NCBI GenBank assembly: GCA_021372575.1
Contig: JAJFUE010000139.1
Location: forward strand, 1 to 60,516
Direction of reading: 5' to 3'
Source: a bacterium
GTDB taxonomy: Bacteria; Sumerlaeota; Sumerlaeia; MVZB01
DNA length: 60,516 nt
Shown here: positions 1-60,516 of the stretch, piece after piece
Layout: each line of letters starts with the position of its first letter
Numbering within the stretch: the first letter of the stretch is position 1
Made by a program: the position numbers and the translations under genes
Notes under the pieces: generated by a model
The model's database searches: none
What the model was told of the DNA's origin: nothing
The model's input: only the letters and a program-made list of their open reading frames with translations

Positions 1-1629
1 CATCGCGGTGGCCAGCGTGCAGGCGCCCGTGCCGGGGTTTTCGGCCGCGATCTGGCGCATCTCGACGATCCACTGCTTGAACAGCGCGAGGAACACTTCG
101 TTGGTCGCGGTGATCGACAGCTGGCGGCGCTGGACGACCTCGGGGCCCTCATACGTCGCCTCGAGCTGGGCGTCCATCCACTTCTGGCCGAGGAAGCCCG
201 GGCAGTCCTCGGTGATGCCGTAGCCGCCCATGAGGCTCACGGCCTCGCGCATCATCGTCGCGCCGTGGCCGCAGTCCCACAGCTTGCACGCCGGGCACAA
301 CACGTTGGCCTGCGCGTCGAGGACCATGAAGTTCACGAGCTCGTTGCTCTTCAATTCTTCGTAGCGGGCCTGGTTGCGGGCGCCTTCGGGCTGGGCCTCA
401 AGGCCGATCAGCTCGACGGCTTCGGACGAGAGTTTGCGCAGCACGCGCAACTGGCCGCGCCCAACGAGCCCCTGCTCGGCGAAGATCTCGTTCTTGCGCT
501 TCTCGACGGCGTCATAGACGTCGAACAGCCGCGCCGTGGCGAAACCGAGCGACGCGGCCGCCTCGCCGGTGGCCCACACGTCGGTCAGGCGCTGCGTGGC
601 ATCCTCTTTCATCTGGATGCCGAGGTCGTAACGCGGGGTGCCGGGCTGGGCATCGCCGCCGCGGAACCGCTGGCGCTGATAGCGGATCACCGGCTCGACG
701 GCCGACAGCAGCTTGGCCGCCGACATGAGCGCGACCGGAACGCGCGTGCGGTGGAACACCGCCTCGATGACCTGGCTGTGGTCGTAATTCGGGACGATCA
801 CGCCGTCCTTGACCGTGTAGCCGCCGATGATGCGGCTGGCCGGGATCTTGAGCGACAGGACCGGGTCGTTGGTCGAGGAAAGCTGGTGCACGAGCTTCTT
901 CGTCGGGATGCCGCGGTCGAACAGGCCCGGATCGGTCTCTTCGACGATGACCATGCAGCTGGACTTGATGCGCGGGTCGTCGGTATCGACCGCGACCGTC
1001 AGGAAGTTCGCGTAGCCCATATTGGTGATGAAGCGGCCGCGCTTATCGACCTGCAGGACCGGCTCCTTGCCGTCTTCCCACTCGACGATGCGCAGCTTGC
1101 CCGACAGCACGCCGGTATCGACGCCGACGAACGGCAGCGGCTCGGTCAGCGCGAACGCGCCGTGCCACGGCACGCCGTTTTCGGCCAGCGACGGCGCCGA
1201 CTTGCTCATGTAGTATTTGCGCTGCTCGTAGGTGCCGCGCTCGTGGATCGGGGCGAGGGCCAGATTGCCGGCCAGGCTGCCGGTGGCGGCGCCGCCATCG
1301 ACCCACGCCAACTCGAACGCGGTCAGCCCGGTGACGAAATTCTTGGGCCCTTCAATGTAACCGCCGAACTCGGGATCGAGGAACGCCGACGTAATGCCGG
1401 CCTCATCGTAGTATTTCACGAGCGCGTTCTTGGCCTCGGTCCATTCGTGGCTGTTGCGGCCGCCTTCGGCCACCAGGCGCGCGACCGGCCCGCGCGCCAC
1501 GGCGCGCGTCGATTGGATCAGCATCTGGTAATCGAAACGGTCCTCGAAACGCCACATGATCTGGCGCACGACATCGCCGGGCAGAGTCTGCATCATTGCC
1601 GCGGTGGGGGTCGAATTGGTGGTTTCCAT
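1..1629 (-). CDS. Acyl-CoA dehydrogenase family protein, 3' end outside the window
   Basis: An uninterrupted minus-strand frame runs from an ATG at 1629 off the left edge, giving 543 residues without a stop. Near the visible C-terminus it carries the family signature: LMGGYGITEDCPGFLG, then EATYEGPEVVQ. The Glu of the YEG segment sits where acyl-CoA dehydrogenases place the catalytic base in YEGT. The family are FAD enzymes that oxidise acyl-CoA to enoyl-CoA in the cytoplasm. The visible part already exceeds the usual 380-400 residues, so it belongs to one of the longer divergent subfamilies, and the substrate cannot be told. It has no visible partner such as an ETF gene here. The plus strand carries a long open frame across the same DNA, but only the minus strand makes a recognisable protein. 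The family is fairly sure and the exact role unknown. Confidence 0.8.
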   Translation of the reverse strand, partial: METTNSTPTAAMMQTLPGDVVRQIMWRFEDRFDYQMLIQSTRAVARGPVARLVAEGGRNSHEWTEAKNALVKYYDEAGITSAFLDPEFGGYIEGPKNFVTGLTAFELAWVDGGAATGSLAGNLALAPIHERGTYEQRKYYMSKSAPSLAENGVPWHGAFALTEPLPFVGVDTGVLSGKLRIVEWEDGKEPVLQVDKRGRFITNMGYANFLTVAVDTDDPRIKSSCMVIVEETDPGLFDRGIPTKKLVHQLSSTNDPVLSLKIPASRIIGGYTVKDGVIVPNYDHSQVIEAVFHRTRVPVALMSAAKLLSAVEPVIRYQRQRFRGGDAQPGTPRYDLGIQMKEDATQRLTDVWATGEAAASLGFATARLFDVYDAVEKRKNEIFAEQGLVGRGQLRVLRKLSSEAVELIGLEAQPEGARNQARYEELKSNELVNFMVLDAQANVLCPACKLWDCGHGATMMREAVSLMGGYGITEDCPGFLGQKWMDAQLEATYEGPEVVQRRQLSITATNEVFLALFKQWIVEMRQIAAENPGTGACTLATAM

Positions 1630-1821
1630 GCTCAATCAAGGCCTTCCAGAAGTGAATCGGCGGGCAAAAAATCCGCGTCTGCATCTTACCTTGTCGGGTT
1701 TTCAAGTCAAGTAAGAATCCTGTCGGGCGGGCCCCGGCCACATCAGTTCGTGCGCGTGCTCCAAATTAGTCAGCGTAAACATTCGCATCACCTCGATCAG
1801 GTCCTATCCATTCACCTCACC

Positions 1822-1864
1822 TGTCCACATGGTCCACTCAGTCCACTTCGTCCACCTGGTCCAC
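1822..1864. repeat. Tandem GTCCAC-type microsatellite
   Basis: A run of imperfect 9-base units (GTCCACNNG) lies between the acyl-CoA dehydrogenase gene and the first unknown membrane protein. It is one of several unrelated short-period repeats that fill intergenic DNA in this window. Its translation would be a meaningless Val-His-Xaa repeat, so it is treated as non-coding. Confidence 0.7.
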
Positions 1865-1930
1865 CATTCCCGCCGGTATTTTCCAAACTTTTCCCCTCCT
1901 CCGGCGTCTAGTGTTTTCAAGGAGACCGCC

Positions 1931-3319
1931 ATGTCCGAAACTCCTGCCAAATCGCCGTGGTGCCTCGTTCGCCGGATCGCTCTCTTTTTGTTCATCCTTT
2001 TCGCCCTCGCGATCCTCGCCGGCCTCGCCTTCCTCAAAACGCGCCCCGTGCCGAGCCCCGAGTCCGTCGCCGATGCCACCCGCAAATACGCCATGATCCG
2101 CCCGCTCTTCTCCGGGCGAGAGGCCGAACCGAACGCAGCGCCCGCGCCGACCTCCGCGACGCTCGCCATGCAGGCCGATTGCGACCGGCTGGCCCTGGAA
2201 ATCGTGAACACGAAATACGAGAACGCCAGCCGCGACCGCATGATCGTCTCCGGGCACATCACGCCCAGGATCATGGTCAACCTCGATCGCGCCAAGGCCC
2301 TCGCCGCGTATTACGACAAGGGCCTGAAGATCTCGCCCGAGGCGCGCCGCGAACTCGAACGCAACTTCGGGGGCTATAGCGTTGCCTACATCGCCCGCGC
2401 CATGATTTACGACATCCGGCCCGACGACACCCAGGACTCGATCGAAGCCGGCCGCAAATATTATAAAACGCTCGACCAGCTCGATCCCGCCGCCCGCGCC
2501 CAGATGCTCGGCCGCATCGTTCAGGCGCTCAAGCTGATGCGCGTCGTGGACACCCCGATCCCGGGCATGGGGCTGGGCGGATGTTTTCGGAAATCGAACG
2601 ATTCATGGCAGATCGAGGCCCAGCCTTCCCTCGCTCCCGAGCTGATGAACCTCGACCTCGATCTTCTCGCGCCGCGCAAGCCGCTCGACTGGGATCATTG
2701 CACCGCGCTCGAGCTCGATCGCGTTCACGAAAAAACGCTCAGCCTGCAGCGCCTCCTCAACGCCCCGGACGCGTTCCGGTTTTTCGACAGCATGAGCGCC
2801 GACGAATATCCCGCGACCTGGTATAAGCCCTTCCAGATAAAAGCCATCGCGATCGGCGGCGCCATCGCCGGCCCCGCCATGTTCATCGCGCCGCAGCTGA
2901 AGTTTCAGTTGATCGCCGAGGATGCGGTCCAGCAGTATGCCGCGATGAAGGCCGGCAACAACATCGATCCCTCCAAAATCGATTTCGATACCGCGGCGAA
3001 CATCGGAAACGGCAACGAACAGATTGCCTCGCGTATCCTTGCCGGCGCCGTCCAGCTTCGCAAAGGCGCGCCCGTGCCCGCGCCCGATAAGATCGGCCCC
3101 GATTCCTACTTCTTCGACCCGATCACGCAACGTCCCTACAAGCTCTACGTTTCGCACAGCCCGACCGGCGCCGTGTATCTTCACGTCCGCCGCACGGTAG
3201 CGCCTTACGAAGATTGGGATTCATCGCTTCAGCGGCGAATCAAGAAGACCGAAATGGAAGTCACCCGGATTTACCTCCCGGCCAACCACCCCGGCCTGCA
3301 AGGAGTGCCACCCCTGTAG
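1931..3319 (+). CDS. Unrecognised membrane-anchored protein, paralogue 1 of 3
   Basis: I do not recognise this 462-residue family. The start at 1931 is chosen because AAGGAG ends seven bases before it; an upstream in-frame start would translate the GTCCAC microsatellite. Residues 1-13 are basic, 14-34 form one membrane helix (FLFILFALAILAGLAF), and the rest is predicted to be outside the cytoplasm. The two genes downstream share the layout: the helix, YDKG in the first third, LLAPR plus LDW in the middle, and a strongly conserved C-terminus with PDSYFFDP, TQRPYKLYV and LPANHPGLQG. The same-strand tandem arrangement with similar spacers indicates local duplication. The TAG stop is the first three bases of a dispersed palindromic repeat. 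Function unknown; a periplasmic-facing anchored protein is the most that can be inferred. Confidence 0.85.
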   Translation: MSETPAKSPWCLVRRIALFLFILFALAILAGLAFLKTRPVPSPESVADATRKYAMIRPLFSGREAEPNAAPAPTSATLAMQADCDRLALEIVNTKYENASRDRMIVSGHITPRIMVNLDRAKALAAYYDKGLKISPEARRELERNFGGYSVAYIARAMIYDIRPDDTQDSIEAGRKYYKTLDQLDPAARAQMLGRIVQALKLMRVVDTPIPGMGLGGCFRKSNDSWQIEAQPSLAPELMNLDLDLLAPRKPLDWDHCTALELDRVHEKTLSLQRLLNAPDAFRFFDSMSADEYPATWYKPFQIKAIAIGGAIAGPAMFIAPQLKFQLIAEDAVQQYAAMKAGNNIDPSKIDFDTAANIGNGNEQIASRILAGAVQLRKGAPVPAPDKIGPDSYFFDPITQRPYKLYVSHSPTGAVYLHVRRTVAPYEDWDSSLQRRIKKTEMEVTRIYLPANHPGLQGVPPL

Positions 3320-3457
3320 GCCGCGTTTGCCAAACGCGGCATTACATTCGTTCGTAGTCCCGCCTTCAGGCGGAATGCGGAAACGGTAGGTCGGGTCTTC
3401 GACCCGACTCCGGGATTGAATGCAAAGCAAATGCCGCGTTTGGCAAACGCGGCCTAC
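3316..3457. repeat. Cluster of three dispersed palindromes between paralogues 1 and 2
   Basis: The spacer holds a palindrome of the form GTAG-GCCGCGTTTGCC-AAACGCGGC (3316-3340), a second with TCCCGCCTTCAGGCGGAA (about 3358-3375), a third, GTAGGTCGGGTCTTCGACCC (from 3386), and an inverted copy of the first (3431-3457). The last copy ends in GGCCTACGGAG, whose GGAG is positioned as the ribosome-binding site of the next gene. The spacer between paralogues 2 and 3 contains diverged versions of the same order of elements, so gene and spacer were probably duplicated together. Confidence 0.85.
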
Positions 3458-3467
3458 GGAGTTTAGG

Positions 3468-4754
3468 ATGGATCAATTACCAAAGAAATCAGCATGGATC
3501 TGGGTTTGGCGGATCGCGGCGGGCATGTTCGTTGTTTTTGCGCTCGCGATCCTCGCCGGCGTTGCCTTTCTCAAGACCCGCCCCATGCCGAGCGCGAACG
3601 AGCTCGCGGCCGCCGACGAGCGGTATCAGAAAGCTCGCGCGCTATTCCCCGCTTCCGCGCCCGAAACCAAATCGGCTCGCGTCGCGACCTCGTCAACAAC
3701 GACTCTCGACGCCGACTCCACCGCCGCGCTTCAGGCCCGCGCCGACCGACTCTACCGCAATATTTTCGAGGACAACCTCGGCCGCGGCGGCTTTGATGTC
3801 CTCGCCCACGGGAGCGATCACAAAAAGATCCTCGACCATGTGGACGACGCCCGCGCGCTCGCCGCCCTCTATGACAAGGGCGTTCGCGTCTCGCCCAAGC
3901 TTACCCGTAACTTCCGGCTCAAGCATGCACCCGACGTTAATGCAATGGCCAACGAGCTGTCCGACGATCACAATTTCAAGGACGTGATCGAAGCCCTTAA
4001 GTTCATGCGCGTGATCGATTGCCCGGCAAGCGGCCTGCCCGATCGCGGCCAGATTCAAGATCATGTATCTAAAGTAATCGGCTCCAATTTGCAGCCGCTG
4101 CCGGCCGAGCTGATGAAACTCGATCTCAACCTGCTTGCGCCGCGTCGGCCCATGGACTGGCAACGATGTATTGGCCTGCAACTCGATTACGCTCACGATC
4201 TGCGCACGGCAACGCAGGAACTGCTCGATCCCGCCAAAGCCTTTCATTATACTTTCGCCCTTTTGAACGAGGAGTTACCCAATTCATGGTATAAACCGTT
4301 CTACGTGAATGGTGCTGGACTATACGGCGCCATCGTGGCGCGCCCGCTTTACATTGCGCCCACCGTGAATTCTCGAATCGTTGGCGAACAGGTCATTCAG
4401 GACTACGCCACCGCCTTCTCGAACCACAACGCTCAGGACGTCCAGGAGAGCGTGGCGATCGAGATGCAGCGCATGAACGAGCAGATCAAGTCGCGCGTGA
4501 TCGCCGGCGCGATCGAGCTCCGCCGCGGCGCGCCGATCCCCTCGCCCGACCAAATCCGGCCCGATTCATATTTCTTTGATCCGGTTACGCAGCGGCCATA
4601 TAAGTTATACGTTTCGCGAACGAACCCGAACTACGTCGAGCTGCACGTGCGCCGGCCGGTCGTCGACGGCGACGGGCGCAAATTCGAAATGGACGTCTAT
4701 CAGTTCAACCTGCCGGCCAACCACCCCGGCCTGCAAGGAATCCCAACGCTGTAA
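3468..4754 (+). CDS. Unrecognised membrane-anchored protein, paralogue 2 of 3
   Basis: A 428-residue paralogue of the preceding protein. The start at 3468 (MDQLPKKSAW) is preferred over an in-frame ATG 48 bases upstream because it follows GGAG by six bases and because paralogue 3 begins almost identically (MDQEPKKSAM). The upstream extension would translate a palindromic repeat. One N-terminal helix (about residues 9-29, containing VVFALAILAGVAFL) is followed by an extracytoplasmic region that ends in PDSYFFDPVTQRPYKLYV and LPANHPGLQGIPTL. It is shorter than paralogue 1 because a segment in the first third is missing. No catalytic motif or known domain was seen. Role unknown. Confidence 0.85.
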   Translation: MDQLPKKSAWIWVWRIAAGMFVVFALAILAGVAFLKTRPMPSANELAAADERYQKARALFPASAPETKSARVATSSTTTLDADSTAALQARADRLYRNIFEDNLGRGGFDVLAHGSDHKKILDHVDDARALAALYDKGVRVSPKLTRNFRLKHAPDVNAMANELSDDHNFKDVIEALKFMRVIDCPASGLPDRGQIQDHVSKVIGSNLQPLPAELMKLDLNLLAPRRPMDWQRCIGLQLDYAHDLRTATQELLDPAKAFHYTFALLNEELPNSWYKPFYVNGAGLYGAIVARPLYIAPTVNSRIVGEQVIQDYATAFSNHNAQDVQESVAIEMQRMNEQIKSRVIAGAIELRRGAPIPSPDQIRPDSYFFDPVTQRPYKLYVSRTNPNYVELHVRRPVVDGDGRKFEMDVYQFNLPANHPGLQGIPTL

Positions 4755-4883
4755 ACCGCGCCGAACGCGGCATCACTAAAGTTCGTAGTTCCGCCTTCAG
4801 GCGGAATCCGCAATCCGGTGGAGTCAACCATTCGAACCGGACTAAAATGCCGCGTTCGGCGAACGCGGCCTACGGAGATGACG
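4755..4883. repeat. Diverged copy of the repeat-bearing spacer, between paralogues 2 and 3
   Basis: It contains a decayed CCGCGCCGAACGCGG palindrome directly after the stop codon, TTCCGCCTTCAGGCGGAA, and an intact inverted copy with CCGCGTTCGGCGAACGCGG at about 4850-4868 that ends in GGCCTACGGAG. As in the previous spacer, the GGAG of the repeat lies at ribosome-binding distance from the next start codon (4884). The compensated changes (TTTGCC-AAA versus TTCGGC-GAA) keep the hairpin intact. Confidence 0.8.
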
Positions 4884-6245
4884 ATGGATCAAGAACCGAA
4901 GAAATCAGCAATGCGTTGGGTATGGCGGATCGCCGTTTGGGGATTCATATTGCTCCTCATCGCGATCGGCGCGTTCGTCGGCTACTTCAAGTCGCTGCCG
5001 ACGGCCGACCCGCAGAAACTCGCCGCGGCCGACGCGCGCTACAACCAGATCCGCGCGTTGTTCCCCGCTCCGTTAACCACGACCCAAACGGCCGCGTCGG
5101 CAATCCCGAACGTCTCTGACGCAAATTCGACGGCCGTGCTTCAGGCCCGCTGCGACCAGCTGTTCGCGAGCCTATCCACGCTCGATGCCAAGCCGTCGTT
5201 TTATTGGACGCTGCCGCGCTTCACGCGCGAAGAACTCGACGCCGCGCGCGGCCTCGCCGCGATGTATGACAAAGGCATGCGCGTCTCGCCCGAAGCGCGC
5301 GCCAAATACAAATGGTTCACCGCGCCGCAGATGGTCGAGTCGCTCGCCAAGGCGCTCGTCGCCGACCTTCAGCCCGGCGATAAATGGCAAACTTTTTCGC
5401 AGAAATTATATGCGATCGACTTTGACAAACTCTCTCCCGCCGAGCGCGCCAAACGGTTCGAGCGTTACGAGCTGGCGCTCAAATTCCTGCGCGTGACGGG
5501 CTGCCCCGCCGGAAATCTCAATATTCGCGAACAGTTTGATATGTCCGACGTGCTCGGCAAATCGAATGGCCCTGCACTGCGGCCGCTTCCGCCTGAGTAT
5601 TCAAATCTAGACCTAAAGCTTCTCGCCCCGCGCGAGCCGCTCGACTGGGATTTCTGTCTGGCGACCGTGCTCGAGCGCGAACGCAAGGCCTGCCTCAATT
5701 TCGAAGAAATGACGCATGCCGCAAAAGCATTCGAGATGTTCAAGGATTTGTCCATCCAGAGCGGGCGCGGCAAATGGTATGAGCCGGCGATCGCGAACGT
5801 GAGCGGCGTCATCGGAGCGGTGATCGGCCCGCCCAAGTTCATCGTCCCCGCGCTCGAAAGCGAACTGCGCATTGAGCAGAACATTCAGAACTACGCGGTC
5901 GCATACAAGAAGAACGCGCTCACGCACGACATACTGTCGAAGGGCCGCATCCTCGAGTTCCAGCTTGAACAGCTTCGCTCGCGCTTGGTCGCCGGTGGCA
6001 TCGAGCTTCGGCGCGGCGGTTCGGTCCCGACCCCCGATCAAATCGGCCCGGACTCCTACTTCTTCGACCCGATGACACAGCGCCCGTATCTGCTCTACGC
6101 AAAGACAGAGCCCACCGGCCTCGTCCGCCTCTCCGTCCGGCGACCGATCATGAAGGATACTCAGCAAAACGTCGAAGGCAGGGAGGTGTTCTCAATCATG
6201 CTCCCGGCAAACCACCCCGGCCTCGATCGGGTGCCGAGATTTTGA
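4884..6245 (+). CDS. Unrecognised membrane-anchored protein, paralogue 3 of 3
   Basis: A 453-residue member of the tandem family. The start at 4884 matches the MDQ-PKKSA start of paralogue 2 and has GGAG six bases upstream; an ATG six bases earlier overlaps that site too closely. One membrane helix spans about residues 13-35 (FILLLIAIGAFVGYF). The conserved C-terminal block reads PDQIGPDSYFFDPMTQRPYL and closes with LPANHPGLDRVPRF. It is the most diverged of the three. The trio probably forms one transcription unit, although each spacer carries hairpin-forming repeats that could attenuate read-through. Unknown function. Confidence 0.85.
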   Translation: MDQEPKKSAMRWVWRIAVWGFILLLIAIGAFVGYFKSLPTADPQKLAAADARYNQIRALFPAPLTTTQTAASAIPNVSDANSTAVLQARCDQLFASLSTLDAKPSFYWTLPRFTREELDAARGLAAMYDKGMRVSPEARAKYKWFTAPQMVESLAKALVADLQPGDKWQTFSQKLYAIDFDKLSPAERAKRFERYELALKFLRVTGCPAGNLNIREQFDMSDVLGKSNGPALRPLPPEYSNLDLKLLAPREPLDWDFCLATVLERERKACLNFEEMTHAAKAFEMFKDLSIQSGRGKWYEPAIANVSGVIGAVIGPPKFIVPALESELRIEQNIQNYAVAYKKNALTHDILSKGRILEFQLEQLRSRLVAGGIELRRGGSVPTPDQIGPDSYFFDPMTQRPYLLYAKTEPTGLVRLSVRRPIMKDTQQNVEGREVFSIMLPANHPGLDRVPRF

Positions 6246-6254
6246 TGAGTGTCA

Positions 6255-6283
6255 GTAGGTCGCTTCGGCTCGAAGCGACCTAC
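6255..6283. repeat. Dispersed GTAG palindrome (GTAGGTCGCTTCGGC variant)
   Basis: A near-perfect 29-base palindrome (GTAGGTCGCTTC, GGCTC, GAAGCGACCTAC) lies ten bases after the stop of paralogue 3. A close relative overlaps the stop codon of the aminotransferase gene at 9281-9306. It could act as a transcript-end hairpin, but it lacks a clear U-run. Confidence 0.75.
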
Positions 6284-6348
6284 TGACAACAAAAAACCGG
6301 CGGCCCGTTCGCGCTTCGATTTCGCTGCGTGGTATGATATACACGGTC

Positions 6349-6567
6349 ATGAATATGGAATCGCCAGACACCCAGGATTACAGGGCGCTTTACCGCCGCG
6401 CGTTCGCGGAGTATGGGGTTCATGCTCTTTGGAACAAGCGCATGCTCGACGATCCGACGCCGGAAGCGGCCCTGGTCATCGCGCGTTCGCTTCGCATCGA
6501 GGGCGACCGCAACGCTCGAGTTCTGGCCGAGCAGATCGAACGGGCCTGTCATGCCGCTCTCCGCTGA
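6349..6567 (+). CDS. Small conserved-looking hypothetical protein
   Basis: A 72-residue protein from the ATG at 6349 (an in-frame ATG at 6334 would add five residues; neither has a good Shine-Dalgarno). It is predicted to be all helical and soluble: LYRRAFAEYGVHALWNKRML, then PTPEAALVIARSLRIEGDRN and an amphipathic C-terminal helix. The pattern resembles short uncharacterised proteins seen in many bacteria, but I cannot name the family. A TGGTATGAT sequence at about 6330-6338 could be an extended -10 element, in which case transcription would start close to the ATG and the mRNA would be nearly leaderless. Function unknown. Confidence 0.6.
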   Translation: MNMESPDTQDYRALYRRAFAEYGVHALWNKRMLDDPTPEAALVIARSLRIEGDRNARVLAEQIERACHAALR

Positions 6568-6712
6568 TCGGCAGTTGTTATCGGTTGCTGACTCTATTTT
6601 TTTCGAAAACTTTTCAACATCCCATACGTCCCTTATTCAGGCAGTTGCAATAAAGGCCGGATATTTATTCTGACCTCGGCAGCAATCACAAATAAAATGG
6701 GAGGCTTCTGCC

Positions 6713-7240
6713 ATGTTGCGGATCCGTTCTTCATGTTTCTGTGTAGTGATTCTTCTAATGATCGGTTGCGGCAATAATACTCCTCCACCCACACCACCGG
6801 CGGCTACCCCGGTATCGCAGCCGACATCGGAAGCCACGCCGATTTCGACTGAAAATTCCAAAAGCGATGCGAAAACCTATACCTATGATCAATTAAAGCT
6901 CGTCAACGGCAACGGCATTGTCGTTCAAAATGAAATGAGGTTTGGTGCAAGATTCGCCAATGAGCCGAAATACATCAATGTGTTCAAGTTCCCATTTACG
7001 GACATGAACACTCAAGTTCTGACGATTGATGGAACTCAAATGCAGATAACCTATATCGATTTCGCTGATTCGGAAACAGCCGGTAAGGCACTCGCGAATG
7101 CGAAATCAACATCCTCGAAATCCGTTCTTATCGAGGTTGGGAATTGGGTCGTCTCGATTTCCTGCGGCGCTGCACAGCCAGATCCCACCACGCTCAAGAA
7201 AGCGAGCGATCAAATAGAAGCGAATGCAAATAAGTCGTAA
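6713..7240 (+). CDS. Putative lipoprotein of unknown function
   Basis: A 175-residue protein with a lipoprotein signal: basic start MLRIRSS, hydrophobic stretch, and the lipobox LMIGC with the Cys at residue 19. A Pro/Thr-rich linker (residues 22-45) follows. The remaining ~125 residues form a compact domain with alternating strands (VLTIDGTQMQITYIDFADSE, WVVSISCGA) of no family I recognise. GGGAGG ends nine bases before the ATG. The gene is distinctly AT-richer than its neighbours, which suggests recent acquisition or weak selection. It stands alone, convergent with the RNase Y gene. Likely attached to a membrane leaflet facing the periplasm. Confidence 0.75.
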   Translation: MLRIRSSCFCVVILLMIGCGNNTPPPTPPAATPVSQPTSEATPISTENSKSDAKTYTYDQLKLVNGNGIVVQNEMRFGARFANEPKYINVFKFPFTDMNTQVLTIDGTQMQITYIDFADSETAGKALANAKSTSSKSVLIEVGNWVVSISCGAAQPDPTTLKKASDQIEANANKS

Positions 7241-7269
7241 GCCCTGGTATTCGGGCGCGATGTAATCTC

Positions 7270-7296
7270 GATGCCGCGTTCGGCGAACGCGGCCTA
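7270..7296. repeat. Dispersed palindrome, CCGCGTTCGGCGAACGCGG copy
   Basis: The same element as at 4847-4873, sitting in the convergent gap between the lipoprotein gene and the RNase Y gene, and ending in GGCCTAC. It is adjacent to, but distinct from, the terminator hairpin. Confidence 0.85.
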
Positions 7297-7305
7297 CAGC
7301 GGGTA

Positions 7306-7336
7306 CAAAAAACCGGCGGCCGTTGGGGGCCGCCGG
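7306..7336 (-). terminator. Rho-independent terminator of the RNase Y gene
   Basis: Read on the minus strand, a perfect 9-bp stem (CCGGCGGCC at 7313-7321 against GGCCGCCGG at 7328-7336) is followed by a run of seven U residues (A-run at 7306-7312). It lies 25 bases beyond the RNase Y stop codon. Confidence 0.8.
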
Positions 7337-7361
7337 TCGTTTGCAATGATTGTTTCGTATC

Positions 7362-8924
7362 TTACTTCGCGAACTCGACGGCCCTTGTCTCGCGGCACAC
7401 CGTGACGCGGATCTGGCCGGGGTATTCGAGTTCCTGTTCGATCTTCTTGGTCACGTCGCGGGCCAGCAGGGCCGCTTCGTTGTCGTTGAGCTCGGTCGGC
7501 TCGACCATGATGCGCAGCTCGCGACCGGCCTGGATGGCGTAGGCCTTGGCGACGCCCTGGAACGAGTCGGCGATCGATTCGAGCCGCTGCATCCGCTTGA
7601 CGTAGTTCTCAAGCGACTCGCGCCGGACGCCCGGGCGGCTGGAGCTGATCGCGTCAGCCGCCTGCACGAGCACCGCGATGATCGTCCGCGGCTCTTCTTC
7701 ATTATGGTGAGCAGCAATCGCGTGCACCACGCCGGGCGACTCGTTGCACTTGCGGGCCAGCTCGGCGCCGATCAGGGCGTGCGTCCCTTCCATCTCGTAA
7801 GAGAGCGCTTTGCCTAAATCGTGCAGCAGGCCCGCCCGCTTGGCGACCTGGGTATCGACACCCAGCTCGCCCGCCATGTGGGCGCACAGGTGCGCCACCT
7901 CCATCGAGTGCTGCAGGATGTTCTGGCCATAGCTCGTGCGGTATTTCAGCCGGCCGAGCGTCTTGATCAGCTCCGGATGCATGTTGCTGATCCCGAGGTC
8001 GAACACGGTCTGCTCGCCGACCTCGCGGATGTGTTCGGCCATCTCCTTCTCCACCTTGGCCACGACTTCCTCGATGCGGCCGGGGTGGATGCGGCCATCG
8101 CCAAGCAGCCGCTCGAGCGACAGCCGGGCGATCTCGCGCCGCAAAGGATCAAAGCATGACAGGACGACCGCCTCCGGCGTGTCATCGACAATGATGTTGA
8201 CGCCCGTGGCCGCCTCAAGGGTGCGGATGTTGCGCCCTTCGCGGCCGATGATGCGTCCCTTCATTTCATCGTTGGGTAGATTGACGACCGACACCGTGGT
8301 CTCGGAGACCTGTTCGGTCGCACACTTCTGAATGGCAAGCGTAATGATCTGACGGGCCTTCTTGTTGGCCTGTTCCTTGGTTTCGGCCTCGATCCGGCGA
8401 ACGAGCGCCGCCGACTCGCTGCGCACTTCGCTCTCGAGCAGTTCCAGCAGCATCCGCTTGGCTTCGTCGGCCGTCAAACCGGCAATTTCCTCGCACCGCT
8501 TGACGGCGTTCTCATAGTTTGAGCGGATGGCCTCGCGTTGCTTCTCCAATTCCTGCGACAGCCGCAGGTTCTTTTCCTGAATCCGTTCCAGATCTTTCTC
8601 GCGCTGGTCCGACAGGTCCAGCTTCTTGTCCAGGGTTTCTTCGCGTTGAGCCAGTTTGCGTTCGCGCCGGTCTATTTCGTGGCGTCGCTTGGCCAGATCC
8701 CGATCCGACTGCCTCAGGCGGCGATTGATTTCCTCCTCACCCCTTTGCCGGGACTCCTCAAGCGTCCTTTCAGCATCTCTTTTGGCTTTCTGCAGGATGG
8801 CCTTGGATTCTTCCGCCACCTGCCGTCGGCCTCGCTTTGCCACATAACTCAAATAAAACCAAGTTAAACCAGCACCAATCAAAAGACCCGCAGCGATCCC
8901 TACAAAAAGGAATGCTGGGTTCAT
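7362..8924 (-). CDS. rny: Ribonuclease Y
   Basis: A membrane-anchored endoribonuclease that starts decay of many mRNAs. The 520-residue length is typical. Residues 4-25 form the N-terminal membrane helix. About 30-200 is a long charged coiled coil. About 210-275 is the KH domain with [12 protein letters not shown]. About 335-430 is the HD domain with the metal-binding LLHDLGK. The C-terminal domain ends at [12 protein letters not shown]. The ATG at 8924 is preceded by AAGGAAGG. It is transcribed alone, with a strong terminator after it. The family is well known and the assignment is firm. Confidence 0.97.
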
Positions 8925-9237
8925 TTTCCTTCCTTAACCTCCTGGTTCATACACATGCGAGCAATTCCTGTGGGAATAACTCCTTCTTTTTCTCGCTGCT
9001 ACGATGCAACAACTACAGATTCAGCACTTCCCACCCTTAATTCCAGCTTTTCAAACCTGCGAAGTCAAGCTAAATCCTTTGATTCGAATAGTCTATGCGT
9101 GAATACGCCTCTTGGGGGCCACATCATCCTCCGCGCCCCGTGCGAAGTATGGCACCGTCGAATTTTTAATGCAATTGAAACTAAGGTCGGCCCGTCGCTT
9201 CGCGAGGCAACATTCGATCGCATTCACATGGCTTCAA
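8925..9237. other. Intergenic region upstream of the RNase Y gene
   Basis: Roughly 310 bases with no convincing gene. The part next to 8925 is AT-richer and must hold the RNase Y promoter and leader (minus strand, with GGAGG and AAGGAAGG tracts just before the ATG). No riboswitch or RNA gene could be recognised, and open frames across it have no coding character. Confidence 0.5.
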
Positions 9238-9266
9238 GCAAAATGCCGGGGGTCAATGCCCCCGGC
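9238..9266 (-). terminator. Probable terminator of the aminotransferase gene
   Basis: On the minus strand a 9-bp stem, GCCGGGGGC/GACCCCCGGC around a short loop (9245-9266), is followed by ATTTTG. It lies about 37 bases past the stop codon. The U-run is short, so efficiency is uncertain. Confidence 0.6.
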
Positions 9267-9280
9267 TTGACGGAAAACCA

Positions 9281-9306
9281 TTTCGCTTCGAGCCGAAGCG
9301 ATCTAC
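9281..9306. repeat. Dispersed GTAG palindrome overlapping the aminotransferase stop codon
   Basis: Read in gene direction, GTAGATCGCTTCGGCTCGAA followed by GCG forms a hairpin whose TAG is the stop codon of the aminotransferase (9303-9305). It is the same family as the palindrome at 6255-6283. Confidence 0.75.
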
Positions 9307-10505
9307 TGGCCAAGCTTCTTCAAGAACCGCCCGATGCCGTCGATTGCCTTGTGGATCGTGTCGAACCCGACCGCATACGACATGCGGACGTGGCCTTCGC
9401 CGGCGGGACCGAACGCACAACCCGGGACGATGGCGACCGATTCCTCTTCGAGCAGCCGCTTGCAGAACTCAATGGAAGACAGTCCCGTGTGCCTGATCGA
9501 CGGGAAGGCGTAGAACGCGCCGGCCGGCTTGTGGCACGGCAGGCCGACATGGTTCAGGCCATCGACGATCACGTTGCGGCGCTGGGCGTAGATCTCGCAC
9601 ATGCGCTCCATGTCGTCGAGGCACTCGGTGAGGGCCGCCTCGGCCGCCCGCTGGCCCATGATCGGCGCGCACAGCATGCTGTATTGATGGATCTTGGTCA
9701 TGGCGGCGATGATCTCGCTCGGGCCGACGGCGTAGCCGAGCCGCCAACCGGTCATCGCGAACGCCTTGGAGAAACCGGACAGCAGGATCGTCCAGTCGGC
9801 CGCCTCGGGCAGCGCCGCCAGGCTGACGTGCTCGCCGTCGTGGGTCAGCTCGCCGTAGATCTCGTCGCTGATCATCACGACGCCGTTGGCCGTGCAAATC
9901 TTGGCCAGCGCAACCAGTTCGTCGCGGCGCAGCGTGGCGCCGGTCGGGTTGTTCGGATAATTGATGAGGATCGCGCGCGTGCGCGGCGTGATGAGCTGCT
10001 CGAGCCGGACCATGTCCAGCCCGAAGCCGTTCTCGGCCGAGGCGATCAGCGAAACCGGCACGCCGCCGGCCAGCCGCACCAGCGGTGCATACGCCACGTA
10101 GCACGGCTCCCACACAATCACTTCGTCTCCGGGCTCGATCAGCGCGCGCAATGCCAAATCCAAGCCTTCGCTGGCGCCGACGGTGACCAGGATCTCCTTC
10201 TTCGGGTCGCACTGGACCTCGAAGCGGCGGTAGAGATATTTGGCGATCGCCTGACGCAGCGACAGCAGGCCGGCGTTGGAGGTGTAGCTCGTCTCGCCCT
10301 TGGAGACGCGGTAAAAAGCCGCCTCGCGGATGCGCCACGGCGTCACGAAATCGGGCTCGCCAACGCCGAGCGAAACGACGTCGTCACGGCCGATGACCAG
10401 CTCGAAAAAAGCTCGAATGCCCGACGGAGGAATCTCCTGCACGACCTGTGCGACGCGCGGCCGCAGCTCACTGCTCGGAAAATCGATTTTTTGGGGCTCT
10501 GCCAT
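9303..10505 (-). CDS. PLP-dependent aminotransferase, class I/II
   Basis: A 400-residue fold-type I aminotransferase of the aspartate/aromatic/PatA-like group, transferring amino groups between an amino acid and a 2-oxo acid in the cytoplasm. Visible landmarks are SLGVGEPDF near the N-terminus, YTSNAGL, NYPNNPTGA, SDEIYGEL and the cofactor lysine in LLSGFSKAFAMTGWRLG (Lys about residue 247), with the conserved Arg of RMSYAVGFD near the end. The start at 10505 (MAEPQKIDF) is preferred because typical members begin about 20 residues before IPPSGIR; an in-frame ATG at 10565 would add 20 residues. Neither start has a strong Shine-Dalgarno. Substrate specificity cannot be decided from sequence; aspartate, aromatic amino acids or N-acetyl-diaminopimelate are all possible. 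Confidence 0.9.
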   Translation of the reverse strand: MAEPQKIDFPSSELRPRVAQVVQEIPPSGIRAFFELVIGRDDVVSLGVGEPDFVTPWRIREAAFYRVSKGETSYTSNAGLLSLRQAIAKYLYRRFEVQCDPKKEILVTVGASEGLDLALRALIEPGDEVIVWEPCYVAYAPLVRLAGGVPVSLIASAENGFGLDMVRLEQLITPRTRAILINYPNNPTGATLRRDELVALAKICTANGVVMISDEIYGELTHDGEHVSLAALPEAADWTILLSGFSKAFAMTGWRLGYAVGPSEIIAAMTKIHQYSMLCAPIMGQRAAEAALTECLDDMERMCEIYAQRRNVIVDGLNHVGLPCHKPAGAFYAFPSIRHTGLSSIEFCKRLLEEESVAIVPGCAFGPAGEGHVRMSYAVGFDTIHKAIDGIGRFLKKLGQ

Positions 10506-10661
10506 GGTGGTGGGAATCCGGTCGGGCTTCAATGGGGTCCGTGTAAATTCAAGCTCTCCATCCATTCATCGGCTACGATGAAGGAAAGATTTAATCCGCG
10601 CGATCATATCCAAACGACCACGGAAAATCAATGAGGGTTTGGGAGTGATGCCGTAAATGCA

Positions 10662-10781
10662 GCAGCCCGAGCGTGAGCGAGGGATCACCCAATGACCGCT
10701 GGGCTCCATGATCTCATTGGGTTTGACCCAAGCCCCTTTCAAGGGGCGAATGCCTTCAGCCCGCCATAGCAATGGCGGGAT
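10662..10781. repeat. Cluster of palindromic repeats upstream of the ECF sigma gene
   Basis: It contains CAGCCCGAGCGTGAGCGAGG (10662-10681), a dispersed element also seen as the arms at 12040/12322 and near 55193. An interrupted inverted repeat follows, CCCAATGA with TCATTGGG (about 10687-10722), then CCCCTTTCAAGGGGC (10732-10746) and CCCGCCATAGCAATGGCGGG (about 10758-10780). The rest of the 10506-10902 gap shows no gene; the last 100 bases before 10903 are AT-richer and should hold the sigma gene's promoter. Confidence 0.7.
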
Positions 10782-10902
10782 TCCGGTTCGATGAAACCAC
10801 AAGTCCTATAGGGACGACTGATTCATTCCTTATCCTTTTTTCCGGAAACCTTGTAATAAACGTTCTCCGCCGGTTACTACTTATTACGAGCAGGGGAACA
10901 GG

Positions 10903-11427
10903 ATGGCCACCCGCGATCAAATCTTCCAAAGCTGGATCGAACGGCACAAGGGGCTTTTGTTAAAAGTCATCCGCTCCTACGAGTCCACCCTCGACGGCCA
11001 GGATGACCTGTTCCAGGAAATCCTTGTGCAGCTTTGGAACTCCATCCCCCACTTCCGCAACGAATCCAGGGAAACGACGTGGATCTACCGGGTCGCGCTC
11101 AACACGGCGCTCGTGTGGGTCCGCACGCAAAAACGTTCGCGCGCCAAACACCGGCGCATCCTCGAGAGCGCGATCGAACAGCAACGCGCGAATCCATGCG
11201 CGGCGACCGTAGCGGCGAACAGCGACGACGCCGTCGAAAGCCTCTACCGCGCCATCCGCCGGCTCCCGGTCATCGACGCCAGCCTAATTCTGATGCACCT
11301 CGACGGCGTGAGTTACGACGAGATGGCCGATGTCCTGGGCATCACGAAATCGCACGCCGGCGTGCGCCTGAGCCGCGCCAAACAAAAACTCGCCGAGCTC
11401 ATGAAAGGAGTCAGCGATGAATTTTGA
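10903..11427 (+). CDS. RNA polymerase sigma factor, ECF type
   Basis: A 174-residue sigma-70 family protein that would direct core RNA polymerase to a stress or envelope regulon. Region 2 spans about residues 10-80 (DLFQEILVQLWNSIPHFR, then TWIYRVALNTALVWVR). Region 4 spans about 112-168 (LPVIDASLILMHLDGVSYDE, MADVLGITKSHAGVRLSRAK). The linker is short, as in ECF factors. The ATG at 10903 follows GGGGAACAGG. The next gene, encoding a membrane protein, overlaps its end by 11 bases, the usual arrangement of an ECF factor with a membrane anti-sigma factor. Family assignment firm; target promoters unknown. Confidence 0.92.
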   Translation: MATRDQIFQSWIERHKGLLLKVIRSYESTLDGQDDLFQEILVQLWNSIPHFRNESRETTWIYRVALNTALVWVRTQKRSRAKHRRILESAIEQQRANPCAATVAANSDDAVESLYRAIRRLPVIDASLILMHLDGVSYDEMADVLGITKSHAGVRLSRAKQKLAELMKGVSDEF

Positions 11428-12031
11428 CGAAATGCAAAACCTCTGGCGCTCGCAGTGCGAAGGCTACAAAATTTCGATCGACTCGTCCGTTCTGCTCGGC
11501 GAGGTCAAACGCAATCACAGATACTTTGCATCGATGATTCTCGGGCGCGACGTGACCGAGTGTGTGGTGGCGCTGATGATGACCGCCTTTTTCTGCATCG
11601 TGGGAATGAGCGCCCATTTTTATTCCCTCCTGCTCGTGGCCGCGGCATCGGCGTGGGTCGGGTTGTTCCTGTTCATCGACCGCATGATTCAAAAAAGGAA
11701 ACACAAAACCGGCGGCGCATCGTTGCTGGAAGTGGTCGAATCTTCCATTCAGGACGTCTCGCACCAGATCTGGCTGCTGGAGCATGTGCTGTGGTGGTAT
11801 CTGCTGCCGCCGGGTGTCAGCCTCGCGATTTTTTACGGCGCGCTGCTCGTCACGGTCATGCCGCTCAGCGGGTCGGCGTTGGCGTTCGCGCTGATTGTGA
11901 TCGGAGGCGGCGTTCTGATCGGCACAGTGATTTTCTGGTGGGTTTACAGGCTCAACAAAGCCGCGGTCCGGAACGAGCTGCTCCCAAGAAAACGCGAGCT
12001 GGAAGAGCTGCGCGAGAGCTTGATGCAATAG
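11417..12031 (+). CDS. Membrane protein coupled to the ECF sigma factor, candidate anti-sigma
   Basis: A 204-residue protein whose ATG lies inside the end of the sigma gene, with AAAGGAGTCAGCG upstream as ribosome-binding site. It begins with a soluble ~45-residue segment (MNFDEMQNLWRSQ) followed by two helices (about 50-90), a cytoplasmic-looking linker with VVESSIQDVSHQI, and two more helices (about 115-165), then a charged C-terminal helix. No zinc-binding HxxxCxxC anti-sigma motif is present. That it restrains the sigma factor is an inference from coupling and topology. Membrane proteins with an N-terminus of this MNFDEMQ type often follow sigma genes, but I cannot name the family. Confidence 0.75.
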   Translation: MNFDEMQNLWRSQCEGYKISIDSSVLLGEVKRNHRYFASMILGRDVTECVVALMMTAFFCIVGMSAHFYSLLLVAAASAWVGLFLFIDRMIQKRKHKTGGASLLEVVESSIQDVSHQIWLLEHVLWWYLLPPGVSLAIFYGALLVTVMPLSGSALAFALIVIGGGVLIGTVIFWWVYRLNKAAVRNELLPRKRELEELRESLMQ

Positions 12032-12039
12032 CCAATGCG

Positions 12040-12322
12040 GTAGCCCGAGCTTGAGCGCTTGTCATTCCCCAATTTTTTGTGAGGAATCATGGCGATTCGA
12101 CAGTGCTCGGTGGACTGGACGCACCAAAGGTGCGTTCGCAAGTTGCCCCCAGCGAAGCGCAGCGCCGCCGGGAGGAGTGGGATCTCAGAAAAATTGCGCC
12201 CCGAAGCGGGCGCACGCAAGCCGGCGTTGCGGGCGCCCGCTTCGGGGCGCCAAAAACCGGGCCGCCTACCCCCGGCGGGGCCACTTAATTTGGGGAATGA
12301 CAAGCGCTCACGCTCGGGCTAC
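12040..12322. repeat. 283-bp element with 36-bp terminal and 18-bp internal inverted repeats
   Basis: The left end (12040-12075) starts GTAGCCCGAGCTTGAGCGCT and matches the complement of the right end (12287-12322) at 34 of 36 positions by eye. Inside, GCGCCCCGAAGCGGGCGC (12196-12213) is perfectly inverted at 12233-12250. No coding potential. The right arm supplies the TAG stop codon of the uracil-DNA glycosylase gene. The structure resembles a MITE or a nested hairpin built from the dispersed GTAGCCCGAGCG repeat; no target-site duplication was clear. Confidence 0.8.
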
Positions 12323-13125
12323 TGCTTGGTCCAAATTTCGCGCAGGTCGCCGGGATTCAGCTCGCAGTATTTCTTGTGGATCGCCTGGAAATCTTTCCAT
12401 GCCTCGCCCTTCATTCCGGGCGACCTTAATAAAAACGCCGGGTGATACGTCGCCAGCAACGGGACGCCGTGGTAGCTGTGCCATTTGCCACGCAGGCGTC
12501 CGATCGAGATGTCGGTCCCGCACAGGAAATTGGCCGCGTGCGCGCCGAGCGCCACGAGTATATCCGGGTGCAGGATTTCGAGCTGCTCGACCAGGAAACG
12601 TTCGCACGCCTTCTTTTCGCCGGGCGACGGATCGCGGTTCTCCGGCGGACGGCACTTGAGCGTGTTGCAGATATAGACTTCCTCGCGCTTGAACCCGATC
12701 GCCGCGATCATTTTGTTGAGGAGCTGGCCGGCGCGGCCGACGAACGGCTTGCCCTGGATATCCTCGTCGCCGCCGGGGGCCTCGCCTACGAACACAATTT
12801 TGGCCGTGGCCTCGCCGTCGGCAAACACCGATTTGTTGCGCGTCTTGTGCAGCGGGCACCCCTGGCACTTCTCGGCCTCGCGCGCAAGCTCGGCAAGCCG
12901 CTCGACTTTCGCGGCGGGATCGGCAGGGGCGGGCTTTTTCGCGGGCGGTTGCGGTGCGGGCGGCGCAACGACACGCGCGGGCGCGCTTGCGGCCGGCTTT
13001 TTCTTTTTGGGCGGCTCGGCAACCGTTTCGACCGGCGCCAGCGGCAAACTCTCCCCATCCATATACAAAAACCCGCTTTTCTTCAGGAATTCAAGGTAGT
13101 TCAGGATATCGCGCTTGGTTGACAC
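12319..13125 (-). CDS. Uracil-DNA glycosylase, iron-sulfur family 4 type
   Basis: A 268-residue protein that removes uracil from DNA. Residues 1-27 form a small helical segment. About 30-75 is a Lys/Pro/Ala-rich linker. The catalytic domain from about 80 carries CQGCPLHKTR (two Fe-S cysteines), GEAPGGDEDIQGKPFVGRAG (motif 1), CNTLKCRPPENRDP with further cysteines, and TYHPAFLLR (motif 2). The four-cysteine pattern is that of thermostable family 4 enzymes. The start is a GTG at 13125 with GGGAG upstream; no better ATG exists. Its stop codon lies within the inverted-repeat element at 12040-12322. Assignment firm. Confidence 0.93.
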   Translation of the reverse strand: MSTKRDILNYLEFLKKSGFLYMDGESLPLAPVETVAEPPKKKKPAASAPARVVAPPAPQPPAKKPAPADPAAKVERLAELAREAEKCQGCPLHKTRNKSVFADGEATAKIVFVGEAPGGDEDIQGKPFVGRAGQLLNKMIAAIGFKREEVYICNTLKCRPPENRDPSPGEKKACERFLVEQLEILHPDILVALGAHAANFLCGTDISIGRLRGKWHSYHGVPLLATYHPAFLLRSPGMKGEAWKDFQAIHKKYCELNPGDLREIWTKQ

Positions 13126-13166
13126 GGCACATCGGCTCCCAATTACTTTTGTGGAAGATATCAGAA

Positions 13167-13200
13167 AAATGATGAATGAGAAATGATGAATGATGAATCA
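13167..13200. repeat. 7-mer microsatellite (ATGATGA/GAATGAT units)
   Basis: Imperfect copies of the complement of TTTCATC/TCTCATT, the same heptamer family found at 21570, 28035, 30902, 32342 and 53955. It lies in the spacer between the glycosylase gene and the sigma-fusion gene. Confidence 0.65.
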
Positions 13201-13327
13201 AAAAGCGGCGTATAACCTGTCATTCAACTCGGGGTTATCGCCGCCTTATATGATGCCTGAAAATAAATGCCATACAGGGCCGGGTTCATATCCTATTATG
13301 ACGGAGTCTCACGAACGGAGCTCTTCG

Positions 13328-16300
13328 ATGGATCACGACGCACAGCAATTATGGGAAGCGTTCTGCGCCACGACGGACGAGCCGTCGTTCAATGCGCTTT
13401 ACGATCGGTTCCGTTCCCTGGCGTGGACGCTCTGCTGGCGCATCCTCGGCAACGAGGAGGATACCCACGATGCGTTCCAGTCGGCATGGGCGCGCCTGTT
13501 CGCCCACGCCCGCGAGCAAGGCTCCGCTGCCGCCGCGGATTCGGTGATGGCGCTCATCTACCGGTTCAGCATCCGGGAGGCCGACGCCCTCAACAAGCGC
13601 CGCATCAGGCGGCGCCGAAGGGAGATTGTCATGGACGAGCTGCCTGCCGTTTCATCCGGCGCCGTCCCAGCCGATGAAATGGCCGCCGCCGCCGAGCGCC
13701 GCACGCGACTCGAAACCATCGTCGCCATGCTCCCGGAAAAATATCGCCTTCCGATCCAGCTCCATTACATGCACGGCATGACGCAGGCCCAGATCGCCGA
13801 AATGATGGATATCTCGCAGTCGGCGGTGGCGACGCGCCTGTCGCGCGGCACGCGCAAACTCACCCCGCTGGCCGAGCGTGCGGGCCTCGGCAATCTGGCC
13901 GGAATCCTCGGCGCGGTCGCCGCCGGCGGCGTGTTGCTCTCGCCCCCCAAGGCGCTCGCCGGGGCCGTCCTCTACGTCCAGATCGAATCCATGCTCGCTG
14001 CCGGCGCGACATCGGCCGCCATCGCGGCCGGAGGCTCGGCAGCAGTCTCCAAAACAATCGTCGGAGTCACTGTCATGAAGATGAAGCTTGCGGTTGTTTC
14101 CGGACTTCTGGCCGTTGCCGCCGCCACGGCGATCGGCATTCATTACCACAACAGCGGCAACAAGGGCGTTGGCGCGCCGGGCAGCGTCGCCCAAGTCACC
14201 ATCGTGAGGCCCACGCCGCCGTCGGTCGTTGTCGTAAACTCCTTGCGCAAAACGAATGACGCCGGCAAGCCGGCCGCCGCGAAGGCGACGCCCGCGCCGA
14301 CGCCAACTCCCGCCGCGACTCCCGAGGGCCCCCTGCGCGAAATTCGCGTCGCGGTTGTCTGGGGCGACACGCAAAACGCGGCGACCGACACCACCGTCAG
14401 CATGCAGAACAACAGCGCCGGCAATAATGTGTTCCCGACATTCGGGCGCACGGATTCCGCGGGCCTAGCGAAAGTCAAAATCCCCGAGGCGTGGGAAATC
14501 GCCCGCATCAAAACCTCCAATCCAAATTCGCTCAATATGTATCAGACTTTTGAACCGGCCACCGTCCAGCAGCCGATCGTGATCGCGCTGACGCGCGCCG
14601 GCCGGATTTTCGGCAGCGTCAGAACCACCGACGGCCGCCCTGTCGCGGGCGCGGACATCGGCTGCCAGGGCAACGGCGCCTACCGCGTGACGCGCTCCGC
14701 CGAGGACGGCACCTACGAGGTCTATCAGATCCCGGCCGGCTCCGCGTCGCTCACCGCCACGTATAAAAACCTGCGTTCGGACATCAATGGCGGCGCCCGG
14801 GTCGTGACGGCCGTCGTCGGCGAGCGCGTCGGCCCGATCGCGCTCACGCTCGAGCCCGGGCTGACCGTCACCGGAGTCGTCACGGCCAGCAAGACCGGCC
14901 AACCGGTCCCCGGCGCGACGATCATGGGCCCCAGCACAGGCAACCGCAGTCTTAAGGCCACCTCCGACCTTGCCGGTCGGTTTACGCTCGCCGGCCTGAC
15001 CGCGGCGCGCCAGACGCTCAGGGCCAAGGCCCCCAACTACGCGATCCAGGCGCGGATGGTCATGCCGGCGGCCGACGCCGAAACGCGCTGCGATTTCACG
15101 CTTGATCCCGGCGGCGAGGTCGAGGCGACCGTCGTGGACGAAAAAGGCAACCCTCTTGAAGGCGCTGAAGTCCGCGCCTACTTCAATTCCGTCTCAACCG
15201 TGGACGATGTGGCCCCACGGACGGACTCGAGCGGCCGCACGACGGTACGCAACGTGGCCACTGACCAGAGCATCAGCCTGTCGGCGTCCAAAACCGGACT
15301 CGGCAGCGCCAGCCAGCAAATCATGTTCCCCCCCGGCGAGCTCAAGACAAAAGCCAGGCTCACGCTAAAGCCGGAGGATCGGCAGGGGAGCTATATCGCC
15401 GGAACCGTCACCGACGAAACCGGCAAGCCCCTGCCCGACATCAACATTTACTCCGGCTATTACCAGTCCAGCGCGTACACCAACCCAACGACCAAGACCG
15501 ACGCCCAGGGCCGTTACGAACTGCAAACAACCGCCAGTAACTCGTATTACCTGAGCGCTTACGGCAAGGGCTGGGGGACGGAAGCCAAGCGGTCGGTCAC
15601 CCCGGGGACCAAGGACAAACCGACCCGGGCCGATTTTGTCATGAAACCGGGACATTGGCTGGCCGGCGTGGTCGTCGATGAAAAAGATTCACCGCTCAAG
15701 GATATTCAGATCAGCCTGAGTTCATCCAGCACGGGCAACCCGATGCCGAGCCCAGACCTCAAAACCGATGCCTCGGGCCGGTTCCGCGCCGAAGATCTCC
15801 CGGACTCGAGAATGAACGTCAACCTGAGCGGCAAGGACATCCCGTCTCAATCGCAAACGGCCGGCGTCGATACCGAGACCCGGTTCGTGCTCAAGGCCAT
15901 GGGCTCGATCCGCGGCCGCGTCATCGACAAGGACACGCAGAAGCCCGTCCAGGCGTTCGCGATCAAGGTCGCCGGAAGCGGCATCGATTATCAACTCAAC
16001 ACGACTGGTCAGGCGTTCAGCAACCCGGACGGCAAGTTCGAGATCAAGCTGCTTACGAAAGACGATGCCTACGACCTCACGATCGAGAGCAAGGATTATT
16101 CGAGCCACACCGAATCGCAAATCGTGGCCAAGGCCGCCGACAACACGGAAGAGATCACGATTAACATCAGCAAGGGAGCGGCGATCCGCGGCGTCCTCAT
16201 CGACGCCAACTCCAGGACGCCGATCGCGGGAGCGCTTGTCGCCTATGGATCAAATCAGAACAGCTACTTCTCGTGGCGCTACATCACGGATTCCAGTTAC

Positions 16301-17962
16301 AGCAGCAACATTCAGATCGTGGCGCGCGCCGTCACGGGCGCCGATGGGCGCTTTGAACTGAATGCCGACAACGAACACCTCACGATGTGGATCGTGCCAG
16401 CCGAACACAAGCGCATGCTCCTCTCCGAGGCCGACCGCGCCCGGTTCAAAAGCGACAAGGAATACGTCATCCCGATCGCGCGCGGCGCGACCCTCACCGG
16501 AAAGGTGTACCTGGACGGAAAGATCCAGCCGCAGAACAACATTTATATCAATCAGCTCACCGCCCAAAGCGGCCAGGGCGTCGATTTCGGCCAGATCAAT
16601 ACCGACGAGCAAGGCGTTTACCTGCTGGGCGGCCTCGATGCCGGCGACTACACGATCAGCGGTCCGAACCGCCGCGTTGGCAACTACGGCTACTATGTGT
16701 ATTCGAAGAAAGTGCCCCTCAAGGACGGCGAAAAGAAGGAAGTCAACCTGGGCGACAACCTGGGGGGCTGCCTCCTGGCCGGCGCCGTCTTGAACGGCGG
16801 CCAGTCGGTCCCGAACGCCCACATCACCCTGAACCCGACGTTCGATTGGGAATACACGGGATTCAGCGGCAACTCCGACGAGAACGGGGTTTACGCAATC
16901 GACGGCCTCGCGCCGGGCAAATACAACGCCAACGTTTACAAATACGACGACTCCAGCGGGATGAGCCGCTATCAGGTCAACGAAGTCGTCGAAGTCAAGG
17001 CCGGCACGACCGAGCACAACTTCGAGCGCGGCGGCCACAAGGTCACGGGCCGGCTCGTGTTCAGCGAAGATGCCGCCCCCTCCTACCGCTCCAGCTTCAG
17101 GAACGGCCATCTCTCGATCATGGGCAACATTCAGCAACCCGAGACCGGGCCCAAAATCGATCAGTATGCCAGCTGCGAGATTAAAGCCGGCGTCCTCACG
17201 TTCGATGGCCGGTTCAAGGGCGACTACCACATCACGATTGCCGGCGATTACCAGAGCGGCAATACGACGTCGATGATGCTGCCGCAGACCTACAAAATCG
17301 ACAACACGCAGGCCGACGTCGATCTCGGCGAGATCGCCGTCCCGGCGACCGGCCGCATCAAGGTCAACATCCGGAATACGGACCCAAACGTGAGGCCGCG
17401 GAATCTGCAGGCCGTCGTTTCACAGGCCGGCTCCGGAACCGATCGGCGCGGCGTATCGAACAGTATCATGATTGACCCGAGCAAAGGCGAGCAGTCGGTC
17501 GGCCCGGTCCCGGTCGGCGACGTCGAGGTTCGGATCGTCGCTGATGGCTTCCGGTGCGAGCCGAAGTCGGCGCCGGTCACCGTCACCGCGGGGCAGGAAT
17601 CCGGCCCGCTCAACTTCACGGTCACGCCCAGTTCGGATATCATCGTGATCGTCATGACCCCGAATACGAACCTGCAAACGTCCAGAACCCCGATCCCGGG
17701 ATCAAAGGTGACGCTGACCGGCAACGGCGTGCAACGCCAGTTGCTGGCGTCCGACGCCCCGGTCAACGAGCAAACCGCCATGATCGCGTATTCGTCCAAC
17801 CAGGACGTGACGTTCGGCCCGGCGTTTATCTTCCGCAACCTGCCCGAAGGCAGTTATACACTCGCGATCGAGGCGCCGGGCTACAAGCCCTATAGCCAGC
17901 AGACCTCGGCCGCGAAAGGCAAAACGGCACAAATCCAGGCCAGACTTCAGAAACTCCAATAA
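13328..17962 (+). CDS. Sigma-70 factor fused to a transmembrane helix and extracytoplasmic beta-sandwich repeats
   Basis: A 1544-residue protein. The start at 13328 follows ACGGAG by seven bases; two upstream in-frame ATGs lack this. Residues 20-90 are sigma region 2 (GNEEDTHDAFQSAWARLF) and 130-180 region 4 (LPEKYRLPIQLHYMHGMTQA, AQIAEMMDISQSAVATRLSR). An Ala/Gly-rich stretch (190-250) leads to one membrane helix at about 252-272. A Pro/Thr linker (320-333) follows. From about 340 to the end, at least nine segments repeat the carboxypeptidase-regulatory-like pattern G-x-V-x-D-x-x-G-x-P-(V/L)-x-(G/D)-A, TD-x-x-G-x-(F/Y)-x-(L/V) and A-x-x-Y. The order implies a cytoplasmic sigma head tied to a large outside region, so it may be a one-protein signal transducer released by proteolysis. 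Sigma factors with C-terminal extensions are known in PVC bacteria; this exact architecture I cannot match. A terminator follows. Confidence 0.9.
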   Translation: MDHDAQQLWEAFCATTDEPSFNALYDRFRSLAWTLCWRILGNEEDTHDAFQSAWARLFAHAREQGSAAAADSVMALIYRFSIREADALNKRRIRRRRREIVMDELPAVSSGAVPADEMAAAAERRTRLETIVAMLPEKYRLPIQLHYMHGMTQAQIAEMMDISQSAVATRLSRGTRKLTPLAERAGLGNLAGILGAVAAGGVLLSPPKALAGAVLYVQIESMLAAGATSAAIAAGGSAAVSKTIVGVTVMKMKLAVVSGLLAVAAATAIGIHYHNSGNKGVGAPGSVAQVTIVRPTPPSVVVVNSLRKTNDAGKPAAAKATPAPTPTPAATPEGPLREIRVAVVWGDTQNAATDTTVSMQNNSAGNNVFPTFGRTDSAGLAKVKIPEAWEIARIKTSNPNSLNMYQTFEPATVQQPIVIALTRAGRIFGSVRTTDGRPVAGADIGCQGNGAYRVTRSAEDGTYEVYQIPAGSASLTATYKNLRSDINGGARVVTAVVGERVGPIALTLEPGLTVTGVVTASKTGQPVPGATIMGPSTGNRSLKATSDLAGRFTLAGLTAARQTLRAKAPNYAIQARMVMPAADAETRCDFTLDPGGEVEATVVDEKGNPLEGAEVRAYFNSVSTVDDVAPRTDSSGRTTVRNVATDQSISLSASKTGLGSASQQIMFPPGELKTKARLTLKPEDRQGSYIAGTVTDETGKPLPDINIYSGYYQSSAYTNPTTKTDAQGRYELQTTASNSYYLSAYGKGWGTEAKRSVTPGTKDKPTRADFVMKPGHWLAGVVVDEKDSPLKDIQISLSSSSTGNPMPSPDLKTDASGRFRAEDLPDSRMNVNLSGKDIPSQSQTAGVDTETRFVLKAMGSIRGRVIDKDTQKPVQAFAIKVAGSGIDYQLNTTGQAFSNPDGKFEIKLLTKDDAYDLTIESKDYSSHTESQIVAKAADNTEEITINISKGAAIRGVLIDANSRTPIAGALVAYGSNQNSYFSWRYITDSSYSSNIQIVARAVTGADGRFELNADNEHLTMWIVPAEHKRMLLSEADRARFKSDKEYVIPIARGATLTGKVYLDGKIQPQNNIYINQLTAQSGQGVDFGQINTDEQGVYLLGGLDAGDYTISGPNRRVGNYGYYVYSKKVPLKDGEKKEVNLGDNLGGCLLAGAVLNGGQSVPNAHITLNPTFDWEYTGFSGNSDENGVYAIDGLAPGKYNANVYKYDDSSGMSRYQVNEVVEVKAGTTEHNFERGGHKVTGRLVFSEDAAPSYRSSFRNGHLSIMGNIQQPETGPKIDQYASCEIKAGVLTFDGRFKGDYHITIAGDYQSGNTTSMMLPQTYKIDNTQADVDLGEIAVPATGRIKVNIRNTDPNVRPRNLQAVVSQAGSGTDRRGVSNSIMIDPSKGEQSVGPVPVGDVEVRIVADGFRCEPKSAPVTVTAGQESGPLNFTVTPSSDIIVIVMTPNTNLQTSRTPIPGSKVTLTGNGVQRQLLASDAPVNEQTAMIAYSSNQDVTFGPAFIFRNLPEGSYTLAIEAPGYKPYSQQTSAAKGKTAQIQARLQKLQ

Positions 17963-17990
17963 TCTCTCGGGGTCCTCCCCCCCCATTGAG

Positions 17991-18028
17991 ACCCGTCAGG
18001 GGCCCCTGCCCTGGCGGGTTTCTTTTTT
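17991..18028 (+). terminator. Rho-independent terminator of the sigma-fusion gene
   Basis: ACCCGTCAGGG pairs with CCCTGGCGGGT around a GC-rich loop (17991-18019), followed by TTTCTTTTTT. It starts about 28 bases after the stop codon. Confidence 0.85.
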
Positions 18029-18038
18029 AAATGAGATC

Positions 18039-18368
18039 GTGTTCCCCGGCCGCGGGATTACGAATCGCGATCGTTTGATTGACGCTACATTCGGGGTGAT
18101 GCGTGATGTGATGGCGCTCGACGGCATCGAGGATATTTGGGAAAAGCGAATTTTGCCGCTGACCGATTCGGTCGCGATCTCGAAAACAACAAACCGAAGC
18201 GTGCTGGCGTCGATGAATGATCTCGTGATTCATGCATACTACATGATCGCTGGAGTTGTCGGCCCGAACCTGCTCGTTTCCGTGCGCCTGAACAAAACAC
18301 CGATGGGCGCGATGAAATACGACAATCCGCGCGAAGCGATCATGAAATTGGCGGCCGAAAATAAATAA
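18039..18368 (+). pseudogene. DUF6933-like protein, probably N-terminally truncated
   Basis: The frame encodes 109 residues from a GTG at 18039, with no Shine-Dalgarno. The C-terminal half matches my recollection of the DUF6933 pattern: AISKTTNRSVLASMNDLVIH then VRLNKTPMGAMKYDNPREAI. Full members are about 150 residues and open with a segment on drawing or display strings that is absent here; the frame begins abruptly at FPGRGITNRDRLIDA, right after the terminator of the previous gene. The simplest reading is a remnant whose 5' end was lost when the upstream terminator region was joined to it. A functional short version cannot be excluded. Confidence 0.5.
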
Positions 18369-18444
18369 ATCGTACGCCCCCGAATTCCCAGTGGATTGTG
18401 TTTTGAATACAGTTCACGAAAAGCACGAAATGGGCGAAAGCGAT

Positions 18445-19008
18445 TTAAAAAACACGCCGGAAGAAATCCGAACCGATGAGGAGCGCGATTAATACCCAAA
18501 TGAGCTCGATCAGAATCCATAGCATATTGATGTTTGGAATCTGCTTGATCTGGGGTTCGTTGCCGATGTGTCGTGTTTGAAGGAAATTGATCAGGCGATC
18601 CATTGATTCTGCCGGAGCACCCGAGCAATCGATGTCGTCGAATTTAATTAGTTCACCGCCGGCAAGCTGGATCGACATTTTATAGAATTCATCCTTGTCG
18701 TTTTTCTCGACAGTCACTCTGCGCAATTCTTCCCACGCAATTCGCTTCGGCCTGAAACCCTCAAGACGCATTCCGAAGTCATCGATATGCAAGCGCTGAG
18801 TGAACCGGCTGGTCGTCCACGCAAGCGAAGCCCCGAAAACAATAAACCAGAATCCGCCGAACGCGAGAGCGGCGGATCGATTCGAGTGCCATAGGATGCG
18901 AGCAAAGAATACAGCAAAGCCGAGGAACGAAATAGAGATCACGACGGCCAGTTTGCGGAGACCGTGCCTGATCTCGATGGGCTCAAGGTTTTGAGGCTGC
19001 ATCTGCAT
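18445..19008 (-). CDS. Membrane protein with a PH-like domain
   Basis: A 187-residue protein of unknown role. Two adjacent helices (about residues 20-65, ISISFLGFAVFFARI and ALAFGGFWFIVFGASLAWTT) precede a ~75-residue segment with the strand pattern of bacterial PH-like domains (LHIDDFGMRLEGFRPKRIAW, EELRRVTVEKN, FYKMSIQLAGGELIKFDDI). A final helix (163-180) closes the protein. It is notably AT-richer than the flanking genes. TTGACA occurs upstream at about 19060 on the minus strand as a possible -35 box, but no matching -10 is evident. It stands alone, with no operon partner. Confidence 0.7.
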   Translation of the reverse strand: MQMQPQNLEPIEIRHGLRKLAVVISISFLGFAVFFARILWHSNRSAALAFGGFWFIVFGASLAWTTSRFTQRLHIDDFGMRLEGFRPKRIAWEELRRVTVEKNDKDEFYKMSIQLAGGELIKFDDIDCSGAPAESMDRLINFLQTRHIGNEPQIKQIPNINMLWILIELIWVLIALLIGSDFFRRVF

Positions 19009-19143
19009 TCCTCGCTAGACTGATAACACATCAAGCCAATCGTCTTATTCGTATCTAAAGTTGTCAACTTCGTTTCAGATGCAGGGGCAAACTGAAGTTT
19101 GAACTCCGAACAGGAATTCCAACATTAATACAATACAAATAGC

Positions 19144-21588
19144 TTATAGGAATGTTGGCTGGATGATTTGCGAATCTGGGATGGGTTTGCGGCGGGAGAT
19201 GGTTTTTTTGGTGGGCACTTCGAAATCACGCGGGCCCAGGAGGGGGTCTAAGATCGTTGCGGCGGCGCGGTGGAGTTGGTCGGTGTAGTAGGCGAGGTCG
19301 TAGGTTTCGCCGGGGCGCAGGAGCGGCAAGAGCCGCACGCGCGCGTCGATGTCCTTGTCGCCGGCCGCCGTCACGATGAACCGCACCGCCTCGCCGGCGT
19401 GAAGCGGGATGCCGGCGCGGCGGGCCTGGCGCGCGGCCACCGCCGTCATCTGGTTGCCCACGTATTCCTCGGCCTCGCGCGAGGTCTTGCGCTTGAGCAG
19501 CAGGCGCTCGATCGGGACGCGGTGCTCGGCCAATGCGCGCTCGGCGTCGGCGACGACTTCCATGAGGCGCGGCTCGAGCCGCCGGCATTCCTCAATGCTT
19601 CTGGCTTCCGCCAAAATCCCGAGCAGCCGCGCCTGCATGTCCTGCACGAACGGCGCCTGGTCGCTGCGCCGCACCTCGATGCCGCGGTATTTGAGCTTGC
19701 CCGTGTTGAACCGGCCGAAATAGCGCGCGGGAACCGGGACGTCCGGGTCCTGGCGCGACGGCAGGAACACGACCCAGTCGTAGCGGCCCTCGACGGCGAT
19801 CGTGAGCCCCGTCGCGCGGTCGATCTCGCCGCACAGCTCCTTGATTTCGTCGTCCGTCGCGCCGGGCTTGCGGATCCACACGCAATCGACAATCGAGTGC
19901 AGCGCCTCGAACCCGCGCGCCTCGCACGCCTCGCGCGCCTGCAGCAGTTTCTCCCTCGACAGCGCCGTCGTTGCCTCGTGCGCCTCGATCCGCCCGAACC
20001 GCGCGTTGCGATAGCCCAAATACCCGAAGCAGCACACCAGCAGCCACTTGAGCGCTTCCTGGCGCCGGTCCATCGCCTCATACAGCGCCTCGTCGCCGGC
20101 CGCCTCCGCCGCCTTCCGCATCTCCTTGTACTTCTTCCTTTTCATGATGAGCGGCGCGATCGACGCCGGCACAAGGCCGCGCCGGGATTGCGAGAGCGTG
20201 TAGCCGAGCTCGGGAACGGTGATCGTGGATCGTGGATCGTGAATCGTGAATCGTGAATCCGACTGATCCGACGGATCGGACCGATCTTCGAGTTTTAGAG
20301 TCGGGGCGGAGACCCGACCTGCCACTTCGGTTGGATCGGTCTCCAGCGTCTCCGGCGAGACGTTGCACGTCACCATGATGCTCGGATACATCGACACGAA
20401 ATCGAGTTCGACGATGTCCTCATAGACCCCGGTGCGCGGCTGGAACGTCAGCCCGCCGCGGTCGGACTTGAGCAGCGTCGCCGCGCTCTTCCACGACTCG
20501 GGGCGCGTCTTCTTATACGGAATTAAATAGCCTTGCTTGTATGCCAGGTCGAGCTGGATGGATGTGATGCCGGTGCCGATCGATCGGCGCGCGGCGCGCT
20601 GGACCGGCATGCGCGCCATGCGCGCGACCTCGATCAGGCCGTCGATGCCGGTGCGCGACGCCCAAAACGAATTGGCGCGGTCGATGTGCCAGCGCCCGAG
20701 CAGCGGGTAGTCGGGCGCGTGGTAAAGCACCTGCCCGTACGAGACAAACGTGCGGCCGCCTCCAATCCGCCGCCGCACGGCCGCCTCGCGGTCGAGCCGC
20801 AGGTCGATCCTGTTTTCGGCGGCGATCTGAAAAAGGACCGGCATGAGCGCCGAGTCGCCGCCGCTCGTCCAGATCAGGTCCGGATCCAAATCGCGGATCG
20901 CGTCGCGCAACGAGGCCAGCATCGCGCGGGCGTCACCGGCGTCCCACGTGATCGCGCGGCCATCGGCCTCGAGCGTGATCGTGCGCAGCCGCGGCCGCGC
21001 CCCGTAAAGGACGCCCTCGGCGGAAAGCTCGCATTCGCGCAGGCCGGGCAGGCTGAACTCCGTCGCCATCCAATCATCAAGCAGTTCGACCCCGGCGAGC
21101 CGGTCGCCGTCGATCTCGAACCGCGCGCGCGCCGTCGGGAACAGCCCGCGGTCGTAACAGTAGTGCATCTCCGGCGCGATGTCGCAGTTGTAGAGCGTGG
21201 CGCCGGGGAACGCGCGCGCGAGGCGGCGCAGGTTGTAGTCGGCGCGCTCGAGATCGGTGAACGCGACGGCATCGACCTCGATCATCGTGTCGCTCCAGAA
21301 GTCGCGGCCGATCGACGCGCCGACCCACTCCAGCCCCGGCGTACGGTCAATGAAATTGCGCAGCCGCGCGCGTTCGGCGCCTTGCGGCCGGTCGCGCCCG
21401 ACGTAAAACAGCGGCCGGAACGGATCGACGACGCGCACGCGCCGGCCGTCGTCGGCAACGATCCACAAGACGATCGTGTCGGCCGAAGGGTAGAGGTCAA
21501 AAAGCCAGCCGGTAATCGAGTCCTGAGTCCTGAGTGCTGAGTCCTGAGCAACAGCCTGTTGATGATGATTCAATTTTTCATCTTTCAT
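19144..21588 (-). CDS. Family-B DNA polymerase with degenerate catalytic motifs
   Basis: An 814-residue protein of the PolB fold. Motif A is DFVSMYPSI (Asp396). The motif B region is KWLLVCCFGYLGYRNARFGR (Lys514), where active enzymes have K-x3-N-S-x-YG. Motif C is SIVDCVW (Asp568): the second Asp of DTD is replaced by Val. The exonuclease DxE signature is not evident (TITLEADGR where it would be expected). This matches the divergent, reportedly inactivated PolB group known in archaea and a few bacteria (Rogozin, Makarova, Koonin and colleagues). Related archaeal Dpo2/PolB2 proteins have been linked to DNA damage, so real activity should not be ruled out. Its ATG overlaps the end of the 83-residue gene by 11 bases. 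Two stretches (residues about 13-24 and 421-457) are translated intergenic-type repeats. Confidence 0.85.
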   Translation of the reverse strand: MKDEKLNHHQQAVAQDSALRTQDSITGWLFDLYPSADTIVLWIVADDGRRVRVVDPFRPLFYVGRDRPQGAERARLRNFIDRTPGLEWVGASIGRDFWSDTMIEVDAVAFTDLERADYNLRRLARAFPGATLYNCDIAPEMHYCYDRGLFPTARARFEIDGDRLAGVELLDDWMATEFSLPGLRECELSAEGVLYGARPRLRTITLEADGRAITWDAGDARAMLASLRDAIRDLDPDLIWTSGGDSALMPVLFQIAAENRIDLRLDREAAVRRRIGGGRTFVSYGQVLYHAPDYPLLGRWHIDRANSFWASRTGIDGLIEVARMARMPVQRAARRSIGTGITSIQLDLAYKQGYLIPYKKTRPESWKSAATLLKSDRGGLTFQPRTGVYEDIVELDFVSMYPSIMVTCNVSPETLETDPTEVAGRVSAPTLKLEDRSDPSDQSDSRFTIHDPRSTITVPELGYTLSQSRRGLVPASIAPLIMKRKKYKEMRKAAEAAGDEALYEAMDRRQEALKWLLVCCFGYLGYRNARFGRIEAHEATTALSREKLLQAREACEARGFEALHSIVDCVWIRKPGATDDEIKELCGEIDRATGLTIAVEGRYDWVVFLPSRQDPDVPVPARYFGRFNTGKLKYRGIEVRRSDQAPFVQDMQARLLGILAEARSIEECRRLEPRLMEVVADAERALAEHRVPIERLLLKRKTSREAEEYVGNQMTAVAARQARRAGIPLHAGEAVRFIVTAAGDKDIDARVRLLPLLRPGETYDLAYYTDQLHRAAATILDPLLGPRDFEVPTKKTISRRKPIPDSQIIQPTFL
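20215..20325. repeat. Repeat cluster embedded in frame in the polymerase gene
   Basis: It holds tandem 8-base units GATCGTGG and GATCGTGA (20219-20259), then GATCCGAC/GGATCGGACCGATC units, then the dispersed palindrome GTCGGGGCGGAGACCCGACC (20303-20322). The length keeps the polymerase frame open and adds about 37 residues (DRSDPSDQSD, TIHDPRSTI) between motif A and the downstream palm/fingers region. Elsewhere such repeats are intergenic. Confidence 0.8.
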
Positions 21589-21829
21589 CGCTCATCTCTC
21601 TTTTAAGCCGCTCGATCTCCTTCTGTTGTTCGAGCAGGATCGTCATCACGAGCGCGTCGAACGGCACGGGGCGGGCGGCGTTGGCCGCTTCGGCGATGTG
21701 GCGCTTGGCCAGGGCGAACATGCGGTCGAACGCCTCGCGGTCATCGGCCGGCAGCGCCCGCCGAAACGGCCGCCACTCCTCGATCTCCCGGTTGAGATAC
21801 ATGTTGAATGTGGGAAGCGTGCGACCCAT
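21578..21829 (-). CDS. Small helical protein in the PolB operon
   Basis: An 83-residue charged protein (MGRTLPTFNMYLNREIEEWR) with two or three predicted helices, ending in a short coiled coil (LLEQQKEIERLKREMSDER). GAGGT lies seven bases before the ATG at 21829. It overlaps the polymerase gene by 11 bases and follows the RadA-like gene by about 50, so the three are probably cotranscribed. I do not recognise the family. An adaptor or accessory subunit for the polymerase-like protein is an inference from position alone. Confidence 0.75.
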   Translation of the reverse strand: MGRTLPTFNMYLNREIEEWRPFRRALPADDREAFDRMFALAKRHIAEAANAARPVPFDALVMTILLEQQKEIERLKREMSDER

Positions 21830-21881
21830 GGTTTTACCTCAAATCCGAAATCCGAATCTCGAAATTCGAAACAAATTCGAA

Positions 21882-22517
21882 TCACTCAGAAATTCCAAAT
21901 TGTTCCTTTAACGATTCGATGGCCTCCTCTTGGCGTTCTTGGCGTCTTGGCGTAAAAAATTCCATCTGCGTCCTCTGCATGTCTCTTCTTCTCTGCGACA
22001 AAAACTTGACCCACGGGCTCCCCGGCCCGCCCACGAACGTGATGAGCAGCGGCATGCCGGCGCGGCTGAGGCGCGCGGCCTCGTCGAGGATGCGGCCGTA
22101 AAGATGCCGCCGTTCCTCGATCGCGATGTCGTCGTCGAGAAACAACCGGTCGATGCCGAGGATCGCGCCGGCGGCGTCCGGATCGCGGCGCGCGGCATCG
22201 GCCAGCAGCTCCTCCACCGCCGCGACGAGCTGGTGGCACGTGTAGGCGCGGCTCACAAGGATGCGCTCGAGCAGCGCGTTCGGGTCGAGCGCCAGCGAGC
22301 GCGCCGCGGCCGTCAGCGGATACGGGTTGAACAGGTTGCCGCCATCGACGCAGTAAAGGCGGTGGCCGGCCTGCAGCCGCGGCAGCATGGCGGCGACCAT
22401 GCGCCCCGCCGGCCACGCCGCGGCCGGAACCGCGCGCGGCAACAGCGGCCGGGCAACGGCTTTCGCCCCGGCCGGCAACGCCATGCCGAACTCGTCACTT
22501 GTCGTTTTTTCTGTCAT
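21882..22517 (-). CDS. RadA/Rad51-like RecA-superfamily protein lacking a P-loop
   Basis: A 211-residue protein. The core aligns by eye with RadA after its Walker A: YCVDGGNLFNPYPLTAAARS (RadA: IDTE-NTF-PERI), LDPNALLERILVSRAYTCHQ (RadA: LDP-EVLNNI-VARAYN), a Walker-B-like AILGIDRLFLDD (118-130) and GMPLLITFVG. No GxxxxGK[ST] precedes it; the expected place reads PAAAWPAGRMVAAML. Thus it is probably unable to bind ATP in the usual way. The start at 22517 (ATG, AGGA upstream) is chosen over a TTG at 22592. The last ~40 residues (FFTPRRQERQEEA) resemble translated intergenic repeat, so the ancestral C-terminus may be nearer residue 170. First gene of the PolB operon. Confidence 0.75.
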   Translation of the reverse strand: MTEKTTSDEFGMALPAGAKAVARPLLPRAVPAAAWPAGRMVAAMLPRLQAGHRLYCVDGGNLFNPYPLTAAARSLALDPNALLERILVSRAYTCHQLVAAVEELLADAARRDPDAAGAILGIDRLFLDDDIAIEERRHLYGRILDEAARLSRAGMPLLITFVGGPGSPWVKFLSQRRRDMQRTQMEFFTPRRQERQEEAIESLKEQFGISE

Positions 22518-23009
22518 AATCCTAATAAAATCAGTTCCCAAGAATCTATCTGCGACGTAATTATCATACTCCTTCTGAGGCGAATCCGTCAATCAAAAAG
22601 CAAAGAAAACACGAAAATGGAAATGCTAACTTTTTGATGCACCGCTCTGAATATGGATGGCCGGCTACGAGTCAAGCACACGCCCAGAGCCTGGGAACGC
22701 CGATCTCCCGATCGCCAACGCACGCTAGACACCCTCCAATGCGCGGAAACCGTCAGATTTATGACGGACCCAAGCGGGGAATTTTTTTCCGGCGTCAAAA
22801 AAACCGACAAAATTTTCCCGGCGCGACCGGCCCGGCAGCCATTTCGTTTGGATTTTATGATTGCTGGGTGAACAGTTGGCAGCAAAACTCGATTGGCGCG
22901 AACATGAGCGTTTAGGACTGATTCGATTACGATTACGATTACGAGGACGAGCACGAACACGATTTAAATTGTGGGAAAACAATAAATTGGCATCGGGGAA
23001 AACCCTGAA
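22518..23009. other. Intergenic region between divergent PolB operon and flagellin gene, with a hexamer repeat
   Basis: No gene is supported. 22924-22962 is a copy of the two-block hexamer repeat, three GATTAC units then GAGGAC/GAGCAC/GAACAC. 22750-22830 contains A- and T-rich tracts amid GC-rich DNA (GGGGAATTTTTTTCCGGCG) of unknown significance. The PolB operon promoter should lie near 22530-22620, but no consensus box was seen. Confidence 0.6.
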
Positions 23010-23026
23010 TTGGCCCGGCTGTTGCT
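23010..23026 (+). promoter_or_regulatory. Sigma-54 (-24/-12) promoter of the flagellin gene
   Basis: TTGGCCCGGCTGTTGCT has the invariant GG and GC dinucleotides separated by exactly ten bases, against the consensus TGGCAC-N5-TTGCW. It lies about 140 bases upstream of the flagellin ATG, giving a leader of about 125 nt. Sigma-54 control of late flagellar genes is established in several phyla. It would require an enhancer-binding activator, which is not in this window. Confidence 0.7.
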
Positions 23027-23164
23027 CCTTTGGCTCCGCGTCAGGCCGGCACCGCGAAGAACTCCCACGGCCGACAAAAAAGTAACGCCTCCCCTGATGG
23101 AGCTGCACGAACCGCCGAAAGCCAGGGCGGTTCACCTGAGACCCTAACAAGGAGATCGAGGATC

Positions 23165-24598
23165 ATGTCTCTCTCGGTTAATTCCAACGTCGCCAGTATT
23201 AATGCCCAACGCCAGTTGCAGAAATCGACCAATCAGCTCAACAAGACGCTGGAAAGGCTCTCCTCGGGCTTGCGCATTAACCGAGCGGGAGACGATGCGG
23301 CGGGGTTGGCGATTTCCGAGGGCCTGCGCTCGCAGATCCGCGGCATGGAGCAGGCCGTGCGCAACGCCAACGACGGCCTGAGCCTCATCGGCACGGCCGA
23401 AGGCTCCATGGACTCCTACACCGAAATGCTGCAGCGCGTCCGCGAGCTGGCCGTGCAGTCGGCCAACGAGACCAATTCGGCCTCCAACCGCGCCGCGCTC
23501 AACCAGGAAGCCACGCAGCTGCTCGACGAAATGCAGCGCATCGCGACCACCGTCGCGTTCAACGGCACGAAGCTGTTCGACGGCACGTTCGTCAACAAGC
23601 AGCTTCAGGTCGGCTCCGACCCGAACCAGACGATCTCGATCACGGCCGGCAACCTGCAGACCAACTCGATCGGCATGGTCGCCCAGGTCACGAGCACCGC
23701 GGTCCCGGCTTCGGGCCCGCTCTCGGACGGCGCCCTGGTCATCAACGGCATCAACGTCGGCGCGGGGACGACGGATGAAGTTTCCTACACGAACCCCTCG
23801 GGGTCGGCCATTGCGATCGCCAACGCGATCAACGCCAAGACCGCCGAACATAACGTCAAGGCCGAGGTCCTCGGCACGACCGTCACCTCGTTGAACGCGG
23901 TCGTCGGCGGCACGTTCGACGGCTCCACCCAGCAATTAAAGATCAACAACGTCAATATCTTCGACAACTCGATCGTCGTCTCGGCCAACGACTCGACGGG
24001 CGCCTTGTGCGACGCGATCAACGCCAAGTCCAACCAGACGGGCGTCACGGCGACCATCACCAGCGGCAAGCTCGTCTTGACGGCCCAGGACGGCCGTAAC
24101 ATCACCGCCACCACAACCGGCTCGATCGGCGACGAACTGGGCCTCGTGGCCGCCAACGGCGACTACAACACCACGACCGGCGGCCAGATCAAGCTCATCT
24201 CCGACGACGTGATCACGGTCGCCGGCAGCGCGCCGACGGTGGCCGGCCTGACCGCGACGACGTATGCCAAGGACGCCAATACCGCGATCAACATGTTGTC
24301 GCTGGCGACGGTCGGGGGCGCCAACACCGCCATCAGCCAGATCGACAACGCGCTCGAGCAGGTCAACCGCATCCGCGCCGGCCTCGGCGCCATCACCAAC
24401 CGCCTCGAGCAGACGATCCAGAACCTCGAAACGATTTCGGAAAACCTGTCAGCCTCCGACTCGCGCATCCGCGACGCGGACTTCGCGGTCGAGACGGCCA
24501 ACCTGACCAAGAACCAGATTCTCCAGCAGGCGGGCGTATCGATCCTCGCCCAAGCCAATACCACCACGCAATCCGCGCTCAAGCTGCTCCAGGGTTAA
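23165..24598 (+). CDS. fliC: Flagellin
   Basis: The flagellar filament subunit, 477 residues. The N-terminal D0/D1 region is classic (SVNSNVASINAQRQL, LNKTLERLSSGLRINRAGDD, AAGLAISEGLRSQIRGMEQA). The C-terminal D1/D0 region is equally clear (ALEQVNRIRAGLGAITNRLE, SRIRDADFAVETANLTKNQI, and a final AQANTTTQSALKLLQG). The variable middle (about 190-370) is rich in Thr, Ala and Asn and is surface-exposed in the filament. The start at 23165 is preceded by AAGGAG. Transcription probably starts at a sigma-54 promoter near 23010 and ends at the hairpin at 24642. The stator genes motA and motB are about 28 kb away; no other flagellar genes are in the window. Confidence 0.97.
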   Translation: MSLSVNSNVASINAQRQLQKSTNQLNKTLERLSSGLRINRAGDDAAGLAISEGLRSQIRGMEQAVRNANDGLSLIGTAEGSMDSYTEMLQRVRELAVQSANETNSASNRAALNQEATQLLDEMQRIATTVAFNGTKLFDGTFVNKQLQVGSDPNQTISITAGNLQTNSIGMVAQVTSTAVPASGPLSDGALVINGINVGAGTTDEVSYTNPSGSAIAIANAINAKTAEHNVKAEVLGTTVTSLNAVVGGTFDGSTQQLKINNVNIFDNSIVVSANDSTGALCDAINAKSNQTGVTATITSGKLVLTAQDGRNITATTTGSIGDELGLVAANGDYNTTTGGQIKLISDDVITVAGSAPTVAGLTATTYAKDANTAINMLSLATVGGANTAISQIDNALEQVNRIRAGLGAITNRLEQTIQNLETISENLSASDSRIRDADFAVETANLTKNQILQQAGVSILAQANTTTQSALKLLQG

Positions 24599-24641
24599 TC
24601 GAGTCTGCGACAGCCCGTTTGGGCATCCGCAGGGGAGAGAG

Positions 24642-24678
24642 GGCCGGGTCCGGGCATAGGACCCGGTTCCTTTTTTTG
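24642..24678 (+). terminator. Rho-independent terminator of the flagellin gene
   Basis: GCCGGGTCC (24643-24651) pairs with GGACCCGGT (24659-24667), followed by CCTTTTTTT. It begins about 45 bases after the stop. Confidence 0.88.
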
Positions 24679-25140
24679 GTACTGAGTCCTGAGTCCTGAG
24701 ACACCTCCGGGCTCGTGCTCGTAATCCTAACCTGGCGTAGCCAGAACCAAATCAAACTTGAGTGCCCTGAGAAAACACCCGGCCCATCGGTTTTAATTCA
24801 TCACGCAAAAACGCAAAAAGGCAAAACCCGCCAAAGATTTTTTTGAATTTCCGTTCCTTTTGCGAGTTTCGCGTTTTGGCGCTTTTGCATGGGTCTTTCT
24901 TTCTGCTCCAAACCGGCGCCTCGGTCTTCGGCCTCAGCCCTTGCTCCCTCAAATTCCTCTGTGTCTCTGATTCTCTGTGTCTCTGTGGGGAAAAATTTTG
25001 CATGCATTCTGCATCCAATTCCACGCCTTACAGCGTAATCGAATCCACCACCCGCATCCCCCCGCCGCAAACCATTGGAAACTCGCCCGCGTTTCCGATT
25101 ACGATATCCCCCGCGAACCCGGCCTCCGAGGACTCACGCC
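24679..25140. other. Intergenic region of degenerate short repeats
   Basis: No gene is supported. It holds CTGAGTCCTGAGTCCTGAG (24682-24700), a purine/pyrimidine-biased block of ACGCAAAA-type units (24800-24890) and TCTGTGTCTCTGATTCTCTG (24956-24990). Open frames across these give low-complexity peptides such as SPQRHRESETQRN, typical of translated repeat rather than protein. The promoter for the following membrane protein must lie near the right end but was not identified. Confidence 0.6.
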
Positions 25141-26544
25141 GTGCAACCGAAAAAATCCATTTCCCGCAGGAACCTGGCGATCCTTTCGCTGCTGGTCTTT
25201 GCCGTCATCCTGCGCGCGTTCGAGCTCGGGAATGTTCCCGCGCCGCTCGCCACCGCCGACGAATACCATTACGCGTGGGCCGGGCTGTCGCTGCTGACCG
25301 AAGGCCGGCCGACCGCGTGGTCGTACCTGGGCGGCTACAACAACACGCCGGCGCATCTCGGAAAGGTAAAGCTGATCGGTTCCTCGTTCCCGATCGTGTC
25401 GCCGGCGCTCGATCACCCTCCGCTTTACAGCGTGATCGCGGGCGGGTGGGCATGGCTGATGGGAGCCCGGCCGATGCCGTTGACAACGGACACCGGCCAC
25501 CGCGTGACGATCTGGCAAATCGATCTGGCCCGCTGCCGAATCCTCTCGCTGATTCTCTTCGCCGTCAGCTTCCTGTTGCTTTACGACCTCGCCGCGCGGC
25601 GCTGCGGCTGGTTCGTCGCCGTCGTGACGCTTCTGATTTACAGTTCGGTCAACCACATGGCCCTGCAAAGCCGCCTGCTCGTTACCGAGACGTTCACGAC
25701 GCCGCTCCTGTTGGGCGGGCTGTGCGCCTGGGAGCGCTACCGGCTCGGGCGCTGGAGCGAACGCCGGTTCGCGATTGTCACGATCGTGCTGATCGTCGCG
25801 GCGACCCTCTCCAAGCTCGTGGCGGTCAGCCAGGCCGCCGTGATCATGTTCCTGCTCCTCATGGAAGGCCGCCGCCGCGCCGTGATCTACCCGCTCCTCG
25901 GCGTGGTCATGGGCGCCGCGCTTTACCTCGCATACGGCGCGTGGCAGGGCTGGGATATTTTCATGAAGGCGCTGGATTCGCAGTCGGCGCGTTTTCACGG
26001 CTTCGGGATGCTGCCCGAAGTGATCCGCACCCAATTGCTTGTTCACGACGACACGCGGCTCAGTTACCCGCTCATGCTGGGCTGGATTGCGCTCTTCATC
26101 ATTGCCGTCGGGCGCAAGGGAACGCGCGGTCGAACGCTCATCGCGGCCGCGGTGGCCTACCTGCTCGCGTTCGGATTTTTTGTCGCGATGCCTTCGATAT
26201 TCGGATGGCACATCATCCCATTCTTTCCGTTCCACGCGCTGGCCATCGCGATGATTTTCGCCGAGGCGTACCGCCGGCCGGGACCGATCATCAACGCCGC
26301 GGCGATCGCGCTGTTCCTGCCGATGGCGCTCGAGTCGATCTATGCCGAGCACGCCGGCTGGCTGAAGGCGATGAGATATGCCTACCTCGGCATCGTGGCG
26401 GTCGTGTTCGGATTGCCCCTGCTGCCGAAGTACGGCAACACGATCCAGCGCCTGCTGCTCATCGCCGCGCTGTCATGCCTGCTGATTCATGAATTCTGGC
26501 TGGTGTTCTTCTACGGCAGCGTGGGCCTGCATACCTTGTCGTGA
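25141..26544 (+). CDS. Polytopic membrane glycosyltransferase, family 39-like
   Basis: A 467-residue protein with about ten membrane helices and the layout of GT-C glycosyltransferases (ArnT/PMT-2 type), which transfer a sugar from a lipid-phosphate donor outside the membrane. After the first helix (about residues 11-28) comes TADEYHYAWAG, whose Asp-Glu pair (40-41) occupies the position of the catalytic acidic residue in the first periplasmic loop, and further on LDHPPLYSVIAGGW. The start is taken as the GTG at 25141 (VQPKKSISRRN), with GAGGA eleven bases before it; an upstream ATG at 25075 would add a Pro/Arg-rich extension of non-coding character. No adjacent pathway genes. Substrate unknown. 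Confidence 0.78.
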   Translation: MQPKKSISRRNLAILSLLVFAVILRAFELGNVPAPLATADEYHYAWAGLSLLTEGRPTAWSYLGGYNNTPAHLGKVKLIGSSFPIVSPALDHPPLYSVIAGGWAWLMGARPMPLTTDTGHRVTIWQIDLARCRILSLILFAVSFLLLYDLAARRCGWFVAVVTLLIYSSVNHMALQSRLLVTETFTTPLLLGGLCAWERYRLGRWSERRFAIVTIVLIVAATLSKLVAVSQAAVIMFLLLMEGRRRAVIYPLLGVVMGAALYLAYGAWQGWDIFMKALDSQSARFHGFGMLPEVIRTQLLVHDDTRLSYPLMLGWIALFIIAVGRKGTRGRTLIAAAVAYLLAFGFFVAMPSIFGWHIIPFFPFHALAIAMIFAEAYRRPGPIINAAAIALFLPMALESIYAEHAGWLKAMRYAYLGIVAVVFGLPLLPKYGNTIQRLLLIAALSCLLIHEFWLVFFYGSVGLHTLS

Positions 26545-26572
26545 TATTTAGAGCGCTTGACGAAAGTTATCG

Positions 26573-26613
26573 GTTCGTGCTCGTGCTCGTGCTCGTAATC
26601 GTAATCGTAATCG
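26573..26613. repeat. Two-block hexamer repeat (GTGCTC then GTAATC)
   Basis: GTTCGTGCTCGTGCTCGTGC and further units, switching to GTAATC repeated three times. It lies between the glycosyltransferase gene and the convergent RidA-superfamily gene. On the minus strand this reads as GATTAC units followed by GAGCAC units and GAAC, the same order as all other copies. Confidence 0.85.
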
Positions 26614-26685
26614 AATCAACACCGAACTTCGAAACCGAGCACCATTTCGATTAAGGCGATTGCCTCAAGACTTTCGTCACTCGCT

Positions 26686-27855
26686 TTAGAATTCCGGCAG
26701 CGCCTCGTTGTTCGCTTTCGCGATCGCGATGCCCTCGATTTCGATGAGCCATCCCGGCCGGCACACCGACGCCTGCACGAGGGCGAACGGAACGTCGCCC
26801 GCGCGCTCGCGGACGAGCGCCGCCGCCGATTCGAAATCCGAAATGTCGCGAACGTACACGATGAGCATCTTGAGATCGCCCATCGCCGCGCCGGCCGCCT
26901 TGAGCAGCGCCTCGATGTTCTCGAGCGTGCGCCCGCACTGCTTTTCGAGGCATCCCTCGTGGAGGATGTTGCCCTCGCGATCGATGCTTGCCGTGCCCGA
27001 CAGGACCACGTGCCGGCGGTCGCGCCACGCGACCGCCGTCCCGCGCTCGAACGTGACGCCGTAGCAATGCGTGGGACTTAAATGATCGAGCGCGGCAAGG
27101 TATTGGATCTGCTCGGGCCGGACGCCCGAGATCGCCCACGCGTCCAGCGCGATCTGCGTTTTCGGGTCGGCCGTGCGGCCCTCGATCCCCGAGCTGGCGA
27201 TGAAATGTGTCTGCGGCGTGAGGCCGTGCGCGGCGAAAAACTCGCGCCGTTCGGTGACGAAATCGTGATAATTCAGGTCGATGTCGCGAACAAAGAACCA
27301 CGTGCGGATCACGTGCCCGGCAAGCGTCGAGTTCCACCCGGCCAGCATCCCATCGTATTCCTGAAGAATCCCGCGCGTTTGCCCCGCGGTGTTCGGCGCG
27401 CCGTTCGTCAGCCCGACGCTCCAGCGGTGCGCCATGGCGCCGCGCCGCAGCGTGAGCGTCGAGTTCTCGAGCGACTTGTCGAGCGGTCTGGAATCCCTCA
27501 CATGATACGCCCACAGCACGACCTTGGCCGGAGGCTCCGGCGCCTGGCCGATCCACGAGATCGCGCACGGCTCGTCGGGGTCGCTCGGATTCGACTCGCG
27601 CCGCGCCCGCAGCGCCGCGGCCTGGTTGGTGATGTCGCTCAGGAAAAACCGGCGCAGCACGGCCGTCCCGCGCGCAAGCCCCAGCTCTTCCAGTGTTTCC
27701 TCGTACGCGCGCAGGACCCAATCGAGCTGTTCCTCGACCGGCCCGGCCAGGACCGGCCGGATGACGAGATGAAATTCCTCCGCCCCGCCCTCGCCGCGAA
27801 ATGAAGCGGCCTGAACCGCCGCGCGCTCAACAGCCATAAACTGCTCGTCCTTCAC
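26686..27855 (-). CDS. Two-domain RidA (YjgF) superfamily protein
   Basis: A 389-residue cytoplasmic protein starting at a GTG (27855) with GAGGGG six bases upstream. The C-terminal ~125 residues follow the RidA fold (HVVLSGTASIDREGNILHEG, LENIEALLKAAGAAMGDLKM, LIVYVRDISDF, ALVQASVCRPGWLIEIEGIA), including the conserved Arg-Pro region. The N-terminal portion repeats part of the pattern (VIRTWFFVRDIDLNYHDFVT, FIASSGIEGR), as in FkbO/Hyg5-type chorismatases, which are also RidA-related. RidA proteins hydrolyse reactive enamines; chorismatases cleave chorismate. I cannot choose between these, and the neighbours give no clue. Confidence 0.75.
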   Translation of the reverse strand: MKDEQFMAVERAAVQAASFRGEGGAEEFHLVIRPVLAGPVEEQLDWVLRAYEETLEELGLARGTAVLRRFFLSDITNQAAALRARRESNPSDPDEPCAISWIGQAPEPPAKVVLWAYHVRDSRPLDKSLENSTLTLRRGAMAHRWSVGLTNGAPNTAGQTRGILQEYDGMLAGWNSTLAGHVIRTWFFVRDIDLNYHDFVTERREFFAAHGLTPQTHFIASSGIEGRTADPKTQIALDAWAISGVRPEQIQYLAALDHLSPTHCYGVTFERGTAVAWRDRRHVVLSGTASIDREGNILHEGCLEKQCGRTLENIEALLKAAGAAMGDLKMLIVYVRDISDFESAAALVRERAGDVPFALVQASVCRPGWLIEIEGIAIAKANNEALPEF

Positions 27856-27880
27856 GATGTTCCCCTCGGTTGTGTTTGTT

Positions 27881-27952
27881 GTTCGTGCTCGTGTTCGTGT
27901 TCGTGCTCGTGCTCGTGCTCGTGCTCGTAATCGTAATCGTAATCGTAATCGA
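27881..27952. repeat. Two-block hexamer repeat, longest copy
   Basis: About eight GTGCTC/GTGTTC units followed by four GTAATC units, just upstream of the RidA-superfamily gene. The sharp switch from one hexamer to the other is the same as at the other loci. Confidence 0.88.
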
Positions 27953-28034
27953 CCTCCACACCCTCTCTTTGACGCTCACGCATTCGAGTTTCACCAGGGT
28001 CATTTCCGTCTGCCGTATAGGATCCCGTTTTTGT

Positions 28035-28078
28035 TAATTTTCATTTCTCATTTCTCATTTCTCATTGCTCATTCATGA
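28035..28078. repeat. Heptamer microsatellite (TCTCATT units)
   Basis: Four or five TTTCTCA/TTGCTCA units abutting the 3' end of the PPC-domain gene. It is the same heptamer family as at 30902 and 32342, so both ends of each gene in this operon are lined with it. Confidence 0.75.
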
Positions 28079-28087
28079 CGGCTTTCC

Positions 28088-30787
28088 TCATTTCACCTCG
28101 ATCGGTATCGCCGGCAGCACGCCGGCCGAAACCCTGCGCTTCTGCGCGACCGGAGGCGCCGCCGGCGTGGCCGTTGCGTTGGGGGCGGCCGTGGCGGCGG
28201 GAGTCGGCTTCGCGCCGGGCCGCTGCGTCTGCTGCCGCGGCACGATCTCCGTGAACGCCTCGAAGATCAGGTTGTCGGCCAGCCCGGGCTTCGCGTCGGC
28301 CTTGACCACGACCATCGTTTGCCCGGCGCCGATCCGGTGCATCTCCTGAATCTTGATGCCTGCCGGCGGCTGGTTGATCTCGATCTCGTAGCCCTGCTTC
28401 GCAAGCCACGGCGACGCCGTAATCCGGAACTGCGCCGTGCCGCCGGAGCGGATCACAACCGGGCTGGAGCCGGAGGGCTCGACCGTGAACCCCAACCGGC
28501 CGCCGCCGCGAGACTTCGCGACAAGGTCGCTCGACTGCACCAGGTGATGATACGCAAACGCCTGTTCCATGTCCTCGGCCGGAACGACCGCGTGCGTGAC
28601 GGTCCGGCCGCCGATGTTGGCGCGGGCTTCCAGTTGAAGCGTGACCGGACTGGGCAGCGTCCCCGGCGGCGCGAACATGGTCATGCGCACGCTTTCCCTG
28701 CCGTGAGGGATGCGGCCGCCGCTGATCGAAAACGCCGAAGGTTCCTTCACGCTGACGCTGATGTCGCCGTCGAAGCCGTCCCGCCGCAGCGCATACGCGG
28801 TCACGAGCGCGGGCCGCCCGCCCGTGAAGTTCAGGCTCGACGGCGTCATGCGCACCTCGAAATCCGGCCGCGGCGGCTCGATGCGCAGCCGGTAATGATA
28901 CGCGTCGCCGCCATGGCGCTGCGCGTCGCTCACCTGGACGTAATACATGCCGTCGCGCGGCAGCTTCGCCAGGATATACGAGTCCGCGTAATGCGTCTTG
29001 AGCCCCTGCGACTTGTCGGGGCGATCGTCGTTCCACGCGATCACGTTGCCGTCGGCGTCGAGCAGCCGCAGCAGTGAATCGATCGGCGACTCCAGCCGCC
29101 GGCCGAACACCTCGGCCACGACCTGCTCGTCGGCGCGCCCGCTGAACCGGTAATAATCAACGTCGCCGGCCTTGCCGATTCCGCCATTGACGACGACCGG
29201 AAGCGCAACGCCCTGCGCCCTGTCCTGGGCGTCGTTGGATTCCTTTTCCGCGCTTTCGGGCGCCACGCCGACGTCGTACGCGACCTGGTTGGAGCGGCCC
29301 AGCTTGCTCTTCAACACGGCCTGATACAAACCGGCCTGGCGCGTGTCGAGCCGCACCTTGTTGTCGCTCAGGTTCCACCCGCCGACCGCCGCGATCGTGT
29401 CGCTCCCCTGCCGCCCCCCGAGCGGATACAGCGACGTGATGAACGGCTGCTCGCCGACGTTGATGCGATACACGAAGTCCTCGCGCCCGCGATAAATGCT
29501 GTCGCGCACCTCCAGCTCATACTCGCCATCGGTCGGGATCTTGTACAGCAGCACCGGGTCGGGGTTGAACCGGTAGTCGTCCGCGTAGCCGACCTCGCGC
29601 CCGTTGCTGTCGTAAAGCGCCAGCGTCGCCTGGAACCATCCCGGCACGGCGTCGGCGAGGTACGGCATCAATTCCCTCGCGCGCGCCTGCACAACGAGGT
29701 TCTGCCCCTTCTGCGCGAAGAACTTGAACCGATCCACGTCGCCCGGCTTGATCTGGCCGTTGAGCACGAACGACACGCTGACGGCCGGCTCCGGCGGCAG
29801 CATCGCGTACTGGCCGGGATCGTTCGGCTCCTGTTCGCGCACCTCGGGCCACGTGCCGACGTAAAACTTGAGCGGGTTGGTAAGGCCGGTCGGCGTCGAA
29901 AGCCGGATCTGGCGCTCGCCGGGCGCGGCATCGGCGTCGATCGTGATCTCGATCTTGATCATCTCGGCGATCTGCGGATTCGGCTGGCGGCGCGGGGCAA
30001 GAATCAGCTCATCGACGACTTCCTGAAGCTGCCGCAGCGACTTGGATTCGAGGTTGTCCAGGAGCGGATGCTCGGGGATCGGCTCCATGGCGCGGGTGGC
30101 CGGCGTGGCGCTCGGCGTATTGCCGGAACTTTCCTGAAGCCTGCGGGCCTTCAATCTCGCGATGACGTCCTCGCGCTGCTGGCCGCGTGCGGCCAACGAC
30201 CCGCCACGGCCGGCTTGCCGCGTTTGGTTCGGATTGGTCTGCCCGGCATTGGGATTTCTCAACGCCGCCTGGCCTTGCGCCGGTTTGCCTTTTTGCTGCT
30301 GCTGGCGCTTGTTCATTTCCTGAAGGATTCGCGGCGGAATCAACCCGCCCCGCCGCCCCGACTCCATCATCTGCTGCTCGATTTCCTCGCCGTTGGGAAG
30401 TTCCGAAAACCGTTTTTGCCGCAGGTTCCAAAGCTTCTCGACAAGTTCGGCGCGCTGGTCGCCCTGAAGCGGCCGGGCCGGCGGATAGATCTTGGCGATC
30501 CTGACGTGAAGCCCCTCGCCGGAGACAAGAACATCGATATTGTTCGCGGGCATTCCCGGCCGAAGCGGTCCCCGGGCCCGCGCCAACGCCGCCTGTCCGC
30601 CCAGCGCCTGCCCGCCCACAATGACCTCGACCGTCGTCCCCTGCCGCCCCCCGGCCGGATAAATGTAACCAATATGCGCCGGCCGCTCCTGTGCGAATGC
30701 CGGAATAGCTATCAAGGACATGAGCGCGAAAATAATTCGTGCTCGTGCTCGTGCTCGTAATCGTAATCGTAATCGAAAGCGTCCCAT
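28088..30787 (-). CDS. Secreted PPC-domain protein of the PVC cytochrome/DUF1501 type
   Basis: An 899-residue exported protein. Residues 1-33 act as signal peptide (IIFALMSLIAIPAFAQ), but its basic head RFRLRLRLRARARAR is encoded by the GATTAC/GAGCAC hexamer repeat. The only alternative ATG would leave about 11 residues of signal, so the repeat-encoded start at 30787 is retained although no Shine-Dalgarno is seen. Two PPC (bacterial pre-peptidase C-terminal) beta-sandwich segments occur at about 335-450 (IKPGDVDRFKFFAQKGQNLV) and 540-650 (GKAGDVDYYRFSGRADEQVV). A further beta-rich domain and a Pro/Ala/Thr tail end the protein. In planctomycetes such proteins travel with DUF1549/DUF1553 and DUF1501 proteins, as here. 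The role is presumed extracytoplasmic binding or degradation; the mechanism is unknown. Confidence 0.82.
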   Translation of the reverse strand: MGRFRLRLRLRARARARIIFALMSLIAIPAFAQERPAHIGYIYPAGGRQGTTVEVIVGGQALGGQAALARARGPLRPGMPANNIDVLVSGEGLHVRIAKIYPPARPLQGDQRAELVEKLWNLRQKRFSELPNGEEIEQQMMESGRRGGLIPPRILQEMNKRQQQQKGKPAQGQAALRNPNAGQTNPNQTRQAGRGGSLAARGQQREDVIARLKARRLQESSGNTPSATPATRAMEPIPEHPLLDNLESKSLRQLQEVVDELILAPRRQPNPQIAEMIKIEITIDADAAPGERQIRLSTPTGLTNPLKFYVGTWPEVREQEPNDPGQYAMLPPEPAVSVSFVLNGQIKPGDVDRFKFFAQKGQNLVVQARARELMPYLADAVPGWFQATLALYDSNGREVGYADDYRFNPDPVLLYKIPTDGEYELEVRDSIYRGREDFVYRINVGEQPFITSLYPLGGRQGSDTIAAVGGWNLSDNKVRLDTRQAGLYQAVLKSKLGRSNQVAYDVGVAPESAEKESNDAQDRAQGVALPVVVNGGIGKAGDVDYYRFSGRADEQVVAEVFGRRLESPIDSLLRLLDADGNVIAWNDDRPDKSQGLKTHYADSYILAKLPRDGMYYVQVSDAQRHGGDAYHYRLRIEPPRPDFEVRMTPSSLNFTGGRPALVTAYALRRDGFDGDISVSVKEPSAFSISGGRIPHGRESVRMTMFAPPGTLPSPVTLQLEARANIGGRTVTHAVVPAEDMEQAFAYHHLVQSSDLVAKSRGGGRLGFTVEPSGSSPVVIRSGGTAQFRITASPWLAKQGYEIEINQPPAGIKIQEMHRIGAGQTMVVVKADAKPGLADNLIFEAFTEIVPRQQTQRPGAKPTPAATAAPNATATPAAPPVAQKRRVSAGVLPAIPIEVK
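30737..30776. repeat. Hexamer repeat translated as a signal-peptide head
   Basis: Three GTGCTC units then three GTAATC units, at codons 4-16 of the PPC-domain gene, read as Arg-Leu and Arg-Ala dipeptides. Confidence 0.85.
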
Positions 30788-30814
30788 GGATATTAACTCA
30801 TTGAATTCAAATTT

Positions 30815-31000
30815 TTCTCAACCACGGAAAGCACGGAATACACGAAATCAGATTTTAATTTTCCGTGCCTTCCGTGTTTTCCGTGGTTGAAATTCTTAAT
30901 GTCTCATCTTTCATCTTTCATCTTTCATCTTTCATCTCTCACTCTCATTGCTCGTTCGGTTTTCGATTACGATTACGAGCACGAGCACGAGCACGAACGC
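30815..31000. repeat. Repeat-filled spacer between the DUF1501 and PPC genes
   Basis: An inverted pair of degenerate units (CCACGGAAAGCACGGAATAC near 30821 against TTCCGTGTTTTCCGTGGTTG near 30869), then TTTCATC heptamers (30902-30955), then GATTAC/GAGCAC hexamers (30963-31000) ending at the DUF1501 stop codon. Three unrelated repeat families are concatenated in 190 bases. Confidence 0.8.
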
Positions 31001-32326
31001 CTACATGATCTCCTTCAGCCGCCCGTATCCCTCGATCCCTCCCGCGTTGGCCGGCATCACCTTGATGTCCATCCCGCGCGGATTCGGCATCTGCCCCTCC
31101 GGATCGATCCCGAGTAGTTCGTAAATGCTGCCGATGAGGTCCTGCGGGCGAACGGGGCGCTCGGCCGGCTCCTCGCCGCGCGCGTCGGACTTGCCGACGA
31201 CCTGGCCGCCCTTGAACCCGCCGCCGGCCACCACCGCGCAGAAGCACTCACCATAATGGCCGCGCCCGCCGTTCCACGGAGCTTCCATCTGCACGCGCGG
31301 CGTGCGCCCGAACTCGCCCGACCACCACACGATCGTCGAGTCGAGCAGCCCGTGGCCGGCAAGGTCCGAAAGCAGCGTCGCGAATCCCGCGTCCATCTGC
31401 GGCAGTTGCCGCCGCATCGCCTCGAAGTGCTGTTTGTGCGTGTCCCATCCGCCGTAGTTGATCGCGACGAACGGCACGCCGGCCTCGACGAGCCGCCGCG
31501 CCATCAGGCACGATTGCCCGAATTTGTTGCGCCCGTAGGCGTCGCGCAGCTTGGCCGGCTCCTGGTTCAGGTCGAACAGCTTGCGCGCCTCGCCGAGAAT
31601 CATGTCATAGGCGCCCTTTTCGGCCTGGTCCATCTTGGCGAATTGCTGGTTGGCCGGCATCGTCTTGCCGAGCGTGTCGAGCTCGTGCATCAGCTCGCGC
31701 CGCGACTGCTGGCGCTGGTCGGTGATGCTCTGCGAAATGATCCCCTCGACCGTGAATCGCGCCGCGCTGGGATCGCCCCCCGTGGCGAACGGCTTGTATT
31801 TCGGCCCCAGGAACCCGCATTCAGAGAACCGCCCCAGCGCCTCGGTCATGCAGATATAGGGCGGAATGATGCCCTTGTAGCCGTGGTCGTAGCCCTTGAA
31901 CAGCGACACGACCGCGCCGACCGACGGATGCTCGATGCGGTCGGGCGCATAGCCGGTCTGAACCATGTAAGCCGCGGTTTCGTGCGCGTTGCTGCCGTGC
32001 GTCATTGCGCGCAGGATCGAATATTTATCGGCCTGCCTGGCCAGCTGCGGCAGCATCTCGCAGATCCGGATGCCGCTGACGTTCGTTTCGATCGGGCTCT
32101 TGAACGGGCCGCAGTAATCGGCCCCGGCCTCGGGCTTGGGGTCGAACGTGTCGAGATGGCTCGGCCCGCCCCACATCCAGATCTGGATCACCGCCTTGGC
32201 TTTGGGGCTCCTGCCGACGAACGGCAGCGCGAACACATTCGGCGCGAACGCCAGCGAAACCGCCCCGCCCGCCATCAACTGAAGCATCTGCCGTCGCGAA
32301 ATCGCATTATGAAAAATCTCATCCAT
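31001..32326 (-). CDS. DUF1501 protein with a Tat signal
   Basis: A 441-residue exported protein. The N-terminus MDEIFHNAISRRQMLQLMAG resembles a twin-arginine signal (SRRQMLQ). The DUF1501 pattern is complete: AVIQIWMWGGPSHLDTFDPK near the start, NYGGWDTHKQHF, TIVWWSGEFGRTPRV, GRGHYGECF and LIGSIYELLGI. The family resembles the alkaline phosphatase/sulfatase superfamily in its metal-binding region, but no activity has been firmly shown. The ATG at 32326 is used; an in-frame GTG at 32341 with AAGGAT upstream would add five residues. Middle gene of the three-gene operon, 73 bases behind the DUF1549/DUF1553 gene. Confidence 0.93.
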   Translation of the reverse strand: MDEIFHNAISRRQMLQLMAGGAVSLAFAPNVFALPFVGRSPKAKAVIQIWMWGGPSHLDTFDPKPEAGADYCGPFKSPIETNVSGIRICEMLPQLARQADKYSILRAMTHGSNAHETAAYMVQTGYAPDRIEHPSVGAVVSLFKGYDHGYKGIIPPYICMTEALGRFSECGFLGPKYKPFATGGDPSAARFTVEGIISQSITDQRQQSRRELMHELDTLGKTMPANQQFAKMDQAEKGAYDMILGEARKLFDLNQEPAKLRDAYGRNKFGQSCLMARRLVEAGVPFVAINYGGWDTHKQHFEAMRRQLPQMDAGFATLLSDLAGHGLLDSTIVWWSGEFGRTPRVQMEAPWNGGRGHYGECFCAVVAGGGFKGGQVVGKSDARGEEPAERPVRPQDLIGSIYELLGIDPEGQMPNPRGMDIKVMPANAGGIEGYGRLKEIM

Positions 32327-32341
32327 GTCCACCCACCCCAC

Positions 32342-32410
32342 TCATCCTTCATTGCTCATTTCTCATTGCTCATTCAATTTTTCATCTTTCATCTTTCATC
32401 TCTCATCTCT
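32342..32410. repeat. Heptamer microsatellite (TCATTTC, TTTCATC units)
   Basis: Almost the whole spacer between the DUF1549/DUF1553 and DUF1501 genes consists of heptamer units, first TTGCTCA/TTTCTCA, then TTTCATC. No coding or regulatory signal can be separated from it. Confidence 0.85.
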
Positions 32411-32414
32411 TCCC

Positions 32415-33983
32415 CTAATGCCTGTTCAGAAACTCCTTCGAGTTGATCAGCGCCCACGCCAGGTCCGCCGCGCCCTGCCGCGGATTACTGCCTGGCTTCG
32501 TGAAGTATTGCCCGGCGACCGCGCGCTCCTGATCCGTCGGGTATCGCGACAGGATCAGCAGGTAAATCTCGTCGAGCACCGCGCCCCGGTTCTGGTTTAT
32601 CCGCGCGTTTTGCAAAATGTGGCGCAGCCTCGGGCTCTGCTCGATCTTGCTTTGCACCTGGCTCGAATTGATCAGCTTGAGCCGCTGCGCGTCCGAAATC
32701 TGCGTGTTGCGCTCGGACTCGAGCCCCGTGTCGCGCGGCGAACGGCCGAACAGGTCCAGGAACGCGTTGCTCACGCTGGCGTCGGCGATCTGGACCGCTT
32801 TCATCCGGCTCGGAAAATAACTGTATGGCTCCGGGATCGGGCTGACATACTCATCCCTGTTTTCCGCGCCGATCCAGTTGATCGCGTCGAAAATCACCTC
32901 CGCCTGAAGCCGCCGCGTCGGGTAATACGCGAACAACATCTCGGCCGATGGATCGTTGCTGCGCGGGATCGACGACTGCTGATACACGTTCGAATTCAAG
33001 ATTAACCGATAAATGTGGCGCAGGTCGTAATGCGACGCGACCAGCTCCTTCGCCAGGTAGTCGAGCAGCTCCGGATACATCGCCGGGTTGTCAGGCCGGA
33101 TGTCGTCGGCCTCGTGGATGATGCCGCGCCCCATGAACCACGACCACACGCGGTTGACGATCGCCTTCGCGAACCACGGATTGTCGGGCTGGATCAGCCA
33201 GTCCGCAACCACGAACCGCGGGTCCTCGCCGACCGGGATCGTGACCGCCTTGCCGTCGGGGAACGTCGCCTGCAGCGTCTGCGACGACGCCGGGTTGAGA
33301 TAAACGATCTCTTCCTTCCACTCCTGCGTAGCCTTGTAGCCGACGCGCGTGAAAAACGCCTCGAACCCCTTGCGCTGCCCGGCCGGCCAACGCTCGAACC
33401 GCGAGCCCATGAACGTCAACGCGACCGCGCCGGCGATCGCCGACGGCGACCGTCCCTGGATCGCCCGGTAAAAATTCACCGGCGGCACGCGGAAGTTACT
33501 CCCGCTCGACGTCAGCATCTCGCGCGCAAACCGGTCGTAGGGCATGTTGCGCGCGACGGCGTCCCGGATCCAGCGGTGATACGCCTGCACCGCGTTCGGC
33601 CACAAATTGATCGGGTATTCGGACTTGACGCGCAGGATGTCGCACCACTTCATCGCCCAATAGTCGGCGAACTCGGTGCGGCTAAAGAGCGAATCGATGA
33701 GCAGCGCGCGCTTGTTGTCGCGGCGGTCGCCCAGGAACGCCCGCGCCTCCTCCGGCGTCGGCAGCGTCCCGATCATGTCCAGATACACGCGCCGCACGAA
33801 CACCGCGTCCGAACACGGCATGGCGGGGGAAATCCCGCGCTGACGCAGGCCGTCGAACACGATCCGGTCGATGGGGGTCATGGGCCCGAGACGCTGCGTC
33901 TCGAACGGCGACACCGGCTGGGCGCACAGGAAACCCGCAACCGCGAAGAAAACGATCCCGAGCGCCAGTCGCTGAAACGTCAT
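32415..33983 (-). CDS. DUF1549/DUF1553 secreted protein
   Basis: A 522-residue protein with a Sec signal peptide (MTFQRLALGIVFFAVAGFLC). The DUF1549 part (about 35-230) contains IDRIVFDGLRQRGISPA, CSDAVFVRRVYLDMIGTLPT and FSRTEFADYWAMKWCDILRV. The DUF1553 part (about 250-520) contains PWFAKAIVNRVWSWFMGRGI, HEADDIRPDNPA, YPTRRLQAEVIFDAI and a closing LAWALINSKEFLNRH. No haem c motif is present, unlike many longer planctomycete relatives. The pair DUF1549/1553 plus DUF1501 is a hallmark of the PVC group; function is not established. First gene of the operon with the two genes downstream. Confidence 0.93.
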   Translation of the reverse strand: MTFQRLALGIVFFAVAGFLCAQPVSPFETQRLGPMTPIDRIVFDGLRQRGISPAMPCSDAVFVRRVYLDMIGTLPTPEEARAFLGDRRDNKRALLIDSLFSRTEFADYWAMKWCDILRVKSEYPINLWPNAVQAYHRWIRDAVARNMPYDRFAREMLTSSGSNFRVPPVNFYRAIQGRSPSAIAGAVALTFMGSRFERWPAGQRKGFEAFFTRVGYKATQEWKEEIVYLNPASSQTLQATFPDGKAVTIPVGEDPRFVVADWLIQPDNPWFAKAIVNRVWSWFMGRGIIHEADDIRPDNPAMYPELLDYLAKELVASHYDLRHIYRLILNSNVYQQSSIPRSNDPSAEMLFAYYPTRRLQAEVIFDAINWIGAENRDEYVSPIPEPYSYFPSRMKAVQIADASVSNAFLDLFGRSPRDTGLESERNTQISDAQRLKLINSSQVQSKIEQSPRLRHILQNARINQNRGAVLDEIYLLILSRYPTDQERAVAGQYFTKPGSNPRQGAADLAWALINSKEFLNRH

Positions 33984-34384
33984 GATGGCGAACCTCCGGG
34001 CCGGGTACTCCGAAACGGCAAAACGAACGCATAACCACGGCCTGCATCCTAAAACCGCAGCAATGAATATACCAGCCGATTTTATGATCTGGTGATCGGC
34101 TGAAAATGCTGAATTTCAGATTACAAAACGTTCATGTTGACGATGCGGAAGGAATATCGAAATGGGCGAAACAGAACGTATAGGTACATAAGCGTGTACG
34201 TTATGGTGCGGATTTTTTATTCGCCAATCCGAAGATGGGCGTTCCCGGTCTCCGTGCGTTTGCAGTCCCAAGAGGCCGGGGAACGCCACGCTCTCGAGTG
34301 GCGGATTTGTTTTTTGTGAGAATCGAAAATTGAATGACCGGCGAGGTCGCCGGCCCCATATCGGTCCATATCCCGCCGGTCCTG
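33984..34384. other. Intergenic region with a strong nested hairpin
   Basis: No protein gene is supported. On the plus strand a long stem, GGGCGTTCCCGGTCTC (from about 34227) against GAGGCCGGGGAACGCC (34271-34286), is followed by CCACGCTCTCGAGTGG and then GGATTTGTTTTTTG, which looks like a transcript end. GACCGGCGAGGTCGCCGGCC (34337-34356) could terminate the DUF6159 gene on the other strand. The promoter of the DUF1549 operon should lie at 33990-34080. A small plus-strand RNA is possible but unproven. Confidence 0.5.
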
Positions 34385-35314
34385 CTATTTCGCACTCCGG
34401 CCAGACTGAACCTTCCACGCCATGTTCATCTGTTCCTCATCGAACGGCCCCGGCACGACGCCTTCGGTTGCGTAGATATACAGCGCGCAGCAATAGACCT
34501 GGTTGAGCACGCTGGTCAGGAAAGCAATAATAATAAAAACAATAATCCACACCGACCATATAACAAGAAAAACCATGAGGCTTTTCACGACGACCGTCGC
34601 GAAGAACATCAATAAGCCACCTAGAATCAACGAATAACACACCAACATTCCCGACAGTTGGATGCCGACATAACCTGCCAGCGATTCGCCCCAGGTTTTC
34701 TTAAGTAAAAAGGCCGATGTCTTGAGCATATGCACCGGATTGTTTTTCTCCTCGCGCACGATCACCGGAATCGTAAACACCGCGGCCACGCTCCACGCGA
34801 TGCCGATCAGCCGCACGATCAGGCGGCCGATAATCCCGACCCGCCGCTCCAGCATCTGAATGAGCAGCCCGACGATCCCCGACAGCAGCGTCCACGCCAA
34901 AATCGCCCTGAGCCGCGACATCGCGAACCTCAATCCGCCGCGGATCGAGACCGGTTGGCCATTGAACGCGCGCAGAATCTCGTTAAAGAACGCGACGTTG
35001 CAGAAGGTGGCGAGAAACAGTGCGACCACGTACAGCACGGCCGCCACGAAATAGCCCAGCGGCCTGAACCGGAAGTCGGTGTCGTGGCCCCACTTCTCGG
35101 ACCACGTCAGGAAATGCGACCCGACGATTTCCCAATGCTTCGTCTCCAATAATCCATGGCCGGTGCTCCACAACGCCAGCGGCGCGACGAAGAACAGGAT
35201 GATGACCAGGCACAGGCTCAGCGTCAGGATCGGAAACACCAGCAGCTTGCGGTTCGTCATCACGACGCCCAGCGAGCACTTGAACAACGCCCAGCTTCGT
35301 TGAAGCTTATTCAT
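34385..35314 (-). CDS. DUF6159-like polytopic membrane protein
   Basis: A 309-residue inner-membrane protein with about six helices in three pairs. It opens with RSWALFKCSLGVVMTNRKLL, followed by FPILTLSLCLVIILFFVAPL. VFTIPVIVREEKNNPVHMLK and SAFLLKKTWGESLAGYVGIQ form a conserved cytoplasmic loop, and the end is VYCCALYIYATEGVVPGPFD. The pattern fits DUF6159, a family of unknown function. Its start codon overlaps the end of the GntR gene by eight bases, so it is probably the regulator's target and is translationally coupled to it. It could be a small transporter or an envelope-stress protein. Confidence 0.8.
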   Translation of the reverse strand: MNKLQRSWALFKCSLGVVMTNRKLLVFPILTLSLCLVIILFFVAPLALWSTGHGLLETKHWEIVGSHFLTWSEKWGHDTDFRFRPLGYFVAAVLYVVALFLATFCNVAFFNEILRAFNGQPVSIRGGLRFAMSRLRAILAWTLLSGIVGLLIQMLERRVGIIGRLIVRLIGIAWSVAAVFTIPVIVREEKNNPVHMLKTSAFLLKKTWGESLAGYVGIQLSGMLVCYSLILGGLLMFFATVVVKSLMVFLVIWSVWIIVFIIIAFLTSVLNQVYCCALYIYATEGVVPGPFDEEQMNMAWKVQSGRSAK

Positions 35315-35705
35315 CTTCGTGCATCCTTTCCGTCACGTGGTCGAGAATTTCGCGTTCCGTGATGCCATACGCCTTGGCCTCGGCAACGACGCGCCCGAAG
35401 AGCTCGTCGAGCTTGGCGGTTTTCTGCGCGCGGGTCAGCCGAACCGTCCCGTTCGTCAACGCCGCCACAAATGAGCCATCGCCGCGCCGGCCGGCAATGA
35501 TCCCCTTGAGGTCGAGCTCGCGGTAGGCCTTGGCGACCGTGTTGGGATTGATCTTGAGCCGCTCGGCGAGCTCCTTGATCGTCGGCAGGCGGTCCCCCTC
35601 GCGCAGCGTCCCCCTGCCGATTTCGAAAAACAGCAAGTTCACGATCTGCCGATAGACCGGGATTCCCGATGAAAAATCGATTGTCCAATCCGCAAAATCC
35701 GCCAT
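35307..35705 (-). CDS. GntR-family regulator, YtrA type
   Basis: A 132-residue repressor-like protein. The start at 35705 follows GGAGAG; an upstream frame extension would read through the promoter. Residues 10-80 form the GntR winged helix (GIPVYRQIVNLLFFEIGRGT, EGDRLPTIKELAERLKINPN, TVAKAYRELDLKGIIAGRRG). Only about 50 residues follow, without a ligand-binding domain, as in the YtrA subfamily, which usually controls adjacent membrane transport genes. Coupled to the DUF6159 membrane-protein gene. A perfect palindrome sits at its own promoter, suggesting autorepression. Confidence 0.92.
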   Translation of the reverse strand: MADFADWTIDFSSGIPVYRQIVNLLFFEIGRGTLREGDRLPTIKELAERLKINPNTVAKAYRELDLKGIIAGRRGDGSFVAALTNGTVRLTRAQKTAKLDELFGRVVAEAKAYGITEREILDHVTERMHEDE

Positions 35706-35720
35706 TGTCTGCTCTCCAAC

Positions 35721-35741
35721 TTTTACTAGTAAAATAGTATA
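35721..35741 (-). promoter_or_regulatory. Putative -10 box and GntR operator
   Basis: On the minus strand TATACT (35736-35741) is followed at once by the perfect 14-base palindrome TTTTACTAGTAAAA (35721-35734), which would cover the transcription start. It lies 16 bases before the GntR start codon. Placement and symmetry fit a dimeric GntR autoregulator. No good -35 box was seen. Confidence 0.6.
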
Positions 35742-35805
35742 ATAGGATTGGACCGCACGCAAGGAAAAATGAAGGGATATTAAAAATGGGATTCGTTCAG
35801 GAGGG

Positions 35806-35830
35806 TGGGTCGGGTCTTCGACCCAACGTC
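35806..35830. repeat. Dispersed palindrome GGGTCGGGTCTTCGACCCAA
   Basis: A copy of the GTCGGGTC-TTC-GACCC family, located between the divergent-facing ends of the GntR promoter and the Fic gene 3' end. Other copies are at 3386, 20303 and 60248. Confidence 0.8.
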
Positions 35831-35877
35831 TTCAATCACCCGGCTTCGGCCAGCAAGTCGGCATATTACCCCTATTA

Positions 35878-36936
35878 TTACCTCTTTTTAGGGGTATTAC
35901 CCTTTTTCCAACGAGCACCCGGTCCATGACCAAGTGAAACGATCTTGTTTTCTGTCTTCATCCTGCGCAGCACGGCCCGGATCATGTCGCGGCTGACGTT
36001 CGGGCAGGCGCGTTGCAATTCGGCGAACGTAAATTCGCCCGGCAAGCTCGCGATCGCATTTTCAACCTGCTGCGTCTTGCTTCCCTTGGGCGTTTTGAGC
36101 TGCGTCAGCCGCGACTCGAATTCCTTGTAAGCCTGTTTTAAAATAAAGAGCAAATAATTGACGTAAGGCCATGGATCCTGTTTGCCCTGGTGCCAGCCTT
36201 TTGAACTTGCATCCAGCGTTTCGTAGTAGCGTTCCTTGTTCTCTTCGATCAGACGCTCAAGGCTGATGTATCGGCCAACCTCAAAACCCAGTTGATAGAG
36301 CTGGAGCAGCAACAGCAGGCGCGAGACGCGTCCGTTGCCGTCCCGGAACGGATGAATGCAAAGGAAATCAAGATTAAAAACCGCCAACGCTACCAAAGGC
36401 GGAATCCGTCGCTCGCGCATGGATTGATTCCAGGATTGGATCAATCCGCGCAACGCTGCCGGCGTCTCCGCGGCCGAAACGGTTTTAAACCGGATCCGCC
36501 GGCGTCCATCAGGATACGTCTCAATGATGTCGCCCTCTTTTTCCTTATAGCGGCCGGCGTCCCAGATGTCGCCGCGAATCGATCGATGCAGCTCGAGAAC
36601 GATCGCCTCATCGACAACCATCCGCGCGCCATGCTCGTGAATTTTCTTCAGAGCTTGACGGTAGCCGCGAACTTCCTCCTCGTCGCGATCGCGCGGCTGG
36701 GGTTTGCCGAACACCAGCGTCCGCACGCGGGCTTGTTCGACCTCGACGCCTTCGATCCTGTTTGAAGAAACAACGCTCTCGACGATCGCATGTTCGCGAA
36801 GGGCTTTTAACTTTTGCGGCGATTGATGCGTAAACAGTTCCTGCCGGCCTCGTGCTTCAGCCAGATCCGCAAGGTTAAACGAAGCGATCAGCGGCAACTG
36901 CTGCAGCTCATCGTTCAGCTTCTCGAGTGTGTTCAT
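35878..36936 (-). CDS. Fic-domain protein (probable AMP-transferase) with C-terminal winged helix
   Basis: A 352-residue Fic protein. The catalytic loop HPFRDGNGR (195-203) is intact, with the substrate-flap region GRYKEKEGDI before it. An N-terminal inhibitory helix carries SNRIEG (58-63, S-x-x-x-E-G), so it is a class II Fic protein kept off by its own Glu62. About 285-345 is a winged-helix segment (GEFTFAELQRACPNVSRDMI, RAVLRRMKTENKIVSLG). Such chromosomally encoded proteins attach AMP to target proteins; targets here are unknown. No antitoxin gene is adjacent, consistent with built-in inhibition. It stands alone, facing the same way as GntR. Confidence 0.93.
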   Translation of the reverse strand: MNTLEKLNDELQQLPLIASFNLADLAEARGRQELFTHQSPQKLKALREHAIVESVVSSNRIEGVEVEQARVRTLVFGKPQPRDRDEEEVRGYRQALKKIHEHGARMVVDEAIVLELHRSIRGDIWDAGRYKEKEGDIIETYPDGRRRIRFKTVSAAETPAALRGLIQSWNQSMRERRIPPLVALAVFNLDFLCIHPFRDGNGRVSRLLLLLQLYQLGFEVGRYISLERLIEENKERYYETLDASSKGWHQGKQDPWPYVNYLLFILKQAYKEFESRLTQLKTPKGSKTQQVENAIASLPGEFTFAELQRACPNVSRDMIRAVLRRMKTENKIVSLGHGPGARWKKGNTPKKR

Positions 36937-37166
36937 TCAGCATCTCTTTGGCTAAATCGGGTGCAATTCGCTTTGATTTTATCGTTGATGAGGGGATTCA
37001 GGTCAATTGGTAAGTGCGGTTTCGGCCGCGCCAGGCTCAGCGTCGCCGGCGCCCTCCCGGTAATCGCCGGACAAGGCCACGAGGCTCGGGCGGTATTGGG
37101 CGGCGACCAACGCATGTTGCCGGATTTTCACCGGACAGCGCAATGAACGCAATCCTTCTATAAGCC

Positions 37167-38798
37167 CTATCCGTTCGAATACCCGCTGCCCGATAAGAAC
37201 GGCTGGTTGTCGGGGTGGCGGGTTTCGTTGGCGCTGACGACGAAAATCCCGGGGTGGTCCTTGAGCGGGCACATGGACACGCAATTCCCGCAGCCGATGC
37301 ACAAATCCGGATCGACGTGCGGCCGCTTGACCGTCTTTTTGGCGCCCGAGCGATCACGCACCTCCACCTCGATCGTGTAAATCGCCTTGTCGGGGATCGG
37401 GCAGCACTCCTCGCACACCGTGCATTCGCGCTCATGCGCGTAAGGGATGCAGCGCGTCACGTCGAAGACGGCCATGCCGATCTTCGTCTGCTGTTTTGCC
37501 TCGACGGTCAGCGGTTGGATCGCCTCCGTCGGGCAAGCCTGGCCGCACAGGTTGCAGTTATAGTCGCAGCACCCGATCCGCGCCTCCAGCCGCGGCGTCC
37601 ACAGCCCCTCCAGCCCCGCCTCCGTCATCGCGGGTTGAAGCCCGCCCGTCGGGCAAATCTTCATGCACAGGCCGCACGCCGTGCAACGCTGCAAAAACTC
37701 CCGTTCCGCCCGCGCCCCCGGCGGCCGGATCAATCCCGCGTGATAGACCTTGCCGCGCGCCAGCGGGTTGATGCGCAACGCCGCCAGCGCAACCAGCCCG
37801 CCCGCTGCCGACGCGAACAGCGCGCGCCGGGAAATGTCTAGCGGCGCAACGTCAGGATCCTTGCGCAGCGGATTCGCCCACACAAAGCCGAGCCCCGAGC
37901 GCCGGCACGACTCCGAGCAGTTCAGGCACCCCAGGCATTCCGGGGCGATCCACTTGTCGCCCGCGGCGCCGGTCGCCGCGCCGTGGCAGCTTTTCGCGCA
38001 CAGGTCGCATCCGTTGCACGCCTCGCGATCGGTTGCCCGGCGCAGCAGCGGCCGCAATGAAAACACGCCCAGCAGCGCGCCCAGCGGGCAGACATACCGG
38101 CACCAGAACCGCCGCCGCCACGCGTTTAACAGCAACAGCCCCGCAAAGATCGCCAGGATCAGTCCGCCGCCGAGAAAAGCCTGATGAGACGTAACAAACA
38201 CGTGATCGCGCACGAACGCATAAGCCGGCTCGGTGACATATTTCGAGACTGCGTGGACCGCCTTGTTCTCGGATTGCGCCAGCGGCGTGGTGCTTTCCTC
38301 GATCGCCCATTGCGCCGCCGGCAGCACGCCCGCCGTCATGCTGCGATAGGTCAGCACCAGCGGGTCCATCACGCACACCCAATGGCCGCCAAAGACCGCC
38401 ATCGCCAGGAATCCGGCCAGCACGTAATACTTGGCCAGTTGCCCGCGCGTAAAATGGTGGCGCGCCTTGCGGTCGGGCCGAAACAAATCGAACAACCGGC
38501 CCGCCAGATCGTGCAGTGTTCCGAACGGGCAGAACCACCCGCAAAATACACGGCCGAATACAAGCGTGACCGCGATCACGACCAGCGACAACAACGCCCC
38601 CGCGGCCAGCGCATGCGCGGCCAGCGCCGTCGTGATCGCAATCAACGGATCGAGCAGGAAAAACAGCTTCAGGACCGGGCCCGGCACTCCGGAGCGGAAG
38701 CGCGCCGACAGGATCAGCCCGATGAACAGCAGCAGCACCGCGATCTGCACCGCCCGCCGGCAGTTTGTTCCGCTCCAGAATCCGGCCCGGCGCGTCAT
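37167..38798 (-). CDS. Polytopic polyferredoxin, NapH/MauN-like
   Basis: A 543-residue membrane protein for electron transfer. The start at 38798 (MTRRAGFWSG) is fixed by the ATGA overlap with the DUF362 stop; the frame continues upstream but only as antisense of that gene. About five helices in the first 260 residues carry FGRVFCGWFCPFGTLHDLAG and WCRYVCPLGALLG, the paired CxxxCP loops of NapH-type proteins. Then come several 4Fe-4S clusters: CNGCDLCAKSCHG, CLGCLNCSESC, CTACGLCMKICPTG, CNLCGQACP, CTVCEECCP and CIGCGNCVSMCP. A second hydrophobic, Tat-like stretch (ISRRALFASAAGGLVALAAL, about 325-345) splits membrane and soluble halves, suggesting that two ancestral proteins were fused. It probably moves electrons between the quinone pool and a periplasmic partner. 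Confidence 0.9.
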   Translation of the reverse strand: MTRRAGFWSGTNCRRAVQIAVLLLFIGLILSARFRSGVPGPVLKLFFLLDPLIAITTALAAHALAAGALLSLVVIAVTLVFGRVFCGWFCPFGTLHDLAGRLFDLFRPDRKARHHFTRGQLAKYYVLAGFLAMAVFGGHWVCVMDPLVLTYRSMTAGVLPAAQWAIEESTTPLAQSENKAVHAVSKYVTEPAYAFVRDHVFVTSHQAFLGGGLILAIFAGLLLLNAWRRRFWCRYVCPLGALLGVFSLRPLLRRATDREACNGCDLCAKSCHGAATGAAGDKWIAPECLGCLNCSESCRRSGLGFVWANPLRKDPDVAPLDISRRALFASAAGGLVALAALRINPLARGKVYHAGLIRPPGARAEREFLQRCTACGLCMKICPTGGLQPAMTEAGLEGLWTPRLEARIGCCDYNCNLCGQACPTEAIQPLTVEAKQQTKIGMAVFDVTRCIPYAHERECTVCEECCPIPDKAIYTIEVEVRDRSGAKKTVKRPHVDPDLCIGCGNCVSMCPLKDHPGIFVVSANETRHPDNQPFLSGSGYSNG

Positions 38799-39739
38799 GA
38801 TACGGCGATCTCTTTCGGCGCGAGCGAACGGTAATCCATCTTGCCCACGCCGCGCTCGGCGCATTTCGGCAGAAACGCGATGTCGGCCGGCTTGTATCCG
38901 GCCAGCTCGGCGCCCCACGCGTCGATCGCGACGGGATCGGTCCCAGCCGCCACGGACCATTTCATCACGACGTCATTCAGGTTGCCGCCCGTGGGCCCGT
39001 GGGCCTTGAGCGTCCGCACGGCATCCAGAATGTGCAGCCGGATTTTGGGCGCCATGAACACGTTGAGATCGGCCAGCCCCGCCGGAATGTCCTGGTGGAT
39101 CAATCCCCGTCGGTCCATCATCCCCATCAGGTTCTTCAGGCACATCGTCATCTGCGCCTGGCCATGATGCTTCAGGATCGGCACGTTGATGATGCCGTCG
39201 CACTCGAGCATTTCGGGATAGACAGGGACCTGATTGAGCGCATTCCCTTTTATGTCCGCGTTCTTGAACCGGGTCTTGTCGAGGTAAACGACCTGCGCAC
39301 CGGCCTTTTCCGCCGCCGCGGCGATCCCGCTCGTGATATAGGTCTTCTGCGCCGGATTGCAGGTGTTGTCGCCCACCTTGACCGTCTTCGCGCCGGCCTC
39401 CAGGCACATCTTGACGACCTCGGCCACGAGCTGCGGATTGGTGTTGCCCGCCTGTTCCGGCTTGCGGTCCCACGCGATGTTCGGCTTGACCCAGATCGTC
39501 TCGCCGGCCTTGACGAACCGCTTCATGCCGCCGAGCGCTTCAACGGCCCGCCGCGCCATCTTGCCTGCGGCTTCGCTGATCTGGTCGCCCGTCATGCCCT
39601 CGGTCTTGCCCGACCATTTGGCGATGGCCATTTTGCCCGTCTTTTCGGCGGCAAAGACACTCGTCGCGTCGAGAATGCCCCCCTGCAAGGCCGCCAACCC
39701 AGCCGCTGTCCTGACCAGAAATTGCCTGCGTGAACTCAT
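38795..39739 (-). CDS. DUF362 protein with Tat signal
   Basis: A 314-residue exported protein. The N-terminus MSSRRQFLVRTAAGLAALQG is a twin-arginine signal. DUF362 features follow: VKPNIAWDRKPEQAGNTNP, GAKTVKVGDNTCNPAQ, NVPILKHHGQAQMTMCLKN, LMGMMDRRGLIH and a C-terminal TDPVAIDAWGAELAGY. DUF362 proteins often carry or accompany ferredoxin domains; here the adjacent, 4-base overlapping gene encodes a polyferredoxin, so the two probably make one redox unit. The substrate is unknown. Confidence 0.9.
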   Translation of the reverse strand: MSSRRQFLVRTAAGLAALQGGILDATSVFAAEKTGKMAIAKWSGKTEGMTGDQISEAAGKMARRAVEALGGMKRFVKAGETIWVKPNIAWDRKPEQAGNTNPQLVAEVVKMCLEAGAKTVKVGDNTCNPAQKTYITSGIAAAAEKAGAQVVYLDKTRFKNADIKGNALNQVPVYPEMLECDGIINVPILKHHGQAQMTMCLKNLMGMMDRRGLIHQDIPAGLADLNVFMAPKIRLHILDAVRTLKAHGPTGGNLNDVVMKWSVAAGTDPVAIDAWGAELAGYKPADIAFLPKCAERGVGKMDYRSLAPKEIAVS

Positions 39740-39761
39740 CGAACTGCTCCCTGTAAGAAGA

Positions 39762-39795
39762 TCCTATCAGTCCTATAAGACCTATAAGCCCTATT
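39762..39795. repeat. 9-mer microsatellite (CCTATAAGA/CCTATCAGT units)
   Basis: Four imperfect 9-base units fill the spacer between the RND adaptor gene and the DUF362 gene. Same family as at 41252, 49185, 51236, 52020 and 60183. Confidence 0.8.
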
Positions 39796-41053
39796 TCTTG
39801 ATGTCAATCCTTGATCCGTCCCTGAGCGCCGTGTTGCCACTGACGATCACGCTTTTCACGCCGCCCAACCCGCCAAGCACCGGCACCCGGCCGCCCACGG
39901 CCTCGCCGACCTGCACGATGTGCTCGCCGGCCTTGTCGCCTTCCGGGCTGAAGACGCGGTCGATCCCCGCGAACGACACGACCGCCTCCGCCGGGACGTG
40001 CGGCACGTTCTCAACCTTGCCGGCCAGCAGGTCCCCCTTGGCGAACGCGCCGGGGCGAAGCTTGCGGTCGGGATTGGCCACGGCGACCTCGATCTCGAAC
40101 GTGCGCGCCACCCGGTCGATGGCCGGATTGATGCGGCTGACAGTTCCCTTGAAAGCCTCGGGATAGCTTTCAACCCGCACGAGGACGGGCTGGCCGAGCT
40201 TCACCTTGGCCAGGTGAAGCTCGGGAACCGTGGCGCGGAACTTGATCGGATCGTCGAGGATCAGGTCAAACATCGCGTCGCCGATGCTCACGTAATTGCC
40301 GGCCGAAACGTAGCGCTTGGTGACCGCGAAATGCTCGTTCGGCGAAATCTGCATCGACTCGGCGCCCGGCGCGCTAACCTGCGTGTCGGCCAGCTTCTGG
40401 CGCGCGGTCTCCAGCACCTTGTTGCGCAGCCGCGCCGCCGCCAGTTGCGAGCGCGCCTCAAGCTGCGCCACCTCGTAATCGCTGCGCGCCACCGAATACG
40501 CCGTCTCCAGGTCGCCCAATTCCTGGTCGCTCATGACCGGCGGTTTCTGCGTGTTCAGCTTGCGGCCGCGCTCATACCGGGCCTTGGCGTTTTCGGCCTG
40601 AAACTTCGCCCGCTCCACCGTGCGGACCTGATCGACGTTGAACGTCCCGGTCGGGACTTCCTTGAGGCCGAGCTTGGACAGCGACTCGTCGAGCGCCGTC
40701 TGGCATTCGTTCACCGCGAGCTGGTAATTGGTCGGATCGATCTGCGCCAGCAGCGCCCCCGGAGGGACCCGGTCGCCCATGTCGGCCTTGACCTGCCGGA
40801 TCTGCCCGGCGACCTTGGCGCTGATCGTCAGTTCCTCGCGCCCGTAGAGCGTGCCCACGATCTTGATGATCTCGTCGATGCCGGCGAATGCCACCGGCGC
40901 GACCTTTACCGGGACCGGCGTCTGGGCCTCGCGCAAGCCACCCTTGCCCCCGTCACGGCCCTCATTTTTGCCGCATGCCGGCAGAACAACAAGAAACGCG
41001 GCCAGGATCAGCCGCGTCGCGGAAGAAACATAACCTGAAACACCCGATTGCAC
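39791..41053 (-). CDS. RND efflux periplasmic adaptor lipoprotein
   Basis: A 420-residue HlyD/AcrA-type membrane fusion protein. The start is taken as the GTG at 41053 (VQSGVSGYVSS), which gives a compact lipoprotein signal with lipobox LPAC (Cys27); the long upstream frame has no coding character. The barrel-sandwich half is VAGQIRQVKADMGDRVPPGA (about 87), then a long helical hairpin with EARSQLAAARLRNKVLETAR, then the returning half and beta-barrel (VRVESYPEAFKGTVSRINPA). It would bridge the RND pump, encoded divergently at 41310, to an outer-membrane channel not present here. Divergent rather than co-oriented placement of adaptor and pump is less usual. Confidence 0.88.
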   Translation of the reverse strand: MQSGVSGYVSSATRLILAAFLVVLPACGKNEGRDGGKGGLREAQTPVPVKVAPVAFAGIDEIIKIVGTLYGREELTISAKVAGQIRQVKADMGDRVPPGALLAQIDPTNYQLAVNECQTALDESLSKLGLKEVPTGTFNVDQVRTVERAKFQAENAKARYERGRKLNTQKPPVMSDQELGDLETAYSVARSDYEVAQLEARSQLAAARLRNKVLETARQKLADTQVSAPGAESMQISPNEHFAVTKRYVSAGNYVSIGDAMFDLILDDPIKFRATVPELHLAKVKLGQPVLVRVESYPEAFKGTVSRINPAIDRVARTFEIEVAVANPDRKLRPGAFAKGDLLAGKVENVPHVPAEAVVSFAGIDRVFSPEGDKAGEHIVQVGEAVGGRVPVLGGLGGVKSVIVSGNTALRDGSRIDIKK

Positions 41054-41251
41054 GGAGAGGACTCTTTCAGCTTGACTTGGCCGGCGCAAAACACACGTTT
41101 GCCAATCGGTCAGGGTATAGCACCCCCGCCGTAAAGGCGTCAACCTTCTTCGATTTGAACGCGCCAAGCCGCCGAAACCTACGGCTTGGGGCGAATATTC
41201 CGCTTCGGCCGCATAAATTTTTCCCGCCGGTTGCGTTTGCATCAATGTACG

Positions 41252-41290
41252 TGATAGGTCCTATAGGGTTTTATAGGTCCTATAGGTCCT
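41252..41290. repeat. 9-mer microsatellite between divergent adaptor and pump genes
   Basis: Units GATAGGTCCTATAGGG and TATAGGTCC twice. It lies inside the shared promoter region, 20 bases before the RND pump start codon; the unit CCTATAGG is itself palindromic. Confidence 0.8.
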
Positions 41291-41309
41291 TCGTGGCTCG
41301 GGTCCGGGT

Positions 41310-44518
<3,209 letters not shown>

Positions 44519-44522
<4 letters not shown>

Positions 44523-44545
44523 GCCGCGTTTGCCAAACGCGGCAT
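44519..44545. repeat. Dispersed GTAG palindrome at the RND pump stop codon
   Basis: GTAGGCCGCGTTTGCCAAAC and GCGGCAT, identical to the copy at 3316. The TAG is the stop codon of the pump gene. The following 170 bases to 44715 show no gene. Confidence 0.9.
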
Positions 44546-44715
44546 GATCGCCGTTGCCGGAAGTTTTGGCCGAATCGATTCCGATGGGGTGCCGGGGCAG
44601 CGCTAGAAACCGCTTTGGAGTGTGGCGGCTTGTGTTTGCCGCTTTGTCCTAACGCAAGCAAAAAACCTTGAAATTCAATGCCGTGCGAGGGTTCTTTGTT
44701 TCGAGAATCCCTTTC

Positions 44716-46266
44716 TCACCGATACAAAAACCACTCTCCCGCCGCATTGCGCGTGCTCCTGAAATAAGCCGTCACATTCATTGCGGCCATCACCTTTTTA
44801 TCCGTTCGCATGCTTTCCGTTCTCCCGTCGCTCCAGCCGGCAAACTCGAAGCCCGGATCCGGCACGGCCGTCACCGCCATCCCGCTCGCTCCAACATTCA
44901 ATGTTTGATAAATGTAATATTTCTTCAGCTCGCCCTCGCTCAACGACCCATGATTCGCGGCGACATACGTCACCCTCAAATTCGGTAGAGCCATCAAATA
45001 AGGATAACCATTCTGAATTCCCCACGTCTTTTCGAAGTCCCAATTTTCAAACGTTGCCTGGGTTCTCATCTGTTGGGTGGTCTTGCTTGTGCCACCATCA
45101 GAAGTTTCCACCTGTGCCGTCTCGTAGTCCCAATATGAATTTGTTGCTTGGGTCTGATTCCAGCCGATCAGCCCTCCGGAATAATTTTTGTCGCTGAGTT
45201 TACCTGTTGAATAACAATTTTTAATGGTTGCCTGTTCAACATCGCCGCACAACCCCCCATAACACAATGAGCCCATATTTACGATGCGTTCGACGAAACC
45301 GGAGGCATAGCAATTCTCAATCACGGCTTCTCTATCGATGCCAGTTAAGCCGCCGGCAACGCAATATCCAGCCGTGTCGCCTGTCGCATAACACAATGAG
45401 ATTGACCCAAGATAAATATTGCCAATCAAACCCCCACTCGCCCAGTAGCCTGATACATTTCCGGTCGCAAAGCATTTCGTCACAGTCGTGTTATTGGAAG
45501 AGCCGATCAGACCGCCGCTTTCATAGGCCCTAACCGCGCTGGTCGAATGGCAATCCGACACCTGATCGGAATTAGTTCTTCCAATCAAGCCGCCTCCGTA
45601 GTGCGACGATGAAACTGTTCCGGAGGTGGCGCAATTCAAGATTGTTCCTTTGCCTGAGGCTCCGACCAATCCGCCCGCGCTGTCAGTCCCAGTCGTTAGA
45701 CCGTCGGCCGCGCATTCCCGGATTACACCATTCGCATTGGCTCCGATGAGCCCGCCGGCAATGTAACCTTCAACAATCCCGCTGGCGCGGCAATTGACGA
45801 CTGTCCCACAGTTATAGCCGGCCAAACACCCCAACTGATCGCCGGAAATCGAGAATCCGACCAGATTCAGGTTGCTCACCCGGGCATTCGATCCGATGTT
45901 TCCGAATAGTCCGTTGATCGCGCTGCTGCGGTTGATCGTGAGGTTTTTGATTGTGTGGCCACTGCCTTCGAAGATGCCGTCAAACGGTGTGATCGGGATG
46001 AATCCTTCCAGTATATCGGTCGTTGTGCCGGGGTCATTCCAGCTCGCGGTCTCCGAGGCGTCGATGTCGTCCATCAGTCGGTAATACTTGCCGGCCGTCC
46101 GACTCGCCTTGGCTTCGTCGCCCAGCCAGACGAGATTTCCGAGTTGCGTCAACTGGTAAGCCGTTGCGGTCGTGAGCCCGTCACCGTGCGCGGGCGGGAC
46201 GGCCGGTTGCGCGAACGCAGCCGAGCATGCGATCCACATGATGCCAACGAACACGCTGATCCTCAT
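44716..46266 (-). CDS. Secreted GLUG-repeat protein
   Basis: A 516-residue exported protein with a Sec signal (MRISVFVGIMWIACSAAFAQ). From about residue 90 to 400 it consists of ten or so ~27-residue repeats of the GLUG kind, seen as SAGGLVGASGKGTILNCATS, YGGGLIGRTNSDQVSDCHST, SGGLIGSSNNTTVTKCFATG, ASGGLIGNIYLGSISLCYAT and YSGGLIGWNQ. Nearly every repeat carries one Cys (NC, KC, NCY), and they would stack as a beta-helix. The C-terminal ~80 residues (VTYVAANHGSLSEGELKKYY, PDPGFEFAGWSDG) form an InlB-B-like repeat. Related proteins are large surface adhesins; this one is short and has no visible anchor. Slightly lower GC than its neighbours. Confidence 0.85.
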   Translation of the reverse strand: MRISVFVGIMWIACSAAFAQPAVPPAHGDGLTTATAYQLTQLGNLVWLGDEAKASRTAGKYYRLMDDIDASETASWNDPGTTTDILEGFIPITPFDGIFEGSGHTIKNLTINRSSAINGLFGNIGSNARVSNLNLVGFSISGDQLGCLAGYNCGTVVNCRASGIVEGYIAGGLIGANANGVIRECAADGLTTGTDSAGGLVGASGKGTILNCATSGTVSSSHYGGGLIGRTNSDQVSDCHSTSAVRAYESGGLIGSSNNTTVTKCFATGNVSGYWASGGLIGNIYLGSISLCYATGDTAGYCVAGGLTGIDREAVIENCYASGFVERIVNMGSLCYGGLCGDVEQATIKNCYSTGKLSDKNYSGGLIGWNQTQATNSYWDYETAQVETSDGGTSKTTQQMRTQATFENWDFEKTWGIQNGYPYLMALPNLRVTYVAANHGSLSEGELKKYYIYQTLNVGASGMAVTAVPDPGFEFAGWSDGRTESMRTDKKVMAAMNVTAYFRSTRNAAGEWFLYR

Positions 46267-46427
46267 GGCCCCGCTCCTCGGTTTGTATTTGCAAACAACG
46301 TGGTTTCTAAAACTTCAGAAAGTCTATATCAACCGCGCGGCAATTGACAGCGATTCGTTCGCCTCCCATTTCCATGGATTCGCCGGCTTGTTTATATGAA
46401 AATTGAATCGAACGTCTTCGCGCGCGG

Positions 46428-47570
46428 GTGATCGAGATGGTCCGGCTCATCCTCAAGAACCTGCTTCGCAACAAAAAGCGCACGGCGCTGACCGTCCTGT
46501 CGTTCGGGTTTTCCCTGTTCCTGCTTGTGGCTCTCGCGACGTTCCTCAACGCCCTCATCAACCCGCCCGAGTCCGACGCCTCGATCCTGCGCCTCGCCGT
46601 GCGCCGCTCGACCTCCCTTGCCGAGCAGATGCCGCTGGCCTACGCCGAGCGCCTCAAGCGCATCCCGCACGTCGCCGACGTCATGCCGCTGCAATGGTTC
46701 GGCGGCTATTACCAGGAACCCCGCAACATGCTGGCCACGTTGGCGCTCGACCCGAAACAATTCCTCGAGTTTTTCCCGGAAATTGAAACCACCCCCGCCG
46801 ACAAGGCCGCCTTCGTCAGCGAGCGCCGCGGCGCGCTCGTCGGCCCCACGATCATGAACCAGTTCGGCTGGCACGTCGGCCAGATGATCACGATCAAGGG
46901 CAACATCTTCCCGGTCGATCTCGAGATCAAAATCGTCGGCACCTACCACAACGTCGAGGAAGAAAACGCGATCTACATCAACTGGGACTACCTCCACGAG
47001 ACCCTCGGCAAGCCCGGCAAGATCGGCGCGTTCTGGGTCAAGGCCGACGCAAAGGAAAACGTCCCCGGCATCGCCGCCGCGATCGACGCCACCTTCCGCA
47101 ACAGCCCCGCCGAGACCAAGACCGAAACCGAGCGCGCGTTCCGCCTCGGCTTCGTCTCCATGCTCGGCAACGTCAAGCTCATCATCGGCTCGATCGCGTG
47201 TGTCGTCGTCTTCACCATGCTCCTCGTCGTCACGAGCACGATGGCGATGACCATCCGCGAGCGCATGCGTGAGGTCGCGATCCTCAAGACGGTCGGCTAC
47301 CGCCGCATTCACATTCTGCTCATGATCGTCGGCGAAGGCCTCGCCATCGCCCTGATGGGCTGGGTTCTTGGCTACCTGTTTTGCGTCGGCCTCGGCCACA
47401 TGGACACCAACCGCATGACGCAAGGGTTCGTCCCCAAGTTCAACCCGCCGGCGATGATTTACGCGCTCACAATGGCCGTCGGCCTGATGATCGGCCTCAT
47501 TTCCGGCCTCATCCCCGGCCTGCAAGCCTCCGCCCTCACGATCAGCGAGGCCATGCGAAAACTGGAGTAA
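46428..47570 (+). CDS. ABC exporter permease, MacB/FtsX type (first)
   Basis: A 380-residue permease with a helix at 20-45 (TALTVLSFGFSLFLLVALAT), a ~200-residue periplasmic domain, and three C-terminal helices in the FtsX-like domain (IACVVVFTMLLVVTSTMAMT, IRERMREVAILKTVGYRRIH, GLMIGLISGLIPGLQASALT). The start is the GTG at 46428; an ATG at 46437 is also possible. With the second permease at 47979, the adaptor at 49244 and the ATPase at 51271 it makes a MacAB-like export system. A 400-base repeat-filled gap separates it from the next permease. Confidence 0.9.
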   Translation: MIEMVRLILKNLLRNKKRTALTVLSFGFSLFLLVALATFLNALINPPESDASILRLAVRRSTSLAEQMPLAYAERLKRIPHVADVMPLQWFGGYYQEPRNMLATLALDPKQFLEFFPEIETTPADKAAFVSERRGALVGPTIMNQFGWHVGQMITIKGNIFPVDLEIKIVGTYHNVEEENAIYINWDYLHETLGKPGKIGAFWVKADAKENVPGIAAAIDATFRNSPAETKTETERAFRLGFVSMLGNVKLIIGSIACVVVFTMLLVVTSTMAMTIRERMREVAILKTVGYRRIHILLMIVGEGLAIALMGWVLGYLFCVGLGHMDTNRMTQGFVPKFNPPAMIYALTMAVGLMIGLISGLIPGLQASALTISEAMRKLE

Positions 47571-47966
47571 ATTCGATTACGATTACTCTGTAACACTCGA
47601 AATTGAATGTAAAATGAGCACAAATATTGGAGAACATCTACGCATGTCATTGAAAGCCAAGCCCCGGCAGGGGCGATACAAGTTAGCCCAGCGCGTCAGC
47701 GCTGGGACAGCGGTTCCATCAATTACACCGAGCCCCGGCAGGGGCGGCACGACGGAGCGATACAAATCTGTGTCGCCCCTGCCGGGGCTCGGGTTGTTCA
47801 TGCGGACGTTACCCAGGGTTCCGCTTCGCTCCACCCTGGGCTAACTTGTTTCGCCCCTGCCGGGGCTCGGGTCTCGACTGAATTCGCGGGCCAGAAACAG
47901 CCGGACGGTATGCAATAGTTTGGTTCTTGCTACGCCAGCTTACGATTACGAGCACGAGCACGAACA
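47571..47966. repeat. Composite inverted repeat region between the two permease genes
   Basis: AGCCCCGGCAGGGGCG occurs at 47660 and 47731, with inverted copies at 47774 and 47852. Between them lie TAGCCCAGCG-CGTCAGCGCTGGG and an ACCCTGGG/CCCAGGGT inverted pair. The part 47750-47868 is an inverted near-copy of 57943-58060. The ends carry short hexamer repeats (GATTAC at 47574-47585; GATTAC/GAGCAC at 47943-47966), the latter ending at AAGG, which may serve as ribosome-binding site for the TTG start at 47979. No gene. Confidence 0.85.
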
Positions 47967-47978
47967 AGGTCGTTAACA

Positions 47979-49157
47979 TTGGCCAGGATCCCCATCAAAT
48001 ACAACCTCCGCTACCTCGCCGTTCGCTGGACGAGCACGCTGACGACCGCGCTGACGTTCGGCCTCGTCGTCGGCGTGTTCGTGATGGTCATGTCGATGGT
48101 CAACGGGATCGAGAAGGCGCTCACCACCTCCGGCGACCCGCTCAACGTCCTCGTCATGCGCAAGGGCGTGCAGGCCGAGGGCCAGAGCGTCGTGAACATC
48201 CCACAATACGAAACGATCCGCAATTTCGCCGGCATCGCGCGCGACGCCCGGGGCACGTCGCTCGTCGGCCCCGAGATCGTCGTCCTCGTCAACAAGCCGC
48301 GCGTGAAAACCGGCGCCCTGAGCAACATCCAGGTGCGCGGCGTGGGCGCGATCAGCTATGAGGTCCGCCCCCTCGTCAAAATCGTCGAGGGCCGCCGCCC
48401 GCGCACCGGCCTGCGCGAGATCATCGTCGCCAAATCCCTCGCCGGCCGCTTTCAGGGCCTCGCCATCGGCGAGCACGTCCGCCTCGGCAAGGGCGACTGG
48501 CTCGTCGTCGGCCACTTCGAGGCCGGCCGCTCCGCCTTTAACTCCGAGATCTGGGCCGACTACCGCGAGCTCATGCAGGAGTTCGACCGCGGCGAATACA
48601 ACACCGTCGTCGCGCGCGCCACCGGCCCCGCCGCCGTCGCGCAAATCAAATACCAGGCCGAAAACGACCCCCGCATCCGCCTGCGTGGCCTCACCGAAGA
48701 GGAGTATTACAACCAGCAGACCGCCAGCGCCGGCCCGATCAAGGCCCTCGGCCTGTTCCTCGCCGTCATCATGTCCATCGGCGCCTGTTTCGCCGGCATG
48801 AACACGATGTATGCCAGCGTCTCGAGCCGCGTCCGCGAGATCGGCACGTTGCGCATCCTCGGCTTCACCCCCCAGGCCATCCTCGCCAGTTTCCTCATCG
48901 AATCGATTGCGCTGTCCATCATCGGCGGCGCCATCGGCTGCGCCGCCGGCGGCCTGATCGTCAACATGCTCGGCCGCCTCCCGACCGGCACCATGAACAT
49001 CGAAACCTTCAGCGAGGTTGTATTTTACTTCACGGTTACCCCTACATTATTGCTGCGCGGAATGGCCTTTGCCCTCATCATGGGAGTGGTGGGCGGCGTC
49101 CTCCCCGCGATCAACGCATCCAAGCAACCGATTCTGGAGGCCCTGCGCCAGACGTGA
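47979..49157 (+). CDS. ABC exporter permease, MacB/FtsX type (second)
   Basis: A 392-residue permease of the same fold but clearly different sequence from the first: helix at about 20-45 (LTTALTFGLVVGVFVMVMSM), a periplasmic domain, and an FtsX-like end (GLFLAVIMSIGACFAGMNTM, YASVSSRVREIGTLRILGFT, ALIMGVVGGVLPAINASKQP). The start is read as TTG at 47979 (MARIPIKYNLRYL) with AAGG upstream; no ATG fits. It is followed by the adaptor gene. The two unlike permeases probably form a heterodimer with two copies of the ATPase. Confidence 0.88.
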   Translation: MARIPIKYNLRYLAVRWTSTLTTALTFGLVVGVFVMVMSMVNGIEKALTTSGDPLNVLVMRKGVQAEGQSVVNIPQYETIRNFAGIARDARGTSLVGPEIVVLVNKPRVKTGALSNIQVRGVGAISYEVRPLVKIVEGRRPRTGLREIIVAKSLAGRFQGLAIGEHVRLGKGDWLVVGHFEAGRSAFNSEIWADYRELMQEFDRGEYNTVVARATGPAAVAQIKYQAENDPRIRLRGLTEEEYYNQQTASAGPIKALGLFLAVIMSIGACFAGMNTMYASVSSRVREIGTLRILGFTPQAILASFLIESIALSIIGGAIGCAAGGLIVNMLGRLPTGTMNIETFSEVVFYFTVTPTLLLRGMAFALIMGVVGGVLPAINASKQPILEALRQT

Positions 49158-49184
49158 CGATTTTGCAGTCTTCCCAGTCCCATG

Positions 49185-49220
49185 AGACCTATAAGACCTA
49201 TGAGACCTATAAGACCTATT
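49185..49220. repeat. 9-mer microsatellite (GAGACCTAT/AAGACCTAT units)
   Basis: Four exact alternating 9-base units in the spacer after the second permease gene. If translation began at the GTG overlapping the permease stop, they would be read as repeated Thr-Tyr-Lys/Glu; a start after them (49244) is preferred. Confidence 0.85.
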
Positions 49221-49243
49221 CACCAAACGACCCGGACGCGGCC

Positions 49244-50590
49244 ATGACCGACTCGATCAAATCCGAACTCAACAAGCTGCGCATCGACAAGGCGCGCAAA
49301 CGCCGCAACGGCGGCTTTCAAAAGCTGGCCGTATTCGCGATCGTCATCGCGCTGATCGCAGGCGCCGTCTATTGGCAACGGGCCAACTCGGCGATCCCGG
49401 TCTCGGTGACGAAGGCCGAGGCCATCGCCCCGGCCGACGCCTCCGCCGGCACGCCCGTCCTCACCGCCAGCGGCTACGTCATCCCGCGCCACGTCATCGA
49501 GGTCAGCTCCAAGATCATCGGCCGCGTCAAGGACATGCTCGTCACGCGCGGCGACAGGGTCAAGGCCGGCGACGTCCTCATGCGCATCGAGGACAGCGAC
49601 CTCCAGGCCCAGCTTCGCTCGGCCGCCGCGCGCCTGGCGTCGGCCAATGCCAAGGTCGCCGAGATGAAGGCCGGCGCGCGCCCGCAGGAAATCCAGGCCG
49701 CCCGCGCGGCGCTCCACTCGGCCGAGGCCACCCTCGAGAACGCCCGCCTCGATTTCGAGCGCAAGCAGAAACTGGCCGCCTCGCGCGTCATTTCCAATCA
49801 GGAACTCGACAACGCCCGCGCCGCCTACCGCGTCGCCGCCGCCAACGTCAACTCTGCGCGCGAGAACCTCAAGCTCATCGAGACCTGGCCGCGCAAGGAA
49901 CAACTCGACGCCGCACTCGCCGACCAGCGCCAGGCCCAGGCCAACCTCGAATACGCCAAAACCCAGCTCGACGAGTCGGTCATCAAGGCCCCCGTCGATG
50001 GCACGATCCTCGAGCGCGTCGTCGAGGCCGGCGAGCTCGTGACGAACATCAACTACGGCGGCGAGCGCGGCGCGAAAAGCTCGGTCGTGTCGATGGCCAA
50101 CCTCAAGGACCTGCAGGTCGAGCTCGACGTCAACGAAAACGACCTGCCTCACGTTTTCATGCATCAGGCCTGCGAGGCGCGCGTCGATAGCGCCCCCGAC
50201 CAGGTCTTCAAGGGCGAGGTCGATGAGATCGCCCCGCAGGCCGACCGCCAGAAGGGAACCGTGCAGGTCAAGGTCAAGCTGCTGGGCCCGAGCGACAACG
50301 TCCTGCCCGACGTGAGCGCGCACGTGACGTTCCTCGCAAAAAACAACGGCAAGAATTCACCCGCCGTCAAGCGCGTGCTGGTCCCCGCAACGGCCGTCGT
50401 CAAGGGCAGCGCCAACGCCGTCTGGATCGTGAGCGACGGCCGGGCCGTGTCGCGCACGGTCAAGATCGGCGCCGAAACCCCGCGCGGCATCGAAGTCATC
50501 GAAGGCCTCGTCGGCGGCGAAACCCTCATCACCTCCCCCCTCGACAAGCTCACAAGCGGCGCCCGCGTCGAAGTGAAATCTAACCCATGA
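49244..50590 (+). CDS. HlyD/MacA-type periplasmic adaptor
   Basis: A 448-residue membrane fusion protein. The start at 49244 (MTDSIKSELNKLRI) is chosen because the in-frame GTG at 49154 would include a 9-mer microsatellite. One helix at about 28-46 (LAVFAIVIALIAGAVYW) anchors it. A lipoyl half-motif (ISSKIIGRVKDMLVTRGDRV, KAGDVLMRIED) and a long coiled hairpin (85-220) follow, then the matching half (DGTILERVVEAGELVTNINY) and a beta-barrel. It connects the ABC permease pair to an outer-membrane channel. The ATPase gene comes after about 680 bases containing two small unrelated genes. Confidence 0.9.
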   Translation: MTDSIKSELNKLRIDKARKRRNGGFQKLAVFAIVIALIAGAVYWQRANSAIPVSVTKAEAIAPADASAGTPVLTASGYVIPRHVIEVSSKIIGRVKDMLVTRGDRVKAGDVLMRIEDSDLQAQLRSAAARLASANAKVAEMKAGARPQEIQAARAALHSAEATLENARLDFERKQKLAASRVISNQELDNARAAYRVAAANVNSARENLKLIETWPRKEQLDAALADQRQAQANLEYAKTQLDESVIKAPVDGTILERVVEAGELVTNINYGGERGAKSSVVSMANLKDLQVELDVNENDLPHVFMHQACEARVDSAPDQVFKGEVDEIAPQADRQKGTVQVKVKLLGPSDNVLPDVSAHVTFLAKNNGKNSPAVKRVLVPATAVVKGSANAVWIVSDGRAVSRTVKIGAETPRGIEVIEGLVGGETLITSPLDKLTSGARVEVKSNP

Positions 50591-50651
50591 GACCGTTTAA
50601 CGCGCAGCTCTTGGGTATGCTTGGAAACAGATGGAGGAAGGAGAAATATTT

Positions 50652-50825
50652 ATGAACGGTCCATTAGGTTGGGGACAGGTTCTTCTTTATTACGTAGTAC
50701 CAGTGCTGGTTGTTCTTATTATCATCTTTCTTGCATGCCTTTTTTCCTATCTTTCAAAAATACTTGCTTTACTTGAAGTCCTTAACCGTAAGGTCGATTC
50801 CATCAAAAGAAATAACGATGCATGA
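50652..50825 (+). CDS. Small AT-rich membrane protein
   Basis: A 57-residue protein from the ATG at 50652, with AAGGAG nine bases upstream (an upstream in-frame ATG at 50631 would overlap that site). One strong membrane helix (VLLYYVVPVLVVLIIIFLAC) is followed by an amphipathic Leu/Lys segment (LALLEVLNRKVDSIKRN). Base composition is far below that of the flanking exporter genes. No family recognised. It may be an inserted foreign gene or a small regulatory subunit of the exporter. Confidence 0.6.
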   Translation: MNGPLGWGQVLLYYVVPVLVVLIIIFLACLFSYLSKILALLEVLNRKVDSIKRNNDA

Positions 50826-50962
50826 TGAACAGGCGGTGTTCATGTGGATGTTATATCGATGTTAACCCATTAGCATGAAAACCGTCTCGACCGTCACTTT
50901 TCTTGGCGGTCCATCGGGCTCTTGGAGTATGGTTGAGGAAGATTCTGGAGAAAGGGTAAAAG

Positions 50963-51160
50963 ATGAAGAAATCAGTTTTTTTTATGTTTATCCCTATTCT
51001 TTTCGGTGTCGTTGGCATGATTATCTGCATTGCATACTGGTTGGGATTCACCAAGATTTTCATCTCTGACCCAACATACCGAATAATCTGGATATTCATA
51101 GTATCTTTATACCTATGTTATATTGGAATATCAAAATACAGAGCCAAGCGAAGAGTCTGA
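50963..51160 (+). CDS. Second small AT-rich membrane protein
   Basis: A 65-residue protein with two predicted helices (FFMFIPILFGVVGMIICIAY and IIWIFIVSLYLCYIGISKY) and a basic tail (KYRAKRRV). GGAGAAAGGG precedes the ATG. Like the gene at 50652 it is AT-rich and unrelated to the exporter genes around it. Family unknown; the hairpin topology is all that can be said. Confidence 0.55.
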   Translation: MKKSVFFMFIPILFGVVGMIICIAYWLGFTKIFISDPTYRIIWIFIVSLYLCYIGISKYRAKRRV

Positions 51161-51235
51161 CAAGCAAACAACAAGACTGGCGGTCCTGAACATTCTGATG
51201 ATCGGGCCGCCTTTAAGATGCATGTCTAAACAGGG

Positions 51236-51270
51236 CGTCCCATACGTCCCATAGGTCCCATAAGTCCCAT
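51236..51270. repeat. 9-mer microsatellite abutting the ATPase start codon
   Basis: Four CCCATANGT-type units (GTCCCATAC, GTCCCATAG, GTCCCATAA, GTCCCATAT) run directly into the ATG at 51271, leaving no room for a normal ribosome-binding site. Confidence 0.85.
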
Positions 51271-51972
51271 ATGCCCGACCCAAATACCAACCACCGCGCC
51301 GTCGTCCAGTTCCGCGACCTCTCCCGCGTGTACCTCCACGGCGGCTCCGAGGTCATCGCCCTCGACCGCATCAACCTCGACATCCATGAGGGCGAGTTCG
51401 TCTCGCTGATGGGCCCCTCCGGCTCCGGCAAATCGACGCTGCTTCACATCATCGCCGGCATCGACCGCCCGACCGCCGGCGACTGCCTCGTGCTCGATTC
51501 CGACATCTGCCAGCTAAACGAGAACGAACTCGCGCAGTGGCGCAACGAGCACATCGGGTTCATCTTTCAATCGTTCAACCTGCTGCCCGTGCTGACCGCG
51601 TGGGAAAACGTCGAGATGCCGCTCCTGCTCACGCCGCTCAGCCGCGCCGAGCGCCGCGAGCACGTCCGCACCGCCCTGCGCATCGTCGGCCTCGAGGACC
51701 GCATGGACCACTACCCGCGCCAGCTCTCCGGCGGCCAGGAGCAGCGCGTCGCCATCGCGCGCGCGCTCATCACCGACCCCGACCTGATCCTCGCCGACGA
51801 GCCGACCGGAAACCTCGATCATCATTCCGCCGAGGAAGTCATGCACATCCTGCGCACGCTCAACCAGGAATTCGGCAAGACGATCATCATGGTCACCCAC
51901 GACCCCAAGGCCTCCCAATACGGCACAATCACCCGCCACCTCGACAAAGGCGAGCTCCTGCCGCTCGAATAA
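51271..51972 (+). CDS. ABC exporter ATPase, LolD/MacB type
   Basis: A 233-residue nucleotide-binding subunit. Walker A is GPSGSGKST (48-56), the Q-loop lies in [10 protein letters not shown], the signature is [15 protein letters not shown] (about 145-160), Walker B is [12 protein letters not shown], and the H-loop is [11 protein letters not shown]. This is the LolD/MacB subgroup, which powers permeases of the FtsX type such as the two encoded upstream. It has no visible Shine-Dalgarno because a 9-mer repeat occupies that position; initiation may be weak or coupled. Confidence 0.95.
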
Positions 51973-52019
51973 TGCGGAGTGTGGGATGCTAATGTGAAAT
52001 GAATTATATTTAAAAAAGA

Positions 52020-52080
52020 CTCATAGGACCCATAGGACCCATAGGACCCATAGGACCCATAAGACCCATAAGACCCATTC
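52020..52080. repeat. 9-mer microsatellite, longest array (CATAGGACC units)
   Basis: Five CATAGGACC units followed by two CATAAGACC units between the ATPase gene and the convergent motB gene. Nearly perfect, suggesting recent expansion. Confidence 0.9.
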
Positions 52081-52103
52081 TTAAATTCCGTACTCCGCGC
52101 TCG

Positions 52104-53006
52104 CTACGGTTCGTACTTCGCCGACTCGTCATTCAAAATCACGATGTCGATGCGCCGGTTTTTCTGCCGGCCCTCGGGCGTCGAGTTGTCGGCCTGCGGG
52201 CGCCACTCCCCATACCCCGCCGGGCTGAGCAACTTCATGTCAAACCCGTAGTGCTCGTGCATGAACATGCAGACGCGCGTCGAGCGCAGCACGGACAGCT
52301 CCAGGTTGTCCCGGTAGCGCTTCGACGTCACGGGGATGTTGTCGGTGTGCCCCTCGATGCGGATGTGGAACTTGCGCGTGCGCAGCACGTTCATGATCGC
52401 GTCAAGCTTGTGGATCGATTGCGGCATCACGTCGATTTCGCCCGTCGCGAAGAACGCCGCCTCGCCGAGGCTGATGACCGTGCCGCGCGTCTCCTGCTTG
52501 ACGTTGACGGCATTCTCAAGCCCGGCCGTCTGAAACATCTCCTTCAATTCCGACGCCAGCGCCGCGTTGGCGGAACCTTCCGTTGACATCATGATGCTGG
52601 ATTCGGGCGTGGGCGTGGGCGAAGGCGTCGGCGTGGCCGTGGGCGCGGGCGCGGGCGTCTCCGCGGCGCCGTCGTCCTCCGGATCGCGCGGGCCGCCCTT
52701 GAACATCGAGTTGCCGTCCTGGTCCTGCGCTGGCGAAACCTTGGGCGCCTTCGTCGTCGCGTTCGGCGCAATCTGGATGATCAGGTTGCCGTTCTTGTTC
52801 TGCCCGCCCTCGATCGCGAAGTGCGCCGGCCCGCCGTTGAACGCCTGCTGGATCGACTCGCGCATCTGCGACAGCTTCTCCAGGTCGGCGCTGCTGATCG
52901 CGAACAGCGCCGTGAACGTCGCGAACAGCAGCGTCACGAAGTCCGCGTAGCTGACCATCCAGCGCTCGAGGTTCTCAGGCGGTGGGACTTTTTTTTTGCG
53001 GGCCAT
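52104..53006 (-). CDS. motB: Flagellar motor stator protein MotB
   Basis: A 300-residue stator subunit. One N-terminal helix (17-40) contains the ion-carrying Asp22 in MVSYADFVTLLFATFTALFA. A Pro/Thr-rich linker (about 105-140) follows. The OmpA-like peptidoglycan-binding domain occupies about 170-295 (LDAIMNVLRTRKFHIRIEGH, TDNIPVTSKRYRDNLELSVL, STPEGRQKNRRIDIVI). It anchors MotA to the cell wall and conducts ions for rotation. Its start lies 17 bases after the motA stop, so the two are one operon. Whether H+ or Na+ is used cannot be decided here. Confidence 0.95.
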   Translation of the reverse strand: MARKKKVPPPENLERWMVSYADFVTLLFATFTALFAISSADLEKLSQMRESIQQAFNGGPAHFAIEGGQNKNGNLIIQIAPNATTKAPKVSPAQDQDGNSMFKGGPRDPEDDGAAETPAPAPTATPTPSPTPTPESSIMMSTEGSANAALASELKEMFQTAGLENAVNVKQETRGTVISLGEAAFFATGEIDVMPQSIHKLDAIMNVLRTRKFHIRIEGHTDNIPVTSKRYRDNLELSVLRSTRVCMFMHEHYGFDMKLLSPAGYGEWRPQADNSTPEGRQKNRRIDIVILNDESAKYEP

Positions 53007-53023
53007 CTGAATTCACTTTAAGG

Positions 53024-53815
53024 TCAGGCCGTCTTGGCGGCGGCGCGGGCGCTGTCGAATTTTTTCCGTTCGCTCTCGTCCAGGAAACTCTTGAGCTGCT
53101 CCTCGATGATGCTGTGGTTGACGCCCTCCTGGATCAGCAGCACCCCCTTGAGCACGACCTGGTGCATGCGCATCCCCTGGTGGCCGTTGGTTTTGATCTT
53201 GTTCGCGAATGGCAGGAAGACCAGGTTGGCCGCGGCCAGTCCGTACACGGTCGCGACGAACGCCGTCGCGATGCCCTCGCCGAGCTTGGCCGGCTCGGCC
53301 AGGTTGCTCATGACGTGCATCAGCCCCAGCACCGCCCCCATGATGCCCATCGTCGGCGCGTAACCGCCCGCCGCCTCGATGAACTTGACCGGCGCCTCGT
53401 GCTCCGCCTCGATCGTTTCGAGCTCGGTTTCCATCGTCTCGATGAGCTGCTTGGGCTCGAGCCCATCGACCGCCATGCGCAGCGCCTTCGCAAAGAACGG
53501 GTCCTTCAGATTGTCGATTTCGCGCTCCAGCGACAGGATGCCCTCCCGCCGCGACCGTTTCGCGAATTCCACGATCTGCATGATCACCTGGATCAGATCG
53601 ACCTTCTTGCTGAAAAACACGCTCATCGAGCTCTTGAGCGCCTTGACCGTCACCTTCATGGGAAACTGCAAGACGCACGCCCCGAGCGTCCCGCCCAGCA
53701 CGATCATCGCGGCCGTGATCTGCAACAGGCTCGATAGTTTCCCGCCCTCCATGACGTTGGCGCCAAGAATCAGGCCGAAACCCATGACAAGGCCGATGAT
53801 TGAACCCAGATCCAT
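53024..53815 (-). CDS. motA: Flagellar motor stator protein MotA
   Basis: A 263-residue stator subunit with four helices (3-22, 30-50, about 150-172 and 183-203). Landmarks are MDLGSIIGLVMGFGLILGAN at the start, AAGGYAPTMGIMGAVLGLMH and the conserved GLAAANLVFLPFANKIK. The charged cytoplasmic loop between helices 2 and 3 (FAKRSRREGILSLEREIDNL) would contact the rotor. The start at 53815 is set by homologous length; the frame continues upstream without coding character. First gene of motAB. Confidence 0.95.
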   Translation of the reverse strand: MDLGSIIGLVMGFGLILGANVMEGGKLSSLLQITAAMIVLGGTLGACVLQFPMKVTVKALKSSMSVFFSKKVDLIQVIMQIVEFAKRSRREGILSLEREIDNLKDPFFAKALRMAVDGLEPKQLIETMETELETIEAEHEAPVKFIEAAGGYAPTMGIMGAVLGLMHVMSNLAEPAKLGEGIATAFVATVYGLAAANLVFLPFANKIKTNGHQGMRMHQVVLKGVLLIQEGVNHSIIEEQLKSFLDESERKKFDSARAAAKTA

Positions 53816-53954
53816 GTTAAATACAGTCCCATCCCTGGAATACGACTGTGCGGTTGCGCCTCCGTGCCGGCGGCATCCCTCTGCTCTTGTCATCGACGAA
53901 AACGGCCAACGGCTTTAGCCGGAAAGATGAACGATGAAATCCGTCCGCTTTAAT

Positions 53955-53990
53955 TTTTCATCTTTCATCTTTCGTCTTTCATCTTTACCA
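53955..53990. repeat. Heptamer microsatellite (TTTCATC/TTTCGTC units)
   Basis: Five heptamer units lie 10 bases before the start of the DUF167 gene, in the divergent region shared with motA. Confidence 0.85.
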
Positions 53991-54000
53991 TCGCATTCCC

Positions 54001-54297
54001 ATGAGCCTGGATTGCCTGTCGCCACACGCCGAGGGGTGCGTCCTGCGCCTCAGAGTGACGCCCGGGGCGCGCCGCACAACCCCCGAGGGCATCCTCGAAG
54101 GCCGCCTGCGTCTGCGCGTCCAGGCCCCGCCGGTCGAAGGCAAGGCCAACGAGGCCGTGATCGCCTGGGCCGTCAAAACCTTCGCCCTCCGCAAATCGGC
54201 CGTCACCCTCCTACGCGGCGACAAATCCCGCCAGAAGGACATATTGCTGGCCGGCATCACCGCTGAAGCCGCCGAAAAAGTATTGGAGAATTCATAG
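54001..54297 (+). CDS. DUF167 (YggU) family protein
   Basis: A 98-residue cytoplasmic protein. The family pattern is clear: VLRLRVTPGARRT, GRLRLRVQAPPVEGKANEAV and VTLLRGDKSRQKDILL. Function unknown across the family; often near nucleotide or cell-division genes. It lies 30 bases before a purine nucleoside phosphorylase gene and is probably cotranscribed. The ATG at 54001 has no clear Shine-Dalgarno because a heptamer repeat precedes it. Confidence 0.92.
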   Translation: MSLDCLSPHAEGCVLRLRVTPGARRTTPEGILEGRLRLRVQAPPVEGKANEAVIAWAVKTFALRKSAVTLLRGDKSRQKDILLAGITAEAAEKVLENS

Positions 54298-54327
54298 GAC
54301 CTATTCACCCGATCAAAAGGAGCCCCC

Positions 54328-55161
54328 ATGTTCGATATCGCCCTCTACCTCAAGCAGATCCGCGAAGCCGCCGATTTCATCCGCACCCTCGGCGCCCCCG
54401 CGCCGCGCGTCGGCATCATCTGCGGCACCGGCATGGGCGCGCTCGCCCACAAGGTCCTCGATGCCACGACCGTTCCCTACGACCGCATCCCGCACTTCCC
54501 GCTTTCGACCGTCGAGTCCCACCACGGCAACCTGGTGCTGGGCCGCCTCGGCGGCCAGCCCGTGATGGTCATGCAGGGCCGCTTCCACTTCTACGAGGGC
54601 TATTCGATGAAGCAGGTCACGTTCCCCGTCCGCGTCATGCAGGCGTTGGGCGTCAAGGAACTGATCGTCATGAACGCCGTCGGCAGCATGAACCCGCTCA
54701 TCAAGCGCGGCTCGCTCGTGCTGATCGACGACCACATCAACCTGATGGGCGACAACCCGCTGCTCGGGCCCAACGCCGACTCGCTCGGCCCGCGCTTCCC
54801 CGACATGTCGCGTCCCTACGACCCCGCCATGCGCGAGATCGCGAAGAAGGTCGCGATGGACGCCGGCATCGCGCTCAAGGAAGGCGTCCTGATCGCCGTG
54901 CAGGGTCCGAACCTCGAGACCCGCGCCGAATACCGGATGTTCCAGCGCCTCGGCGGCGACGTCGTCTCGATGTCAACCGTCCCGGAGGTGCTCGTCGCGA
55001 ATCACGCCGGCATCCGGACCATCGCGATCTCGACCGTCACCGACGAGTGCCTGCCCGACGCCCTCGAGCCGGCCGACATCAACAAGATCATCGAAATCGC
55101 CTGCGCCGCCGAAAGCCGATTGGAAAAACTCGTGACCGGGATTTTGAAAGGATTGCAGTAA
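54328..55161 (+). CDS. punA: Purine nucleoside phosphorylase
   Basis: A 277-residue trimeric-type enzyme that splits purine nucleosides with phosphate into base and pentose-1-phosphate, in salvage. Motifs: ICGTGMGALAHKV (phosphate loop), TVESHHGNLVLGRLGG, GRFHFYEGYSMKQVTFPVRV, VMNAVGSMNP, QGPNLETRAEYRMF and VVSMSTVPEVLVANHAG. AAGGAG precedes the ATG. In the base-recognition loop mammalian enzymes have TNKV; here ISTVTDEC places Asp in that area, as in methylthioadenosine phosphorylases, so the preferred base (6-oxo versus 6-amino) is open. Confidence 0.93.
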   Translation: MFDIALYLKQIREAADFIRTLGAPAPRVGIICGTGMGALAHKVLDATTVPYDRIPHFPLSTVESHHGNLVLGRLGGQPVMVMQGRFHFYEGYSMKQVTFPVRVMQALGVKELIVMNAVGSMNPLIKRGSLVLIDDHINLMGDNPLLGPNADSLGPRFPDMSRPYDPAMREIAKKVAMDAGIALKEGVLIAVQGPNLETRAEYRMFQRLGGDVVSMSTVPEVLVANHAGIRTIAISTVTDECLPDALEPADINKIIEIACAAESRLEKLVTGILKGLQ

Positions 55162-55265
55162 TGCCGCGGTCGCCGACCGCGGCTTCCATGCAGTAGCCCG
55201 AGCGTAAGCGAGGAATTCGCGGATCGAGCGGCAAGAATCAATTCGGTTCGATTACGAGCACGAAC
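55158..55265. repeat. Cluster of three dispersed repeats after the phosphorylase gene
   Basis: GTAATGCCGCGGTCGCCGAC and CGCGGC (55158-55183) overlap the TAA stop codon. A GTAGCCCGAGCGTAAGCGAG copy lies at 55195-55214, and GATTAC/GAGCAC/GAAC at 55249-55265. All three families recur elsewhere in the window. Confidence 0.85.
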
Positions 55266-55300
55266 GGGATATGCATCAACAGAAGAAAGGTATCTAAAAA

Positions 55301-55501
55301 ATGCCCGCCAACTGCCCGAACCGCCAGAAAAACACCAAGACCTGCACATGCACGTATTCGGGCTGCCCGCGCCACGGCCTGTGCTGCGAGTGCCTGCAGT
55401 ACCACCTCGCGATGAAGCAGCTCCCCGCGTGCTGCTTCACGCCCGAGGCCGAGGCCACCTACGACCGCTCGTTCAAAAAATTCATCGAGACGTGGAAATA
55501 A
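55301..55501 (+). CDS. DUF6485-like cysteine-rich small protein
   Basis: A 66-residue protein with nine cysteines: NCPNRQKNTKTCTCTYSGCP then RHGLCCECLQYHLAMKQLPA and CCF, ending YDRSFKKFIETWK. This fits the DUF6485 pattern, a probable metal-binding (zinc or Fe-S) small protein of unknown function. AGAAAGG lies about eleven bases before the ATG. It converges with the phosphatase gene, whose stop codon begins on the next base. Confidence 0.88.
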   Translation: MPANCPNRQKNTKTCTCTYSGCPRHGLCCECLQYHLAMKQLPACCFTPEAEATYDRSFKKFIETWK

Positions 55502-56311
55502 TCATTCTTCCACCGGGTGCACCGTGTCGAAGCCGGACAACTCCAGGATCTGGTCATGGATCAGGCCATTGCTGGCGATGCCGTTGTCGGCGAGGCCGTT
55601 CTCGTCGGCCGGCGCCCCTTCCATCGTGGTGAAGCGCCCGCCGGCCTCGGTGATGATCGGGATCAGCGGCGCGATGTCCCACGGGTTGAGCACCGGGTCG
55701 AGCATGGCGTCGGCGCGGCCGGTCGCGACGAGCATGTAGCCATACCCGTCGGCCCACGTCCGCCCGAAGTGGATCGTGTCGAGCAGCGCGCGCGTAAACC
55801 GCGGCCGGTGCGCCGCAAGGCTGGACCAGTCGGTCGAATGGACCCGCGCCCGCGAGAGTTGATCGACGTGGCTCACGTGACACGGCTGGCCGTTGTAGTT
55901 GCAGCCGAGCCCCTTGGCGGCGGCCACGAGCTCGTCCTGCGGCGGGTTGTAAATGACGCCGATCAGCGGCTCGTTCTCGTGCATCAGCGCGACGAGCACC
56001 GTGTAGAGCGGCACGCCGTGGATGAACGCCTGCGTGCCGTCGATCGGGTCCAGCACCCAGCGCCACGGCGCGTCCGGATTCACCTCGCCCAGTTCCTCGC
56101 CCAGGATGCCGTGATCGGGATACACCGAGCGGATCGTTTCGACGAGATAACGCTCGGTCTCGCGATCGGCGACCGTGACCGGCGACTGGTCGCTCTTGCG
56201 CTCGATCTGCAGCATGGAGCGGTAGTATTTGAGGGTAACCTTGCCGGCTTCGCGCGCCAGGTGCGCCGCGAAATGGGCATACTCCAGCAACTTCTTCTCG
56301 TGCGGTTCCAT
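55502..56311 (-). CDS. hisN: Inositol monophosphatase family, histidinol-phosphatase-like
   Basis: A 269-residue Mg-dependent phosphatase. Metal-binding motifs are complete: GILGEELGE, WVLDPIDGTQAFIHGVPLYT and LNPWDIAPLIPIITEAGGRF. The spacing, together with the HG after DGT-x-x-FI, fits the histidinol-phosphatase (HisN) subgroup more than SuhB, but substrate cannot be proven without other his genes nearby. The ATG at 56311 has GGGGGAG upstream. It shares no spacer with the convergent DUF6485 gene. Confidence 0.88.
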   Translation of the reverse strand: MEPHEKKLLEYAHFAAHLAREAGKVTLKYYRSMLQIERKSDQSPVTVADRETERYLVETIRSVYPDHGILGEELGEVNPDAPWRWVLDPIDGTQAFIHGVPLYTVLVALMHENEPLIGVIYNPPQDELVAAAKGLGCNYNGQPCHVSHVDQLSRARVHSTDWSSLAAHRPRFTRALLDTIHFGRTWADGYGYMLVATGRADAMLDPVLNPWDIAPLIPIITEAGGRFTTMEGAPADENGLADNGIASNGLIHDQILELSGFDTVHPVEE

Positions 56312-56370
56312 GGTTCTCCCCCGTCGAAATGTTCGCCTTCAAAATCGATCGCTTACGAGAAAAAATCTTA

Positions 56371-57777
56371 TCACTTAAGCGGCAGCCGCACAAGACGCGG
56401 ATCTCGGAACTGATAAACGAACTTCGTGTCGGGCGTGACGCGCAGCACGATTTTGGCATGCGCCCACGGGATGAACACGTTGGCGTGCAGCTGCACGTAA
56501 ATGCCGCGCCACAGCGGATCGCCCGGGTGCGGGTGATACAGGAACGCGACGGTCGAGCGGGGCGGCCAGTTTTTCGCCTCGGCCTCGAGCGCCGTTGTGA
56601 AGCGACCCATCGCCTCGGCGACGATGCGGCGCGTGTTGATGTCGTAAGAAACATAAAAGCTCAGCGCGAAGAAGACCCAGAGAATCAGAACGGTTCGCGC
56701 CGGCCGCCACCGGATCAATATCCCGACGACCGCCAGCACCGCGAACGGCAGCGCCGGATACAGGAACCGCCCCGCCGGCTTGCCGGTCATGAGGCTCGGC
56801 AGCACCAGCGGCACGATCGCGATCACAAGCAGCATCACGATCCGCCGCGGCCGGCGGCTCGTGAGGAACACCAGCGCGAACGCGCACAACGCGCCCGCCG
56901 TGATGAACCTGAGGATCCAGTAAAACCAGTTCGGGATCGTGAACGACACGAACGGCCAGTCGATCACATGCAGGTACGGGATGAACAGCGCGTCGTAGTA
57001 GTCGGTCAGCTGCCGCCCGAAATTCTTGGGTGACAGCGAGAACGCGCCGGCGGTCGTGTAGGACGCCGTGTAATTGTGCTGCAGGTACGAGATCGCCGCG
57101 CCGTGGATGAATGACGCAATCCAAAGCAGAACAAGAATTCGCCATGCCCTTCGCGATCCGCGATCGAGACCCCACGTCCACAGCGTCAGAATCACGGGAA
57201 AAATCACGCCCGTTTCCTTGCTGGCCGCGGCGAAGAACCAGAACAGCAACACGCCCAGGCCCCACCCGAAACGATCGGTTTTCAGCCAGCGTTCCCAGCA
57301 CAGCACGCCGCCCAGCAGCGCGACCGTCAGCAGCGAGTCGCACGCGTTGGCGAGCGTGATCCCGGCGAACCATGTGATGATGTGGAAGGTCATGAGCGTC
57401 GCGGCGATCAGCGGCGCCCACCGCGACTCCGGGAACAGCCGCCGCGCGACCAGCCCGGTGAGCCACGCGGCGACGGCCGGCGGGACGAGCGCCGTCAAAT
57501 GAAACGCCAGCGGGCTCAGCCCGAACCACGCCGTGATGATCCGCGTCAGCACGAGGTACGCCGGCCGCCAGAAGCCGTTGCCCTGCGGCGTAATAATATC
57601 GATCCAGCGCACGCCCGCCTGCGGCGCGGCCATCGCGAGCGTCGCAATGTCGTCGAACACAAAAAACGCCCGCAGATTCGGCCAGAACAACACGACCATC
57701 ACCGCATACGAAAGCAGCGGCGACAGCCGAAACAGCCGCTCGGGGGTCAAGATGGTGGTCTGTTTCGAGTTAATCAT
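56371..57777 (-). CDS. Polytopic membrane protein, GT-C glycosyltransferase-like
   Basis: A 468-residue protein with about nine helices. The first helix (20-38) is followed by a loop with FVFDDIATLAMAA (Asp42-Asp43), where GT-C enzymes have their catalytic acid, and NGFWRPAYLVLTRI. Further helices alternate with short loops (TLANACDSLLTVALLGGVLC, SKETGVIFPVILTLWTWG). A ~90-residue soluble C-terminal domain ends at PRLVRLPLK. It resembles the glycosyltransferase-39-like protein at 25141 in layout but not in detail. Likely to act on lipid-linked sugars at the outer face of the membrane; substrate unknown. GGAG precedes the ATG. Confidence 0.75.
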   Translation of the reverse strand: MINSKQTTILTPERLFRLSPLLSYAVMVVLFWPNLRAFFVFDDIATLAMAAPQAGVRWIDIITPQGNGFWRPAYLVLTRIITAWFGLSPLAFHLTALVPPAVAAWLTGLVARRLFPESRWAPLIAATLMTFHIITWFAGITLANACDSLLTVALLGGVLCWERWLKTDRFGWGLGVLLFWFFAAASKETGVIFPVILTLWTWGLDRGSRRAWRILVLLWIASFIHGAAISYLQHNYTASYTTAGAFSLSPKNFGRQLTDYYDALFIPYLHVIDWPFVSFTIPNWFYWILRFITAGALCAFALVFLTSRRPRRIVMLLVIAIVPLVLPSLMTGKPAGRFLYPALPFAVLAVVGILIRWRPARTVLILWVFFALSFYVSYDINTRRIVAEAMGRFTTALEAEAKNWPPRSTVAFLYHPHPGDPLWRGIYVQLHANVFIPWAHAKIVLRVTPDTKFVYQFRDPRLVRLPLK

Positions 57778-57784
57778 GCGCTCC

Positions 57785-58060
57785 GGTTCGTGCTCGTCTT
57801 GCCAGCCGAAGCCTTGGCGAAGGCTGGTGCTCGTGCTCAGCTTGCCAGCCGAAGCCTCGGCGAAGGCTGGTGCTCGTAATCGTAATCGTAATCGAGAGGA
57901 GCACTTCGTTTTTCATCCACTAATCATCATCAACGTTCACCAAGCCCCGGCAGGGGCGATACAACTTAGCCCAGGGTGAAGCGAAGCGGAACCCTGGGTA
58001 ACGTCCGCCTTACCACTCTGAGCCCCGGCAGGGGCGACACAGATTCCGATCGCTCCGTTT
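57785..58060. repeat. Hexamer repeat carrying inserted palindromes, followed by the composite element
   Basis: 57788-57894 is a GTGCTC/GTAATC hexamer array split by two copies of CTTGCCAGCCGAAGCC(T/C) TGGCGAAGGCTGG. 57943-58060 is the AGCCCCGGCAGGGGCG composite element, including an ACCCTGGG inverted pair, and matches the complement of 47750-47868 with few differences. No gene is present between 57778 and 58079. Confidence 0.85.
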
Positions 58061-58079
58061 GTTGCCCCCTCCGAATCGA

Positions 58080-58949
58080 TCATCGACCGTGGTCTTCCGT
58101 CCCTTCGAGCCGCTCCCTATATATTTCCGAAAACTCAACCGAACGTAAATCAATTATAGCCTTGGAGTGCACTCTCGAGAGGTATTGGAGTATCGCAACG
58201 AGCGCCAAAACAGCCACGGGAGTGATTACAACGGGCACCATTGACGGATGACGATCAAAATACAAGTGTCCGCAAGCAGCCCAAACAGTTATAAGTAAAA
58301 GGATAGCAAGGAGCAGCCTTAAATAAAGTGCGATCAACAATCCGAGGCATGAAATTAAAAGAGAGACAATGGACGGGTTTTTCCGGCAGCGACTTGACAC
58401 GTGTGCCGTCGCCGCGGCAACGAATTGAAAAACAAAAATCATGTAGAAAATAAATGCCGCGAGAGTGAGACAACCGAGAGAGAACATCGTCATCGCGTGC
58501 ATCACACCCTGATCGAAAAACAAAACTTTGATCGCCAATTCGACGATGATCGGAAACACGAATACGCCCCAATAGATCGAGAACACGATCATCGTGATGA
58601 GGATGGGGGCCATTAAAAGCGCGGGCCAGAAGTGGTGCGGCTTGAAGCGCGACATTGCGAAATCGTGCAGGCGCTGCTCGGAATTTACCGCAAACGTGCG
58701 CGTCTGTACCAGCCACAGCCACAGCGCGAACAGGCCAACAAAGAAAATCCCGGACCGGTGAATATACAGCTTGGCCAAGACTCCGTAGCCGATCGGGAAG
58801 ATCAGCCAGAAAATCCCCGCCGGGCGGCGCAGCCAGCGCAGCGCCCAGCGCGTTTCGTAGCGCAGAAGATACCTATCCGGCGAGCGCCACCAGCGCGGCA
58901 ACGCGCGCGGCCGGCGGTAAAAATGCCGTTTGAGCCAGCGGAGCATCAT
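58080..58949 (-). CDS. Polytopic membrane protein coupled to tilS
   Basis: A 289-residue protein of unknown function, starting MMLRWLKRHFYRRPRALPRW with a strongly basic first 40 residues. About six helices follow (IFWLIFPIGYGVLAKLYI, GIFFVGLFALWLWLVQ, LLMAPILITMIVFSIYWGVF, then three more after residue 160). The ATG at 58949 overlaps the TGA of tilS by four bases, so translation is coupled. The second half is AT-richer than the first. No family recognised, and no functional link to tRNA modification is apparent. Confidence 0.75.
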   Translation of the reverse strand: MMLRWLKRHFYRRPRALPRWWRSPDRYLLRYETRWALRWLRRPAGIFWLIFPIGYGVLAKLYIHRSGIFFVGLFALWLWLVQTRTFAVNSEQRLHDFAMSRFKPHHFWPALLMAPILITMIVFSIYWGVFVFPIIVELAIKVLFFDQGVMHAMTMFSLGCLTLAAFIFYMIFVFQFVAAATAHVSSRCRKNPSIVSLLISCLGLLIALYLRLLLAILLLITVWAACGHLYFDRHPSMVPVVITPVAVLALVAILQYLSRVHSKAIIDLRSVEFSEIYRERLEGTEDHGR

Positions 58950-60058
58950 GACTTCCGCCGCTTCTTCGGTGTCGGCGCGGGCAGAAGCGGCGCGGCGGCG
59001 TTGCGGCGGTCGGCAGCCTCGACCTCGGGCGGGAACGCGACGAGCCCTGTTTTCAGGTGGATCACATGGATGTGCTCGATCGTCCTCAGCTCGGCGCCGG
59101 CGCGGGCCTGCTCGATGAATTTCATCGCTTCGTTCACGGCCGCGCGACCGGGCGGATGCGGCCGCGTCCGCAGCGACCACAGCCATTCGCGCACGAGCTG
59201 GCCGCGCAGCGCCGCCGACGCGTTCGCCCACAACGGATGCGCGAGATTGATTTTCGAGACGGCCGGCGGCTCCGGTTTGAGCCAGAGTTCGTTCAAGATC
59301 AGCCGCGCGGCCTCGGCGAGCGCGCCGGCCTCGCGGTCGATCAGCTCGGCGGCGGTGTTGATCCGCGGCGCGGGATCGAGCCCGATGTATTTGGCGATCG
59401 ACGGCAGCAGCTCGTGCCGGATCCAACCACGCTTGGTCGCGAGGCTTTCGTTGGTCGGGTCGTCGCGCCACGAAAGGTTGTGGGACCGAAGCCAGTCGCG
59501 CAGTGCGGCGCGTCGAATCTCGAGCAGCGGGCGCACGATCGTGAGGCCGCCGATCTGCTCGACGGGCCGGATCGCCGCGAGCCCTGTCGGGCCGCTCCCG
59601 GCGAGGAGCCGGATCAAAAACGTTTCGGCGCGGTCGTCAGCCTGGTGCGCCAGCAGCAGCGCGTCGGCCTTGAACGCGTGCGCCGCGTGCCGGAACGCGG
59701 CGTGGCGCGCCTGCCGCATCGCGTCCTCGTTGAGCGGCCCCGCGCCGATCAAGTCGTCGCCGAGCCGATCGAGATAAAACGGCAGGCCATGCGCCTTTGC
59801 GCGAGCCTCGACGAACCGCGCTTCGTCGGCGCTTTCGGGCCGCTGCCGGTGATCGACATGCACCACGGCCAGCGACCACTTGCGCGCCGCCGCCATCGAC
59901 GCCGCAAGCTCCAGCAGCGCCATCGAGTCGCCGCCCGCCGAGCAGCCCAGCAGCAACCGCCTGCCGGCCGCAAGCTCCGGCAACCGCCTGCACGCCGCCG
60001 CAAACGCGCGCTCGACCGCGAGGGGGTCATCCAATGGCGATTGGCGTTTGGCGTTCAT
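58946..60058 (-). CDS. tilS: tRNA(Ile)-lysidine synthase
   Basis: A 370-residue PP-loop ATPase that attaches lysine to C34 of tRNA-Ile(CAU). The PP-loop reads LLGCSAGGDSMALLELA, with Ala in the second position of the usual SGGxDS. VVHVDHRQRPES, RQARHAAF, LLLAHQADDRAETFLIRLLA (the HHxDDQxET region) and RPLLEIRRAALRDWL are all recognisable. Members vary from about 320 to 450 residues, so the length is normal. The ATG at 60058 is used; a GTG six bases earlier is equally possible. It is the first gene of a pair with the membrane-protein gene. Confidence 0.92.
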   Translation of the reverse strand: MNAKRQSPLDDPLAVERAFAAACRRLPELAAGRRLLLGCSAGGDSMALLELAASMAAARKWSLAVVHVDHRQRPESADEARFVEARAKAHGLPFYLDRLGDDLIGAGPLNEDAMRQARHAAFRHAAHAFKADALLLAHQADDRAETFLIRLLAGSGPTGLAAIRPVEQIGGLTIVRPLLEIRRAALRDWLRSHNLSWRDDPTNESLATKRGWIRHELLPSIAKYIGLDPAPRINTAAELIDREAGALAEAARLILNELWLKPEPPAVSKINLAHPLWANASAALRGQLVREWLWSLRTRPHPPGRAAVNEAMKFIEQARAGAELRTIEHIHVIHLKTGLVAFPPEVEAADRRNAAAPLLPAPTPKKRRKS

Positions 60059-60182
60059 CGACACTCAAAGGTAATCACGAAATTCGCGAAAATGACACGA
60101 AATTTGCGCAGAATTTTACTTGAGATGGTGGGCATGGCGAAGCGCGCCGTGGGGGGGCACGGCGGGCGGGGGGGAGAAGATT

Positions 60183-60272
60183 TTGGGTCTTATGGGTCCT
60201 ATGGGACTCATGGGAGTTATGGGGGTTATGGGAGTTATGGGAGAAGCGTCGGGTCGGAGACCCGACCTACCA
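60183..60272. repeat. 9-mer microsatellite and GTCGGGTC palindrome
   Basis: Six or more TTATGGGAG/CTCATGGGA-type 9-base units (60187-60241) are followed by GTCGGGTCGGAGACCCGACC (60249-60268). The preceding 60065-60182 region contains degenerate CACGAAA-type units and a G-rich tract, with no gene. Confidence 0.8.
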
Positions 60273-60275
60273 CTT

Positions 60276-60516
60276 TTAGCGGGAGCGGTTTTTGGGTTTG
60301 GGGCGTTTGGGCTTTGGGAAGCGGGCGCGGAAGTCTCCGCGGTTATCGGTGAAAAACGGGTGGCCGTCGGGAAAACGGGAGGTGTCGATCAACGGGTGGA
60401 TGCCCAGGGCAATGCAGCGCGGGTCGCGCGTGCGCTCGCCGTCGGCGAACACGCGCGGCCGGTTCGGGTTTGGGGCGGAGCGGTCGAACGGATCGAAGGG
60501 GGGAAGGTTGGTGAGG
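60276..60516 (-). CDS. C-terminal part of an unrecognised protein
   Basis: The last 79 codons of a minus-strand gene that enters from the right edge and stops at the TAA at 60276-60278. The readable segment contains FADGERTRDPRCIALGIHPL and DTSRFPDGHPFFTDNRGDFR, and ends in a basic tail RFPKPKRPKPKNRSR. Codon use is GC-rich and regular, and the Lys/Arg/Pro tail suggests nucleic-acid or ribosome contact. I do not recognise the family from this fragment. Confidence 0.6.
   Translation of the reverse strand, partial: LTNLPPFDPFDRSAPNPNRPRVFADGERTRDPRCIALGIHPLIDTSRFPDGHPFFTDNRGDFRARFPKPKRPKPKNRSR

Follow-up and report, generated by a model that had tools for sequence, protein, structure and literature searches.

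The stretch of DNA analysed here (the window: 60,516 nucleotides of contig JAJFUE010000139.1) carries a gene for an ECF sigma factor in which both core sigma domains, a linker of about 60–70 residues, one predicted membrane helix, and a long ectodomain of β-sandwiches are joined in one polypeptide. By analogy with characterised fused sigma factors, the protein may be a one-piece transmembrane sigma factor that is freed by signal-dependent cleavage, a reading held here with middling confidence. The host class is Candidatus Sumerlaeota/BRC1, judging by its named relatives in a genome-contig scan with five aligned rows, and not a planctomycete.

Architecture and flanking signals of the gene

The features of the gene and its flanks are listed below, with window coordinates and strand.

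13291..13308, +, 18-base upstream element TCCTATTATGACGGAGTC, with 17 of 18 bases in common with a paralogue (G000:C41:26729-26746)
13315..13320, +, Shine-Dalgarno sequence ACGGAG, 7 nt upstream of the ATG
13328..17962, +, tethered sigma factor gene, a single open reading frame of 1544 aa, with domain matches and a full-length paralogue
13388..13627, +, sigma region 2 (residues 21-100), from TIGR02937, a weak Pfam match, and a profile match to solved ECF sigma factors
13706..13861, +, sigma region 4 (residues 127-178), Sigma70_r4_2 at E=6e-14, with the lowest pN/pS, 0.26
13874..14062, +, juxtamembrane linker (residues 183-245), with a weak hydrophobic stretch, a conserved L-x-PP-xx-L-x-A motif, and no Cys/His
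14087..14143, +, single predicted transmembrane helix (about residues 254-272), with KMK at its cytoplasmic side
14144..14347, +, external P/T/A-rich linker (about residues 273-340), the least conserved of all segments
14348..17959, +, ectodomain of about ten CarboxypepD_reg-type β-sandwiches and further β domains, PEGA-like at the C-terminus
17988..18028, +, intrinsic terminator, a 14-bp stem followed by a T run

Residues 21–178 match the sigma70-ECF model TIGR02937 with 71.6 bits against a cut-off of 42.9; in Pfam, Sigma70_r4_2 lies above its cut-off, and Sigma70_r2 is weak (E=0.002) and lies below it. ECF sigma factors are also the best PDB matches when a profile of the sigma–linker–helix module is compared with solved structures (E about 1e-35), and the protein has regions 2 and 4 only, with no region 1 or 3, as ECF members do. 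In the AlphaFold2 model, the sigma part is mostly at pLDDT above 80–90, with RpoE and SigW as its top Foldseek matches. The sequence-only reading had described regions 2 and 4 followed by one membrane helix in the same open frame, and had named an HMM search and structure prediction as checks; both agree with its description, and CarboxypepD_reg is matched as well.

The same reading had assigned about 1200 residues to carboxypeptidase-regulatory-like repeats, which holds for about ten repeats (nine stretches by Pfam at E=4e-73, ten by a local HMM) but not for the last part, which is β-rich without being CarboxypepD_reg throughout. Residues 345–1544 are modelled as nearly all β at a low overall confidence (mean pLDDT 64.5), and Foldseek matches this model best to pilins and adhesins of Gram-positive bacteria, whose sandwiches are similar; as the TM-scores are low, the fold class alone is supported.

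The single ribosome-binding site and single terminator that had been read from the DNA are both in place, the latter a strong one with its 14-bp-stem structure at 17988–18022, and the paralogue likewise has GGAGGT before its corresponding MD start. The 18-base element lies 20–37 bases upstream of the start codon, in upstream DNA that has otherwise diverged between the two paralogues; it contains TATTAT, which resembles a −10 box, and is possibly a −10 or leader element. At 0–1 mismatch it was not found in the genome beyond the two paralogue loci, nor was it found upstream of eight more distant family members. A regulon defined by this element was considered and set aside, the other genomic near-matches being in unrelated places, with one pair inside a coding repeat. 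Directly past the terminator, a short open reading frame (18039-18368, + strand) matches DUF6933 (E=5e-12).

Anchoring, topology, and possible release of the sigma factor

In the proposed mechanism, the helix would hold the sigma factor, with little or no activity, at the inner membrane. A trigger at the ectodomain, such as ligand binding, mechanical load, or damage, would make the P/T/A-rich linker accessible to a site-1 protease; the shortened stub would then be cut by a site-2 protease of the M50/RseP type, and the freed sigma factor could bind RNA polymerase. One polypeptide would thereby serve as receptor, anti-sigma anchor, and sigma factor. Proteolytic release is plausible for the window protein, and a signal-dependent cut in the external linker and then a site-2 cut are favoured because of the IutY precedent, the domain order of the ECF52 protein SCO4117, and the proteolysis class to which a recent review assigns such fusions (references below). 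The host genome encodes four M50 proteases; at least one is found in each of 14 control genomes as well, so their presence adds little to the case for cleavage.

The absence of a separate anti-sigma factor, which had been part of the original suggestion, agrees with the gene neighbourhood: no anti-sigma-like gene was recognised among the genes adjoining either paralogue. The two loci share no operon or neighbour gene, and their upstream neighbours are divergent genes, UDG family 4 and RlpA. Between the sigma part and the helix, Pfam gave no anti-sigma domain, and the absence of Cys/His residues leaves no zinc motif. A hidden anti-sigma domain in this linker was therefore rejected on the Pfam and Cys/His results, although the model of the pre-helix linker is of such low confidence (pLDDT about 42–59) that it would still allow a folded inhibitor. 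Elsewhere in the window (10903-12031, + strand), an ordinary ECF sigma gene of 174 aa overlaps a gene whose 204-aa product has hydrophobic segments and belongs to no known family; this couple could be a sigma factor with its membrane anti-sigma. On another contig of the host genome (L009 1-2139, − strand, G000:C206), a different sigma factor has about five hydrophobic segments past region 4, without a known domain at its C-terminus, and the tree places its sigma part among ordinary ECFs.

A rather unlikely alternative is that the protein stays tethered and uncut, the sigma factor acting or being controlled at the membrane through a conformational or clustering change passed along the helix, without proteolysis. 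No protease site was identified, and the roughly 70 residues that link region 4 to the helix could allow contact with the polymerase. However, the characterised fused precedent, IutY, requires cleavage, and the external linker, with 47% identity, is conserved as poorly as would fit a flexible, cleavable stalk.

A sigma factor in the cytoplasm and repeats outside are strongly inferred; this orientation is favoured because of hydropathy, flanking charge, and the existence of standalone ectodomain paralogues with signal anchors of their own. Across members, there is one strongly hydrophobic segment about 50–100 residues past region 4, with its position conserved in most of them and with K/R and few acidic residues upstream of it in most. 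Ectodomain-only paralogues (L042, L045, and L015) have a short N-terminal signal anchor in place of the sigma part and helix, and one planctomycete member carries a C-terminal AhpC/TSA-thioredoxin domain. In genome G009, a signal-anchored, ectodomain-only protein (L045 5433-9029) is encoded about 10–20 kb from a sigma-tethered relative (L044 5979-10350), an arrangement which suggests that the N-terminal cassette has been exchanged.

A second, weaker hydrophobic stretch precedes the main helix (about residues 188–206), with a mean hydropathy of 1.75 in the window protein. Together with residues 254–272 it could form a hairpin, which would leave the repeats in the cytoplasm as a binding scaffold. 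Such a role has been suggested for the WD40-carrying sigma factors of ECF57, and WD40 versions do occur among the relatives, e.g., L107. This arrangement is nonetheless quite improbable. In relatives, the first stretch is consistently far less membrane-like than the helix, with PP or charged residues in it; this is clearest among the planctomycete members. Hydropathy sums on a flat scale (after Hessa 2005, and usable for comparison only) are mostly about 3–9 for the first stretch against −3 to +3 for the helix, in a set of 26 members that takes in some of the planctomycete ones. The CarboxypepD_reg, PEGA, and AhpC/TSA domains, like the signal-anchored standalone ectodomains, point outside.

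The full-length paralogue, on another contig of the same genome (G000), is collinear with the window protein and 63% identical to it over residues 1–1542. No segment of the pair, the junction included, reaches a pN/pS of 1: beyond the minimum in region 4, it is 0.27–0.42 in region 2, the linker, and the helix, 0.49–0.56 in the repeats, and 0.70 in the P/T/A linker. Selection has therefore acted on one single protein across the junction at residues 190–280, the stretch whose conservation had been put forward for checking.

Constraint of this kind bears on the idea of a vestigial sigma part on a protein whose main role is that of a surface adhesin or structural component. The ectodomain does exist also without a sigma part, and its model is pilin- or adhesin-like in fold; yet the strongest constraint falls on region 4, and the core residues of region 2 are near invariant across the family, which makes this reading very improbable. 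A chimera or sequencing error that fuses two genes, to which two relatives with a frameshift between sigma and repeats (L043 and L044) might lend some colour, can be dismissed, because the genome's second, collinear copy and the constraint through the junction exclude chance or an assembly join, and homologues occur in many assemblies and two phyla. Positions 13328–17962 are a real single fused gene, and the assembly error named beforehand as a threat to the finding does not apply.

Distribution in Sumerlaeota and Planctomycetota

With a profile of the sigma–linker–helix module, the 39 genomes of the Sumerlaeota class give 24 places above 200 bits, spread over 13 of the genomes. Intact sigma–helix–repeat fusions number 14 genes in eight of these 39 genomes: three each in G034 and G037, two each in G000 and G022, and one each in G010, G029, G030, and G032. 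The repeats were confirmed with Pfam in most of the 14 and with the local HMM in the remainder. The possibility that sigma and repeat parts are always separate genes in homologues, which would have counted against the fusion, is thus ruled out. Some members end soon past the helix (300–356 aa), so a large sensor is not obligatory. In L044 (genome G009), a run of eight C at about position 6925, just past the helix in the linker, breaks the frame; it could be either a sequencing error or a phase-variable switch.

The module recurs in seven Planctomycetota genomes, in which profile A1 matches through the helix at 12–83 places per genome. Among the 20 longest fetched Planctomycetota members, 11 (from four genomes) have three to eight CarboxypepD_reg domains by the local HMM, four of them confirmed with Pfam; other relatives have WD40 (e.g., L107) or other extensions. 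The planctomycete tethered sigma factors L140, L136, and L097 have extensions with an AhpC/TSA domain, a weak Peptidase_MA match, and a Poly_export match. The tethered architecture, which had been called striking, is indeed built in one gene, but its wide occurrence in the class and in Planctomycetota makes it less singular than had been supposed.

In a tree of the sigma parts, the Sumerlaeota tethered, Planctomycetota tethered, and ordinary ECF sequences form separate groups (support 94/99 and 100/96). As the tree is rooted at its midpoint and the bootstrap is not fully settled, the tether may have originated in either one or two events.

It is tentatively proposed that Sumerlaeota and Planctomycetota share a large family of transmembrane sigma factors that act as one-component systems. 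In this family, a conserved sigma–linker–helix cassette would be combined with interchangeable outside domains (chains of CarboxypepD_reg, WD40, thioredoxin-like, and others), so that, much as with Notch or SREBP, the receptor would itself be the transcription factor to be released. If so, signal reception and promoter choice would be united in one chain that needs no anti-sigma partner, and in some planctomycetes the cassette would have been amplified to tens of copies per genome. Sumerlaeota and Planctomycetota have very many ECF sigma factors with unexplained C-terminal extensions, for which a conserved linker-plus-helix module with swappable ectodomains would offer a concrete and testable rule of possible control.

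Comparison with known systems

Fused, membrane-held ECF sigma factors are already known, and the window protein lacks the features by which the described groups are defined (zinc finger, FecR, and WD40). ECF52, ECF53, and ECF48 are defined by a zinc-finger (ZAS) anti-sigma domain between the sigma part and the transmembrane helix; the pre-helix region of the window protein has neither a Pfam domain nor Cys/His. Among the matches listed for it, there is no FecR-type domain, which marks IutY and ECF243, the ectodomain being of CarboxypepD_reg type, and no WD40 of the ECF57 kind. In build, the window protein resembles the extended ECFs of Planctomycetota, including the WD40 type (ECF57): sigma regions 2 and 4, a linker of about 60–70 aa, a single helix at the same spacing, and a variable C-terminal extension are common to both, whereas the sigma parts form another clade and many planctomycete proteins carry WD40 or other extensions.

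Among the papers searched, none joins an ECF sigma factor with a carboxypeptidase regulatory-like domain, and none joins Sumerlaeota with a sigma factor; the main ECF reclassification work or Jogler 2012 may contain an earlier description.

With IutY of P. putida (ECF243), the window protein has in common a sigma part, one helix, and a periplasmic part in one chain with no separate anti-sigma factor. In IutY, cleavage by Prc and then RseP releases the sigma factor, and a TonB-dependent receptor reads the periplasmic part, an anti-sigma domain (PMC5411451); in contrast, the window protein has a long repeat ectodomain, and no TonB-dependent receptor partner was found nearby. The Streptomyces ECF52 protein SCO4117, for which cleavage has been proposed, is composed of a sigma part, a transmembrane helix, a proline-rich region, and a carbohydrate module (PMC5826349), an order that parallels the sigma part, helix, proline-rich stretch, and outside binding domain seen here. 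Split relatives occur in both cases, one ECF52 orthologue being split in the proline-rich region (PMC5826349). However, in ECF52 a zinc-finger anti-sigma domain precedes the helix, and the group is described as exclusive to Actinobacteria (PMC5826349), and the window protein is without the zinc finger and belongs to Sumerlaeota. A 2022 review classes fused sigma factors of the IutY and SCO4117 types under activation by proteolysis (PMC8999054). With RpoE–RseA, the classical pairing of an ECF sigma factor and a membrane anti-sigma, the window protein has in common a sigma domain that matches RpoE/SigW structures and anchoring at the inner membrane; here, unlike there, anchor and sigma factor are one polypeptide, with no anti-sigma domain. 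In both its sigma clade and its ectodomain, the window protein is distinct from the IutY and ECF52 families.
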